This document shows positions 1 to 64,000 of a DNA stretch of 64,000 bases, piece after piece; the stretch's first letter is position 1, and every line of letters begins with the position of its first letter. The stretch spans positions 558,001 to 622,000 of the forward strand of contig NW_026570228.1 of NCBI RefSeq assembly GCF_019649055.1, read 5' to 3'. The notes below the pieces were generated by a model that had not been told where the DNA came from, ran no database searches, and was given only the letters and a program-made list of their open reading frames with translations. Source of the stretch: Paramacrobiotus metropolitanus (taxonomy: Eukaryota > Tardigrada > Eutardigrada > Parachela > Macrobiotidae). The position numbers and the translations under genes are program-made.

Positions 1-267
1 AAATCGGCTTTTATAATTTAATGCATGAGCTTTTGGCACAGTAATGTTATGACAGTGCACCGAAATTATTCAGTAGTGAAACTCGTGCACTACAGACAAA
101 CGGCATAAATATAGTTGTGGACTTGTGGTTTGCGATTATTCTCGCATGATGTTTTGCCCATTATTCTCAGAAAAGCACATAAATATGCATACGACAAGCA
201 AATAAACGCGCGCGGTTGTTTTAGCGTGCAAGAAAAGTGACCAAACCTTTAACCTTTGGTTTTTTAG

Positions 268-1088
268 TTAACATGCGTCTGGACAATGCAATCCGGAGTG
301 CAAAAAACGGTATCATTCAGTTAAAAGAGTCTTCAATCAACGAACCAGTGGAGACAAGGCCAGAGGATAGCATCATCAGGTCACCAGAGGAAGAACAGCA
401 AGACTACACTGCAAAGGCGGAGTGCCTGTGCCGGTGGGCCAAGAGGAGAAAGCCACAACTCTGGTTGAACGGAAGGCGAATGTTCACCGTGAAATCCGAA
501 ACACTTCCGTCTGTGATACAGCGATGCAGTTGTCTCGTTGATTCAGCTGCTGCGCCTTTTTCTAGCAGGTATACCCTCGTCGAAAGCAATCCTGCTACGG
601 GTGAAATGATTGTTGATTTTCTGGCGTTTTCTCATTTTCATGCCGGGAAATACGAGTGTCTACGATATAACGGCAGCTCACTTCTCACCACCCAGACTTT
701 TTTTGTCAGTCCGACTGTCACGCCGTCCCAAGTCTTTCGGCCACCGATGCCTAACGTAACGGTCAGGGTGGGTGGCACCGCCCGCTTTCCTTGTTACGTA
801 AAATTCCTAGCCATGCCGGGCGATTTTGGAAAACGTTTTCTTTGGAGGGACGAAGATCATGTGATTTATTCTCCTGGGAATAGGGAAATCCAGACCGGCC
901 ACTCCACAATGAAAAACTTTGAGGCAAATGTTCATATCCAGACTGATGGAATGTGCCAGTGTCACTCTACCCTGGAAATTTTGCACGTGCAGTCCAACCA
1001 CGCCGGGCGCTACCAATGCTTGTTTAAGGTTGATGACGTCTTCCATGAATGGATTACCCAAGAAGCTTACTTAACTGTTATTGCCTAA
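268..1088 (+). CDS. Secreted two-Ig-domain family, copy 1 (large exon only, compensated frameshifts)
   Basis: The large exon of a two-immunoglobulin-domain protein begins after a TTTTTTAG acceptor and runs to TAA. It matches four other copies within 9 kb. Seen: Ig-2 has the family cysteines (B-strand Cys, a CQC pair, F-strand Cys in GRYQC) and the conserved WITQEAYL end. In Ig-1, one base is missing near 385 and one extra base lies near 455 relative to copies 2 and 4. The roughly 65 bases between are therefore read out of frame, and the LHCKG segment holding the first Ig cysteine is replaced by unrelated residues, though the frame recovers before the tryptophan strand. No signal-peptide exon is visible upstream; homologous introns are 580-800 bp, so it probably lies before the window. 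An AATAAA follows at 1272. It may be a decaying gene or a diverged functional one. The family function is unknown; secretion and binding are inferred from the Ig fold. Confidence 0.6.
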
Positions 1089-1271
1089 AGAATGTGACAC
1101 GCACCAGAAAGCTGAAGGAAGCCTATGACATTATACTGGTTTGGCCACTGTATATAAGCTTGCGTTTTCGATTGTCAGATAGAAAGTGTACGACGGTTTT
1201 TGAGGTTTCGCGTTGTATTTTGTATGCGTATGTTCCAAACCTTTTAATTATATATGGAAAGTTTCGTATCA

Positions 1272-1277
1272 AATAAA
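1272..1277 (+). terminator. Poly(A) signal of Ig copy 1
   Basis: AATAAA lies 184 bp after the stop codon of Ig copy 1 and is followed by an A-run. Confidence 0.5.
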
Positions 1278-1303
1278 AAAAAAACTGGAACGTATTTTCT
1301 TTT

Positions 1304-1472
1304 CTTGTAGTCACTGTGGTCATCTGTGTAGACCTGTACACCCTGTAGACAGCCTGTAGATACCCTGTATACTCTACACCCAAAACAGGCTAAGAAGCCA
1401 GATGACTGCCGGTAGGACTACAGGTTGTCTACAGCGTGTGCACAGACTACAGATGTCTACTGTGGCTACAAG
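1304..1472. repeat. Imperfect palindrome (foldback element, 169 bp)
   Basis: The left arm starts CTTGTAGTCACTGTGG and the right arm, read on the minus strand, starts CTTGTAGCCACAGTAG. Both continue through a CTGTAGACA..CCTGTA segment, giving arms of about 60 bp around a short centre. The recurring CTGTAGAC unit inside each arm suggests the arms also contain short repeats. It is probably a non-autonomous foldback transposon relic. Confidence 0.6.
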
Positions 1473-1775
1473 AAGGCAAAAAAACGATCCACGTTTTGCC
1501 TTTGTTACGAAACGTGCCACAGGTGCGGTACGTGGTATCAAATTCGCGAATTCCTAAGTCATACTTCACGGATCCCAACGGTCGCATCATGCCCCTTCCC
1601 GGGAGATTGCGTAGTCGGTTTGGTTCCCGGCAACAACGTGGAACCTAAATGCCGGCAAGGAATCAAGATGTCATTCGGATGCGCTCGCGGCTCGTTTGTG
1701 CGTTTTCAGCCGACGACGGCTGAGCCGCTGACAGCAGCGCACAATGTCCAAAAACGGTTCAAGAAATCAACCTAA
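1425..1775 (+). pseudogene. Possible exon relic resembling the DUF7042-7045 protein family
   Basis: This is an open frame of 116 codons whose middle reads VASCPFPGD followed by a CRQGIKMSFGCARGSFV segment. The large surface-protein gene at 27.6-45.6 kb has, in its ninth exon, IACPFPGQ followed by a CSQMTKVTIGCQRHSAV segment, with the same spacing style and matching cysteines. I infer a stray exon or pseudogene fragment of that family. The first 17 codons overlap the palindrome arm, so the 5' part is not coding. No start, signal sequence or clean splice sites are apparent. A profile search with the DUF domains would settle it. Confidence 0.3.
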
Positions 1776-3118
1776 CAGCAATTAAGAACGCATATACCAC
1801 GAATTAATCAATGTATACAAGCGTTGACATTTTTAGTGGGATCCGTCTGCCACGAACACTGGAAGGAGAACGAAATCTCGTTTTTTATTGCCGTTGATGA
1901 AAAATTACTCAGCACGATACTGCTTCGTACGTATCGACGTATTTCAGTTTATACGACAATATGTGAAAATTACTGTAGAAAGTGAACTGTTTCGCAGATG
2001 TATCAAGCCGAAAGTGGATCCGTCCGAATCAGCAGCATCCCATAGCGCTATCCCAGCCTGATCAATCCGCAGAACGACCTCTTCAGTTTGACCAGGTTTA
2101 CGGAGTGTACATCTTCCGCTGCCAATTCACTATCGTCCATTTTTTATATTGTCGTCGGCCTGCGGTTTTCTCGTTACTGCTAGGAGCGGGAAGGAGATGA
2201 TACCCAGAAAAATTACTGTAGACAGCTCAGTCTGCTTACCAAAAAAGTCCAGATCCAACATTCTCAAAAGCCTGGTTTATTTTTTTCCGCGTTTTGATGT
2301 GACATTTTTGTTGCGCTGCGATATGGACGCTAATGGCGGGTTTTATGTTCGGTAAAACGTGGCGGTTGGGCGTGCCGGTTTTTTAACGTTTGTTGCTCTT
2401 TGTCATGAGAAATGTAATTGCTAGAACTAAGAATCACGTTAAATAAAATAATCGATAGTTGCATTGGTGATTTTGAGTAAGCTCATCTGGATTACGAGTA
2501 CGTTTGGGAGTGCATTATTTTTGCGAGAACCAAATTCTCGCTTTTAAAGAGATCGGCAGCGATTCAGATTGGCTCATAGCGATGCAGGTTCAGCGAAAGT
2601 TGGCTCACCTTCATTTCACTTCAGCTGTGCGCCACTCGCGTTCGACGTGCTACCGTATATTACCGCACGCAAAGGTTACTGTAGTAAGTACTTTAGAACT
2701 ACAGTGTGGATCGTATTGGATAGTGAATGTATAGTATGTACGTTTCCTGGATGATACCGTATGCGGGTGCAAAGAGGTATGTTAAAATGATTGTTCTAAC
2801 TATACGCCCTGGAACACTATGGAAGTGCTGAATGCGGATGATGTCATTTATTCATTTAACACTGCATTAATACAAACGCGAAATTCCTTCGCACGAAACC
2901 AGCAGTACGAGTACTCATTCCATGGTACCGTATTGAGGCGCTGTCATTCACAAAGTGCTTCCCTGTGAAAACTACTGTAACTCAGTTGTGTATCTATCGG
3001 AAAATCAAAAATTTTCACAGTATAGAAGTACCGCAATACTCTAGTGAGTTTCATCACAGTGTAACCTACCCAAGACTCTTAGTTGCCAGGGAATACAGTC
3101 TCCTTGAAGACGACCTTT
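1776..3118. other. Gene-free stretch
   Basis: No convincing exon, repeat array or RNA gene is visible. A short phrase resembling AATTACTGTAGA recurs loosely near 1968, 2210 and 2674, which could be transposon debris. The right end is the promoter region of Ig copy 2. Confidence 0.4.
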
Positions 3119-4608
3119 ATGGATGCACTACAGGTAGTGCCCTGCTTGGTCCTGATATTCCGGAGAACTATCACATGCCCCGTACAGCAAGGGTTTAGCC
3201 GAGAAGCTAGTAAGCGTAAATAATTAATGTTAAATAAAATAAGTAGAGCGCTTACTTACTGGCGGCTAATACTGTGCAACCCTAAAGGGTGAACACTATA
3301 CTTTTGAGAAACTTCATATTCCGGCACCCATTTAACTTTTTTACTATATTCCGGCAGCCGGCTAGTTGACAATGCAACATGAGCTGCTTCAACTGCTTTT
3401 CGAATTTTTCTATTGGTCGACGCAACATCTGTTCATACAGGTGGTACGCGCCGACCAATAGAAAAATTTGGAAAGCAGTTGAATCGAGTGTAAATGATAA
3501 CTTGCAGTCGCCAACGGGGGCGGTTGTTCATGTGGCATTTTCAACTAGTCGGCTGCCGGATATAGTGATAAAGTTAAAAGGGTGCCGGAATATGAAGTTT
3601 CTCGAAGTACATGTTTAACCGTATGAAATCGTCCGGAATGTGAGCATTGCAAAAGTACGGATAATCGCGGCTCTGCCCGTTGTGATGCGCATTCAATAAG
3701 TACACACTTTATACTTCTACTTCTATGCTTTGGCCTTCAGAGAACGGTAAGTACATACACCTTTTAATCAGGTGTTACGTTTGTCAGTTAATGAGCTCCT
3801 GGAAAATGCGATCCGCGACGCAAAAGCCGGTATCATTGACTTGAAAGCGTTGTCAGTCAAGAAACCACCGGAAATCAGGCCAGCGGATAGCATCATAAGG
3901 TCACCGGAAGGAGAAAAGGCTAGACTACATTGCAAAGGAAGAGCGCCTGTGCCGGCAGGCCAAGAGGAGAAACCAAAATTCTGGTTTAACGGAAGACGGA
4001 AACACAGCGGAGCGAGCGAAAGAATTCCGGTCGAAGTGCATCGGTGCAGTTGCCTCGGTGACTCGAACACAACACGCTTTTCTGCCGAATATGAAATCGC
4101 CGAAAGCAATCCTGTTACCGGGGAACTGATTGTAGATATCCTGGCGTTTTCCAATGCCCAAGCCGGGAAGTACGAATGTATACAGTTTAACGATAGCCCC
4201 TTTCGTACCATCCAGACATTTTTCGCCAGTCCGACGGTCACGCCGTCCAAAGTTTTTCAGCCGCCGATGCCTAATGTAACAGTCAGGATGGGTGACACCG
4301 CCCGCTTTCAATGTTACGTGAAATTTATTGCCATGCCGGGCGACTTTGGTGATCGTTTTTTCTGGAGAAACGAAGATCATGTGATTTATGCCGATGGGCT
4401 TAAGGAACTTCAAACCGGCAGTTCCACGCTGTCGAATTTCAAATCCAGTGTTTACGTCGGAACGGATGGGTTCTGCCATTGCCACTCAACTTTGGAAATC
4501 TCTAGTGTGCAAGCCAACCACGCCGGGCGCTACCAGTGTTGGTTCAAGGTTGACGATGTCTTCCATGAATGGATTGCGCAAGAATCTTATCTAATCGTGG
4601 CTACCTGA
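3119..4608 (+). CDS. Secreted two-Ig-domain family, copy 2 (intact, two exons)
   Basis: Exon 1 (3119-3209) encodes a hydrophobic leader starting MDALQVVPCLVLIF and ends A|GTAAG. Exon 2 (3788-4608) begins after TTTGTCAG, and the phase (1+2) matches copy 4. The 303-residue product has a charged linker and then two Ig-like domains. Ig-1 has Cys in LHCKG, Trp in KFWFNG, a CSC pair, and GKYEC. Ig-2 has FQCYV, a Trp in FFWRNE, a CHC pair, and GRYQC. Each domain thus carries four cysteines, two more than a canonical V/I-type Ig domain. There is no membrane segment, so secretion is inferred. The function is unrecognised; recognition or adhesion is plausible for tandem secreted Ig proteins. The 578-bp intron contains a 307-bp MITE. 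The leader of copy 2 is less hydrophobic than that of copy 4 and contains adjacent arginines, so secretion efficiency is uncertain. Confidence 0.72.
3301..3607. mobile_element. TA-flanked long-inverted-repeat MITE in the intron of Ig copy 2
   Basis: The element runs from CTTTTGAGAAACTTCATATT to the reverse complement of CTTCGAGAAACTTCATATT, with TA on both sides (3299-3300 and 3608-3609). The arms are about 130 bp each and pair almost to the centre; for example TTTTTCTATTGGTCG on the left faces CGACCAATAGAAAAA on the right. It has no coding capacity. TA duplication and long inverted repeats fit a Tc1/mariner-type non-autonomous element. Confidence 0.85.
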
Positions 4609-4761
4609 AAAATGGGGTACCTTGCGGTATGGTTATGGAAGCCACTTGCGACTGCAATTAATGGCTTGAGTTCACTGTTCACTAATCAAAAGGAGAAAAT
4701 GACAATACTGATTCGTTATGTTTTATTGCGTATTGTCTAGCTATGGGAGCGCAGCCAGGCT

Positions 4762-4842
4762 GTTACGTTTGTCAGCTAATGAGCTCCTGGACATTAGTAG
4801 ACAATGCGATCCGGAGCGCAAAAAGCGGCATCATTGGTAGCA
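4762..4842 (+). pseudogene. Scrap of a sixth Ig-family copy (intron end plus exon start)
   Basis: The stretch GTTACGTTTGTCAG is followed by TAATGAGCTCCTGGA and then AATGCGATCCGGAGCGCAAA. It repeats the intron-exon junction and first codons of the large exon of copy 2 (around 3774-3835), then stops matching. It is a short duplicated remnant, not a gene. Confidence 0.7.
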
Positions 4843-5419
4843 TTGCTTAACCATGGAATGTCGATAATGTTTTCTACAGATCGCTACCTTTAACGAATTC
4901 ATGCGCAAATGCAAGAAATCTTGCGCGTGTTTTTTGTTTCTAAGCTTCTAAAACCTTGTATGGCATAACGTACACAGCTCCCTGTACTCAGCTAGGCGCA
5001 TGGCTCGAGCGGATACATCTGCACATGCAGTTCATCAAACTCAAGAGCCAAATTGTCTAAGTGCGCCATGGTATACTTATTAAAAGGTCACACAGGTTAC
5101 TCAGAAAAAATATCAAATGCAAACTGTCTGTTGATAAAAACTTTTAAAAAGCATGTGGAAAATTAAGTATTATGCGCATTGCATTTGTACAGTTCCTAAA
5201 ATTCAAATGATTATCGATTTTCTTAATATTGATTACTATTGTTTATTGCTGATTTTTGTTGTACATACACGACGACACGAAATGAGTCCCCACAAATCAA
5301 TCAAGAAGGAAGAAGTTTGTAATAGAACTTTCCTCTGACTGTAACAAACGTCAGGATTGTTGCAGTAGCTACACCATCGCATCTGGCTCCAAAACTTATT
5401 CCATTCCGTACCAGACATT
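4843..5419. other. Gene-free stretch between Ig copies
   Basis: AT-rich spacer between the Ig scrap and the 3' end of the inverted copy 3. No exon, RNA gene or clear repeat is visible. Confidence 0.4.
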
Positions 5420-6421
5420 TTAGGTTGTCACAGCAAGAAAGACTTCCTGAATAACCCATTCATGGAAGATGTCATCCACCCTGAACCAGCATTGATAGCG
5501 TCCTGCGTGGTTGGCGTCCACGCGCAAGATTTCCAGAGTAGAGTGACAATGGCACATTCAATCTGTTTCGATGTTAACACTTGTTTTAAAATCGGTTCTT
5601 GTGGAACTTCCGGCTGTAATATCCTTGAACCCTTTAGCATAGATCACATGATCTTCGCTTATCCAGAGGAAACGCGTCCCAAAGTCACCCGGCAAGGCCA
5701 GAAACCTTACGTAACAGTGAAAGCGGGCAGTGTCACCCGCTCTAACAGTTACGTTGCGCATCGGTGGCCGAAAGACTTGCGATGCGTTGACCGTCGGACT
5801 GACCACGAAAGTCTGGGTGGTTAAGAAAGAGCTGCCGTTGCACCGTACACACTCGTATTTCCCCGCTTGGGCGTGGGAAAATTCCAATAAATCAGCAATC
5901 AACTCTCCCGTATCAGAATTTCTTTTGACCAGAGTATAGTTGCTCCAGAACGACGTGGTAGCCGAATCAACCTGACAACTGCATTGCTGTAAGTCGAGGC
6001 GCAGTGTCTCGTGTTGTGAGACAAATACTCGTCTTCCGTTTAACCAAAGCTGCGGCTTTTCCTGTTGGTCTATCGGCACAGGATCTCCTCCTTTGCATTG
6101 CAGTCTTACTGTGGATCCCTCTGGTGCACGGATGATTTCATCCGTTGACCGTATTTCCGCCTGCTCGTTGATTGAATGCCTTAAATAAACGAATCCGTTC
6201 TTTGCGTTACGGATTGCATCGTTCAGCCGTCCATTGACTAACGAAGTCCGCGTCCAGTTAAAAGCTTGTTCAATTTTTTTTTTGACAATGTGAATTTTAG
6301 TGATTCATGCTTACTGATTTCTTGGCTTAGTTCGGATTGCACGGAGCATGTTAAAGAGCTCTCGAATGCAAAGCTCAAACACAGCGTTTCAAGTGCAGAG
6401 TATGTATTGCTGATAAGACCA
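5420..6421 (-). pseudogene. Secreted two-Ig-domain family, copy 3 (inverted, nonsense codon)
   Basis: This copy lies opposite to the other copies. The large exon starts at 6237 after ..TTCGTTAG and aligns to copies 2 and 4 through both Ig domains (LQCKGG, CSC, GKYEC, FHCYV). Seen: at 5560-5558 the codon that is Gly in the paralogues is TGA, so the product ends about 45 residues early and loses the CHC pair, GRYQC and the last strand of Ig-2. After the stop the frame stays intact and family-like to the ancestral TAA at 5422-5420. The leader exon (about 6421-6317) is recognisable by its TGCTCCGTGCAATCC..CTAAGCC segment and AGTAAG donor, but its ATG is out of frame with that end. Two lesions make a pseudogene most likely. 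Stop-codon readthrough is possible but would not repair the leader. Confidence 0.8.
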
Positions 6422-6787
6422 TCCTAAATGTCATAAATCATAACCAAATTAAAACTGTATCCAAACTGCTTAATAAATTAATAATCTAGTTATATACCAG
6501 ATAGCCAGATAGCAGTTGTCGGAATAGCGTCGCCAACTTCGTATAGTGTTTTACGTCAGCTGCCGTTACGATACGATTAGTATCGGCCATCACCCTTGCG
6601 GTTTGATTAACAGCAGATAAAAATACAGTTCAGCTGCAGTTTTTCAGTAACCGCGCATTATGCACTCTTACAAATAACTCGGTTGCTCAGCAATCGGAAA
6701 ACACGTAATGCTGCACTGGCCACAGTTCTAGTCGCTGTTTAAAATTGCTCAGAAAAGGTTGCTGACAAGGAGTCCACTCTTTTGAAG

Positions 6788-8514
6788 ATGACCTTACTTG
6801 TTACCGACACACTACACGTGATCCTGTATTTGAACCTAGTATTGCTGAGCATAATGGCATGCTCCGTACAAACAGGACTAAGCCGAGAACGTAGTAAGTA
6901 CTAAATTGGTAATGTAATACAAAATGCTCACTTTCGATTCTTTGCAGATATGGTGTGCTGTAGCGATCCAAAGATCACACCCAAAAGGGTTTCGTACTGT
7001 ACATACCCATGTTTATCGTTGCCACGTAGTTAAACTACTTCAGCACCCGAGTAGTACAAATAGCTCGTACTTACAGTTAGTGCATATTTTTATATCCGTA
7101 CCACCCTTTTTAATGTGCATTCAACCTGTGTACTACTGAAATATGCGTATTTGGCCATTGCGTTTAGAAATATGCTTATAACATCTGCAAACGACCAAAA
7201 CGTCCACACAAATTTTGCCGATTTTTTTTATATGCTTTTTTAGGGCCACGTAAGTACGCTGAGTGTGTTTTTGATCCGGGTCGGCATATAATTTTCAACC
7301 GGAAACTTTGGTCGTAATGCAAATTCTTTTCTCTAAACTCGGTGTATTCCTACCTAAGGCTTACACGAATCTGTCGATGCCATAAACTGAAGCCCCACTA
7401 AACTGCCTTGATAAACGTCGATTACAGAAAACGTGCAAACACGTACTACATGCATCGTACCGCAACTACCAGCAACGCTATCACCATAGCGTCAAACACA
7501 AAATTCGTATGGCCTTGCCGACCATATTCTCCGACTCGACACACATCCTTAACATCATGGGCGCAATGAAAACGTAAAGAAACTGAGTTGGTTTAATTTG
7601 CGAGGGAACCTGCTGATTTTATATTAACTTTTAAACTTGGCCGAACGAAGCACGCATATATTGGAAACATTAATCTTCTTCTGGGGTTTCCAGTTAATGA
7701 ACGCCTGGACGAAGCCATTCGAAGGGCGAAAAACGGTGTTGTCCATTTAAAGGAGTCGTCAATCAGCGCGCCAGCGGAGACATGGCCAGCGGATAGCATC
7801 GTCAGGTCACCCGAAGGAGTCACAGTGACTCTGCACTGCAAAGGAGGGAATCCTGTGCCGGTGGGCACAGAGCAAAAACCACAGATCTGGTTGAACGGAA
7901 GGCAGAAATTCACCGTGAAATCAGAAACGATGCCGTTCGAGGTGCAGACATGCAGTTGCCTTGTTGATTCGATCGATACGCCTTTTTCGAACAAATACAC
8001 CGTGGCCCTGAATAACCCTAGCACGGGAGAAATGATTATTGAATTACTGTCATTTTCTCATGTCCATGCCGGGAAATACGACTGTCGACGGTACAACGGC
8101 AGCTCTTTTCTCACCACCGAAACATTCTTTTTCAGTCCAACTGTCACACCAGCTCAAGTCTTTCAGCCACCGATGCGCAACGTGACCGTCATAGTGGGTG
8201 ACACCGCCCGTTTTCCATGTTATGTAAAATTCATAGCCATGCCGGGCGACTTTGGAGATCGGTTTCTCTGGAGAAACGAAGATCACGTCATTTATGCTGA
8301 TGGGTTTAAGGAATTTCAGACCGGGCGTTCTACAATGACCAATTTCAGGACTACCGTTCACATAATAACGGATGGCTTTTGCCACTGCCACTCAACTCTG
8401 GAAATCTTGCGCGTGCAGCCCAACCATGCCGGACGTTACCAATGTTGGTTTAAAGTAGATGACGTCTTCCAGGAATGGATTGTTCAAGATGCTTATTTAA
8501 TTGTGCTTACCTGA
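6788..8514 (+). CDS. Secreted two-Ig-domain family, copy 4 (intact, two exons)
   Basis: Exon 1 (6788-6893) encodes the leader MTLLVTDTLHVILYLNLVLL.. with a clear hydrophobic core, ending CGTA|GTAAGTA. Exon 2 (7694-8514) begins after GGGTTTCCAG in matching phase. The 308-residue protein has Ig-1 at about 75-175 (Cys84, Trp101, Cys122/124, Cys166 in GKYDC) and Ig-2 at about 200-305 (Cys211, Trp228, Cys265/267, Cys286 in GRYQC). Each domain carries an added Cys-x-Cys, suggesting an extra disulfide. No transmembrane segment or GPI tail is seen, so it is probably secreted. It stands divergently from pseudogene copy 3, with about 370 bp between their leader exons. This is the best reference copy of the family because leader, frame and cysteines are all sound. 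The biological role is unknown. Confidence 0.78.
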
Positions 8515-8940
8515 AAATATTCCTTGAGACCGCAAGGTTACATAATGCGATGGTTTGTCCTTTGCGCGGGGATGCTACGTTTCGTGATGCCCTACTCATG
8601 TGTATGCTGTGTGACAGCACTGACAGCGTATGTTTGTGTGTCACTACTGTGCATGTTATAGGTTTATCGAAGGGCACCTACCTGGCATTGGGTGGAACGC
8701 ATCGTGCTAATTGTGAGCTACATAGTACTGTAAGTGCTAAATTCTAAGCTGCATATTCGTTCGCGATTGTATTGCTGCTAAAACAACACGAAAAAGAACA
8801 GGAAGGTGCCAGATTGGTTCGTGGGCAGGCGGAGCTCAGCTGTGCAGTTTATACAAAGTTAGAGTCTACTACGTCAGAGCTCCCAGTAGTGCCCGGTACA
8901 ACCTAAGTAGGAACATGCAGTTATTGCCGTGATTTTTTTA
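8515..8940. other. Spacer between Ig copy 4 and decayed copy 5
   Basis: 3' flank of Ig copy 4. No exon or repeat is recognised, and no AATAAA lies close behind the stop codon. Confidence 0.35.
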
Positions 8941-9375
8941 GTCAATAAAAACCTAGACAATTCGCTCGCGCGCTCCGTTTTGCGAAAAGCGGCACCGTGC
9001 AAAAAACGGTATCATTCAGTTAAAAGAGTCTTCAATCAACGAACCAGTGGAGACATTGCCAGCGGACAGCATTATCAGGTCACCAGAGGGAAAAACAGCA
9101 AACCTCCACTGCAAGGGAGGAGCTCCTGTGCCGGGCAGGCAGGGAGGAAGACCCACAACTTTGGTGGAACAGCAGGCGGATATGCACCGTGAAATCCGAA
9201 ATGTTTCTGTCCGTGATACAGCATTGCAGGTGTGTCGTTAGCTCTTCTACTGCGCCTTTTATAGCAAGTATAATCTCGTCGAAAGCAGTCCTGTTACGGC
9301 AGAGATGATTTATGCTTTTCTGGTGCTGTCTCGTTTTCATGCCGGGAAATACGAGTGTCTACGGTATAACGGCCT
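8941..9375 (+). pseudogene. Secreted two-Ig-domain family, copy 5 (decayed half copy)
   Basis: The sequence begins after TTTTTTTAG, as copy 1 does, and follows copy 1 closely (GCAAAAAACGGTATCATTCA, then the CTTCAATCAACGAACCAG segment) through Ig-1 to the GCCGGGAAATACGAGTGTCT segment encoding AGKYEC. It then stops, and Ig-2 is absent. An insertion of roughly 28 bp disrupts the start of the exon, the region after CCGGGCAGGCAGGGAGG is frameshifted, and stop codons follow. It is a duplicate of copy 1 or its ancestor that has lost function. Confidence 0.8.
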
Positions 9376-9965
9376 CTGTTCCCAGCATCCCGGCATTCTT
9401 TACTATATTCATTCCCGAAATAGTTTTAATTTTCTATAAAAAGAAATACCGAATTATCCATGCTGCACACAATCAGGGCAGTATTCGTATAAACCTGACA
9501 AACAATTCCACAACGGTGTTATTGCGGAGCATACTTTTGTTTGTCTAGCCAGAAAAGCGATAAAAGCTAGACAAACACCCACATATCCATGGATTTTTAT
9601 TATTTTCTTTCCTAGTAGTTGAATAGACCAACAAGAATTTACAGCTTTGTTTTTCGACAATGATGGGCGGAAAAAGCCTAATTCCGAGCGTTAGCACTGA
9701 CTGCTATTACAATGGAATTTGGGTTGTCATAAGTAAATAAACAAGAGAATTTGACGAGTCTGTCGTTGCACAACCACGATGTACGGCATCACAGAAGCCT
9801 CGTAAATAGAAAAACAATATTCCCATTTTCACAGTGCAACTAGCAGGGCTCCTTGCGCTTAGTCTGGTAACAAAAGTTCCATGGTTTTATTTCGCGACTT
9901 CAGTTAGGATGAAAACATCTTTATTATCGTAATAATGGTCCTGTTTTTCGGATACCGTGGTCCGT
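9376..9965. other. Gene-free stretch upstream of the tectonin-like genes
   Basis: No exon is recognised. The last part holds the promoter region of the first tectonin-like gene. Confidence 0.4.
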
Positions 9966-9968
9966 GTG

Positions 9969-9977
9969 TATAAATAG
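9969..9977 (+). promoter_or_regulatory. TATA box of tectonin-like gene A
   Basis: TATAAATAG lies 158 bp before the ATG of the downstream secreted protein gene. The tandem paralogue has a TATA box at nearly the same distance (139 bp), which supports both. Confidence 0.65.
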
Positions 9978-10126
9978 CAGTTGAAGTGGCCAGCCAAAAC
10001 CAGTCTCCGGTTTCAAGACCAAAGGTTTCCTTCTGCGACGGTGCACCTTCTCCGTTCTGTCTTACACGTTTCCAATTTTGCGGCTGTTAGCGTTTTTCTG
10101 AAAGGTCAAGCGGTAATCCTCTTAAA

Positions 10127-11518
10127 ATGCTTCTGGAAAGTGTCCTTCTGTTGGCCGGCCTTGCCGGGGTCTTCGGCCAGGTCCCATCGCCGAGTGCGCC
10201 GGCCAGCAATTTCTCCTATATCTCCGGGAAAGGCAGCTATCTGTTGGCGATCGATCGAACCGGTATCGTTCATCGTCTGAATGGGACAACATGGGTTGCG
10301 CTGCCCGCGCCGACGCTGGTGGGCAATCCAAATATCCCTCTGATTTCAACACACGCACGCAGTGTGGGCGCCAGTCCGGATGGTTGGCATCACATGTGCA
10401 CCAAGACTGGCGAAACCTTCCGCTATAACCCAAACAGCAACACATGGGAGTACACGAATAATGTCATGTGTAAACAAGTAAGTGCATGTCAACAATGAGA
10501 GCAATGCGCCCATCGCGCTCTTCCCACAGGAATTATTCAAAGCCTGCACATGGCTTTGTTTGATAATGCAGACATACAGGTGCATTTCTTGTATTATGTA
10601 ACATATTTTAATTTCACACTTTCTGAATTACAGATGCAAGTGCTTAAAACCGAATAAAAATTTTGTAAAAATTAAAAAAGTGGGGATCGATAAGGTTACT
10701 AATGCTTAAACAGACTGCTAGGTAAGCTACAGAATTTGGATTTGGATGTACTGTATAAAATGCAGAGTTTGGTAACTGCTTTGCCTGCTAGATCCCTTTG
10801 CTAAAAGTTTCACTTTAAGCACTGACGTTGCTGTTTAAATTAAATTTTTACATTGTTTTATTCTGTGTCACCTGTTCATACAGAACACGTTGCCTTCAAT
10901 GTAACAGGAATGCATGCATTTTTCTTGTAGATTAACGCAAGGAACAAGGACAACGCTGCGGCAATCAGGTTGTTGGCCCCGGGAAGTTACCAGGGAGTAG
11001 CACAAACCTATACAGGTTAGGTGGGTTAATCAAAATTCTTTCTGAGCTGTCCATAGAATTGTACATGCGCAATGTTGATCCCGTGTCTTTAAAATCGCAA
11101 CTGTTTCAACTTTTCAACGGCGCTTTCAAAAATTCTTTAATGTACAGCCACAGGTATCCTCGGAACCGGATCGTGAAATCTCTTAGGCGCCACCACGGAT
11201 AATAATTTCGACTACCTAGAATGGATCAGCATTGGGGAGGACGGCGAGACCTGGACTATTGCGAATGAAGGGCGAGTGTTCCGCTACAACAGTGCGGCGG
11301 ACCGATTTGACGGGATCCCTATTCTCAATGCCCTGCGATTGGATGTGCGCAATGCCAGCTACGCCACTGTCGTCACAGCGGGCTGCACCGCGTGGACCTT
11401 CAAAAGCGGGACATGGGCCAAATGGTACATCGTTAGCGGCTGTCCGGTGCAGACAACCTCCACCAGTAGCAATGATTACTACCTAGACGAGCGCGGTCGT
11501 TTCGGTTCGCGACACTGA
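10127..11518 (+). CDS. Secreted tectonin-like (beta-propeller) protein A, three exons
   Basis: Exons 10127-10477, 10931-11015 and 11187-11518 give 255 residues. The leader MLLESVLLLAGLAGVFG is a strong signal peptide. The mature chain holds tectonin/tachylectin-type repeats with the pattern VGASPDG(W)..M.TKTGETFRYNP..W and IGEDGETWTIANEGRVFRYN, ending DYYLDERGRFGSRH. Known: tectonin repeats form lectin-like beta-propellers in secreted defence lectins and in TECPR proteins. Inference: a secreted lectin-like or sticky extracellular protein. The third-exon acceptor was set at CTCTTAG|GCGCC because the earlier CCACAG would bring in a stop codon, and the chosen site restores phase and homology with gene B. 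Exons 2 and 3 correspond to a single exon in gene B. AATAAA occurs at 11909. With only a few repeats it is too short for a full six-blade propeller, so it may oligomerise. Confidence 0.75.
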
Positions 11519-13590
11519 AAGACTTGATTCTTCCATTTTGTGGATTTCATACAGCGCGTACTGACAAAGGCGGAAATGCTTATAAAAAGGGTATAGACCA
11601 ATTGGTGCCCTTAAAAGTGACCTTTGCCCTTAAAAGTTATGTATAAACGCTTCAGCTACTTCTTAAGCGCATTATTGAAAGCTCGACAAAGCCGTCTTGA
11701 CAGGCTTACAAAGTACTATAATCATTATATTCCTTACGTATTATATTCTTTTATATATAGACATAATGTGCCGCTAATAGATATAGATATATATATAATA
11801 GATATATATAGACATAATGTGTGTGTTGGATTTTTCCTGCGTCAGCAAACGTCTTTCATGTTCTAAGTTGTGTGCAGCGAATGCAAAAGCGATCAGTAAA
11901 TCAGTTTTAATAAATCATTTTTTCTCGACAAGTTTAGCCGTTTTTGTTAACGTAACCGACCCGACCGAAAAAGCAGAGAATAGCATGCAACAGTTCATAG
12001 CGGAGAATTGCATGCAGTAACCTGTGGGATATTAACCTAACTTGTGTAAGACACTTGAACATATTCTAGCGCTTGTGACAGAACGATCACTCAGAAAATG
12101 GCCCTAGCACGGACCACAGAAAAAGTATATACTTGTAAACAGTACTTCGAAATGCCGAAGTTTAGAGCATCGCGTGTAGTAATATGGTTCAGAAATACTG
12201 CACTGTTAAACTGCGTGGCTTGTTGACAAACAAACAAACACATGCATTTCAGTAATAAAGAAACACGCGCAATAAAACTTGTTTCCAAGAATAATACACG
12301 AATAGTTTCCAAGAATAATTTCCAAGAACATTAAGTACTACTCAAGTATTATGCAAAACGTTAAAAGAGCAATAAACGATCGCTAAAGTGGCTAAGCGAG
12401 GAAAATTTTCTTCTCGCTCCTGCGGCAGAATATTAATGTCACACGTGAGAAAAAAATTATAAACTAAATTACAAGGATTTCATTGCACCGTTTTGCGATC
12501 CCAGTATGGATTTGCCATAATGCATCTTGCCCATGTGAACATATTTTCTCCACGATCTAATGTGTGTCAAGATCATGAAGCCGGCAAAGCCAGGAAAGAT
12601 CCGATTGCCTTAAGAGGTTCGGCCAAATTGTTACTCTACGTAATCACAAATTCACAGTTTACGCAAAATAAGCGAACATGGACTCCAGCATGAATTCAGC
12701 TATAAGCGAACATTTCAAACAAAAATAACCTCTCGCTTGCTTAATGCCAGCAAGACAACGAGTTACACATAAAATATCTTATTTTCTCTTGAATGTTTAA
12801 GCGTTTATTTAACACTTCATCTCTCTGCTAATTTTGTAAGAATAAAGTACACGTAAACGACGTAATTATACGCACAGTTAGGTGAGTGCCACAGCGGTTG
12901 CAAAAACCCAACACGTTACGCTAAAACTACGATCCAGAAAAATTTACTTTAATTAATACAGTGATGAAAAAAAAACAAAAAAAAATCTTTTCAATCTTTA
13001 ACGTGAATCCGCCGGAAAGTGCGAAGCAACACGTAGCGCAAACGTTGCATTACATAAAATGTTTCATTTTTTATGGAGAAGGCAACAGTAAGTTCACGCA
13101 GCACTGGCAGTGTTGTTTAAGCCGTACAGGCAACTCCTAACAATAAACACCGCTATGCAGAGCAAACCTTTTACATGTCTAGCCAAAAAGACGACAAAAA
13201 TAAGAGAGACATCAATTCTATTGTTCAATGTTGACATAGCGTCTGGCCGGCAAACTGGAGCGGGATAGTCCCATAGCAGTTTACGGCTTTGTTTTCGACA
13301 ATGAAGTGCGGAAACAGCCCATTTCCGTGCGCTTGCGCAAGCTCAGTGTGGAATTTAGGTTTGCATATGTAAATAAGCAAGATACTTTCCCGAGCCTGTT
13401 ACGGCAGATCCAGGGTTTACGATATCATAAAACCCTGCAAACAAAGTGAAATATTGCAGACTTTGTTGTCTGATTGGTTAAACATTTTCTGAAGAACCTG
13501 GTAATGATACATTCCTTCCTTTCTTCCAGAGATTTCGTTCAGACCAAAACAACTTTACAACTGCAATAAAATTCTTGTTCAGCGGGTCGC
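11519..13590. other. Spacer with an AT microsatellite and short tandem repeats
   Basis: Around 11756-11820 is a TATAGATATA-rich microsatellite containing a duplicated TATATAGACATAATGTG. Around 12277-12331 the unit TTTCCAAGAATAAT occurs three times. An AATAAA at 11909 may end gene A. I see no other exon or RNA gene. Confidence 0.5.
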
Positions 13591-13596
13591 AGCTCT

Positions 13597-13605
13597 TATA
13601 AAAAG
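13597..13605 (+). promoter_or_regulatory. TATA box of tectonin-like gene B
   Basis: TATAAAAAG lies 139 bp before the ATG, mirroring the promoter layout of the paralogue upstream. Confidence 0.65.
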
Positions 13606-13735
13606 CGCTTCCCCTGTTCAACCAAAGCCACAAATCTTTTTATCAAAACGCTGTTCACTGTATAGCAGACACTGCCATTTTCCCGTAAACATTTGAAGAG
13701 CGAGTTTGCAAAGGTCAGTCCGTAGTCCCCTAACC

Positions 13736-14999
13736 ATGATTGTGGAAGGCCTCCTGATTCTGTCGGTCAGCGTGATCGGCGTCTTCGGCCAGATTCCGTC
13801 GCCGAGTGCACCGTACAGTAATTTCACCTACATTTCCGGGAAAGGCAGCGCGCTCCTGGCCATTGATCGAGTCGGCATCGTCCACAGTCTCGTCGGTGGG
13901 GCATGGACTGCACTGCCCGCACCTGTGCCGTTCACTGACCCCATTGACCCCGGAGTTACTTCGACCAAAGCCGTCACTGTCGGCGCCAGTCCGGACGGCT
14001 GGCATTACATGTGCACGGTGATCGGTGAGGCTTACCGTTTCAATCCAACCAGCAATGCCTGGGAGTACTTCAATAGTGCCAGATGTCTGCAGGTGAGCGT
14101 GGATGCTGAGTATTCGCTAACAGACCAACCGTTATTGTACTAGTACCGCAATAATTATATTAGTGTTTGCCTTCTTCAAATTTTTAACTTAAAAATTTGG
14201 TGTGGTCCACACAAACTCCAACTTTGCAACGGTTTTGGATAGCGCTTTAACACGCACAGTCTTGTAGCCTGCCTCTGATTCCTAGTTTGTCGGATTGTGA
14301 CAACCATCCGGCACAAGAAATTTTTAAGAGCTATGTTTTTATAACCATATACGTAGATCCGATAGTCGAGCTTTTGTGTTGGTGGCGAAATGCGATTCTG
14401 TCTATTTTGCCGTACATGGCGGCCAGTGTCAGAACAGTGTCAACAAAGATTTGCAGGAACGACCATAAATTTGAAAATAGTTTCTCCTTTATAATCGTTG
14501 AAATACGTTGAGCAATTAACTGTGGTTCAAAACCGTATTGCAGATCAACGCGCTGAGCAAAAACACCGCTGTGGACATTCTGGCGCCAACACCAACCGCG
14601 GATTATGGAGATGTTCAAAAAGTGAACGGGGCCGCCTTAATCCCCACATGGAGCGAACTGGGAGGGAACGGTCAGCGAACCAACCAAGCGTTTCGCTGGA
14701 GCAAATGGGTCAGTGTCGGGGAAGACGGGGAGATCTGGACTATTTCGCGCGCTGGCGAAGTCTTCCGCTTCAACGCCGCCACCAACAACTTTGACGGGAT
14801 CCCCATTCTGGATGCTCTGCGACTGGAGGTGCGCAATGCCAGCTACGCCACCGTCGTCACCACCGGCTGCAACGCATGGACCTTCAGCAGCGGCACCTGG
14901 ACCAAGTGGGCCATCGCCACCTGCCCGAAACAGACCACCTCCAACAACAACAACGATTATTACCTGGACGGTCGTGGTCGCTTTGGCTCACGCCATTAG
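13736..14999 (+). CDS. Secreted tectonin-like (beta-propeller) protein B, two exons
   Basis: Exons 13736-14092 and 14544-14999 give 270 residues and a tandem paralogue of gene A. The leader MIVEGLLILSVSVIGVFG is followed by QIPSPSAPYSNFTYISGKGS, nearly matching gene A. Tectonin-like repeats include TVGASPDGWHYMCTVIGEAY and VSVGEDGEIWTISRAGEVFR, then GCNAWTFSSGTWTKW, and the chain ends DYYLDGRGRFGSRH. The leader exon ends at Gln|GT in both genes. The second exon here is continuous where gene A has a 171-bp intron, so an intron was gained or lost after duplication. Poly(A) signals AATAAA are at 15228 and just after. Secreted lectin-like function is inferred from the repeats; ligand unknown. Confidence 0.78.
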
Positions 15000-15571
15000 A
15001 ACAGTGTTTTATCCATGGCAAAACTAATACCGGCGATAGTTTGCATACTAAAAGTTTCTTCGTAAATGTTAGCCTATGGCTCCGCAAATGCGGCTTGATT
15101 TTCGTTGCTTTTTAAAGTGGCTGTCACGTGCTTGCTAGTTTTTCACACGAGCAAACTTTCTTTCCTCGCCTTCTTGCCTGGAGCGCTATTGTCATCCCGG
15201 AAGCAGGATAGCCTAATCTGAAAACTAAATAAAAACTAACAATAAAGCTGCGGCTCGTTATTTCATAACGCTTCAGTAACGTTTCACGCTTGAGTAGGTA
15301 ATAAAAGGGGCTTCTGCCTTAGTCAGCGCTTCATGCACGGTACGTGCATGGGAACCGGTTCTCGGCGTTTAACAAACAAAGGACCGCTCGTTTGCTTGCA
15401 TGCCGGCAATAGTAGGGAGTGGTCGTCTACGAGATATTTATTGCCGGAGCGGCACTGCACATTGCTTAACACCAGCGGGAAATGCGTCTCGTCTGTGAGA
15501 GGTTTCTTACAGCGTGAGGTTTCTTATAGCCTCCCTTCCTTTATAACAAAAATAAGGGCGGCAAGGCAAAT
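15000..15571. other. Spacer between tectonin B and the carbonic anhydrase
   Basis: It contains the 3' UTR of tectonin-like gene B with AATAAA at 15228-15233. No further exon is recognised. Confidence 0.5.
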
Positions 15572-17182
15572 ATGTCACGCCAGCTAAGAAGAACCCAGCG
15601 CCCCAGTTTCATCGTGTGCATTCTTGGCAACCTAATCGGTAAGGCGGTTACAATTTTACCGTGAAACAAGTTAAATGGTTATCCTATTTTAGCCGCAGTA
15701 ACCAGTGCCGTTATCACCCTTGTGGACCCGAATTCTCCGGCAGATTCCAGCAAGTCGCCGGTCCAGACGCACTGGGGATATACAGACAGCGCAAACCATA
15801 CAGCAGGCAAGAGAACACTTCGTTAATGCAGTTTCAGCATGCTGATTCCTTCGAATTGTGACTAGCAGATCTTTTACCGGAAACCTGGGCAAAAGCGTAT
15901 CCGGGATGTGATGGCCGTCGCCAGTCACCCATCCCCATTAACACGCGGTTGGCGGTGCGTGATCCGGCGCTAGAACCGGTGGCTTTCGTCCGGTACGGTA
16001 CTCCGTCCAGGAATGATAGTTGGACGGCCGTCAATCTCGGGCATGTTGGTAATAAACTCTTACCAATAAGTCTACTGCAAAATGCAAATGCAGAAAGTTA
16101 ACAAGTCTACAGAGTATAATTGTTACTTTCTGCAGCGCAGTTTACGGGCCATTATGCAACCGCCCCGGAGATCCGCGGTGGCAGCCTGGGCGATGATTAT
16201 GTATTCCTGCAATTTCATTTTCACTGGGGTTCTGTTAACACGCGGGGATCGGAGCATGTGATCGATGGACAGCGATATCCACTTGAGGTAGATACCCATG
16301 CGCCTGTTGCCGACCGGCAAATGAATCAAGTATGTAATTGCTGTAATTCAATCTTGCTTTGCAGCTGCATATCGTGCACCGCAAAAGCATTTTCTACGAT
16401 AACGAAGCTCCTGGAGATTCCACGGGTTTCGCTGCATTGGCTATCATGTTTGAACTGGCAGACAGTCCAGTGGACGAAAATGATCCTCGCTTTGTCCGTA
16501 TCAGTACGTTGTTCACGGCTCTGTTGGAGCTCACACATCCCGGTGAGAGATAAATAATAAATTACTGAAGGAAAATGTTCATACATGAATTGTCGAGCAA
16601 GGAAAAAAACCATGAAAAAAACGTACATTATATTGTGTATCGCATAATTAAAACTAGACGCGTCTTTACGTGGCTAAAGAGTAGGTAAAATATTCTGACA
16701 GTTTTTGTGACACGTCCTTCTCTTGAACAGGTCAAGCCAAAGATGTGACCCTGAAGGACTTCCGGCTTCAGGATTTCATCCCGACCTCACCGGTGTACTA
16801 CCGCTATCTGGGGTCCTTAACAACACCACCCTGCGCCGAAGCGGTGATGTGGACCGTGTTTAAAGAGCCGCTGAAGGTCACGCAAGACCAGCTCAATATG
16901 TTCCGTACCCTGAAAAAGCATCCACATGGTGATGCGGCCAACAACGTGCTAGTAGATAATTTCCGACCAGTACAGCAGTCACATGGACGAGAGGTCAAAA
17001 TTTACCCCGGACAGATTGTAACCACTACCACGCAGGCGACACCGGCGTCACCGCGATGGTTATTACCGAATCCTTGTTTGAGCCTTAAAAGGGTGGCACG
17101 ACGCCATAAACGACAACCAAACTGGGCCTGGACACGCCCGCAGGATTGTCTAAACTCCGAAGAAGACGATGACCGACGTTAA
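15572..17182 (+). CDS. Secreted alpha-carbonic anhydrase
   Basis: Catalyses reversible CO2 hydration. Exons 15572-15638, 15693-15806, 15869-16048, 16136-16287, 16365-16542 and 16731-17182 give 380 residues. Seen: QFHFHWG supplies zinc ligands His148 and His150, LELHIVH supplies His173, SLTTPPC carries the gatekeeper threonine at about 261, and NLGH gives a His (119) at the proton-shuttle position. GRRQSPI is the family signature near the start. Cys74 and Cys265 match the disulfide of secreted and membrane carbonic anhydrases. A hydrophobic leader (FIVCILGNLI..) and these cysteines indicate an extracellular enzyme. The C-terminal tail of about 60 residues is basic, then acidic, and has no GPI or membrane segment. 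Intron 2 uses a GC donor (CAG|GCAAGA), needed because the GT alternatives meet a stop. Intron 4 (16288-16364) has no stop in frame for its first part, so retention would yield a different product. Poly(A) signal at 17442. Confidence 0.92.
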
Positions 17183-18132
17183 AGGGAGACTGAGTCGACC
17201 TTAACTGGTTGATGCTGCTGCAGTGCCTTTTTGCTGGATGTACGCTGTACAGAAACAACACACAAAGAGCAGAAAGACCCAATATGGTCAGCGTGTTACA
17301 ATACGAGTAACCGTATTTTATTGGAAAGCGGCTAACTACCGTCTATGTTTTATTTCTGCACACCCATCAAAAAGGAATATCAACCAGTACGTTACTACTT
17401 TGTCTAAAATTTAAATATAACGGTAGTCTACTGTTGTAGAGAATAAATAGATCAGCGTTGAATACAATGAACAAGCTGCAGACAACGATGGGTTATTTGT
17501 TTACAATACGTACTGTACCGATCGAAAAACGCACGCGTACATACGGGTACCGTTAATAACTTAATCCGGTACGCCGCTGATAACATAATTACCCGTAATA
17601 AATGATCGAAATTATTACATAAGTTACTTCTGTGCGTTTAATATTTGCGGTCTATTGTTAATCTGGCTCGTAGGTTGACTTGAAATAAGTTTATTTACCG
17701 CACACCGCTATCCCGGTGGCTTGTTTATCGTAACGTTGCGGTCATCGCTTTGCCCGAAAAGTATATAAATTTTGATCACATGCCACGGAAGCCTGTGCTT
17801 CGGGTTAATAGTAAGGACAGTAATTGGCATGTGAAACGTACTGGTTTACATTCATGTATCGATTACCGACAGCTTTGGGCTATCAAGTGACCAAAGGTCA
17901 ATCTGCGAAAATTTAAGGTGCACTCTTGTAACCTTATCGTGCGCTAATTTACAGTGAAAAATATTTATGCCTGTGTACAATGTACTTGCTGTATATAAAG
18001 TAGTAAACGTTCTCAACGACAACGGTTGTTTAAACAACAATCACTGTAATTGCAAACGGAATACAACAGAGCAAAACAAATTGTACTTTCGAAATATAGC
18101 GTTGCAGGTAGAAAGATTACCTAAACTGTCTA
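17183..18132. other. Spacer between carbonic anhydrase and GPCR
   Basis: 3' UTR of the carbonic anhydrase with AATAAA at 17442-17447, then convergent spacer to the 3' end of the minus-strand GPCR. No other feature is seen. Confidence 0.5.
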
Positions 18133-20176
18133 CTACATTCTGCTGCTCATGTTCTTGGTGGTGGAAGGCAAAGAGTCTTCCAGATCGTGCAAATCTAGTG
18201 ATGACTCGGCATTCTGCATACTCATATGTGCGCCATTCCACCTGACCCGCCAAGAAGCGCACTTTTCAGCAACATAACCCCGAAAAACTTTCCGGAAAGG
18301 AGTACTGATGAAGGCATACAGCAGAAAATTGATGGAATAGTTAAAATTAATCAGAAACGCGTTGGCCTCGAGAAATTTGGTGTATACCGTATCATCCATT
18401 GAAGTAGCGCAAAGCGGATACTGCAATAAATAAAGTTTTTCAACTACATATTCAACACTTGCCTAATAAGTTCCAAGTCGACGAAAACGTACCTGGCTGA
18501 GAAGAGCGATAATTTTGAGAACAAAGGGGGGAAACTGCGTGGCAGAGTACACCAGCGCCGTTGCGATGAGCAGCCGTGCAGCCTCCTGGCAATCGTTCCG
18601 ATTGTTTGCGCTATGGGTGGCACATTCTTGTCGGCGACAAAAGAAAACCCGCACGGCCACACTGGTGTTTAAGCTGAAGATGGTGACGTAGTTGGCGAGC
18701 TGAATCGCCACCTACTCGCGAAAGCAAAATGCTGTAGTACCAATGCTGCTGAAGGCACTGCTTAACGTTTTTTATGTTATGTACTCGTACAAAAGATTTG
18801 GTTTTAAGAATGCTGCTGTCGAATAAACATAACGTTTAACGTTTGCTGTGTTAGTTACAACCGTACAAACGTTTCCATATAATTTGCAATTGGTGCAATC
18901 ATTTCGTTTACTGCTCTCCTAAAAGGCTTTGGCATATGATGAACCCAAAACTAACTTACTACGGCTGCTTGTTGGAGGGCGTTCCATTTGACCATGTACT
19001 TAGGTGGGCGGATCAAATATGGAGGGCAACGTTCGTCATCATTGTAATAGAAATAATAATAATCCACCAACTTAAACACCGCATACGCTGCAGCAAGGAC
19101 AAAAATTCCTATAGCCAGTGCCAGTGATATTCCTCGTCTCGCAGACACTTTTCTCGAGAATCCCGCATAACAAGAAGGGAAAAATGTCCCCGAGAATCGT
19201 TGAACGCTAAAGGTCACGAGGATCCTAGTACATAGGTCAATAAAGCTGGCGTCGTCTCATCGAAATGCAGTTTGCAATACGGAATATTTAAAGAAATTAT
19301 AGGGGTACTAAAATACTGCAAACAACTGACAACAACAAATTCTAACGACTGTACAGGGTACAGTCGTTAGAATACTGTACAGGGTAACGATTGTACAGGG
19401 TACAGTCGTAATAGTCATACTATAGTGTCTTACGGTACTTCATTTCTTTTTAGAGGTGCAATTAGCGCCAGTTAAGAGCATCCGATCTTACCAGTCGGAA
19501 CTTGTTATGAATGCCTCTTTCAAGAATGTGCAGATTCCTCCGATAGCTCGAACAAAACTAATGAACCCTGATGTGGGAGGTAGCGTTGCTACCGTAGTAA
19601 TGAAGGGGAAAAACTGAGCCCACCTGCAAATAATTACCATATGTTACTCCAAAACCCACTGCTAAAAATTACTAGAAAGCAGCTCGCTAGTCAAGTCTGA
19701 AGTGTTTTATTAAGTTTTACAGGGCGACTTTAGGTCAACATAATTCACTAGACCGAAGAAGAAGAAGCAGATATACAGCCAGAAGACATTTTTCTATCGA
19801 TGTAAATTACCTAAGTGTTTGACTCTTACATATACATTAAATCCGAGAATGCCAACGCCATAACCAAAATCCATTTGCCGCTTTGTAGCTGGCGTGAATT
19901 GCGACCCAGAAGAATCAAGCTCAGCGTATTGCCGACAGTGCAGATCAGTAGAAAGATAGGATAGGTCACCTTGGTTACATAATGCACGGGGTGCACGCGC
20001 TGAGCCGTTATATTGTAGAACGGCTGTCCGCAGCCATCGCGATCTGTGGTGCTCCATTGACCAGGATTGGCTTCCAATACACTCAAAGTCAGATTTAATG
20101 CCAGGAATTCCGCACACGTGTGGATCTCGATGCGTACATACTCATCTTCGACCGCCGAAGCCTCTGTCGATGTCAT
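18133..20176 (-). CDS. Rhodopsin-like (class A) GPCR, probably peptide-type, five exons
   Basis: Exons, read downward, are 20176-19830, 19623-19492, 19245-18993, 18711-18493 and 18420-18133, giving 412 residues. Seen: an extracellular N-terminus with NLT and NIT sites; TM1 with the GN motif (Asn83); TM2 LVMALAFSDLM (Asp112 at 2.50); Cys147 at the start of TM3, the usual disulfide site; TM3 end TFSVQRFSG in place of DRY; TM4, TM5 and TM6; and TM7 NFNYSINFLLYAF in place of NPxxY, followed by FRKVFRG (helix 8). Phases agree at every junction. The third-exon donor (ATG|GTCAAA) and the exon-3 acceptor are weak matches, so those edges could shift by a few codons. Known: this layout is typical of peptide-gated class A receptors. 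The ligand cannot be told from sequence. The altered DRY and NPxxY motifs mark it as divergent. Confidence 0.75.
19335..19413. repeat. Short GTACAGGGTACAGTCGTTAG repeats in a GPCR intron
   Basis: The phrase TGTACAGGGTA recurs three times within about 75 bp, twice followed by CAGTCGT, inside the GPCR intron between exons 2 and 3. The unit is partly self-complementary. Confidence 0.6.
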
Positions 20177-21876
20177 TATTCTGCTCGGTTATTTGTGTAT
20201 ACAAAACCATGTAGGACCAAAAAGTGGAAATTAGCCCGTCGGTCCGTGTCCAAATCAAAAAAATCCGAGCAAATAAATTGCCCGAAAATTTATTACAAAA
20301 ATCAACAATCATATGTCAAACAGAAACACATTCAGTATGCATAAATCGTCAGCGACTCGGCACTGGATGCGAACAGATTATTTGAGCAGCAAGCGGTAAC
20401 AAGAGTCCACTTTTCCAGTTTATAATATGTAGTCTATGGCTAACATTTATCAAAAACAAAGTATTTCAAAAAACACAGCTGGCATTTGTTGATTTGTTGA
20501 CATTTATCCGGCTACGCTTTCTGCGCGACACGTGTATACAAAATGAGCCTCAAGGTCAATGTCGGCTGATGCGGTAGCAGTTCCGTGCTGAACTGGCTGA
20601 CTAATTATTTATTACCAAGAAAAAGAATTTTGCCGGCACAAGTTGCAGTATTGTTAGCGATGAAACTTTAACCACAACTGTGTATTTTCGTGCTACAGTA
20701 ATTTGGTTATCCGCGTGAGTCAGTCGTGCACCGCGGTTTCTGGCGGAACTGTAAGGAAAACATCCGCTTACGGACGCCGTCTGCAAAAGACGTTACCTAG
20801 ACGGTCGAAATTGGTATCGGGTCTGCAGCGACATGGTAAACCAATTATTAGCAATGCAGTAATGTTTTCCTTTTACAGGTTTTGCGTTACCGCTTCGCAT
20901 AGACAATCGTCCTATTTTTTCGCTACGTTGTTTTATGTCTTCCAAGCGCAAAGATTTTGGTGCAAAACAGACCGTTCTTCAAGAACCAGTTGATAATACA
21001 GTATCTGAACCTGTACCATACTGGTAGTACAGTATTCTATGAAGCTCATTATTTCATGTGAAGATTCAGGTTGTTCGCTTCTGACTTCAATTTGCAGCGT
21101 TTGATGTTATTGATTTTTAAGGTTTGACCTTTGCCTTATACAATGTGAATTTTGTAGTAGTATTACTGTTTCCTTGAGTGATCGGAACTGGAACTCAAAC
21201 TTGCTTTTTTTAGCAATAACTGCGAGCAGACTTAAAAGCTGCCGTTTTTTCCCGCCAAGCCTTTAACTAAGCCATAAAAAATGAAAGTAGTTTTGTACAG
21301 CGCAGGCAGCGTCAGCCCGTCACCATTATATGCATATTAAAAATAACAACAACTTAGCTTTGGCAATAATTTAAAAATAATTTAATAGTTTAGAAACTAG
21401 GCATTAACTTCTGACAGGATTCGGCCCTCTCTCCGAAATCGTACAGCATTCTCTGGAAGCCAAGGGGAAATTGAGGAAACAAGGCATTTTCCGTTGGATT
21501 AGGTACCTAAATCAACAAAATCACTGGCGTCGTTAGCTGTATGATGATTTCTAACCGATCAGAAATTAGTAATACGCATTGCATAGCGCAGAAAAGAAAA
21601 TCATAAGCACACACGACCTCTTCGCAAGTAGCCGGCATTTTCCCAATAACAATACGTTTTTTGCAATATTATACGAACTACGAAGAATCCATTAAAAACT
21701 GTAAATTAGCTGAATGACTACAACTGTAAAATGTAAACTGAATAACGGTCAATTAAAGTTATCACAGTGTAGAATTCTACCAACGCACGGACCCGCATTC
21801 TACAAGATGTCTGCAATAAACGCGCTTCGTCTTACCTTCTTGCGCAACCACCCGGCATCCATCCCACTCAGGAAGT
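20177..21876. other. Spacer upstream of the GPCR
   Basis: 5' flank of the minus-strand GPCR. I found no exon, repeat or RNA gene that I could support. Confidence 0.4.
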
Positions 21877-22008
21877 CTAGTTATACCAGAAATGCACCGC
21901 CGATGCGCTCCCTCTGCGGGCTGTCGACACCGACGGTGGAGGCGAGGGACTCTCTCCGGATACACTGGAAATGATAGACAGGAGAATTTTACGGAGCTTC
22001 CACGCCAT
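21877..22008 (-). CDS. Putative small secreted peptide gene (43 codons)
   Basis: The frame MAWKLRKILLSIISS.. has a short basic start and hydrophobic core like a signal peptide, followed by SGESPSPPPSVSTARRGS and a stop. A TATATAAA box sits 108 bp upstream on the same strand (22116-22123). A second frame through the same DNA reads RRESLASTVGVDSPQRERI with high G/C in third positions, and it could be entered from the TTTCCAG at 21969-21963. A downstream segment ending AAGAAG|GTAAG also looks exon-like. The correct frame is therefore unsettled; a dibasic-processed peptide precursor is one possibility. Low confidence. Confidence 0.28.
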   Translation of the reverse strand: MAWKLRKILLSIISSVSGESPSPPPSVSTARRGSASAVHFWYN

Positions 22009-22115
22009 TCCGCGTGAAATCAGAAGAAACCGCTGAAGAATCTAGTGTGCTCTTGTAAGCAGAAAAACGAAAAAATTCTGCTGATTAATGGTTTACCAGA
22101 AGCGCGACGCGGCTG

Positions 22116-22123
22116 TTTATATA
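22116..22123 (-). promoter_or_regulatory. TATA-like box
   Basis: TATATAAA on the minus strand, 108 bp before the ATG at 22008. The spacing resembles the TATA boxes of the tectonin-like genes. Confidence 0.4.
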
Positions 22124-23000
22124 CTGCTCTAGATTTGTACGTCGAGGTTGCACCAGTTTTATTGCCTAAATGCCGCCGTTAAAGCTCATGCGTTTGGCCA
22201 TCGCGTGAGTGTATTCGTGGTCAACATTCCATAAGGAAATCGTTAAAGTAACGGCAAGAAACTCATCGAATTTCCTGGCAAGACGTGTCGCCGCTGAATT
22301 TTCCAGCGTGAACGCAGTTTTTATTAGCCATGTTTATTGCTAAATGGAGATAGCTGGGAGTTCGCCGGGACTTTAACGAGCAGTTATTCACCAAAATGTG
22401 ACTGGGTGAAGCGCGTGATCAGACTTTAAGTACTACCTGGGTATCTGTTGGCCGTAAATTGTACTGTTTTTATTCTACTGTCTGGAACAGAATTCCGCTT
22501 AAAATTTATTTAACATAAAAAAATGTTCGCACATCGCTGGAAAAATGGGGTACCACCAGTTCGTTACAACATTAAACAAGCAAAATGTTAATTACGGTAA
22601 CCCTTCTACAAAAAATATACAAGTATTTAATACACTGAACATAGAACAAAAACAGTTAATCACAGTAACAAAATCTCGTTTAACGCTGTTGCTCCATTCA
22701 GTATTTAATGATAAAATTAGAACTGTTAGAGCGTCATTTCTATTAAAACAAACGAGCATCATTAGCTCGTTACAAACACAAACAGAAAAGTCCACTGAGG
22801 CTTTCTAACGAAGATAACCGAGTTTTCCCCGCATTAAAAACGTTTTATTACAATTTACAATAAGTACTGATACAAATGTGTATAAGTACAAACGGCTTAT
22901 CGAAACAGCTTCGCATCTACGGAAAATTAATGTGATATTGCGGGTAACTCGCTGAGTAAAACAATTTTCAGTTCCCGATTTGATCAGTCCCACAAACAAA

Positions 23001-23565
23001 TTATGTCTTCTTCTGTTGCACATCGCGATGAGCGAAAAGATTGAAAAGTGCCGTCAGCGTTTGCAAATTCAACGGCTGACTTCCCTGTTGAGGTTTCGGC
23101 GTCGTGGGCCGCGTGGTAGGCTTTGTCGTCGTTGTCGGCGTGGTCGTCGTTGTCGTGGTCGTTGTTGTTGTTGTTTCGATGTCAGTCCGCTTTCTGGCCA
23201 CCAGGAACATGGAATATTGACGCTGTGCATCATTGAAGCCATCCACCTTGTACACCTTATATGCATAAGGCGCCTTGGGCGATCCGAGAATGCTCAACAA
23301 GGATTGCGCAGTGTCCGCTGACTGAGCTACGAATAGACGCAAATTAATGCAAGCTCTTTTTTTACGAAAATTTCACATACTTAATAAAGCGTTTCTCTCA
23401 CAGAAAGCAGTAAACTAACAATAAATATGAAGAAAATGCGGGAGTAACATGGAGCTTAGCATACGTGCGTATAAACGAAGGACAGAAAGGTCACGCACCT
23501 GACAGCATTCCAAACAATCCGAATAGTACAGTCATAGTTGTGGCAGAGAGGAAAAAAGGCATCAT
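23001..23565 (-). CDS. Secreted threonine-rich (mucin-like) protein, two exons
   Basis: Exon 1 (23565-23499) encodes the leader MMPFFLSATTMTVLFGLFGM and exon 2 (23326-23001) follows after TTCGTAG. The phases join to LSAQSADTAQSLLSILG, giving 130 residues. After a compact region of about 50 residues (KVYKVDGFNDAQRQYSMF) comes a run of 12 threonines and then TTTT, TTRP and TTPKP blocks typical of O-glycosylated mucin linkers, and finally a short amphipathic end LQTLTALFNLFAHRD. Secretion is well supported; function is unknown. The Thr run is a microsatellite-like ACN repeat and may vary in length. A minus-strand AATAAA lies at 22849-22844. Confidence 0.68.
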
Positions 23566-23575
23566 TGCTGAAATT

Positions 23576-24470
23576 TCCTGAATCGGACAGTAAAAAATTT
23601 ATACACATAAGTGTACAGCGTGAGAAGTGAAGTTATAACGTACTAGTAAGCAGTCAGGAAAGATGGTGTCCGAATTTCTTTCAAGATGAACGTTTTATAT
23701 TTCGATTTTCTGCCGATGAAGTACATTTCGTGAAATGGTAATAATCGTTCCGGTGGTAGGAAAGTACGGAAAAACAGCATAGTTTGGCAAAACTCAAGTG
23801 CCACGCTCGTATCTGCACTGTACTATACAGTTATTTAAACTTAATAGTACTACATAGGTTTCCGCGGATTTTCTAATAAGTAGTACGCTGCTTACTTGAC
23901 CTGCGTTTCTCGGCAGCAACGGCATTTCATGGTGGTGGATTGGACAGTAACGACAGTGCAACTGTCTGCGCTTCCTCGAAAGCAGTCATCGGAATTGCTT
24001 GGCTGGCTTCTTCACTAAATTAACGTTAGCTGAATTATTCGAGTGTTTTCCGACTGACCATTCTTTGCTTAATGCATGGTGGGTTATGCACATGCAAAAA
24101 GATGTTTGCTTAATTGCCTTTTCGATTAATTTACGTATTCGAAATCAATGATCGATATCATTGATATTCGGTTTTCTGGTGCAATGTATCAATGTACATA
24201 AAAACTGGATAAAAAACTTAGATACACCATCCTAAAATGAATATATATATAGCTCCAGATACGAGTATCATGCTAATTTACATGTACCCCATGAATTTCG
24301 CTATGTAGCGAGATTTATATATGTGATTAGCCGGCCTGAAAGTGATTGAAAACACAAAAACATGACGACTCGATCGCTGAACCGGTCCATTTTGTGACTT
24401 TTGTCAGCCTCCGATCCTGAAACTCCTCCTTAGGTGCCGGTAGTATGGCAAATTAGCGTATGCAATATGC
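23576..24470. other. Gene-free stretch
   Basis: 5' flank of the Thr-rich gene and AT-rich spacer. No exon, RNA gene or array is seen. Confidence 0.4.
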
Positions 24471-25200
24471 ATCAGGGAAGTGTGCCCGCACTTGTACATG
24501 TGCAAAACTTTCGCTTTCGTGCACTCCCAAACACGTTTTTTGTATTATTATGGCATTCCATAGCCAGATGATTTGTATATACTGGCGAGAAAACCGTTTG
24601 TGCGCGCAACACCCGAGGAGATATCGATGAAATAAAAATTCCAAAAGGTTAAACACACGGAGGAGTACTCGTACCGAAAGTGTCGTTTTCAATCGATACT
24701 GTTCAAACTGTACATGAAAACGCGCATTACGAGGAAGATCATTTTTACACCGAAATGACCGCATTAGCTTTAATCTACCATTTTACTGAAATTGTAAATT
24801 AATCTTTAAATTTTTTAAATTTTATTTTGAAATTTTGAAAAGCATGGCCGAAAGCTGATTCGGTGTAAAAACGATCATTATGGTAAGTAACATGCTCTTC
24901 ATGAAAAATTTCGAGGATCAGTTCATGATAATACTTTTGGTGCAACTCCGTGCGTTTTAAACTTTTTGAAATTACATCACCGATATCTCTCCCAACCGGA
25001 TGTTGCGCGCACAAATAGTTTTCACGCCAGTGTACTGTACTCAGTGTATTTGGCTGTACAATGCTATAAAACAATGCGAAAAAGTGTTTAATAGCGAGCG
25101 AATGCAAAAGTTTGTACATGTACGTACATGTACTCGTTCTATAGAAGTGCACAAGTTTGGTACCACGTACAGTATACAGTACCGGCACACTTCCCTTGAT
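24471..25200. mobile_element. Large foldback element (about 730 bp)
   Basis: The left arm starts ATCAGGGAAGTGTGCC and the right arm on the minus strand starts ATCAAGGGAAGTGTGCC. Matching landmarks continue inward: GTACATGT, then CTGGCGAGAAAACCGTTTGT facing the CTGGCGTGAAAACTATTTGT segment, then GTGCGCGCAACA, GATATCG, and TTCGGTGTAAAAA near the AT-rich centre (around 24790-24840). Arms are about 320 bp and roughly 75-80% alike by eye. The right arm stays open on the minus strand for 129 codons (25188-24799), which I regard as chance. No transposase is present, so it is a non-autonomous foldback element. Confidence 0.75.
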
Positions 25201-26063
25201 TTTTATGTACAGTGTGCGTAGAAGAAACTAATCGGAAAAACCAAAATTTAACGATGTCCATGGCCACATGGTAATAATTTGTGCATTTAGATATACTAAG
25301 AGGGTAATTTGGTATCGTAATAGGGCGGATTAGTGCCCTTGGCAATCATAGTGCCAACCTTCGATGAGCAGTAGATTTATTCGAAGTATTCATATCAATT
25401 ATGTACATTATGCATTCGTGTAAATGTTTAGTTAAAGGGCATGTGCTTCATGATGCTTTTTCTCAGACAGTTTCTCAGACTCCCGTTGCTGGAAACGGAT
25501 TTAAAACAGGAGAAAAAAACTTAAATTCAACCGTTATTTAAAAAAAACAAAATAAATTTAAATTAAATAAAAACATGGAAATGCCAGTCGTTTAATCCGC
25601 AACTACCAAGCGATTGAACTTTTCAAGATTTTCAACCTTAATTCTGCAGATAATTTCGTACCGAACCATGATGCTTAATGATGAAAAAGCCGAGGCCGGC
25701 AACGTTTAATTGTAAGTATATTGTACAACGTGAACGAAGAAACGTACCCGTAAGTATTTCATATACAAGTTCAAAAATACGTATATTAGGAAAAAGATCA
25801 ATATTACGCGCGGCCTCCCCACAGTCTGGAGATCTCTCTAACCAAAAACTTTTAAAAAAACCTGATACCACAGTTAGATCGGCCGTGGTCCAGAACTGCG
25901 TCACATGACTTTTGTTTTTGAATACGTCCGATCAGATTCGTGCCGGCACGATGCCGCAAACGATCCAACCCCGTTTCAAGGTGACCTTGAAACTTTGAAA
26001 AATTTTGCCTGGATACAATACGCAATATAAATTATTAAATACGCAAATTAAACGGAATAAATT
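25201..26063. other. Gene-free stretch
   Basis: AT-rich spacer between the foldback element and the minisatellite. No convincing exon is seen. Confidence 0.4.
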
Positions 26064-26262
26064 GAACTTATTACCGAACTACCACTACTGTCCAGTGAGC
26101 AAAATTGCTAATCGAGTGAGTGAATTACCGAGCTATCACTGCTGTCCAGTGAGCAAAATCGTAATCGAGTGAGTGAATTACCGAGCTATCACTACTGTCC
26201 AGTGAGCAAAATCGCTAATTGACATAGTGAGTGACCGAGCTACCACCACTATCTAGTGCTCA
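26064..26262. repeat. Minisatellite, about 54-bp unit, 3.5 copies
   Basis: The unit reads ATTACCGAGCTATCACTACT GTCCAGTGAGCAAAATCGCT AATCGAGTGAGTGA. Three units are nearly identical and a fourth is diverged and truncated. The same phrases (CCGAGCTACCACTACTGTCC and AGTGAGTGACCGAGCT-like) recur in the array at the right end of the window. Confidence 0.85.
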
Positions 26263-26352
26263 AAACGCATCGATGTACCGATCATATTACCACGAAATAT
26301 AGAAGTGATACTACTAAGTAAATATTCAATCGAAATTTCAAATAAAGTGGCC

Positions 26353-26400
26353 GTGGATCACAAGAAACGCGGAGGCGAAGCCGAGGCTGTTTCTTGTATA
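26353..26400. repeat. Core motif shared with the distant minisatellite
   Basis: GATCACAAGAAACGCGGAGG followed by CGAAGCCGAGG occurs 90 bp after the array, and an almost identical core occurs at 63421-63452 within the second array. Here ACAAGAAAC and GTTTCTTGT flank it, making a hairpin with a GGCGAAGCC tip. Confidence 0.65.
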
Positions 26401-27587
26401 AGAATATCATTCATTAGAATAAGATTCCATAATATTAGATTATGGTGTAGGTATGCTGGTTATACAGTCTGCATATTTTAAAAAAAAGCATGTTTAAAAA
26501 AAAAGCAGAGCATATTTTAAATTTGTACAAAACAAGCACTATCTGATTAGTTATTTAATTTTCATAGGTTTTTATATCCTTTACTGCAGTTTACATGCAC
26601 AGTGATATTATAGATATATTACTAAATAAGTGTAATGTAATATGAATCACGTGCCAACTAAAAATAGATCATTTGCTTAGCATTTTCTTTTACAAGATAT
26701 TTTACAAGATTTCTTTCTTCGTTTAGTTCATTATTACGTCCTTGCAGTAAATAAGTACTATAGTACTGGAATAAGTTTTTCATTGTACGAGTAATTCCGA
26801 TTCTTAATACTTACCAGCAAGGAGGCTGAAAGTAGGCTAAGCCTGTTAGCCGTTGGCCATTTCCACCAATGTCTGCTGGAGTTCACATAATGGAATTATG
26901 AAAATATATCGTGGTCTGTGACTATTTATTCATTCGCGAATGGCACGACTGGCTTACCACAACCACAGCCCACACGTGTCTATGATCTCATCGCAGACAG
27001 ACAGACCCGCTTCGACGTGTGGGCTTGGCTACCACTCGTACTCGCAGTCGTACGGTCTGTCTGTTCTCTCTTGCTTTCTACCCGTCGACCGGTTTGACTG
27101 TGGCGTTTGTACGAGTTTGAAAATCGAAACGCGAGTGACGAGGCCACTTTCCCCAAGCTTCCCTTTTTCCACAAACACTCATCCACTGTCCAGATGAGTA
27201 ACTCTTCCTTTCCCTACAGAGGCAACAGAGCCCCTTGAGAAATTTCATCCCGAGTTACAATAATAAATAGCCCGTCTGTCCAGTTCGTTTACGCTTTAAT
27301 ACAGCTTTCAGCTGCTACACCACAACCAGCCAATCACTAACCGTGACGGTGACGTAATCCCGCCTCTACGTCTCGCCTTGCGCTGTCATTCCGAAAAATT
27401 CTTCGGCAGCTCCATTTTATCGCCATCAACCCAGCGGTTTTTTGGTGGTCGCTGATTCATAACCGATAAAAGCGCTTTGTTTGTAATTCGCGTTCTAACG
27501 CGTTGTCCGCCAACCGCCACCGGGTTTCGAGTGGATGGGCTAATTGACAATGCACACGGATTAATTAATCTCATCCCGGCTGTCAAG
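26401..27587. other. Spacer upstream of the large surface-protein gene
   Basis: AT-rich to about 26900, then more balanced sequence that probably includes the promoter and 5' UTR of the gene beginning at 27588. No clear TATA box or other exon is assigned. Confidence 0.4.
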
Positions 27588-30500
27588 ATGCGATTGCTAA
27601 TGCTCCTGTTGAGCGCGCTGTGTGCTGGCGCTGCACCGAGTAATTCAGGTACGTTATTATGCTGTGTCAATCGCATGACACTCGAATCGGGAATTCTTTT
27701 GATGTAATCGGATCCCGTCGCCACTCTGTGGTGGGGAGGAAAGTGGAATTACTGGTTAAGTGGCCGGTCGCTTTTTGCCGCATTAGCCCGGCTTTTAAGC
27801 GACGGAGTTTTTACGGTCTCTAATGGACGGGGGAATTTGCGTTTGTTTTAGTGGATGGTTGACACACTTACATACATTTTTGTGGGCGCTTGCGCAATCG
27901 ACTGTTGTGTCCTGGAGAACAACTGCTGATTTCGGCGGTGTTTTTGGCCGTTTCTTTTTTGTGTATTTTCAAGTGCGACGCTCAAGTGCGGCGTGTTTTA
28001 TGATTAACGGAGGTTTTCTTGAAAAATGATTGACGCGCCTGTTGTACAGTTTTGAAGTTTTGTAGCGGATTTTTTCTAGGTTAACCAAAGCAGGTGCAAC
28101 AATGAGCTCCGCTTGTTCAGTTTATTTTTACGATTTGAATTTTAGAAACTGGATGAATTAAAATAACTAAATTTAGCCGAATATTTTAAAAACTAATAAA
28201 GATAATTTTTTAAAACAGTTTAATTTAGCCGATCAATTGCGAAATTATTAGAAATTAATTTTACAACAATAAAATATTATCAAATTGTGCTGATTACCAA
28301 AATTAAAATCTTGATTTCTGAAAATAATTTAATCAGATATCTTAAATACTCGTATTACTTTAAGCGTTTTAATTTAGCCGAGTTTATTTTCAAATTTCTG
28401 AAGTAAATCAAGTAATAATGTAAAAAAATTTAGAAAAATAATTTTGTTGAGTAGGAAGTAAATAAAATTTGAACTGCAGAAAAATGGTGAAATTGAATAT
28501 TTTATTTATGGAGGTATCGGTTTTTATTGCGTTGCTCGGACAAAAATCCATTATTATTAGCCCAGTAATGTTCATGACAGTTGGGTTGAAATTCGTCGTT
28601 CATGGATGAAAAATGCAGTGTTAAACGCTAAATAGCATTCTCCGTTGGCCCGGTGGCATCGCGTGCTGGATTGTCCATTTTTCCCAATTATACAAACGAC
28701 AAAGACGCCGTCAAGCAGTGGCAATATCGCATTGCGTGCCGGCAGAATGGCCAGAGTGAAACAGAAACGATTTGGGAATGCGAATTGTTATTTAAAAATG
28801 GTATGCGCACACTCGCTGCTGCCCTTGTTCTCTGCTTGGCTGCATTTCACTTGGAGCACGTCTCTTTTTTGCCGGCATCCATTGCACGAATTCGATCTGT
28901 TGGTTGGCAAAAACACGACAAGCTAATCGCTAATCACCCTTTAATTGAGCCTTAGATGTGACAGGTTTTTAACCGTTCGACATGAAACAGTTTGCGCCAG
29001 GACGTGCTCAAATTAAAAACGTGCGTTTAAAAAAAAATGTGAAAAATATTCATTTTTATTTATTCAGTCATTTTCGACAATTAAAATTTAAAAATTTTAT
29101 AGGTAAATTAAAATACGTAAATACGGTAAAATTGGCAAATTATTTTTCTATAAAGATTTTATTTATTACTGCTGAGAAAAGATTCATTTTAGGTTCACCA
29201 ATTTGAATTTTACTGCTAAGAAGTTACCCGGAAGATTTGTTCCCGATTTATTTAAATTAATTTTGCATTTTACATAAAAAAGTTTGATTTTCAAAATAAA
29301 TTGTTGTTTTTAGTTTTAAATGCAACCGCGGCTGTGTATCCGTAACCTGTAATTATGCGCTAAGGCTATCCAAAATCGTTGCTTTATGAATTTTCCTGCT
29401 AAAATTTTGAGATTTTATCGCCGTGTGCTGCCAAGTATGCCAACGGTTGGGGCCGGCCAAATATGTTATGCGAGAAAAAGGGGAAAAAACGAATAAGTTG
29501 TGCTCTAGATAGCGCAGTGAATAGCCCAGAGAGAGTTTAATGGGGGTTTTTTATGAGTGTCTGCCATCCAAATGGCACTGGGGCCTGCTTGTCTTATCAG
29601 TTGTGGTTATGATGCGGAAAAATGTGCAAATGTGCTGAACGGATGTCGTCGTGGTCAAATGGGCTGATGGAAAGTTCAAAAACCACTCAAAAACGAGCAA
29701 TGTTAGATTTATATGCCGCTCACTTTCATAAATCCCTGTACAATGCCGATGATTATTACGAACACGTACCGAGGAATTTTGAATGCGCAGTGTTCAAGGT
29801 TTAATTTTCGCGCAAATGTTATTAATCCATTTCTCGGTGTTGCAGCATTCGTGTTTAACGGTGTTTCGAACAGGGAAACGGTGTGTCTTGCCAGACAGTA
29901 ATTTCCTCGGTCTGTTTTGTAATCCATCTGTAATTGTTTCGGTTGGCTTTGCGAAAAGTTGAAATAAAACTCAAAAATGTTGAATGTTAGAATTTTATGC
30001 AGCTCAATTTTATAAATCCCTGTGGAACGGTATTGTTTGTGTGGACATGTACCAAGAAATTGAGAATGCGCAGTATTTAAGATTTAAATATCGCGTAAAT
30101 TGTTATTCCCCATTTCTTTTTATGAAATATTCGTGCGGTGTACAGGGAAATGGTGTGTTTGTCGTACAGCACAACTCTCTTTCTTAGTTTTTCATCCATC
30201 TGAGAATTCTTTCGGTTGGCTTTGCGAGAAAATTGGTGTTTTTTCGGCATGCTTTGTGCTGAAATAGGCGTAAAATGGCCGATTTGATCCTGGCGCAGCA
30301 GACAGCACAGATGCGCGCCGGCAAATCCCACCATTCTATTGGCGTTTAATCAGCCTGAAAAATTCATTTAACCATCTTTAAGGCGCAGCGCTGAATGGCT
30401 GTGCACATTTTGATCAGGTGCGATTGTCCGCCTTCTGCTGCCGTACAGGCTTACAGCCGCAAACAATGGGAGGCTAAAAGGGAAAAGTTAAACGCAGTCC

Positions 30501-33500
30501 GTTCTGCTTGACAAGATCAGCGTATCATTTAGCCATTTTCACTGCCGAATAGACAAACGCTGCGTTGTATTGCATATTTTGCCCATTAATGACCATCGTC
30601 CGCCGGGTCAACAATGGGCTGTGGCGCTTGATGAAATTGACATAAAATCACATTAGACTATGTATCGGTGGAGGGATTATCATAACAATGGGGCCTTCTC
30701 TCTAGTTTGCATTCTGTGGTGGACGTTGAGCCGGGCGATGGGGGGAATCGTGAGAATGTGCCTTTTGTGACGCGATCGCCTATTGATAGCCGATTAAATA
30801 AACACTGACACCTTTAATGCCGCAGCCAAAGAATGCTCGACTTTTATGACCGCTGCTCATTATGGCCGATTGTGCAACCTATTATTTGCTATGATAATAA
30901 GTAGCCGTTTTTGTTTCCAGTTGGCGCCCGGTGTAACGAATTTGCATAATTTATTTTTTTGCGTAATTTTTGCTTGCATTTTGTCGGTTATATTTTTCTG
31001 GAATCACTTTTAAAACAAATAATTTAAAAAATAAAGCATTGATTATTAATCAAGTCAGATTTTTGAAATACTCGTACAGTAAATAAAATTAATAAATTTC
31101 ATTGTAATAAAAAATTTTGTTTAGCAGTTTTTTCAGTAATTATTCGATGTTTGCAATTTGTTTTACGCACTGAAAATTTTTCCCTAATGTTTGCAGATAT
31201 TTTAAAAATGTTTTATAATGCAAAAGTATATTTTCGATGTTTTTTAAATGTCTGTTAAATTTATAAACTGTTTATTCAGTTTTTCAGGTTTTGTGATTGT
31301 GTTCAGAATTTTTGCGGATTAAAAAAATTGCTCAAATATTTCCGGGGTAGTTTAAACTGTTTTTGTATAATTTTTGTTTGGGAAAAATGTTTCGAGAATT
31401 AAGAATTTAAGTGGAAAATCTCGTATGCGCATTTCAATGGGCCTACGTTTTTTTTAGTCGTTGTGTAAATTTGGCAGCTGTTCTATATTCGGTAGTGGCA
31501 TGGACCAATTCATCAACGATAAGAATATTTGAATATGGGCTCGTTATGTACATAATGCCAACTGCTGCTCCAGTGCAATCGTTTACCTTGTTTTATGTTG
31601 TCAAGCATCCTCAGCGGAATAAATTGTTATTACTCACTGGGCCCACTTAATAGCGCCCAACACTGGCCGCTTTTGTTCCAGTTACTGCTGCGGCTGAAAC
31701 ACGCGCCCGTACAGTGTGTAAAAAGCCGTTAATCGGCTGCTAAATAGAAATTCACCAGCTGTACCGGTGCTCTATGCTAAAAACCGTCCCGGCATAATTC
31801 CACACCTTTGCTCCAATTATTATGCATGCGTAGAGACGCTAAGTGCCGGCTTTGTCAGTGTTATTAGGACGATGAATGACCGCGCTGTTAATAAATGACT
31901 ATATGTCCGTCTGTGTGTGTGGATTTTAAAATTCTACCCGACCGGATTATAATTCCTACGCCGTGTAAACGACCCGCCTAATCGTATCGTTTTACCTTTC
32001 ATAATTACATAAAATGTAAACGTAGGTGACTAATTTGAATATATGAATATTTTTCATGAGAATAACATCTTGTGATATTTTTCAACTGCAGTATTTCGAT
32101 GAAAAAAATCGTTTAAAATTATTTTGCCCGGAAATAAATAATTTTATTTCCTCTTGTACGATGAAAAATTGTGCTGAAAAAGTTTTAATAAAATAATTTT
32201 TATTATTATATATATATTATTATATTTCATTGTAATATTATTTTTATTATTACTAAAAAGTATTTATTTTTTAAAGAACGAATTAAATAAATGACTATCG
32301 TTATTCACACATTTTCCGTGCTAGTTTTCATAAGAAAGGACAATGTCCTTCCGTGATGATGTATGTGTTTTGGTAGCGGAAAACAAGGCAGGAAATCGGT
32401 GAGCAACTGCTAATTAAGCCGCGATAATCAAAGGGTAACAAAATCTGGCAAAGCGGGAGAGAACGTCGGAGGCCGGCCTGAATTATATTGTAATCGCTCT
32501 GACCTTACGCTTCATTTGACCGGCATAAACATGCCAATGCAATTAGACCACGTGAAAGTAACCGGCTCCGATTTCTCGTGCCAAACAGCGCAGCTTTGTT
32601 TATTTTTCCAGCCGATACAGTATCGCACTTTCATTCAGAAGAAATTAAATGCTGTGAAAATCATTAATCCCGGCGCCACAAATAGTGATTTAATTGTATT
32701 AACTTCCATTGCAACTTCTTGCCAATTTTAATAACCGTAGAAATATTCTTTCTACAATTTTTGTTTATTTTTTATAAACATCCATGTTTGTTGTTGCATG
32801 TAAAACTGTTATTATTTTATTTAAGAAAATTATTTGATTAAAGAGGAATTTATTTTTTTGTTTTGGGGACAAGAAATAATAGTTAATCGTTAAAGAGTAT
32901 TTAAATCAGGGGAATAACAAATCAGCTGTGCGGTGGAATTGTGCAACTCCCCAGTGGATGCTTGATACAGTATCCAAAATCAAATTTGTGCCCTTTGATG
33001 GGCCTATCATGGGAAATGACAGGAAGCGCAGTGGGCTCGTTTTTCACCACATAAAACGTCAGCCGGCATCACTCCGCACTTCCGCCCCGGACCAGAATTG
33101 CAAATGCACTCGAGCAATAAAACACAATTCTCCATAACCTAATTTAACTGAATTTCATCTTTGATTTTGTCCTTTTGTAAATTTTTGATGGAGCTGAGCC
33201 AGTCACAGGCGGAAATTATTTTTATATTCACTGGAAAAAATTCAATATTTAACTATTCATAGACAGCATATTTTGTTTAATTTATTTGAAATGAAATTAA
33301 TTCGCTATTAATTAATTGTAATAGTAAAATTGACTTTTAGGGTTTTGAGTGTACAACACGTGTTATTTATTACAGCTTTGAACGTTCGATTTTCTGCAGT
33401 CTCTTTAAATTTAGTCTCTATTAATTTTCTTGTCGTAAGTATCAGCTGTTTAAATACTTTGATTAAAAGGTTGCTGTTTACATTTTTGATAAGCCTAAGT

Positions 33501-36500
33501 TATTTTAGTTTTATTAATTATTTTTTTGTTATGTGAAGATTTTTATAAGTATAAATGTACTCAGTACTCGTGTAACTGTATAAATATTTTTATTTTAAAT
33601 ACCAGTTTTGAGATTAAAGCACATGTTGTTGAGATATGCGTGCTGTGCGGGTGGCCGGCAGTCCCGGCACTGCCAAGTTGCGATGTGACGCGTTGGAAAT
33701 ATTCAGGGAGCGAAATGGTGATGTGAGAAGAATGCAGACTGCGTCCCGGTTTTATTATGGGGAGGGAATTGTCCATCTCCTTGGCCGTTCTCGCATTGTC
33801 ATCATTCAATTGGCCAAGACAGCTGGTATGCACAGTGTGCACTGGCCACTGGTCATTAAGCCGGGGACAATATATATTCGTAGTTGGCGAGTAATCTAAT
33901 TAGGATAGGCAATTCACCTGGCTATTACATGGGTCTGTAATCCACTTTTCTCTTAAACGGGCGCTAATGACCGACGGACATTTACGGCACAATAATGAGC
34001 TGGCTAAACCAGTTAAACGCTGCGCGTCTCGCTTCCTGGCTTCCGTCGCTTATTGCGTTGCCTATCGAAGAGTACCGACGCGAATGTGTAACGGCGCCAG
34101 ATTGTTAGATTGTTACTCTATAGTCGCCGTGATTGTTCTCTTCCCTAAAAATATTACACCGATTGAATTTCCGCGAAAATATTCCGGATAATAATTATGA
34201 GAAAATGCGCTTCGAATTCCGCTGTGAAGAATCTCGTTAAAAACGAGTAAAATTGTTTCTGACAGCTCAAACGTGATTTTTAAGGTTTTGTATATGGGAA
34301 CCTTGATTTTGACAATAACGTCAAATTGCGCATTACTGTAGTGCAAGGGCCAACTCGGGGTCAACTTCTCCTGGAGCAGACCGTAGATAACAAAACGTGA
34401 TTTACGATAAATACATTGAGTTTAATAATTTAATTTTTTCGAGAGTGCCCTTACCGCAACGTAGCAAATCAATTAAAATAGCGGTGTGTACACTTTTTAT
34501 GAAATACTGAGTCTTGCTTAGTAGATTCTGCTGTTATAGGAATAATTAAATTTCTGAATAAAATTCATCATAAGTTCTGTTGGGTTTTCCATGCTGGATG
34601 AGCTTTCGTAAATTTGGAAATAAAGCACGAGTGAATCTATCTTCATTGTAGAATTTTATATCAATAAAAATATAAAGTGTATATCTACAGAAATTATTTT
34701 TGATTATAAAAATTACAACCAAATATATTTTCTTTGGTTTCTTAGGTTTCTTAAATCCAGGGAAATTATTTTTTTCTCGTAATTTACAAGGAAAAACAGT
34801 TCTTTGGATTCCTTTTTTTGGAAAAAACGTTTTTTTCCTGCAACCTACAACAAAAGATATTTTCTTTGCGTGTTTATCCCATTTCCGTATATTTCTACCG
34901 GAAATAAAAATTTTAAAGCAAAAGAAATACGACGTGTAATTGACCATGTTTGTCATTTTCCAGACTATCCCATCAGCAGCAGTTCGGCGCTGCAATTAGT
35001 GTCCCGGAAATCCAGCCGCTGTGAATTTCCGGCGGGCTGGCAGGGCCAATGGTTCCTCATGGGCTTCACCGGCGAGATCAGCATCAACCGCAGCAGTATG
35101 TCCAGCAAGGGCGACTGCGTGGAGCAGAAGAGCGACAAGTCAGCCGATAAATTTCTCATTATTGACAGGTACGCGCCGGAATGGTTTCTGATAGTTTTGT
35201 TGCAGTGCGTGTAATTATCTTGTTGGTGGGTTGTATGCGTGTGTTCGGGTATTGTGTAACGGCCGGTGGCTGCGCGGCGTTGTTTACATGTTGGCCGGAA
35301 CATATGCTCTCTCACGCCGCGCCGACGATGATACCTGCTTGTCAACAATTGTTTTGTCGGGTTGTTCTTTAGCGGATAATGATGGTGTTGTGTCAGTTTG
35401 TTTGTAATTAATTGAGGAAATTTTCTGGTCGATATTTTACCGATTTTGTATTGGAGACTTTCCCAGTGTTTTCGGACAAAAATATTACATTGTTAGTTTG
35501 ATTAATTTAAATTTTCAGTCTGGCGAAATTACAAAAATAAATGGCGTTTTTATTTTAGCTGATATTGTGAGCATAAATCGATTTCAGATGTCAAGGTTTA
35601 GTGGTGGTTTTCGTAGTGAATTGGCTGTACCCATTAATAACACAGTTAATACAAAGTGGCTAAAAGCTCCTAGTTGCATCTGAGAAATGTCGATTTGTTT
35701 GATTATTTTTTTAATGCAGGAAATTTTCGTACAGGTTTTTCGGGGCCGCAATAATTTTACGGTGGTGTGCGATTTGAGAAGAAGCTTTAGAATTGTTTGA
35801 TTTAAACATTTTTTAAATAATTTCACAATTTTAAATTTGCATACGAATTTATGAAATTGTCACCGATTATTTCAGTAAAATTAATGTCGGTATATTTCTG
35901 GTGCCATGATAAGTCGGAAGTGATCGTAGTATGAAGGCTTCGGCGCGGTTAATTTCGTTATTAACCATAACGGCCACAAAAAATTACAGCAATTTGTTGA
36001 TGTACTTGGTTCATTTTTGTTAAAAATCTGTCTCTAATGCGATATTGATTTATTTTCAGCGATGATGGGTTGTTTAAATAAATTGTATCTTATTGTCTGG
36101 AATTTTTACCGGATATTCTGCCAAAAATTAAGATTTGTTGTGCAATCGTCGTAAAATTATTGAATTTTTGTTTAATATTTACCTGTAAAAATGTTTGATT
36201 TTTTTAAAATTGCCGGTGGGATTGTATGTTTGGAAAAGCCGCGACTCATCACCTTTTCATGACTGATGAGGACGAGTGAATGTCCGCATAACCAGCAGGA
36301 GCATTCGGCGTAATACACCGATAGTGGATGCAGTGCCATAATCGTGTCGGATTATGATCTGACAGCGATCTGGCGGCATTACCGGGGCATTCTTGTGAAA
36401 AATGATTCATTAATACGCTGCCGGATGGCTTATAACTGCTTATAGTCCGCCGCGACAATGTTCTGACAAGCCACTCACAACAAACAAGCTCGACCTTATA

Positions 36501-39500
36501 CCGGCTCGCGGGGCGACAAAACACTGACTTTTAATCAAATACCCATCAAGAAATTGTGGTAATTACAAGCATGTTACAAGCACTGCCCACTGTAAATGTA
36601 AACGCTACCGGTGCCGAATATGTCGACGTCAGACGTGCGAAAAAAGGTCGCGCTCGAAATGCCGGCTGCCGAGGTGATTCGGCATTGCATTTGGCTGTCA
36701 ATCAGGGTTGGAAATTAATTCGACAGGACAAATCAAATATTATCGCAATTTCTTTCCGGGGCGTGATTTTCATTTTCTAACGGTGTCGTGAAATCGTGAT
36801 TTTATTTTTAGCTTGATGACCTCGTGCGTATCTCGCAAAAAAGATTCATTTGCACAAAATATAACATATCTGTATCACGAAAATCTGCGAAAGAGAAAAT
36901 TTGAATATAATTATTTTGTAATTAAAATGCTTTTAAAATCAGTTTTTGTGCACTTTACAATAATTTTCCAGAAACGTTAAATACTGGGCAATTATGTACT
37001 TATCTGTATGAGTATTTCCTGATTTTCCTCTTTTTCCATATAAAATTGCGGAAATTAGAATTTTATTTAAAGAATTGTTGGTGTAGAACAAATTAATTCA
37101 AACTTTCTACTGAGATTAAATTGTGCATTATTGTAGTGCAAGGGGTCGCTTAGCACAAACAACAAGATCTGTTAAACGAAGTCGACGTGAAATTAAAATG
37201 GCGAAAATTAAATCTTGTTACTATCGAATTTTTTAAAATTTCTTCCGCCTGCAATTTTTAGCTACTGAGCCACATAAAAACTGTTAACGATATGGACAAT
37301 AAGAAATGTCAGTCAGCAATAAATGCTCGAACCGTATAGTCATGACATTGCACCGATAAACCGCGCATCACCCGCAACACTCTTTAAAACCTGCCGCATC
37401 GCCGCTTAATTTTTACAGCACCATTTCGCGCCGGCGATGCCGGTTAAACAGTGGCCATTTCCATTGATTTCATGCACTTCCGGCGGGCAATTTCGCGGCT
37501 GGTTTTTCTTCACCGGTACACATTGCGGATGAGGATATTAATTTTTATACGATTTATAGACACTTACTTGCGTCTTACGCATGTATTGATTATGGTTGGA
37601 AAAATCAGTCAAGTGATTGTGCGTGCACACAGTAGCGGTAAATACGAAATAGGTAGGGAATTCCATTGATTCTTCAGCGATTACTTGAGCTAAATTTACG
37701 AGAGCTTATTTTCCAATTATTTACCGCTCTAGTATATACCCAACGACAACGTGAATCATCTGAGCAAACATGCAACGGAAATGCTACCGGAGACGGCGAA
37801 CAAGAGGGCTTTTCAATAAAGCGATTATTGGGCATTTTTAACAGGATTGTCCCTATATAAGTTTTCTGATGTATGTAAATGTCGTACAATGTAGTGTAGT
37901 GGTTTTGAAATTCTTGGTCGTAGTGTTAGTGGTTTCGTTGTGCCCTTAAACGAACACGAAATAAAGTTTTGCGCATTATCATTATTAAACGCATAATTTT
38001 TTGCATAATTAGTTTTATTGTAGACCTTCACGGCAAATAGAGTGTTCCCTATTTTTACATAGTAAAGATTTTATAAATGGTTACGCTTATAAATAAAACA
38101 ATGTTTAACCGTTTAAATTTCCGGCTGTCGCGGTTGAATACATACGAGTAGATAGGTAAGGCGATCAAACCGAATTATATGATTTTCTTTGAACATTTTT
38201 AATAAATGTAATAACAGCATGTAATTTTATTATGAATAGAATAAATTTGAATACAGCATTATTATTATCATCCGAATAACTGGAATACGAGTAATGATAG
38301 TATCTAATTTTATTACGATTGTTCGCAATAATTTTAAATTTCTGAAAACTGCGTATGTTGTTATTGCTGTAGTATGGTATTGGCTTTGTTTGGGATGAAA
38401 TTAATGCTGTCCTGCGGAAACACTTATTAGTCTCCAACAGGAGCACATGATTGAGGTTAGCCGGAAAAAGCAAGTGGTATGTAGGTGGTCAATAGCGGTA
38501 TTGTGGAGAGTGGACTCTCGTTAGACAGACAAACTGCAGCGGTTTAATACTCGTATTTACGTTCCGCGATAAGGATTTAAAGCCGATGCGGCTGTACATA
38601 TTGATCGGCAATATTAGAAAAATCAGGTTAGTAGGATTTTGATGGATGCATATTGGTCCAATCATTGACATGTCTTGATTTGTTTCCATAAAGAAAAACA
38701 CCGAGCAACCTGTCAGCGAAAATAATCATCCAATAAATATTCCACGACCTATATCGCGCACGCGCCGGCACCGCTAATTGCTTGTGCGTCTTCGAGATCT
38801 TTATGGTTTCTGTTGTAATTTTTTGTCAAGTTCAGTATTTGCAGTTTTTTATGTCATATTAAAAAATGGTCATTTTTTAATATGACATAAAAAACTGCAA
38901 AACTGGCTAAACAGCTAGAATAATTTTACTTTTTTTTTCTGGACAGCTAGTGATTGTTAAATTTATAGAAATGAATCTGCACGGTTAAACATTTTTATAG
39001 TTTATTAATCAATTTAGTATTTAATTAATTAGTACGAGTAGCTTAATCAATTTTATTTAACTTATTTTATTTACTTTTTTATTGAAGTTTATAATTTATT
39101 TTTAACTGCTCTAGTGTATTTATATTTAGCTTATTTTATTTTTATTTATTTATAATAAACCGAAATTTGCTTCCATGAATTTGAATAATTTCTTCATTTT
39201 CTTTGGAAATTTGATGCTGTTTGCGTGTAAAAATTGGAGCAGTGCCAAGATGTCATCCCGAAAAAGTGGGAAAATTTGAAATGGTAATAAGCAAACACTC
39301 GAGCGCGGCCTCAAAAATCATACCATCCCTCCCAATCACACATTGCCTCCCGTGAAACGATGTCACGTAGCGTCTTGATTGGGGGTGTGAGCATATTTTC
39401 CCATGGCCGCATCCCGCACACTGCATCCCGGCGTCCGAACGTGTTTCTAATCCAATTAATATTTGTGTCACAAGACAAAATTGTTTATTTGACAATATTT

Positions 39501-42500
39501 GCATAGTGTGGTATGTGGCAACAATGTCGAGAATGATGCCGGGTTGTATCTCATCGACATATCGATGAGGAACGCAAAGTGGCATGCTTCGGTGTGTTGT
39601 TGATGGTGAGTGGATTACGGCTGTGCAGCGCTGTCGGGGCCGATTGCGCCGCTTGATAACGCCGAGTATCCCCGCGATCCGATCCGTATCCGCTCATCAG
39701 ACGCGCAGTGGGGGCCTGCCCCGATAACCATCAGTGTGTGAGCTTTTTACGAACGCAGCAAATGGCCTATGTCGAAATAATCAGGGGCGACTGTTGGGCC
39801 TAACAGCTTACCATGGGCAGCAGCGGCCGCGGCAAGCCGGTCGCAACAGCGTTAAAAGGAAATTATACCGTTCGATAAATTCCCTGTACAGTAAGTTGCT
39901 TTCGTGCATGTCAGAACTGGGAATTCCACAAGCAAACGGTAAATAAGCTGTCAGACAGAGAATCAGGCAATCAGATATTTTACGTACTACGCAGCCGGTA
40001 AATTCTTGTACACTAACTGGGCTTTTGCGCTCCACAGAACTGGGAATTTGTACAAGCACACCGTATATAAGCTGTTTACAAACCCTTGCGCAATCGGATA
40101 TCTTTCGTATTATGCAACCAGATTTTTGTTCCAAAATATCCGATTGCGTCATTGCGATTTTGAGGCCGTACTTGATTAGTCCGTTGAACAGCGATTGGCC
40201 TCTTGCGCCATACTCCACGTAATTGGTTGCCGCTGGAATCACAAGCGACGCGCGATGATGTGATGATTTTTAACGAGCAGTCAGCGCCATGATGAAGCTG
40301 GTCATTTGATGGGGTGGGTGCATTTGTTCATTTCGGGTACCGGTTGCGGATCAGTGAGGATGAGCCGTGGATGCAAGGCTGGGGCGGGTTGGAGAGTTGT
40401 CGATATGGGCTTACGATGTGCCCAGTGGTAATTTAGGCGGGCAGTGGAGATTAGGTCAAACACAGGGGCCTGTAGTTTGCTAATTCGACCGAATAACGCA
40501 ATGAAGCGAGCTGTCATTGCAAATGAACAAATCCCGCTTTTCCCGCCAATAAATGAAGGGCTATTGCGCATTTCGGCCTTGTTGAAAATAAAGCTGGCAA
40601 CTGACAGTGAGCAACGTGAAGAGTTTGACGTGTGGAATCGTAGTGTGGTGGCTTCAAAGCCTCAGAAAACAATTCGAGGTTGTACACCATCCGATGCGTT
40701 AAATCTGATGTATTATGTACGTATGTAATAAATCCACTGGAAAGATACGATATGGGTAGAATTTTTTTAAAAAGATGTGATTCAATTTTTTCACCATTCT
40801 ATGTATACTGCGACTAAAAATGTCGTTTGTTAACAGTATCTTAGAATCAGAACAATTTAATCTTATCGGCAATATTTGATTAAAAGTTATTAATTTTTCT
40901 GTTTGCAGATCCATGAATTGCCGGCAATGTATAGTGGCAATCGCGCAACCGCACGCCAATATCATACAGTACAAAGAAGGTGGGTGAAATCCTGGAAAAA
41001 TAAAAAACTGCTTGCTCAAATTAATTTGCTTATTGTACCACTTTCTGCAGGGGAATGTGAACCGTTGGATGATGAGAATTTCGTTGGCAGAAGTTTTAAA
41101 GATTTATGCGACACCATTACCGGCAACTCGGAGCTGTTCACTATGTTCAGATGTGAGAATAAATACTGATAATACAATTTTGTTGGAATTAGTTTAGTCG
41201 GTTAATTTTTAGCCGATGATTTCTGTCTTGAGTTTTTTTGTTAACGAAATCCGCTGAGAATTAATTCAGTGGTTTTTGTTAGGACTGAGAACACTTAGAT
41301 TATTAATTTACGAATCGCCATATTAATCCTGGATTTCTTCGGTTAATAAACTCGTGCATTTTTGTGTTATTTTTTATTTGACCTTTGTTGCAGTGCATGC
41401 CGCGCCGGAAGCGTGTCCTTTCGGTGGACGATTTTCCTTCACGTACGAGCAAGGGTCCGTACGCTGCCAGAATCCCGTATCCCATGCCGAATCCTGCGTC
41501 CGAGACTCGGAAATGATGCTGCATTATCGTTCCTGTCCGGATCAAACTGAAGAGCGAAGTAATTACACTTTTGTCCAGAAATTATCAGTTTTTGTGCGCA
41601 GCTTCTTTGGCGTCCCACTTTAATTTTGTATCAATATTTATTTTTTCATTTTTATTAGATTTTAAATTTTCAGCGTTTTTATTCGTTTAAAAAAATAAAT
41701 AGACATTTCTATAGAATGCGAAATCCAGCTTTTAAAATAGTTGCATAAGTACGCTTGTTTTGAAAATCGAAATTATTTGTCATTCGATACGCATGCGTCT
41801 AAAAATGTTTCTTTAAGATAGTTGCTTTCGCATTTTAGTGGATAAAACTCCTACAGACGCTAACCGAGTACTGCGTAATTATTTAATTTGTGTAGAATTT
41901 TTCTGGGTGTGTTAGTGAAGAATAGAAAACTTGCTCGCATCCATCCGGCGATGATTATGCTCAATTTCGCTAAGTGATTGTACTGTCTTTGTTATGCCTG
42001 ATTATTCGCCGTTCTCTGCAGAAGTGCGGCTGGAGTGTCTGGCCCATTGGCGGGACGGTGAGAAGCAGTACCTCGTGGGGCACATCTTCCACCACAACCA
42101 TCTGGCCAGCAGCTACGACGAATCCTTCCGCTGCTTCGTAAGTCATTTCTCCTGAGCGACGCTACAGTACATAATTGCACCCAATTATTCCATTATTCTT
42201 CCGTGCGCCGGCGCTTGAGTTAAGATAATATTTATGGCCGGAAATGTCTCGTTTCTTATTGAATTTACCGATGGTATCGGCAAGTATCGGTATAGTACTG
42301 CTTGCGGAAATTTACACTGTATAATGTGAAAACTGATTGGATAATTTGGCATGGTGGACGATTTTATTTCCAGCTAAAAGGAAAATTGTGTATTAAATGC
42401 TTGACAGTTGCGGAATTTCATTAATGTTAATAAGTTTGTTTTAAAAGCATCTGGTTTAGTTTTCTAGAAATTTATCTAATAATTTAAAGGTCATCTGTTT

Positions 42501-45500
42501 TTGTTTTCATGAAATTTATTTGAGAAAATAATATGAAGTCGTTTGTCCCCCTTTTTTATGAAATTCATTTAAAAATTAATTTTTGACTATTTGTTTTTGT
42601 CTGCAGTTATATAAGGAAACCGCAAACGGCGTCCAGTTATCCCAGTCGGCAGATGCCAGCTGCAAGGCGGTTAATTCACCGACAGAAGGCCCGCTAACGC
42701 TCGCCATGACACGAGGTACGCTTGTTTAATTTTTTAATTATTGTTCTTCATTTATTTATCTTTTTTTCATTCACTTAGGATTTTTTTTAATTTCCATAAT
42801 AAAATTAACAATAAAATCATGCAGCGGTTATAAATTTTTTTAATAATTTCTGCGTAGAAATTTTCCCGCCTGCATTTATCATAAAACCGAAAACAGACGT
42901 TCTTAACAACTAAAAAATTTCGGTTTACTGATGACGATTTTTGATGGAATTTCCTATTTAATGCAAGATTGAGCTAAGATGTTCTACTTTTTACCGCTTT
43001 TTGCGGGTGGGATTAATTCGCATCCCTGCGAATGTTATCCCGGTTTGCGGGATGACGCAATCGGATTACGTTCCAGCTGTGGTTAACAGCAGATAAATTC
43101 GATAAGCCGCAGGATGCCGGTGACATGTGGTGTTGGCGTTTTGACTGTCTTCCCTTTTTGCTGCAGTGAGCGATCCCCAGCCGGAATGCATCTTCCCCAG
43201 CTGGCTGACGGATCGGGCCACGTGGCAGGATATGGCCGGGACCCAGCGCTACGTCTTCACGCCGGCCAAGACCTCCTTCCAGATCCTGACGGTCAACCAG
43301 ACCAGCGAGAAGCACCAGGTGCGCCAGGAGGCCACCTGTATGAACCGCGATTCCCCGGATGCCCCGTCCAGCTCCTGGTTCCGGGTGGTCACCCTGGTGG
43401 CACGCGGCTGGTAAATGCCGAATAATTCTATTTTTTGATTCTCGATAAAATTATCATTTGGGAAAGAATACAATATGGTAGTAGTGTTTTGTTATTGTGT
43501 AAATAAAATTGCTATTAATCTTGTAGGCGCCGTCATAAAGGTCCGTAATGTCTTAATGATATCGGATTTCGTAGTACAGTGGCGATTGTCCTGATACTGA
43601 TAGATATGACCGAATCATTCGCTTGTCTACAGAAATATGGAAATACACCGTAATAATAATAATATGTTATAATAATATCTTTCGAAAAAAGATATAATAA
43701 TAATATCTTTTTCCGAAATTGTTTTTGTTTGCCATTTGCTCAAATTTATGTGAAAGATCCTTTAAATAATTATTATTAATAAATAATAATATTTGTGGTC
43801 AGTTGGATGCTAGTAGTTAATATTATCTTCTGCGATTTGAGTTTAGTAGAAATTATTTGCGCGATAGTTCTTGTTAATCTGTCTCCAGAACGTGCTTTTC
43901 AGCCAATCCAAGTATATGAAAACGATTAGATACTGGAAGTAATAAAAATAATAATGTGTAATATAATTGGAAAAGATTAGATAATTCAAGTTTTGACTAC
44001 GCATTTTATAATATTTTAATCAGTTTACTATTTCATTATAGTTTGTTATATCTGTCTATGCACCTGTGTTAAATTATCATTTTTATTGTTCACAGTGAAA
44101 AGGGTTTCCGCTGCTACAACTGGCTGCGGCGTGCCGACCAGATTGTGCAGGTGCAAGAAGGCGAAATCAGTCGCTCGGAGGAGTTGGCCTGTTCGGAGGA
44201 ATTCCTCAACAACCGCACGGCGTGGACCACGCTGATCGCGCAGAACACGCAGTCCATCGCCTGTCCCTTCCCCGGCCAGTATCTGGTCTCCACGCCGCGG
44301 GATTTCGCCGCGCAGTGGCCGCCACGGGGGTACCAGCGCTGCAGCCAGATGACCAAGGTCACCATCGGCTGTCAGCGGCATTCCGCCGTCCAGATGCAGG
44401 CGCACCCGGTGGATGATGACTGTCCCACGGCGCCGGAAGACACCAATCCCAGTAAGAAAAAAAAGACCAGTTAAAGAAACTTAGGAAAGTTTTACTTCAG
44501 ATAATCAAGCAAATCACAAACCGCAAATAAATAAAGCTAAAATCATAAATAAGAAAAATCACTGTCTATTTGTTTTAATGAGCATTTTATTTTCTGATCT
44601 CGGTTCCGGGTTGTCTATTGGCACAATATTTACTGCATTTTATGCCTGCATTCTACGTTTTATTTACTTATTCTGCGGGTTCGGCTGTTGATACATCAAT
44701 TGGTATATATTGGCACATTCATCTACATTTTTTTGCCGTTTTCGTTTTTATGAAGTTTCCTCTTAATATTTCTGAACCTTGAATCAGTTTAATTGAACGA
44801 TAATTTAAGAATTGTGGTTCTGTCACTTTTATGTATTATTAGCGTTTTTTGCGCTGGCTTTTTTATACAGCCAGGGACATTTTTACGTTGGCTAACGATA
44901 TGATTAATTTTACAGTGCACTTCGCTTGTCATGGACACTGGATGGAGAATCAGATTGGCTATTTTGTGGCGACGGAAACGCGAAGCACGCGCAAGCACTG
45001 TTTTGTAAGTTCACTTTTGTTAACTAATGCTTAATAACTACAAGTACCAGAGTATAGTATTTTTTATTCATGCTGCAATTCTTGAACACGTCTGCGACTG
45101 TGCAGCAGTGTTACAAATGGAGGAATATCGTAGTGCGATGGCGCAGTTCATATCTGTCTTATAGCTAGTTTCATTGATTCGCAAGGATTTCTGTTATTTA
45201 AAAGCTTTGGCGCATCGTTTCCATGTCAAATTTTTTAAGTCTTAAATTAGAGCGAGCATAATTCATCTACCGTAGTTTTTATTTCATATTGCTTTTGATA
45301 TTAGAAATTTTATTTGCTCATCTTCCATCAGAGTTGCTTTAGATTTGATTGATATCTTTTTAATTAATGATCAGCTTCTTATTTGATATAAATAGACGAT
45401 ATTGATTTTGATTTGTTTTTTTTTTATTTTTCAACAGACCTATCAAATGGACAGCAGCGGTTTCGTCAGTCTGAGCAGTATTCCCAACCAGTGCCCGACG

Positions 45501-45647
45501 CCCACCAGTCTCTCCACGGTTGACCTGTTCAACGTCACCGAATTCACGGAGTGTGCCGCGGCGTATTCGTCGGGCTGGCGGATATTTCCGGTTTCTTGTA
45601 TTTGGCTAATATCCATCACGATGTTATTGCGATTTCATCGAGCCTAA
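27588..45647 (+). CDS. Cell-surface protein of the DUF7042/7043/7044/7045 type, 11 exons
   Basis: Exons: 27588-27648, 34964-35168, 40909-40979, 41051-41152, 41394-41558, 42022-42137, 42607-42715, 43167-43410, 44096-44451, 44916-45004, 45438-45647. All phases join, giving 575 residues. The leader MRLLMLLLSALCAGAA is followed by CEFPAGWQGQWFLMGFTGEI (DUF7044-like), then NCRQCIVAI..NIIQYKEG, LCDTITGNSELFTMF, ACPFGGRFSFTY, LECLAHWRDGEKQYLVGHI, CIFPSWL and IACPFPGQYLV, each with the paired cysteines I know from uncharacterised arthropod proteins carrying these DUFs. The final exon ends AAYSSGWRIFPVSCIWLISI.. with a hydrophobic tail of about 20 residues and a short basic end. This suggests a GPI signal or a single C-terminal membrane anchor. 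Function is unknown; an extracellular role is inferred. Introns 1 and 2 (7.3 and 5.7 kb) are far longer than others here. AATAAA at 45969. Confidence 0.85.
27649..34963. other. Intron 1 of the surface-protein gene (7.3 kb, AT-rich)
   Basis: The intron is mostly AT-rich sequence without supported genes. One exon-like segment at 28653-28812 reads YTNDKDAVKQWQYRIACRQN and then ETETIWECELLFKN, but it has no fit to the phases of this gene, so it is unassigned. A diverged tandem duplication lies at 29700-30238. Such length could host enhancers. Confidence 0.5.
29700..30238. repeat. Diverged tandem duplication (about 288-bp period)
   Basis: The copies at 29700-29966 and 29988-30238 share GTTAGA.TTTATATGC, then TAAATCCCTGT, GAATGCGCAGT.TT, and TTTCGGTTGGCTTTGCGA in the same order and spacing. 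Similarity is moderate, so the duplication is old. Confidence 0.65.
38838..38901. repeat. Perfect 31-bp hairpin with a 2-base loop
   Basis: The arm TTTGCAGTTTTTTATGTCAT continues to ..ATTAAAAAATG and is repeated exactly in reverse complement after GT. It is a very young or constrained palindrome inside intron 2. Confidence 0.9.
39888..40137. repeat. Diverged tandem duplication (about 125-bp unit)
   Basis: Two units share TCAGAACTGGGAATT (or CACAGAACTGGGAATT), ACAAGCA.ACCGTA.ATAAGCTGT, CAATC.GATAT.TT.CGTA.TA and GCA.CC. They lie head to tail within intron 2. Confidence 0.65.
43649..43720. repeat. TAA microsatellite with a small hairpin
   Basis: Runs of AATAATAAT flank AATATCTTTCGAAAAAAGAT, whose halves ATCTTTC and GAAAAAAGAT pair. 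Located in intron 8 of the surface-protein gene. Confidence 0.5.
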
Positions 45648-46651
45648 CATGGCAACACTACTGACGTCAGACTGCTCAAAACTGGACCAAAATCCTTGGC
45701 CGCTATCCTGTTGTTGACAACAGAAGAAAAACACCATATTGGTGATTAATGCCCGTCTGTGATATTTATTTGAACAAATGAACATGTTCTTCTCTCTACT
45801 GATTTGTGGATATGAAGGCAATACAAAGTTGTATCGGTTTGTTTGTTGTATTCGGCTGTACATAATTATGGTTTTATTTTGTTGTACTTAATTATGGTTT
45901 TATTTTGTTTGCTGTTTCTATCGCGAGTTTCAACGTTTCATCAGAATCTGCTGCCATTGATTATACCGAATAAAGTCTTGGTGATGTTTGCCGCTGAATG
46001 TATATCTGTAAATACTTACGGTTAATAATAATTAAAATAACAGCAAGTTGAATTCTGTACAAATTCTGTACAGCGCTCGTACTAGTAAGTATTAGGTTCG
46101 CTCGAGTACGTATGTGTAATCGTAGCGGCAGCACTCCGCGTCTCTTCAGCGTGCTGCGCGTTGACCGCGGTTCAAAAACTGTTCAAAGGTACGCGATGTA
46201 CAGTACAAGTGCTGCACGTACGATACAACGGATACATGCCATTAATTTAAAAGCACAGAGCGTATGTGTAAATAATTGTAATTATTATTATTGGTCGATG
46301 AACACTTGTACGTACGGTTCCATGTTGTGCCTCACCTGATGCTACCACCGGTAGTACATCGTAACTCGATTTTCCGGCCCATTATCCAGGGGCTCGTTGA
46401 TTTCAAGGAAAGCCCGTCATCAGGATGTCAGATCGCTACCACTCTACTTCGAACGTCAACGCTCTCAGTCTTCCGATATTCTGACGATTTCTAGATTGTT
46501 TGGTGCCCACCGTCTTGTGACCTTTAAATCTGTCTGAATATTTGATACAATATTTTTTCGTTTGGGCTTGCCCCGAAACCAGTACACGGTTCATAATATT
46601 TTGTGATTCATTTTTTAAGTCGTGTTTGAACGTGCTTGTCCAGTGTACAAC
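45648..46651. other. Spacer between the surface-protein gene and CPEB
   Basis: It holds a short tandem duplication of AATTATGGTTTTATTTTGTT (45865-45913), the AATAAA at 45969-45974 and the CPEB promoter region. No exon is supported. Confidence 0.5.
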
Positions 46652-49600
46652 ATGGCGCAGAAGACCAACTCCTTTTTCACTGGTCTGGAGGATTCCTTTC
46701 GGGATCTGTCTTTCGACTCGCCTTCCTCCATCGCTTCGTTCCCTCCTGGCCAGTTCTCCGCCGCAGCATTCTCTGGAATTCGGAACATGGGTCAATCCGT
46801 CTCCCAGTCCGACGATGGAACGTGGCGTGCCCGTGTCACCTCCTCCGCTGACTCCGCTGGGACGCTTCTACAGTGGATCTCCCGACAGCTCCCGTGCAGC
46901 TCGAATGGCCATCCTGCGGGATTCAGGGAATAGTTATGTGGTCTGGAGCGGGACGCTGCCACCGCGAAACTGTCGCACAAACTCGCCGTTCTCCTGCAAG
47001 GTAAAGATTGCTGATAAACTGTGCTGAGGTCTCAAAATCTCTGTAGTCTCATGCAGATCGGAGCAGCAGTAGTACGGCGACGTAACCAGCCGCGTGGTAG
47101 AATATAGCTTTCTCTTTGTATTTCCTATTTTCCTCCTAGTAAACTGGGCTGGAGTCGTATGAATATAATTATTTAAAGCAGAGAAATTTCCGTATACGTC
47201 GCTAACAAAACTACGTACCATTTCCTTGTTGTGCTTTTGCTCGATTGCGATGGACTGATGTTTATGTTCTTCTGCAACACTGTGCACATTGATTTCAGGT
47301 ATTTTTGGGTGGTGTGCCGTGGGACATCACGGAAACGGACCTGCGGAAAACGTTCGGAGTTTGTGGTCCACTGCGCGAGGAATGGCCGGGTGTGTACGAT
47401 CACTCCTCAACGCAACATCCAAAGGGTCAGTACAAATGTGCAAAGTAATAGGGAAAATTACTTATCAGTCGTATACGAATGCATGGCTAACATGCGTTAT
47501 AACATAAAGCACATAATAATAGTTTTAAAAATAATTTAAAATTGAATGAATTTTGCGTGAAACATCTAGTCGTACATGCATTCAGTTGTCTTGATTTTGT
47601 GCAGAAATTATTAATAATTTTCATTTTTTCGGAGTGTCCAACGCAATTAGAACAACCAGTAGAAGGTTGATTTTGGTTGAGCATTGGCAGCTAATTTAAT
47701 AACATTTTCGGATTAAACTTGGCATGCGATTTCGATTTCATGTCATTTCAGCATTTTATGATACCGTTTTGAATTATTTTTGACAGTTTCGCGACATGTA
47801 TTTCCTGATCCATCAGCTGCCATCCTGCCTGACATTCTTTACTTTTTTATAGGACACCTGTACCTGCTGTTTGAAGACGAGCGCTGGGTGATGAAGCTGT
47901 TGGGCCGCTGCTCCTACGACGGGCATCACAACCAGAACAACTGGTTCTACCGCGTGGCCAGTCGACGAATGCTGGGCAAATCGGCGCAGGTCATCCCGTG
48001 GCAGCTGGCCGATGCCACCTACGCGCTGCACGGATACGTCCCCACTCCGGGCACACCCTACCGCATCTTCGTGGCGAATCTGCACGGGATGATCACGGCG
48101 GAGGGGCTGGGGCGGATCATGAACGATTTGTTCGGCGGCGTCATCCCCGCCACACTGGACACTGGTAAGCATCATTCAAGAATAACATAAAAAAATTTGT
48201 TCTGTGCAATGATAGATGGCAAAGGATCGGCGTAACGATGTTCAATTTTGGTAAAGCTAGTTGTTGTAGTGCAGTGGCTACCTATCACGGTTAGCTACTT
48301 TAATAGCGTTCAAGTTTGCTAAATGCATCTAATTTTTAATTCAACTTAATTTTTAAAAAAGCCATTGTTAATTCCTCTCGTGTTTCATTTCAGTAGGGTA
48401 TGTCGGTAATTGAGAGTAAAAAATTACTGTTAGCTGAGAACAGCGTTTCATTCGATACAGATAAGACAGCTGACAGAAAATTGCTGTAAATTAATTTAAA
48501 CCGTTTTTTTGACAGATAAGACAAAGTACCCGATCGGACCGGGCCGCGTCACCTTCAACAACCCGACCAGCCACCTGAAAGCCATCACCACGGAGACGGT
48601 GGAGATCCGGACGGCCAAGTTCACCCGCCAGATCAAGATCGACCCCTTCCTGGAGGACGCTGTGTGCAGCGCGGGATTCTTGTCCCAGTATCCGGCGATT
48701 GACGGGAGCAGCGGATATGGTCATTACAACAGCCACGGCGATGTATACCGCAGCGGCGGTTGCGGAACTGCAAGTGTGGCTGCGGGGTCCGGTCAGTGCT
48801 TGGTTGTCGTCGGTAGCGGTGGGTGTGGGGGTGAAGCGCGCCGCGAAGGACTGTTGCCGGCAGGTGGCGACGGACAGGGCGCAGGACACCCTGAAGGTGG
48901 AAATGGAAGCAGTGGTGGCCAAGCAGCGGAGGAGCAGCGACCGCGCCGTATGCGTTTCCAACTGCGTAAGAATTAGTAAAAAATTATTGTATTATAATTA
49001 TTATTGCTAAAAGCTTATTATAGTTATTGTTATCACTAAAAATATGTAAATAAAAAATATCATTAAGAATTATTATTATACAATTAGTAATCTTGTTTAT
49101 TGGTTTTTTGCAGACCGCACGCTGGCGTACCTGAATTTTCCGCTGGACAATGTGAACTGGAATTCCGACCCGCGGCCCGATGCCCAGTCCATCCTTGAGC
49201 GATTGGATGCGACGACCTTTCAGAACGCAATCGACACACAGATCGACCCGGAATACGTTGCCGGGGACGGACCCCTTGGGGTGGACTTCATTTTTTTTCG
49301 CCTGTTGCCGGGAATGAGCAACAGCGCTTCCGGCCGCATCCGGTGTGTATTTGATTATATATGTCTGTGATATGGCATAGCGATATTTTGCTAAAATTCT
49401 CTTCATTCTTAAATTAATAAAAAAATTTAAAAAAATTACCGGAAAATTCATTAAATTCAATTAAATAAGAAAAGGGTTTTTTTAGTTTTTATTAGTATTT
49501 TTTGTTTACATTTCACCGTGTTTTTTAATCCGCCAGCCATTACACTAGACCAAACTTACTGCAGCCAGCCCTACGCTTGCGCGCAGCATTTAATAATTGC

Positions 49601-49707
49601 GTCTTTGTTTAATTGTGTTATCTTTTTACATTTTTAGGGGATATCTTGCCATTTACCCAACGGAAGACTATGGGATCGACGTTGGATGTGAGGACGTGCC
49701 GGAATGA
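46652..49707 (+). CDS. CPEB: CPEB/Orb-type cytoplasmic polyadenylation element-binding protein (atypical C-terminus, two apparent frame breaks)
   Basis: It binds U-rich CPE elements in mRNA 3' UTRs and controls poly(A) tail length and translation. Exons 46652-47000, 47299-47425, 47853-48164, 48516-48965, 49114-49342 and 49638-49707. Seen: WSGTLPPRN, then RRM1 (RNP2 [15 protein letters not shown]1 GHLYLLFE), [21 protein letters not shown]2 ([37 protein letters not shown]) and [10 protein letters not shown]. This matches CPEB1/Orb more than CPEB2-4. Odd: the N-terminal frame from [16 protein letters not shown] must shift by one base near 46770-46800 to reach GRFYSGSPD. After EDAVC the usual ZZ zinc module with its Cys/His ladder is missing; instead about 180 unrelated residues follow, with a second apparent shift near 48740. 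Poly(A) signal at 49781. Indels in the assembly, a pseudogene or an unusual paralogue are all possible. The RRM part is certain. Confidence 0.85.
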
Positions 49708-49780
49708 ATTTTGATCGTGTTGCTAGTGCCGCGCTTGTAGTTCTGAGTTTAGTTGTGTTGCTACTTCCGTATAGCATGTT

Positions 49781-49786
49781 AATAAA
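49781..49786 (+). terminator. Poly(A) signal of the CPEB gene
   Basis: AATAAA lies 74 bp after the TGA of the last modelled exon. This supports the last exon ([12 protein letters not shown]..) as the true 3' end of a transcript. Confidence 0.6.
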
Positions 49787-51244
49787 ACATTAATTGTCTG
49801 CGAGGCTTATTCGTATTAACACTTTTTCGTCTTAATTTGCACGGTAATTGTATTCCTAGAATTTTTTACTTACCTGATGGACGACGAGGGGAAGCTTCGG
49901 GCATGTTAGAAATGTTGCTATTAAAGAAAGTCAGTTAAAAAAACGAGGAAGTTACTCCACACTACACTTTTTGACGTTCTTTTTAAAGAATGCGGTTAAA
50001 ATACGGGACATACAATAGGAATTAAAACCAAATAGCGTCTGCCGCCAGTTAAGGTGTAAAATTATGTTATTTCAGCTATAAATCTAAGAACAAAAAAACT
50101 GGCTTTAGTTCCAATGAGCACTGGACAACGTGCTAATGTCATTTTCGCTAGTTTCTTGATTACGCACGCGAGCGGGGGTTGGAGGAAATCGGGGTTTATT
50201 TGTGTAAGTACGATATTGTTGACACAACGTATTAAAGCCTAAACCGCGGCCACCGGATATCAAATTGTACTCCAAGAGCACAATACGCAATAATTACCTG
50301 TGCGAAAGTAAAAACAAATTGCGCTAGCAGGAATAGGAAAAAGATATGTGATTAACAATCAAGAAAGTAAATTATCCATCGTAAAACATCCATCTATCGC
50401 AAAATTATTCAGTACGTACTTGCACTGTGATTAGGCAGGGGCATGAATGTACCGCTTCTTTCGCGAATAAAATGCAGTGATTTATTTTTTGGCGTGAAAA
50501 CGCTGATTAAAACATCTGAGGCATAACGCACAAAATTTTACAAAAAATTATTAAGTGCAGTGAAATTGAATGCAGTAGGGCAATTATGGGTAAGGGTAAA
50601 GTGCCGCTAGATTTATCGTTAACGCATACCGCTATCGGTGCGCCCACATGTTGTTGCTTTCCTGTATGCACACTGCACAAAATCAAATCTCACGTTTGAT
50701 ACGGTTTTTCATTTCAATTTGGAAATAAATTTTAGATCAAGAAACTCATTATTTATCGTCAACTTTAACGATATGAACTTGAATTGAATTTAATTACACA
50801 TTACTGTAACGCTTTCTCAATACATCATCATGTGGAGGTCGCTGCCTTATATGTTTTATGGATGTGTTATCTTTATGATTATAACGCAAGTTACTAGCTC
50901 GTTTGCTTATGCTTCTATGGCACGTTTTGTTTAGTTTAGTTTAAAGCTTTTTTCAGACAAATTTAGAGGATGTGTTAATCGTGGCAGTTGGCAGTAAAAT
51001 TCACCTACATATACACGCGAAAGGGCATAAAACGCATAACACGCATTCCATTTATGGAACGGAAGTCTGGGCTGAGAGCGCATAATATTTGTGGAATGTG
51101 CACGGCAAAACAGAATATGTATAAGCGGCAGCACTGATATTATTATTGTTTAATTTCTTTCAAAACGTATCAATTATAATCAACAGTCTAACAGATTTTC
51201 AGATTTTGGTTAAAATTTTGTACTGCCGCTCTTAATTTTCAGTA
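49787..51244. other. Gene-free stretch
   Basis: AT-rich spacer. I see no exon, RNA gene or clear repeat. Confidence 0.4.
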
Positions 51245-51749
51245 CTGTATTCGCTCGCACATCTTGAACCACAGAGTGTGTGTACGGGAAAAACACGCAT
51301 TCAATATACACACTCTAACCGGGCAAAATGCACGACTACGAAATATTGCTCATTTGGTTTCAAGATGAACAGTTCTTCTTGTGAATTTATCCAATAAATC
51401 AAGACTTTTCATTTAAATGACAGTTCACTCTGAAAAAAGGTTTCTGGAGCTGTTATCTAATTATCGCAGTTCAAGCTATTGATGCTCTACGGGGCAGTAA
51501 ACCACAACAAATCAGTTTGTAACTCGTGCTTACAAAATGTATAATGGCTGCATGACATAACATGGTTAAAAATTCTTAGAGCTCTAACTTTTTTTAATAT
51601 TCAAGAAGTTCTCCACAGCAGATGTTGCAAAGACATCAGAAATTTATCAAATCGCGAATCGCGCATTTCGCCCGGTTAGAGTGTGTATATTGAATGCGCG
51701 TTTTTCCCGTACACACACTCTGTGGTTCAAGATGTGCGAGCGAATACAG
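51245..51749. mobile_element. TA-flanked MITE with about 93-bp inverted repeats (505 bp)
   Basis: The left end CTGTATTCGCTCGCACATCT.. through ..ACACTCTAACCGGGC is matched in inverse at 51657-51749, ending CGAGCGAATACAG, with TA on both outer sides (51243-51244, 51750-51751). The 320-bp middle has no coding content. Tc1/mariner-type non-autonomous element. Confidence 0.85.
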
Positions 51750-52024
51750 TATTTCCGTTGTGCGATAGCCGGTGTTGATGTTAAGTAATAATAGGGTTGG
51801 CACATAAAAATCGGATCTTGTTCCATACTCGGAATTTATCAAATTTTATTGTATTGCAGTTGCAGCATTTGTAGTAAAAAAAAAGCTGGAAGCCACGCAA
51901 TGATTTTGACAGCGCCACATAATGGCGTAACGGACAGTCTCCATGTTTCGGAGACTAAGCAACGCTGGCGGAAACCAGTGTCATGCTGTTGGAGAAGTGT
52001 CATGTCTTATCTATACTGGTATGT

Positions 52025-52662
52025 ATACAACCATGGCAGTACTATACTATTAAGGCAAAAAAGCGACACGCCTACTTCCGGTGCTACGTCACGATAAGGC
52101 AAGCCATCCACCAGCGCAATGCTTTACGGCTCGTAGGCTCCATAGGTTGCTATGATAAGCGCTTTGAGGTTTGTTCAAGTTCAAAACGAATGTCCTACAG
52201 CTTGGAAAAAAGAGAAAAAAATTTTAAGATTTCTGATGTATAGTTTGCGTGGAGTTCGGGCTGATTAGAGGTTTCAGAAGGGTTCCGAAGTGTATGTAGT
52301 TTGCCTACAACGGTCGTGCGGTCTGGACCGACCGTTGCATTCACTTTGTATGGTAACTCGATTTGCTTTCAAAACGTTTTTAAAACCTTAGTTCGCCTTT
52401 TTTACTGAAAACGTTTGCACCAGAAAACGTAAAATTTTCTGGGCTTTCTTTTGAACTATGCCACGATGATTTTGTTGCACGATAAAGCGAAATGCATTTA
52501 CCATGCCATCATTAGAAGCTTCTAATGATGGTATGGTAAATGCATTTCGTTGTGTATACGCCATATACTTAAGTATATGGCGTATACACAACGGCTTGCC
52601 TTAGCATTGCGCAATCGAATTCGCTTTGCTGCCTTAATAGTATAGTACTGCCATGATACAAC
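52025..52662. mobile_element. hAT-like non-autonomous element with nested cruciforms
   Basis: The terminal inverted repeat CATGGCAGTACTATACTATT..AAGGC is at 52032 and, inverted, ends at 52655. ATACAAC directly repeats outside both ends (52025-52031 and 52656-52662), as a 7-base target duplication, close to the 8 bases of hAT elements. Subterminal GATAAGGCAAGCC and GGCTTGCCTTAGC also face each other. Inside lie two adjoining palindromes. No transposase is present. Confidence 0.7.
52488..52593. repeat. Two adjoining long palindromes (62 and 46 bp)
   Basis: The first, 52488-52549, is centred on AAGCTT with one mismatch. The second, 52548-52593, is centred on CTTAAG and perfect (CGTTGTGTATACGCCATATA..). 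They overlap at one CG and lie within the hAT-like element. Confidence 0.9.
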
Positions 52663-52779
52663 CTAAAACAAGGTTTGCGAAAGCGCAATACTTTAAAAAA
52701 TCCTGTCTACGCTTATCTAGTAATGAGCAGTTTAGCATAAAAGCAGTAATTAAAATGGATGCCAGACACAAAAAATTCT

Positions 52780-52825
52780 AAGTAAATAAGTAAGTAACTA
52801 AGTAAATAAATAAGTAAAATTCTAT
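52780..52825. repeat. AAGTAAATAAGT microsatellite
   Basis: Iterated AAGTAAATAAGTAAGTAACT-type units flanked by similar CCAGRCACAAAAA phrases on both sides (52762 and 52826). Confidence 0.55.
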
Positions 52826-52940
52826 ACCAGGCACAAAAAGCAAAGAACCACGAAATTTCTAAATAGGAACGAATGAAATTAAAAAATAATCACTATGAAT
52901 CTATGCAGTTATCGATAACTGCTTACGAGAAAAGTTTTAG

Positions 52941-54064
52941 GGTATGATCCGATAAACTGGTCACTGGATGATAAGGAAACCGCTGCCATTGGATCGTACA
53001 GCGTAGTGGATTCGGAGCGTGTTTCTTGTAGCGGTGTCGCTGCTTTATTTCTCCGACAACCAGCGTAAGCGGTCCATTGGGGCCGCCCTAGAAAAATGTG
53101 GATACGGAAAAAATGGGAGTACCGTTCATGCAGATCGGCGAAGATAAACTGGCGCCGGTCTGTGATGTGGATTATGGATGCAGTGTGGGAACGATCGACG
53201 AGAGGTTTGTTGGTTTTATAGTTAGCAGAGTGCTCAAAGGTCACTTAATTCAGTACTTGATCTGACCGCATATAAAATATGATCTACATATATTTAGAGT
53301 CTTTTTTGGGATCTCGCAGGAATGTAATTTAGTTCCGCTTGTTATGTGCATTGAGCAAGCTTGCATTTGCGTTTCGTACTCTGCATTTGTATTATGTACG
53401 AGTAGATTATGGCAAAGGTTCACGTAGATTATGGAAAAGATTATGGAAAACGATTGTCCATTTCTACGAGGAAGCCAACAAAGAGCCCTTATCTCTTATT
53501 CTAAACCAGTCTGCGCTGTAGGATAAAGTCATTTTGCGGCAGCCATTTTGCGGCAAGTCATTATGTCCATCATCAGGAGTGCTCACTGCTCAGGGCAAAC
53601 GGTAGAGCGCAAAACCTACAAAACTTTTATCCGTTTTAAAGGTGCAGCCGTGACGTTTTTCTCGAAACAGATGTATCCGGCGCTCCCCCAGGTGAATAGC
53701 ATTCTCCGACAGTTATCATCCGGATGCAAAGTACGGCACAAGTTATACGAATGGCAATTTTATCATTAACTTAGATAATAATTTTAGTGCGTAGGTATTT
53801 CCTGTAGCAATTATTTACTAACGATATAACACTGTACTTATTCTGTACATGTGCTGTCGAATGGCATATACGTTCGTTCTTGTTCACAGAATGCACTGGA
53901 TATACTGTACACACGACGGTAATGGATGATTTGCCGATCCAGACGCTGTTTATCCACTCTCGAGTGATAGACCGGAAAGACAACGACCCCACCCATACGG
54001 CAACGGGAGCTGCATATTTCTGCTTCGACTTACTTAAAAATGGTATGATCTCAAAGCGCACATA
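52941..54064 (+). pseudogene. Unrecognised multi-segment coding-like region (gene or relic)
   Basis: Several segments look like exons. After TTTTAG at 52940 comes GYDPINWSLDDKETAAIGSY.. with a GC|GTAAGC donor at 53064. Then KNVDTEKMGVPFMQIGEDKL.. follows CCTAG near 53092. Then TVERKTYKTFIRFKGAAVTF.. up to CAG|GTGAAT near 53690. Then ECTGYTVHTTVMDDLPIQTL.. after TTCACAG near 53889, ending AAATG|GTATG. Codon choice is protein-like, but the phases between segments do not all agree and no start or leader is found. I do not recognise the family. It may be a decaying gene, or a real gene whose splice sites I have not placed correctly. Confidence 0.3.
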
Positions 54065-54889
54065 AACAGGAAAATGGGACAAAATATCAGACTCTCCCAA
54101 GTCATCTGCTTCCGTATCACGAGCGCACACAAGATCAGTCCGGTTTCCAAATTGATTGACCTTTGCCATCGCGGTATTAATCCTCGAGTGGTTTTGTTTT
54201 CATCCTTATAATAAGCATCTAAAATCGTGATTGTAGCGGCTATTGCGTACACTGAGTTGCATGGTTGGCCGAAGCGCAGCGAAGGTCCTGTATAATCAAG
54301 ACCAATGCATTGATTGATTTCTGTCCGTTACGGAAGTCCATTAAAAAGTTTGTGGATGCCGTTTTACTGCGGGTATTAAAAAATGGTGCACTTTTTTTAT
54401 TTCTGTCTTTTACGTAAATAATATATGGCGTTCGATATGCAAATACATCCCCATAGTGCCCACGAGAGACCGGCTTTAACGATCCCCCGACTTAAATTAT
54501 CTCTTGGGCAATTTTCTTGTCCTAGCGCTCTTTGCCAGCATGCATCGCTAAATAACAGAACTTTAATCGTAATTTGCCCATGATGGCATTGCCTCCAGGG
54601 ACCGGCGGGAAATCTGATCTATAAATAAATTTGTGACCTTTCATAAACCGCCACCACTGCATGTTAAACAAAGGCCTTTGGTCTGAAATAAAGCCTACAT
54701 CAATAGAAAATACCGTATTTGCTGTGTTTCGCTCGCTGTCGACTCTACAAAATTGATCCCACTACCTCGGTAACCTGCCGTGGTCCTGCACCCACCCCCT
54801 CTTCTGTCCCTTGGAATGTGGAATCTCGGAATGCCAAATTAAAATAATATGCGACTTTTAGAGGTTTAAATGCACTGTTTAAAAAACTA
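54065..54889. other. Gene-free stretch
   Basis: Spacer with no supported exon; it ends at a MITE. Confidence 0.35.
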
Positions 54890-54993
54890 CTGTGTTGTCG
54901 AGTCAACTTGGCACCTTTCCCGTACAGTGAGTTATATGCTAATCGGATACGACTCACTGTACAAAATGGTTCCAAGTTGACTCGACAACACAG
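54890..54993. mobile_element. TA-flanked short MITE (104 bp)
   Basis: CTGTGTTGTCGAGTCAACTT at the left end is matched exactly by its inverse at the right end, TA flanks both ends, and an inner TACAGTGAGT/ACTCACTGTA pair lies near the middle. A lone, slightly diverged end of the same family lies at about 61212-61233. Confidence 0.88.
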
Positions 54994-55986
54994 TAATTTT
55001 AAACCGTAAACTCGGGACTTTTCTAACTAACTCTCCGCAGTTGCCTTATGCAAATAAAGTAGTCAGGTTCTTCTTGACCATTTCTTTGAAAATGGTACTT
55101 CTTCTTTAAATGCGGTTACCAACAATTTAGAAGTTAGCATTACGATAAAAAAATAACTTTTCGGCATTTGTTTAATTATTTTTATACGATGTGCTTTTTT
55201 CGTTAGCTTTTTTTATGTACTACATCTACCGGGTGGCTGAACAAAATCTCGGTCTCCTCTTTTAATTTGTTTCTTGCGGGCCACTTCTCGCGCGGTGAAC
55301 TGTTTAGGCTCATTCGATAGATAGTGTTCGAACAATGCTGTGCTTTTATCTTAATCTGCACAATGTTCGTACGTCAGCAGCAAAGCTAATTCTCAGCACA
55401 CGAAAATTTTTATTAACAAGAAAAATACAGCGGGAACAGCTGAATAAGCAGTTCTTCAGCTCGAGTTAATAGCGTTGCAGCGCAATTAAGCGAAGAAATT
55501 TTTTTATTCAACATTTACTTCGAAGTAAGTACAGGTCTATCACGTCAACTTGCATTGGAGAAAATTTATTTTAAAAATAATTCTGTAAATCATTCTGATG
55601 CAGGTGTTCTTAATGTCTACTGTCTAGTATAACGTTTTATTGAAAATACAGTGATATTAAAACTGGAATCCTTCGATGTGCTACGCGCCTAAAAGGAGGA
55701 GTAAGGCGAAGCTTTACTCTTTTTTAAAGCATATAGCTGCCCCTTTCAAAAATTCAGTAACTGGTGTCTTGCATGATCTTTGGCGCGATCAACCTGTACA
55801 TCTGGCGGCTCATTACGACAGATACAGTACTAGAACTGTAATTACTGTATTAACACTTAATGGCCGAACATCGTAAAACTGATACATACATCCCAATCAA
55901 AAACGAACTGTGCACAGGTTGGTTTGTTTATTTTTCAGCATTGTCCGCCACAGTCTCTTTGCGAGCCTCCAAATTACTTTTCAAAG

Positions 55987-56024
55987 CTGCATAAAAAAGT
56001 GAATGGATTCACTTTTTTATGCAG
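55987..56024. repeat. Perfect 18-bp-arm hairpin
   Basis: CTGCATAAAAAAGTGAAT, a GG spacer, then the exact reverse complement. Confidence 0.9.
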
Positions 56025-56619
56025 TTTGCCGAACATTTGCAGATTAGGTAAATCCTGGCTACAGAGTACTGTACAAATAGTCGTCGCTCCTTACAAGCAA
56101 GTTTCGAAAGCAATTTACAGTTTAAGTTTCCTTACAAGCAAGTTAACTGTGATGTAGTGTGCCCGCGCTTGCCTTTTTGTTATTTGATGGCTATTGCCTG
56201 TTAAAACCAGTTTCGAAAGTGGTACGCTTGCTAATAATAGTGAAAAAAATTATTATCCGCGATGGTGTCATGCTGCCGGATACAAGCCGGCATCAGAATA
56301 TGGATTTCCTTTTGTCCTATAGAATTTTAAGCGCAAGAAAAAGCATTTAAGTTCTATCCCGGTACTGGCCGCTTAAGTCGCTGTGTGTGCTGAATGCGTA
56401 AAGGCTCAGTAGCCTGCCTATGCCTCTTTTGCATCTGTTCTATCTTTCACTGGCTAGGGACGCTAAACAGACCAATGGCCATCACTGAGTTAACGGTTAG
56501 AAGTATGTCAGACCATTAAGAGTTAAGTAGGTATTGCAGTATTCTGAATCTGTATCCGAAGTTCCTGTTCAGACTACCATAATAGTCTAAATTTATTGGA
56601 AGGCTCTTAGGCTTTGGCC

Positions 56620-56666
56620 ATTATACAAGAAGACACTTCAAGACTTGAAATGTCTTCTTGTATAAT
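56620..56666. repeat. Near-perfect hairpin, arms about 22 bp
   Basis: ATTATACAAGAAGACACTTC faces GAAATGTCTTCTTGTATAAT with one mismatch around a short centre. Confidence 0.88.
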
Positions 56667-57839
56667 TATGAAGTCCTGCAAACTGAGTGCAAAGCAAGTA
56701 AATGTACAAATACTGTACGCACACAAGGGCGAATGCCTTTATAATCTTAACAGGATATTTTATGTTTGCACCATTAACCCGGACATCCACATGATACATT
56801 TCCGTAAACTACAACTATAGAAAAATTTGCACAAAGGTTGTATGGACATGTGTAAGGTAAAAATCTAAAGTCACAACAATCGAAGAGAATTCAGGAGCTG
56901 ACCTAGCGATTACTAGTTCTGCTGTATGATTCGGCGTAATTGTGTCAGCAGCGATTGGAGAAGTAGGATTTGAACAGCTGCCAAAAATCGGAAGTAACTT
57001 AATCTGCCTACTTTTGGATTGCCAGTATTATTTTAATATTTTATTATAAAGGATTTATTTGTCCGAGGTTCAGGTCGGTACGTAATACATAAATTTAGTG
57101 TTTAATACTAACATTTAGTAGTAAAGATGCTGTCAACTACGGTGTTCCAAATATTGCTACAATTGTTATTCTTGCACGAACAAGAAGTACTTTTCAACAA
57201 AACTAAAAAAATAATAACTTGTTGTGTAATTTTTGCTTATTCATAAACTTGTAATTACTGTACATGTGACGTGTGGAACGGAAACTGAGCACCACATGAC
57301 CACACAAATGACTCACACTTGTGACAGTTTGCTGCCTTTGGAGTTTGGATGTATTTCTTCCTAGGTTAACATAAACAGGATGCGACGCGCTTGGTCAAAA
57401 AGGTCGACAGATAGAAGTAAAAAATACCTTAACCTTTTCAATGTCTAAGGATTTTGAGAAATATATTTGTGGAATTCGAATTACTGACCGAATCAGGGAG
57501 CTAAACTAGTCAGCGTCCTTTTTTTTCGGTTTTAGAAACGGTTTTGCAAAACTCATCTTTTCGCTTCCTTTTCTGTGTAATGTTCATCCTAGACTGCAGT
57601 TTACGTATGCTTCTGTTTTGGTCTTCGTTAGGTTTTTACAGTTTCTTCTTCGAACCTTTGATTATTTTTCCTCGGAACGGCTTTGTGATGGCAAATCCAC
57701 AAGCTCAGAAATCAGGAATAATATCTCGAATCTCGTATGAAAAGTTTGATTCACTGCAGCGTTTTGCCGGCCTTGCCACAAACAAAATCATTCATCCTAA
57801 GTTATTTCTATGATAGGCATGTGATTTCTTCAGATCATT

Positions 57840-60244
57840 ATGGATTCGCTCTGGGGCGCGATGCCGCGGTATCGACCGATGTTAGCAGATGGCACTCAGA
57901 TGGGCTACCAAAACACCGTTGCGGTTCGCAACGCTGATGACACGTGGTGGCTGGGATACATCCAAGACATAAACGACGACCACGCCCTCATTCACTTTGA
58001 CTCCACAAAGGTCACGGCGACGTGGATCCACATGGGAAGCGTGTGGCTGCTGCCGTTCTTCTGGGAGCGTGGTGCACATTCAACAACCGAACTGCAAGTG
58101 GCGCTGCGTGATGAAGACGACGGACCGTTTCGCTTTCGACCCGCCAGAAGAAACCGTATCTCCCACAGTTGTAACAACTTCTGTGACATATTCAATATCA
58201 CATCGCAGGTAGCTGAATGCCCGGGCATCGCCGATGCTCCCACCGATTATTCAGAAATGGTGGATAAAGGTCAAGTAGCCAATGACTGGCCGCCCTCGGA
58301 TCCGCCCTTGCTGGAGTGTCACAGCGGTCTGCTCTATACGAAACACTTTATTCCCTTGGTGGGAGCGCAGACGGTACTCAGCGACCCTTTTGACAAATAC
58401 CGCATTATCAAGCATCTGCGCGACGCTTTCAGACCGCCATCCACATCGGCCTGGCCGCGTGCACTGGATCGCTGTCGGTTCCACATGCGCGTCGAAGAAG
58501 GAGGTTGCACGTTTATTGTCGTAAGTTTCGCAAGAGATGGGGAAACCGCCCAGGCAACGGAGGCCACGTTGACGACAGTCGTGCAGAATCATTTAACCAG
58601 CCGGGCTAGTTTGCAGCCCATCCGAAATCGTTTTGCCCATCACCCTGAGACCGGTTAGTGACATGCATAGAATTAATATAGATATACTGTGAAGTACTGC
58701 ATTTATGCTTCTTGTGCTACGTACTGGCATTAAGTAATACATGCTTCACCCACTCAGTGGGTGAAGCATGAAGCTCACATTGGGTCTCACTGTAAGACAA
58801 CGGTCTGTGATGCCTACCTTTGTTGCATGATTAACGCTAAACAGATGAAATTCACCTCAAGTGTCGATAATCGCTTAAGGTCACGGCACTAAATTTAACT
58901 TTAACCTTGAACACAGACATCTGAAAATGTACAGTACTCTGTATGTAATGAAAACCTTGAGCCTATTGTAGTTTTCCGACAGCTGTCACATCTTTTTTGC
59001 CCTATCGCGTCCACCAACAAGGAAGAGCTTCGCAGGCGTCACGCTGACGTTTGCGTGCGTAATTGTAATAGGGAAAAAAGATGCGACAGCTATCGGAAAA
59101 ATACCCTACTTGAAAATATTTACTGCAGACTCAAATTGTCATCATGCTTCAGGTTTGGAAAGTGATGCATTGCTAACGAGTGTGCCCATCGCCCACCTGA
59201 CGCCGTGGCTCTTGAGCGACATCTTGGCACATCTGGATGTACACTCCCAAATGAGGGCCAAACGGTAACAGAAAATATTGTAAAATTTGTATTTTGGAAT
59301 CCTAAGTGTGCCCATTGCCCGATCATTTATTGATCCATTTTGCGACAGAGTGTGCGCATTTTGGCAGCTCCTACTGAGCAGTGCCCGTATTGCGGACCAC
59401 GTCAGTATTTCTTTTGAGAGCTGTTGGCAGCTGCAGTCCGACAGCGATAACTGCTTCAAAGCGGCGACTCTCTTGAGCCGATACATCACTCCAAACACCA
59501 TCAGTGTCACCGTGCTCCGATTCCTGCCGCCCAATGACGTGAATATTTTGTTCGACTGGCTTGATCACATGCAGTACTCCAAACAAACGAAACTGCCATT
59601 TCTCGTCTACAAGGACCACACTAGCCGCAAACCGCAACCGGTTTCTCGGTTAAATGGTGAGCACTTGAAACACCGGGCAGCACTCGACGCCCTGATATTC
59701 AAGGACCTGATTGGAGACGCCATTATAATGTACAACTGGACCGTCGGCGACCTGTTTGGTCCGACAGCGTACCATGTATTCGAGTGTGATAGGTACCCAC
59801 CCGCCCGTCTCCTGCGGGCACAAGAGCAGGACCTAATGCTGCACCTTACGCGGGAGTCACACGCACTGGACATTGACAAACTTCAGATCACCATCCCACG
59901 GCTGCTTTTGCGCTGCAGCGAAGGCCGAACCCGCATGAGCGCGCGCTTCGTGCACGCTCTCGACAACAACTTCCCGCCGGTCACCACAGCCATGCTAACA
60001 AAGGTCACGACTGTGCATGCGCGTTGGGTGCGCACTCTGGCCTATCCAGAGGACTGGGAGGCCATTAGAAATTACATTTCCGTGTAAGTATATATGAGGA
60101 TAAACTAATCTAACGCTTTTTCCACTCCCGCTGCTGTACAGGCAAAGTTCTCCGGCTTTTCTGAACAACTGCTCACTCGTACTGTACATTTTGAACATGC
60201 TCAGCCGGTTATGCGTGGCTTGCGAGCTGCAGTTTCTCCTGTAA
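57840..60244 (+). CDS. F-box protein with N-terminal Tudor-like domain, four exons
   Basis: Exons 57840-58653, 59153-59264, 59349-60083 and 60142-60244 give 587 residues. Residues 1-75 form a Tudor/MBT-like barrel signature: VAVRNADDTWWLGYIQDI, ALIHFDSTKV, WIHMGSVWLL. Residues about 280-320 form an F-box (HLTPWLLSDILAHLDVHSQ, then VCAFWQLLL). The rest is a long C-terminal region (LPFLVYKDH, VGDLFGPTAYHVFECDR, LQITIPRLLLRC) that should bind substrate. Known: F-box proteins dock on Skp1 within SCF ubiquitin ligases. Inference: a substrate receptor; the partner is unknown. A TAA at 60085 directly follows the last donor (CCGT|GTAAGT), so unspliced mRNA ends two residues later. The spliced form adds 34 residues ending VACELQFLL. 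The Tudor-like call rests on pattern only. Such F-box proteins appear to be expanded in tardigrades, as far as I recall. Confidence 0.75.
58740..58770. repeat. Perfect 15-bp-arm hairpin in F-box intron 1
   Basis: CATGCTTCACCCACT, one C, then the exact reverse complement. Confidence 0.9.
58971..59101. mobile_element. TA-flanked MITE (131 bp) in F-box intron 1
   Basis: The left end GTTTTCCGACAGCTGTCACA..TCTTTTTTGCCCTAT faces the inverse of TTTTTCCGATAGCTGTCGCA..TCTTTTTTCCCTAT at the right, with TA outside both (58969-58970, 59102-59103). Inner TGCG/CGCA-rich part, no coding capacity. Confidence 0.8.
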
Positions 60245-60399
60245 CTTACCGAAAAACGCCGCCGGTGACCATGCGATGTACTCGGTTATACTGTATGGGG
60301 AAATTTTGCTCTCTTCATCCGCATTACGTAGGTGAGCGGTTGTTAATTGCTTAGAAAATTCGGAAATAGTCAATTTCTGCTAGGAACGCGCATTTACGA

Positions 60400-60630
60400 C
60401 GTAGAGAAAGAGATCCTCATACACGTAAATGCCTTGCTAGTGGGAAAGGGTACCCGCACTTGGTTAATACGTCTGAGGGCAAACTTGTATTTGGGACGCG
60501 TTGTAGGTTTAGCGGCTTCGACTCGGATGGGACATTGCTCATGTGGGACACGGTGGATTTGCGTTTGCTGGATGTGTCCACACTGAGCCGACTGGCAATA
60601 TATGGCATCGACCAACTCTTCCATGTTTGA
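60400..60630 (+). pseudogene. Exon-like segment, possible WD-repeat or F-box-family relic
   Basis: An open frame reads GKGYPHLVNTSEGKLVFGTR, CRFSGFDSDGTLLMWDTVDL and RLLDVSTLSRLAIYGIDQL before TGA at 60628. The SGFDSDGTLLMWD part resembles a WD40 strand, but a single motif is weak evidence. It lies 150 bp after the F-box gene's last exon in the same orientation, so it could be an alternative 3' exon or the remains of a tandem copy. There is no clear start. Confidence 0.25.
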
Positions 60631-62331
60631 GACGTTTTGCATCACATGCCTACGCTGATAGGTGGCTTCCTTTTTGCATAAAATCACCTGTTCTAGTGAC
60701 CTTTCCGTTCTCAATTTTGTTATCCATTTCAATAATGTTTCTTAGCCAGTATTCTTGTTTTAGCTTTGTCGTGTCGAGGGTGTGCTTAGTACAAAAAATT
60801 CGCAATATTGTCCTGTCGTTCATTAAATTGTTTTTTGCATTAGTCCATCCTTGGTGTCACTAAGACGCTCGTGCCCCATGGCCCACGATTCCATAGATAT
60901 GCACGAGTTATTAAGCAGATAAAACACTGTCGGAACCAATCGCAGTTGCCCAGAATCAGCATGAAAAATTACAACAGTGGAAATTTAAACTACACTAGTA
61001 GTGGTAGTAAGAAAATTTGGAAGTAGTTAATAAGACGACGCTACGTATATCATTCGATAATATAATTTTTAGTTTTCTTCATCAAACTACGTATATCTTC
61101 ATAATCATACAGTATGTAGATAAGTTACATATGTAACTAGAAAACACGGGAGTTCAGGATCGAGATTTTGAAGTGCAGAAGAGGTACTAACTCATTGTAC
61201 GATAAAGTGCCAAATTGACTCGACAACGCAGTAAATGAATGTTCAGTCACTCATTCTGGCAGGGCACGGTCGTGCAGGGACATCTTTATTCTTATGGTCG
61301 CATCAGCACAGGTAGTAGTCATGGCGTTCTCACGACGTATTTTTCCATAGCTGTTTTCGATCTTCGATTGGTCCAACGACGCAGACATACAGAACAAAAT
61401 TATCAGACTTCAAAGCCATTCTGAAGAGATGACTAGATAAAAGAAAACTGATTGTTCACTGGCAATTACTCCGCAAGGAAAGAAACGTATACTTCTGTAT
61501 CTTGTAACATTGTACATACTACCACGTAGTAAAAATTATCAACTACTTTGGCAGTTAAAAATAAATATCGAGAAGTTGATCTCTAGTATTTAACTCGTAA
61601 CCGCCTCCAGTAAAAGAAAGTGCTTCGTAAGTTCGTAGTGCGTTTTATTAACATTAGCGCGCAGTTCGGATTAAAGGAAGCAAATCTGGATAGCACCAAC
61701 GGCAGACGCAGCATTACCCCTTCGAAAAGAAACGTGCTGCTTCAAGTACAAGCACAACTACATACTCATATGATCATATCTGGAGTCACGACTCATGGGT
61801 ACGAAACTCGCCAGTTTGTTACATAATCTTCCTTCCGACTTGATCGGCATTATAAGGATTGCATGCCAAACTCCATCGCATGTAAAGAATCCACATGTTG
61901 CCATCTCGACTGTCGGTGCAGAGAAAAATTGGCGAATATCTATATTTGTTGTACGTGAGTAAGTATCCGCTCTGCGGCCATGACAGTTTTCCCTAACGCT
62001 CTTGCAGTCCAGTTCATACATCAGCAGATGTACTTTAGAAAGTGTTTTCGATGCAGACTTTTCGGCCAGCAGCGCATGAATTTGGGAGTTTTCGTAAACA
62101 TAAAAAGCTATTAGCGATATACGATGGTAAAATTTACGGTACTGTATTCAGTTATCGTAAAGTTGTCAGCAGCGACAGTTGTCAGCGGATGCACGAAAGA
62201 GCAAATCGACATACGAGTACATAGAAATGTCTCACACATAACTCGAGCGTCTTCAAAGGTCTGCGGTTCCCGTTATCAGCATGAATTATTTTAAAAAAAT
62301 GTCGCGAAAAGCTTGGATTGGTAAGAACAGT
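60631..62331. other. Spacer with a lone MITE end
   Basis: CCAAATTGACTCGACAACGCAG at 61212-61233, followed by TA, is one diverged end of the 54890 MITE family; no partner end was found. Near 61804-61965 a short frame (KLASLLHNLPSDLIGIIRI..) looks weakly coding but is unassigned. Confidence 0.4.
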
Positions 62332-62613
62332 ATGGCTCAACAAGTTGACCCTCGTATCCACCACAACGACGGTGGCAGTCCACTGCTCTACACGCCCTGG
62401 AATGGCTGAATCGCCGTACTGGGTAAACCCATTACCGATGCTGACTGCATGGCTGTCACGGGAAACGCGACTGACTTTTACTACTGCAGTACACAGAGTC
62501 CATTTGTTCGTATGCAACCGGAAGTGAAAGCAGAGACAAGAATCTTCTATTGCTCCTCAGTTTTGCTAAAGAATGTCATGTTACAGTACATGAAGCTCCC
62601 GCGCCTGTTCTAG
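62332..62613 (+). pseudogene. Unrecognised reading frame broken by TGA
   Basis: MAQQVDPRIHHNDGGSPLLY.. reads well to TGA at 62407-62409. The same frame then continues KPITDADCMAVTGNATDFYY and beyond to TAG at 62611. Protein-like composition on both sides of the stop suggests a broken gene, but the family is not recognised and chance cannot be excluded. Confidence 0.22.
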
Positions 62614-63149
62614 TCATAAGCTGTTTTCCCGGCAGAGCAGTGGTTGGGCAAATTCCCGGTTGAAATTGTTCTCCGCTGTTTAAACCATCCGAAGCGATCA
62701 GCCAGGTATACATTCCCGATCCCAAATCTACAAAAGGTATATCAAGATTCAGATCTATATTGCCACGAATGGGATACACCAGAGCCGACAAACCAGAAAA
62801 GACCGACCAAAACCAATATTATATTCTGAAAGCCCGTAGTAGAAAACCCGGCCAGATAGTATTCATTTCTTTCAAATCTTCTCCCGCTTCGAACGCCAAA
62901 GCGGAAGAGTTTTGACTACCCTCACCAAAAGTATGTAACTAAGTTATTATAATAAAAATTATCGTCGTGGTATTTTTAACCAGGCAGTGTTGCCACGTGA
63001 ACCAACTAAAATGTAGTTAAAATATGTAAGTATTTTCCACTAATTGAAATATCAGAATGAATTTAATGAGCAGACCGTTATTACGACAAGAGCGACTACA
63101 TATCTAACGTTGTCATCGAGGACAATTTCTAAACAAGTGCCGGCCGAGC

Positions 63150-63960
63150 AGCTATCGCTACACTATCACTACTGTTATTGTCTGTTCAGTCAGCGATAGA
63201 CCGAACTACCACTACCTCTTTGAATAGCTATGTGAGCGGGTGACCGAGCTGTCACTACTGTCCAGTGCACAAAGCCCGTTAGGGAACGAGTGACCGAGCT
63301 GTCATTATTGTACAGTGTACATGAGTGACCGAACTGCCAGTATACCACTGTAGTCCAGTTGACAGAGCCAAAAGGTACGAATAAAAACGGTCAAAACAGA
63401 AGTTCGAATCGACCACCCATAAACCACAAGAAACCCGGAGGCGAAGCCGAGGGGACCGAGCTACCACTACTATCCCGTGCACAGAGTCCCCTAGGTAAAC
63501 GAGTGCACAGAGCCCGTTAGGTGAAACGAGTGACCGAGCTTCCACTACTGTCCGGCGCAGAAAGTCCGTTAGGTGAGTGGATGACCGGCTTACCACTGCT
63601 GTCCGGCGCAGAAAGCCCGCCAGGTAAACGAGTGACCGAGCTACCACTACTGTCCGGTGCAGAGGGCCCGGTAGGTGAGCGGGTGACCGAGATGTCACTA
63701 CCGTTGGTGCACAGAGCCCGGTAGATAATACGAGTGACCGAGCTACCACTACGGTCGAGTGCACAGAGTCCGTTAGGTGAGTAGCCGACCGAGCTACCAT
63801 TACTGTCCGGCGAACAGAACCGGTTAGGTAAACAAGTATTCGAGGTACCACCGGATGTATACTACCGGGCACCCACCACTTTCCAGTGAAAAGAGCTAGT
63901 GAGGTGACGAGTCACCGAACTAGTGATCCAGTGCACTATCACTGTTTCGAATTTCATACC
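63150..63960. repeat. Diverged minisatellite array, about 50-bp units
   Basis: About 15 units of GTGACCGAGCTACCACTACT..GTCC(A/G)GTGCACAGA..GCCCGTTAGGTGAACGA, with point changes and small indels, run almost to the window edge. Units resemble those at 26064. At 63421-63452 the ACCACAAGAAACCCGGAGG..CGAAGCCGAGG core interrupts the array. A 197-codon frame on the minus strand is a by-product of the repeat, not a gene. Confidence 0.85.
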
Positions 63961-64000
63961 TTATAGACTGATATTTCGGCTTTCTTTTTCGGGTAGGGGA

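Follow-up and report, generated by a model that had tools for sequence, protein, structure and literature searches.

Gene model and C-terminal tail

The window, the whole stretch of 64,000 nucleotides of Paramacrobiotus metropolitanus DNA that was analysed (C8:558001-622000 of a 169.8-Mb genome), contains a predicted six-exon gene of the CPEB1 type, whose exons and related features are given in Table 1. A Pfam scan of its product returns RRM_7 (2.1e-22) and RRM_1 in two stretches, so that two tandem CPEB-type RRMs are present. By phmmer, the segment from VFLGGV to EDAVC matches the tandem-RRM structure of CPEB1 (2mkh; E 1.8e-58, 195/197 residues), with CPEB4 at 2e-29, and as judged solely by these phmmer E-values the RRMs appear to be nearer to those of CPEB1 than to those of CPEB2-4. 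Like members of the CPEB1/Orb family (RRM1-RRM2-ZZ), the window gene has both RRMs and keeps the DPxLED.xC end of RRM2, found here as DPFLEDAVC at 48641-48667; unlike them, it continues into a linker and a further module, with no ZZ detected. On both the retained DPFLEDAVC and the missing ZZ, the first-pass annotation is thus upheld. Upstream of the gene, at 44097-45650 on the + strand, Cys-containing exons, perhaps coding for a secreted protein, were noted by eye, and behind it lies an inverted repeat (51243-51335 and 51659-51751; 93 bases, 97% alike) that is MITE-like by eye.

In animal CPEBs the conserved C-terminal region includes the ZZ, according to two papers (PMC10284499, PMC9465852). 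In the whole protein of the window gene, no CEBP_ZZ match was found by Pfam up to E 10, a range in which the HMMER filters drop most matches above 0.1; the same scan gives CEBP_ZZ at 1.1e-21 in a sister gene at C8:765 kb (L029), where the ZZ shares an exon with the end of RRM2. DNA similarity between the two genes ends at 48670, three bases past the retained Cys codon (BLAST), and exon 4 of the window gene stays open in frame through 48965, up to a donor GTAAGA. A second ZZ-bearing CPEB, for which a check had been proposed, does exist: a genome search located CEBP_ZZ at six places, one of them the intact sister at C8:765 kb and none within the window. The nearest ZZ lies ~158 kb from the window gene and inside its own intact gene, so splicing of a ZZ exon from elsewhere to RRM2 is not indicated. 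One candidate way of accounting for the missing domain was rejected. A frameshift in exon 4, with an assembly error hiding a ZZ, was hinted at by a GC3 pattern in the linker that pointed to another frame; it is opposed by the paralogues, which back the RRM frame, and by BLAST, which finds no similarity of the linker DNA to the ZZ of the sister beyond 48670.

In place of the ZZ, a Gly-rich linker and a module of about 98 residues are predicted to follow RRM2. Counted from behind the Cys of DPFLEDAVC, this tail has 198 residues, 100 in the linker (a count that includes the codon split over the intron; Gly 26/100) and 98 in the module. The first estimate of about 180 residues is corrected accordingly, while the tail itself is confirmed to be in frame and to extend over two further exons, which join at phases 1 and 2 and have a poly(A) signal behind them. 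Of the three frames, the one tied to the RRMs (phase-1 donor) scores best for the linker in 6/6 pairs of four copies, most clearly with 98 vs 20 and 6.5 and with 106 vs 20 and -1; the close pairs, both with L026, give 63.5 vs 48.5 and 62 vs 49.5, the latter being the least clear (shuffled mean 39.7). The module recurs in three other copies with 39-48% identity to that of the window gene, the alignments leaving out a broken fourth copy; 15 or 20 positions are invariant in the two alignments, none of them Cys or His, so that the ZZ ligand set (six Cys, two His) is absent from the tail alignments. In four copies exon 4 joins exon 5 at phase 1, in L027 only by way of an inner acceptor placed by eye, and all five joins of CPEB to tail are in frame with the linker. 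As the linker frame is best in every pair and the module recurs in other copies, the tail is not a chance open frame. It was under protein-level constraint, because tails akin to it stand behind CPEB pieces in four other copies; its earlier description as spread over two further exons is borne out. With its end PRQIRF(R/Q)L, the linker resembles the end of CPEB2-4 proteins; the array described below is of the CPEB1 type, and we take the likeness to be chance.

Table 1. Features of the window gene and of related copies on C8 (window positions unless C8 is given)
Feature	Position	Strand	Basis or remarks
CPEB1-type gene, six exons, 457 codons + stop	46815-49707 (C8:604.6-607.8 kb)	+	GT-AG introns, open frame
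Ancestral start ATG and its frame, 93 codons, now out of frame with the RRMs	46652..46933	+	2-base deletion relative to three sister copies
Exon 1 from in-frame ATG, N-terminal region ahead of RRM1	46815..47000	+	Donor GTAAAG, phase 0; A at -3, G at +4 of ATG
Exon 2, first part of RRM1	47299..47425	+	GT-AG sites, phase; Pfam RRM_7
Exon 3, remainder of RRM1 and start of RRM2	47853..48164	+	phmmer to CPEB1 structure 2mkh, E 1.8e-58
Exon 4, first part, RRM2 end through DPFLEDAVC	48516..48667	+	Reading frame, phmmer; DNA similarity to ZZ-bearing sister stops at 48670
Exon 4, remainder, Gly-rich linker with RPRRMRFQL at its end, at the place of the ZZ domain	48668..48965	+	Frame kept in 6/6 pairs of four copies; no CEBP_ZZ
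Exon 5, main part of C-terminal module	49114..49342	+	Phase-1 acceptor and phase-2 donor; relatives of this exon at C8:681, 704, 743 kb
Exon 6, module end and stop (49705-49707)	49638..49707	+	Phase 2 join; profile finds related exons at C8:649, 681, 714, 744 kb
AATAAA poly(A) signal	49781..49786	+	74 bases behind stop
L024, CPEB exon 3 fragment	C8:623101-623537, just past the right edge of the window		No ZZ or tail found
L025, tail copy	C8:647-650 kb		Without exons 1-3; exon 5 broken
L026, tail copy	C8:680-682 kb		4-base insertion in exon 3
L027, tail copy	C8:704 kb		Exons 1-2 and the greater part of exon 3 missing; exon 5 needs inner acceptor placed by eye
L028, tail copy	C8:742-744 kb		Open 370-residue frame; without end of RRM1 and all of RRM2; full linker and module
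L029, ZZ-bearing sister	C8:765 kb		Intact ZZ, six Cys and two His by eye; no tail seen

Tandem array of CPEB copies on C8

CPEB pieces are found at seven places on contig C8 over ~160 kb, at 605 (the window gene), 623, 647, 680, 704, 742 and 765 kb; they comprise one gene with an intact ZZ (765 kb), one bare fragment (623 kb) and five copies with linker and module. The original view of one gene with a single exchange of its tail gives way to a tandem family whose tail predates the RRM sequence now joined to it and of which several members are broken. Three of the four sister tail copies (L025, L026 and L027) are broken. In the fourth, L028, the RRM_7 match covers 72/94 positions, and Pfam finds no CEBP_ZZ up to E 10, with most matches above 0.1 dropped by the HMMER filters. 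A lone exon 6 at C8:714 kb, 10 kb on from exon 5 of L027, apparently belongs to that copy. Directly behind exon 5 of L027, from C8:704.9 kb onward, a minisatellite of GTCAGAACGTTAGAAC-like units was seen by eye, and ahead of the ZZ-bearing sister ~350 bases (C8:762593-762944) form their own inverted repeat at 77%.

Within a 211.5-kb stretch (1.5 kb missing), a module profile found no additional complete copy; of its weaker matches, at E 0.5 to 10, the one at 656.6 kb was inspected. Three module proteins, used as queries against the whole genome, matched in this array only, and the linker of L027, used likewise, matched only L027 and L025, the first look of both kinds of search being able to miss diverged copies. 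The module falls into no accepted Pfam family (one DUF1961 match at 0.22 for 1/4 members) and has no match in NCBIfam or in phages, and of 23 pattern matches in bacterial and archaeal genomes 0 were confirmed. The tail has so far been seen only in this array of gene copies.

The five other ZZ-bearing CPEB loci lie at C18:329-332 kb (L005), C18:637 kb (L001), C8:1740 kb (L002), C89:127 kb (L003) and C26:1296 kb (L006); by eye, L006 seems to be of the CPEB2-4 type, and L001 and L002 are CPEB1-like, so that CPEB1 may have expanded in this genome.

Origin of the tailed gene

Over exons 1-4 pooled, the window gene and the ZZ-bearing sister differ by a dS of 0.154 and a dN of 0.037 (ratio 0.239, bootstrap 0.12-0.46; 259 codons), with dN/dS of 0.84, 0.20, 0.07 and 0.40 for exons 1 to 4, respectively. 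In contrast, nine of the ten module pairs have a pS of 0.74-0.87 and a pN of 0.34-0.51, with synonymous sites near saturation (32 to 91 codons a pair); for the tenth pair, L025/L027, pS is 0.38 and pN is 0.13. Since the modules are near saturation at sites where the RRM exons have changed so little, the tails diverged long before the attached RRM sequences did. For exon 4 of L027 and L025, over 47-48 codons, the ratio vs other copies ranges from 0.4 to 1.6. L026 is a mosaic relative to the ZZ-bearing sister, with a dS of 0.03 in exon 3 (86/104 codons) and of 0.41 in exon 4. By BLAST, introns 1-2 of both the window gene and L026 align with those of the sister and intron 3 of neither does, though the flanking exons align, a patchwork of exon and intron similarity that fits conversion tracts.

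The explanation that we tentatively favour, at somewhat less than an even chance, is that an old fusion of CPEB and tail had its RRM half rewritten by exchange with the ZZ gene and that its product is probably a CPE binder without ZZ partners. A CPEB1-type gene would first have been joined to the linker and module long ago. Later, the RRM half from the promoter side to exon 4 would have been overwritten by gene conversion or unequal exchange with the 765-kb sister, and the exchange would have halted where homology halts, which is at the joint. Counted against this explanation are the out-of-phase ancestral ATG at 46652, the broken state of L025, L026 and L027, the lack of RRM2 in L028, and the four different joint points among the copies, which also fit separate captures.

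That the window gene is instead a decaying duplicate, one of several dying CPEB copies with a formerly functional tail and no useful protein now, deserves serious consideration, although the balance is against it. Two bases are lost in exon 1 relative to three sister copies, which throws the old start out of frame; this ancestral ATG has a good context, and its frame runs into that of the RRMs in another phase. Translation of the RRMs would thus be poor unless transcription starts below 46652 or scanning is leaky. Decay also accords with the damage in L025, L026 and L027, with the bare exon-3 fragment at 623 kb and with the dN/dS of the broken L026 vs the ZZ-bearing sister (0.32; 0.15-0.65). 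Because this frame-broken copy gives a similar ratio, and the ratio does not assign the constrained branch, the low dN/dS of the window gene offers weak evidence of present function. Decay is opposed by the window gene being the only one of the five tail copies that keeps both RRMs, a whole open tail and all splice sites, and by its in-frame ATG at 46815, which has a good context and is absent from the three aligned sisters.

It is unlikely, in our estimate, that a CPEB-free tail family came first and that 5' halves of the ZZ gene were joined to it several times, an origin that would be compatible with the other readings. Similarity to the ZZ gene does break off at four points (766161 for the window gene, 766187 for L026, 766142-766143 for L027 and L025 and 765121 for L028), and the tails are far older than the fronts. 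However, all five joins being in frame with the linker is not what repeated independent joins would be expected to give, no tail without CPEB pieces was found, and an unaligned intron 3 between aligned exons (BLAST) suits patchy conversion better than capture of a block.

Descent of the module from a Polycomb group RING finger protein (PCGF/BMI-1), namely from its RING and the region behind it with loss of the cysteines, would likewise be compatible with the other readings, and we consider it very unlikely. Up to E 10, the PDB matches of a four-row module profile are nine sequences, eight of them named BMI-1/PCGF4 (or a chimera, or an old name) and the ninth named COMMD3 with the same residue range; they cover the last part of the RING and the following helix, and with the alignment reversed there is no match up to E 10. 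The best E-values of 0.053-0.056 are not significant, however, and did not gain from completion of an exon-6 row. A search of this genome with the BMI-1 segment, run without a positive control, found nothing, no RING is recognised in Pfam or NCBIfam, and the module has no invariant Cys or His for RING ligands. The resemblance is a lead, not a result. RAWUL matched at two places in this genome, both scoring under the curated cut-off (E 2.8e-5 and 2.3e-4), and in the longer forward-frame pieces at these two places no PCGF RING was recognised by eye; PCGF-like genes may well exist in this genome.

It is most improbable that, as the first-pass annotation had cautioned, exons 5 and 6 form a separate downstream gene whose join to the CPEB exons is merely predicted: a message could end in intron 4, given the in-frame stop (48974-48976) and the AATAAA (49049) there, but exon 5 is without an in-frame upstream ATG, the linker, the recurring phase-1 junction and the module trail CPEB pieces in other copies, and the searches with three module proteins, whose first look can miss diverged copies, found no module off this array.

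Relation to known CPEBs and predicted function

A close counterpart of the window gene is L029, with which it shares the promoter side and exons 1-4 (97% identical residues in exon 3 and 92% in exon 4); L029 ends in an intact ZZ and has no tail, whereas the window gene has the tail. CPEB regulates egg mRNAs, and the RRMs of CPEBs bind the RNA. Under the old-fusion explanation, the predicted protein would bind CPE-type RNA via its two RRMs and would be unable to recruit ZZ partners, and the ZZ-less copy may compete with the ZZ-bearing CPEB1 paralogues or stand in for them in a rewired form, the tail providing other contacts. Altered recruitment of deadenylase or polymerase, as first suggested for this gene, can only be inferred.

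According to a study of fly ORB2 (PMC12774597), an allele with the ZZ deleted still binds target RNA, but many co-repressors are lost and targets are derepressed. Like that allele, the window gene has RRMs without a ZZ; unlike it, the window gene is natural, of the CPEB1 type and tailed, while the ORB2 allele is engineered, of the CPEB2-4 type and without a new tail. By analogy, a CPEB1 copy that lacks the ZZ would be a rival for the same messages or would draw others to them via its tail, an expectation that carries over only loosely because ORB2 belongs to the other subfamily. Among the papers listed by our literature search, none described a natural CPEB that lacks the ZZ and has a new tail, and none dealt with CPEBs of tardigrades.

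It is also conceivable, although decidedly unlikely, that the tail is what endures and the RRM half a cassette open to exchange, with an old array-specific module still expressed from whichever CPEB1 front it carries, that front being refreshed by exchange with the ZZ gene; on this view L028 would be an independent tail protein and the window gene its RNA-bound form. A natural, ZZ-less CPEB1 copy with another tail beside a close ZZ-bearing sister would be a natural experiment on the role of the ZZ and would be a case of a new domain architecture maintained by exchange within a tandem array.
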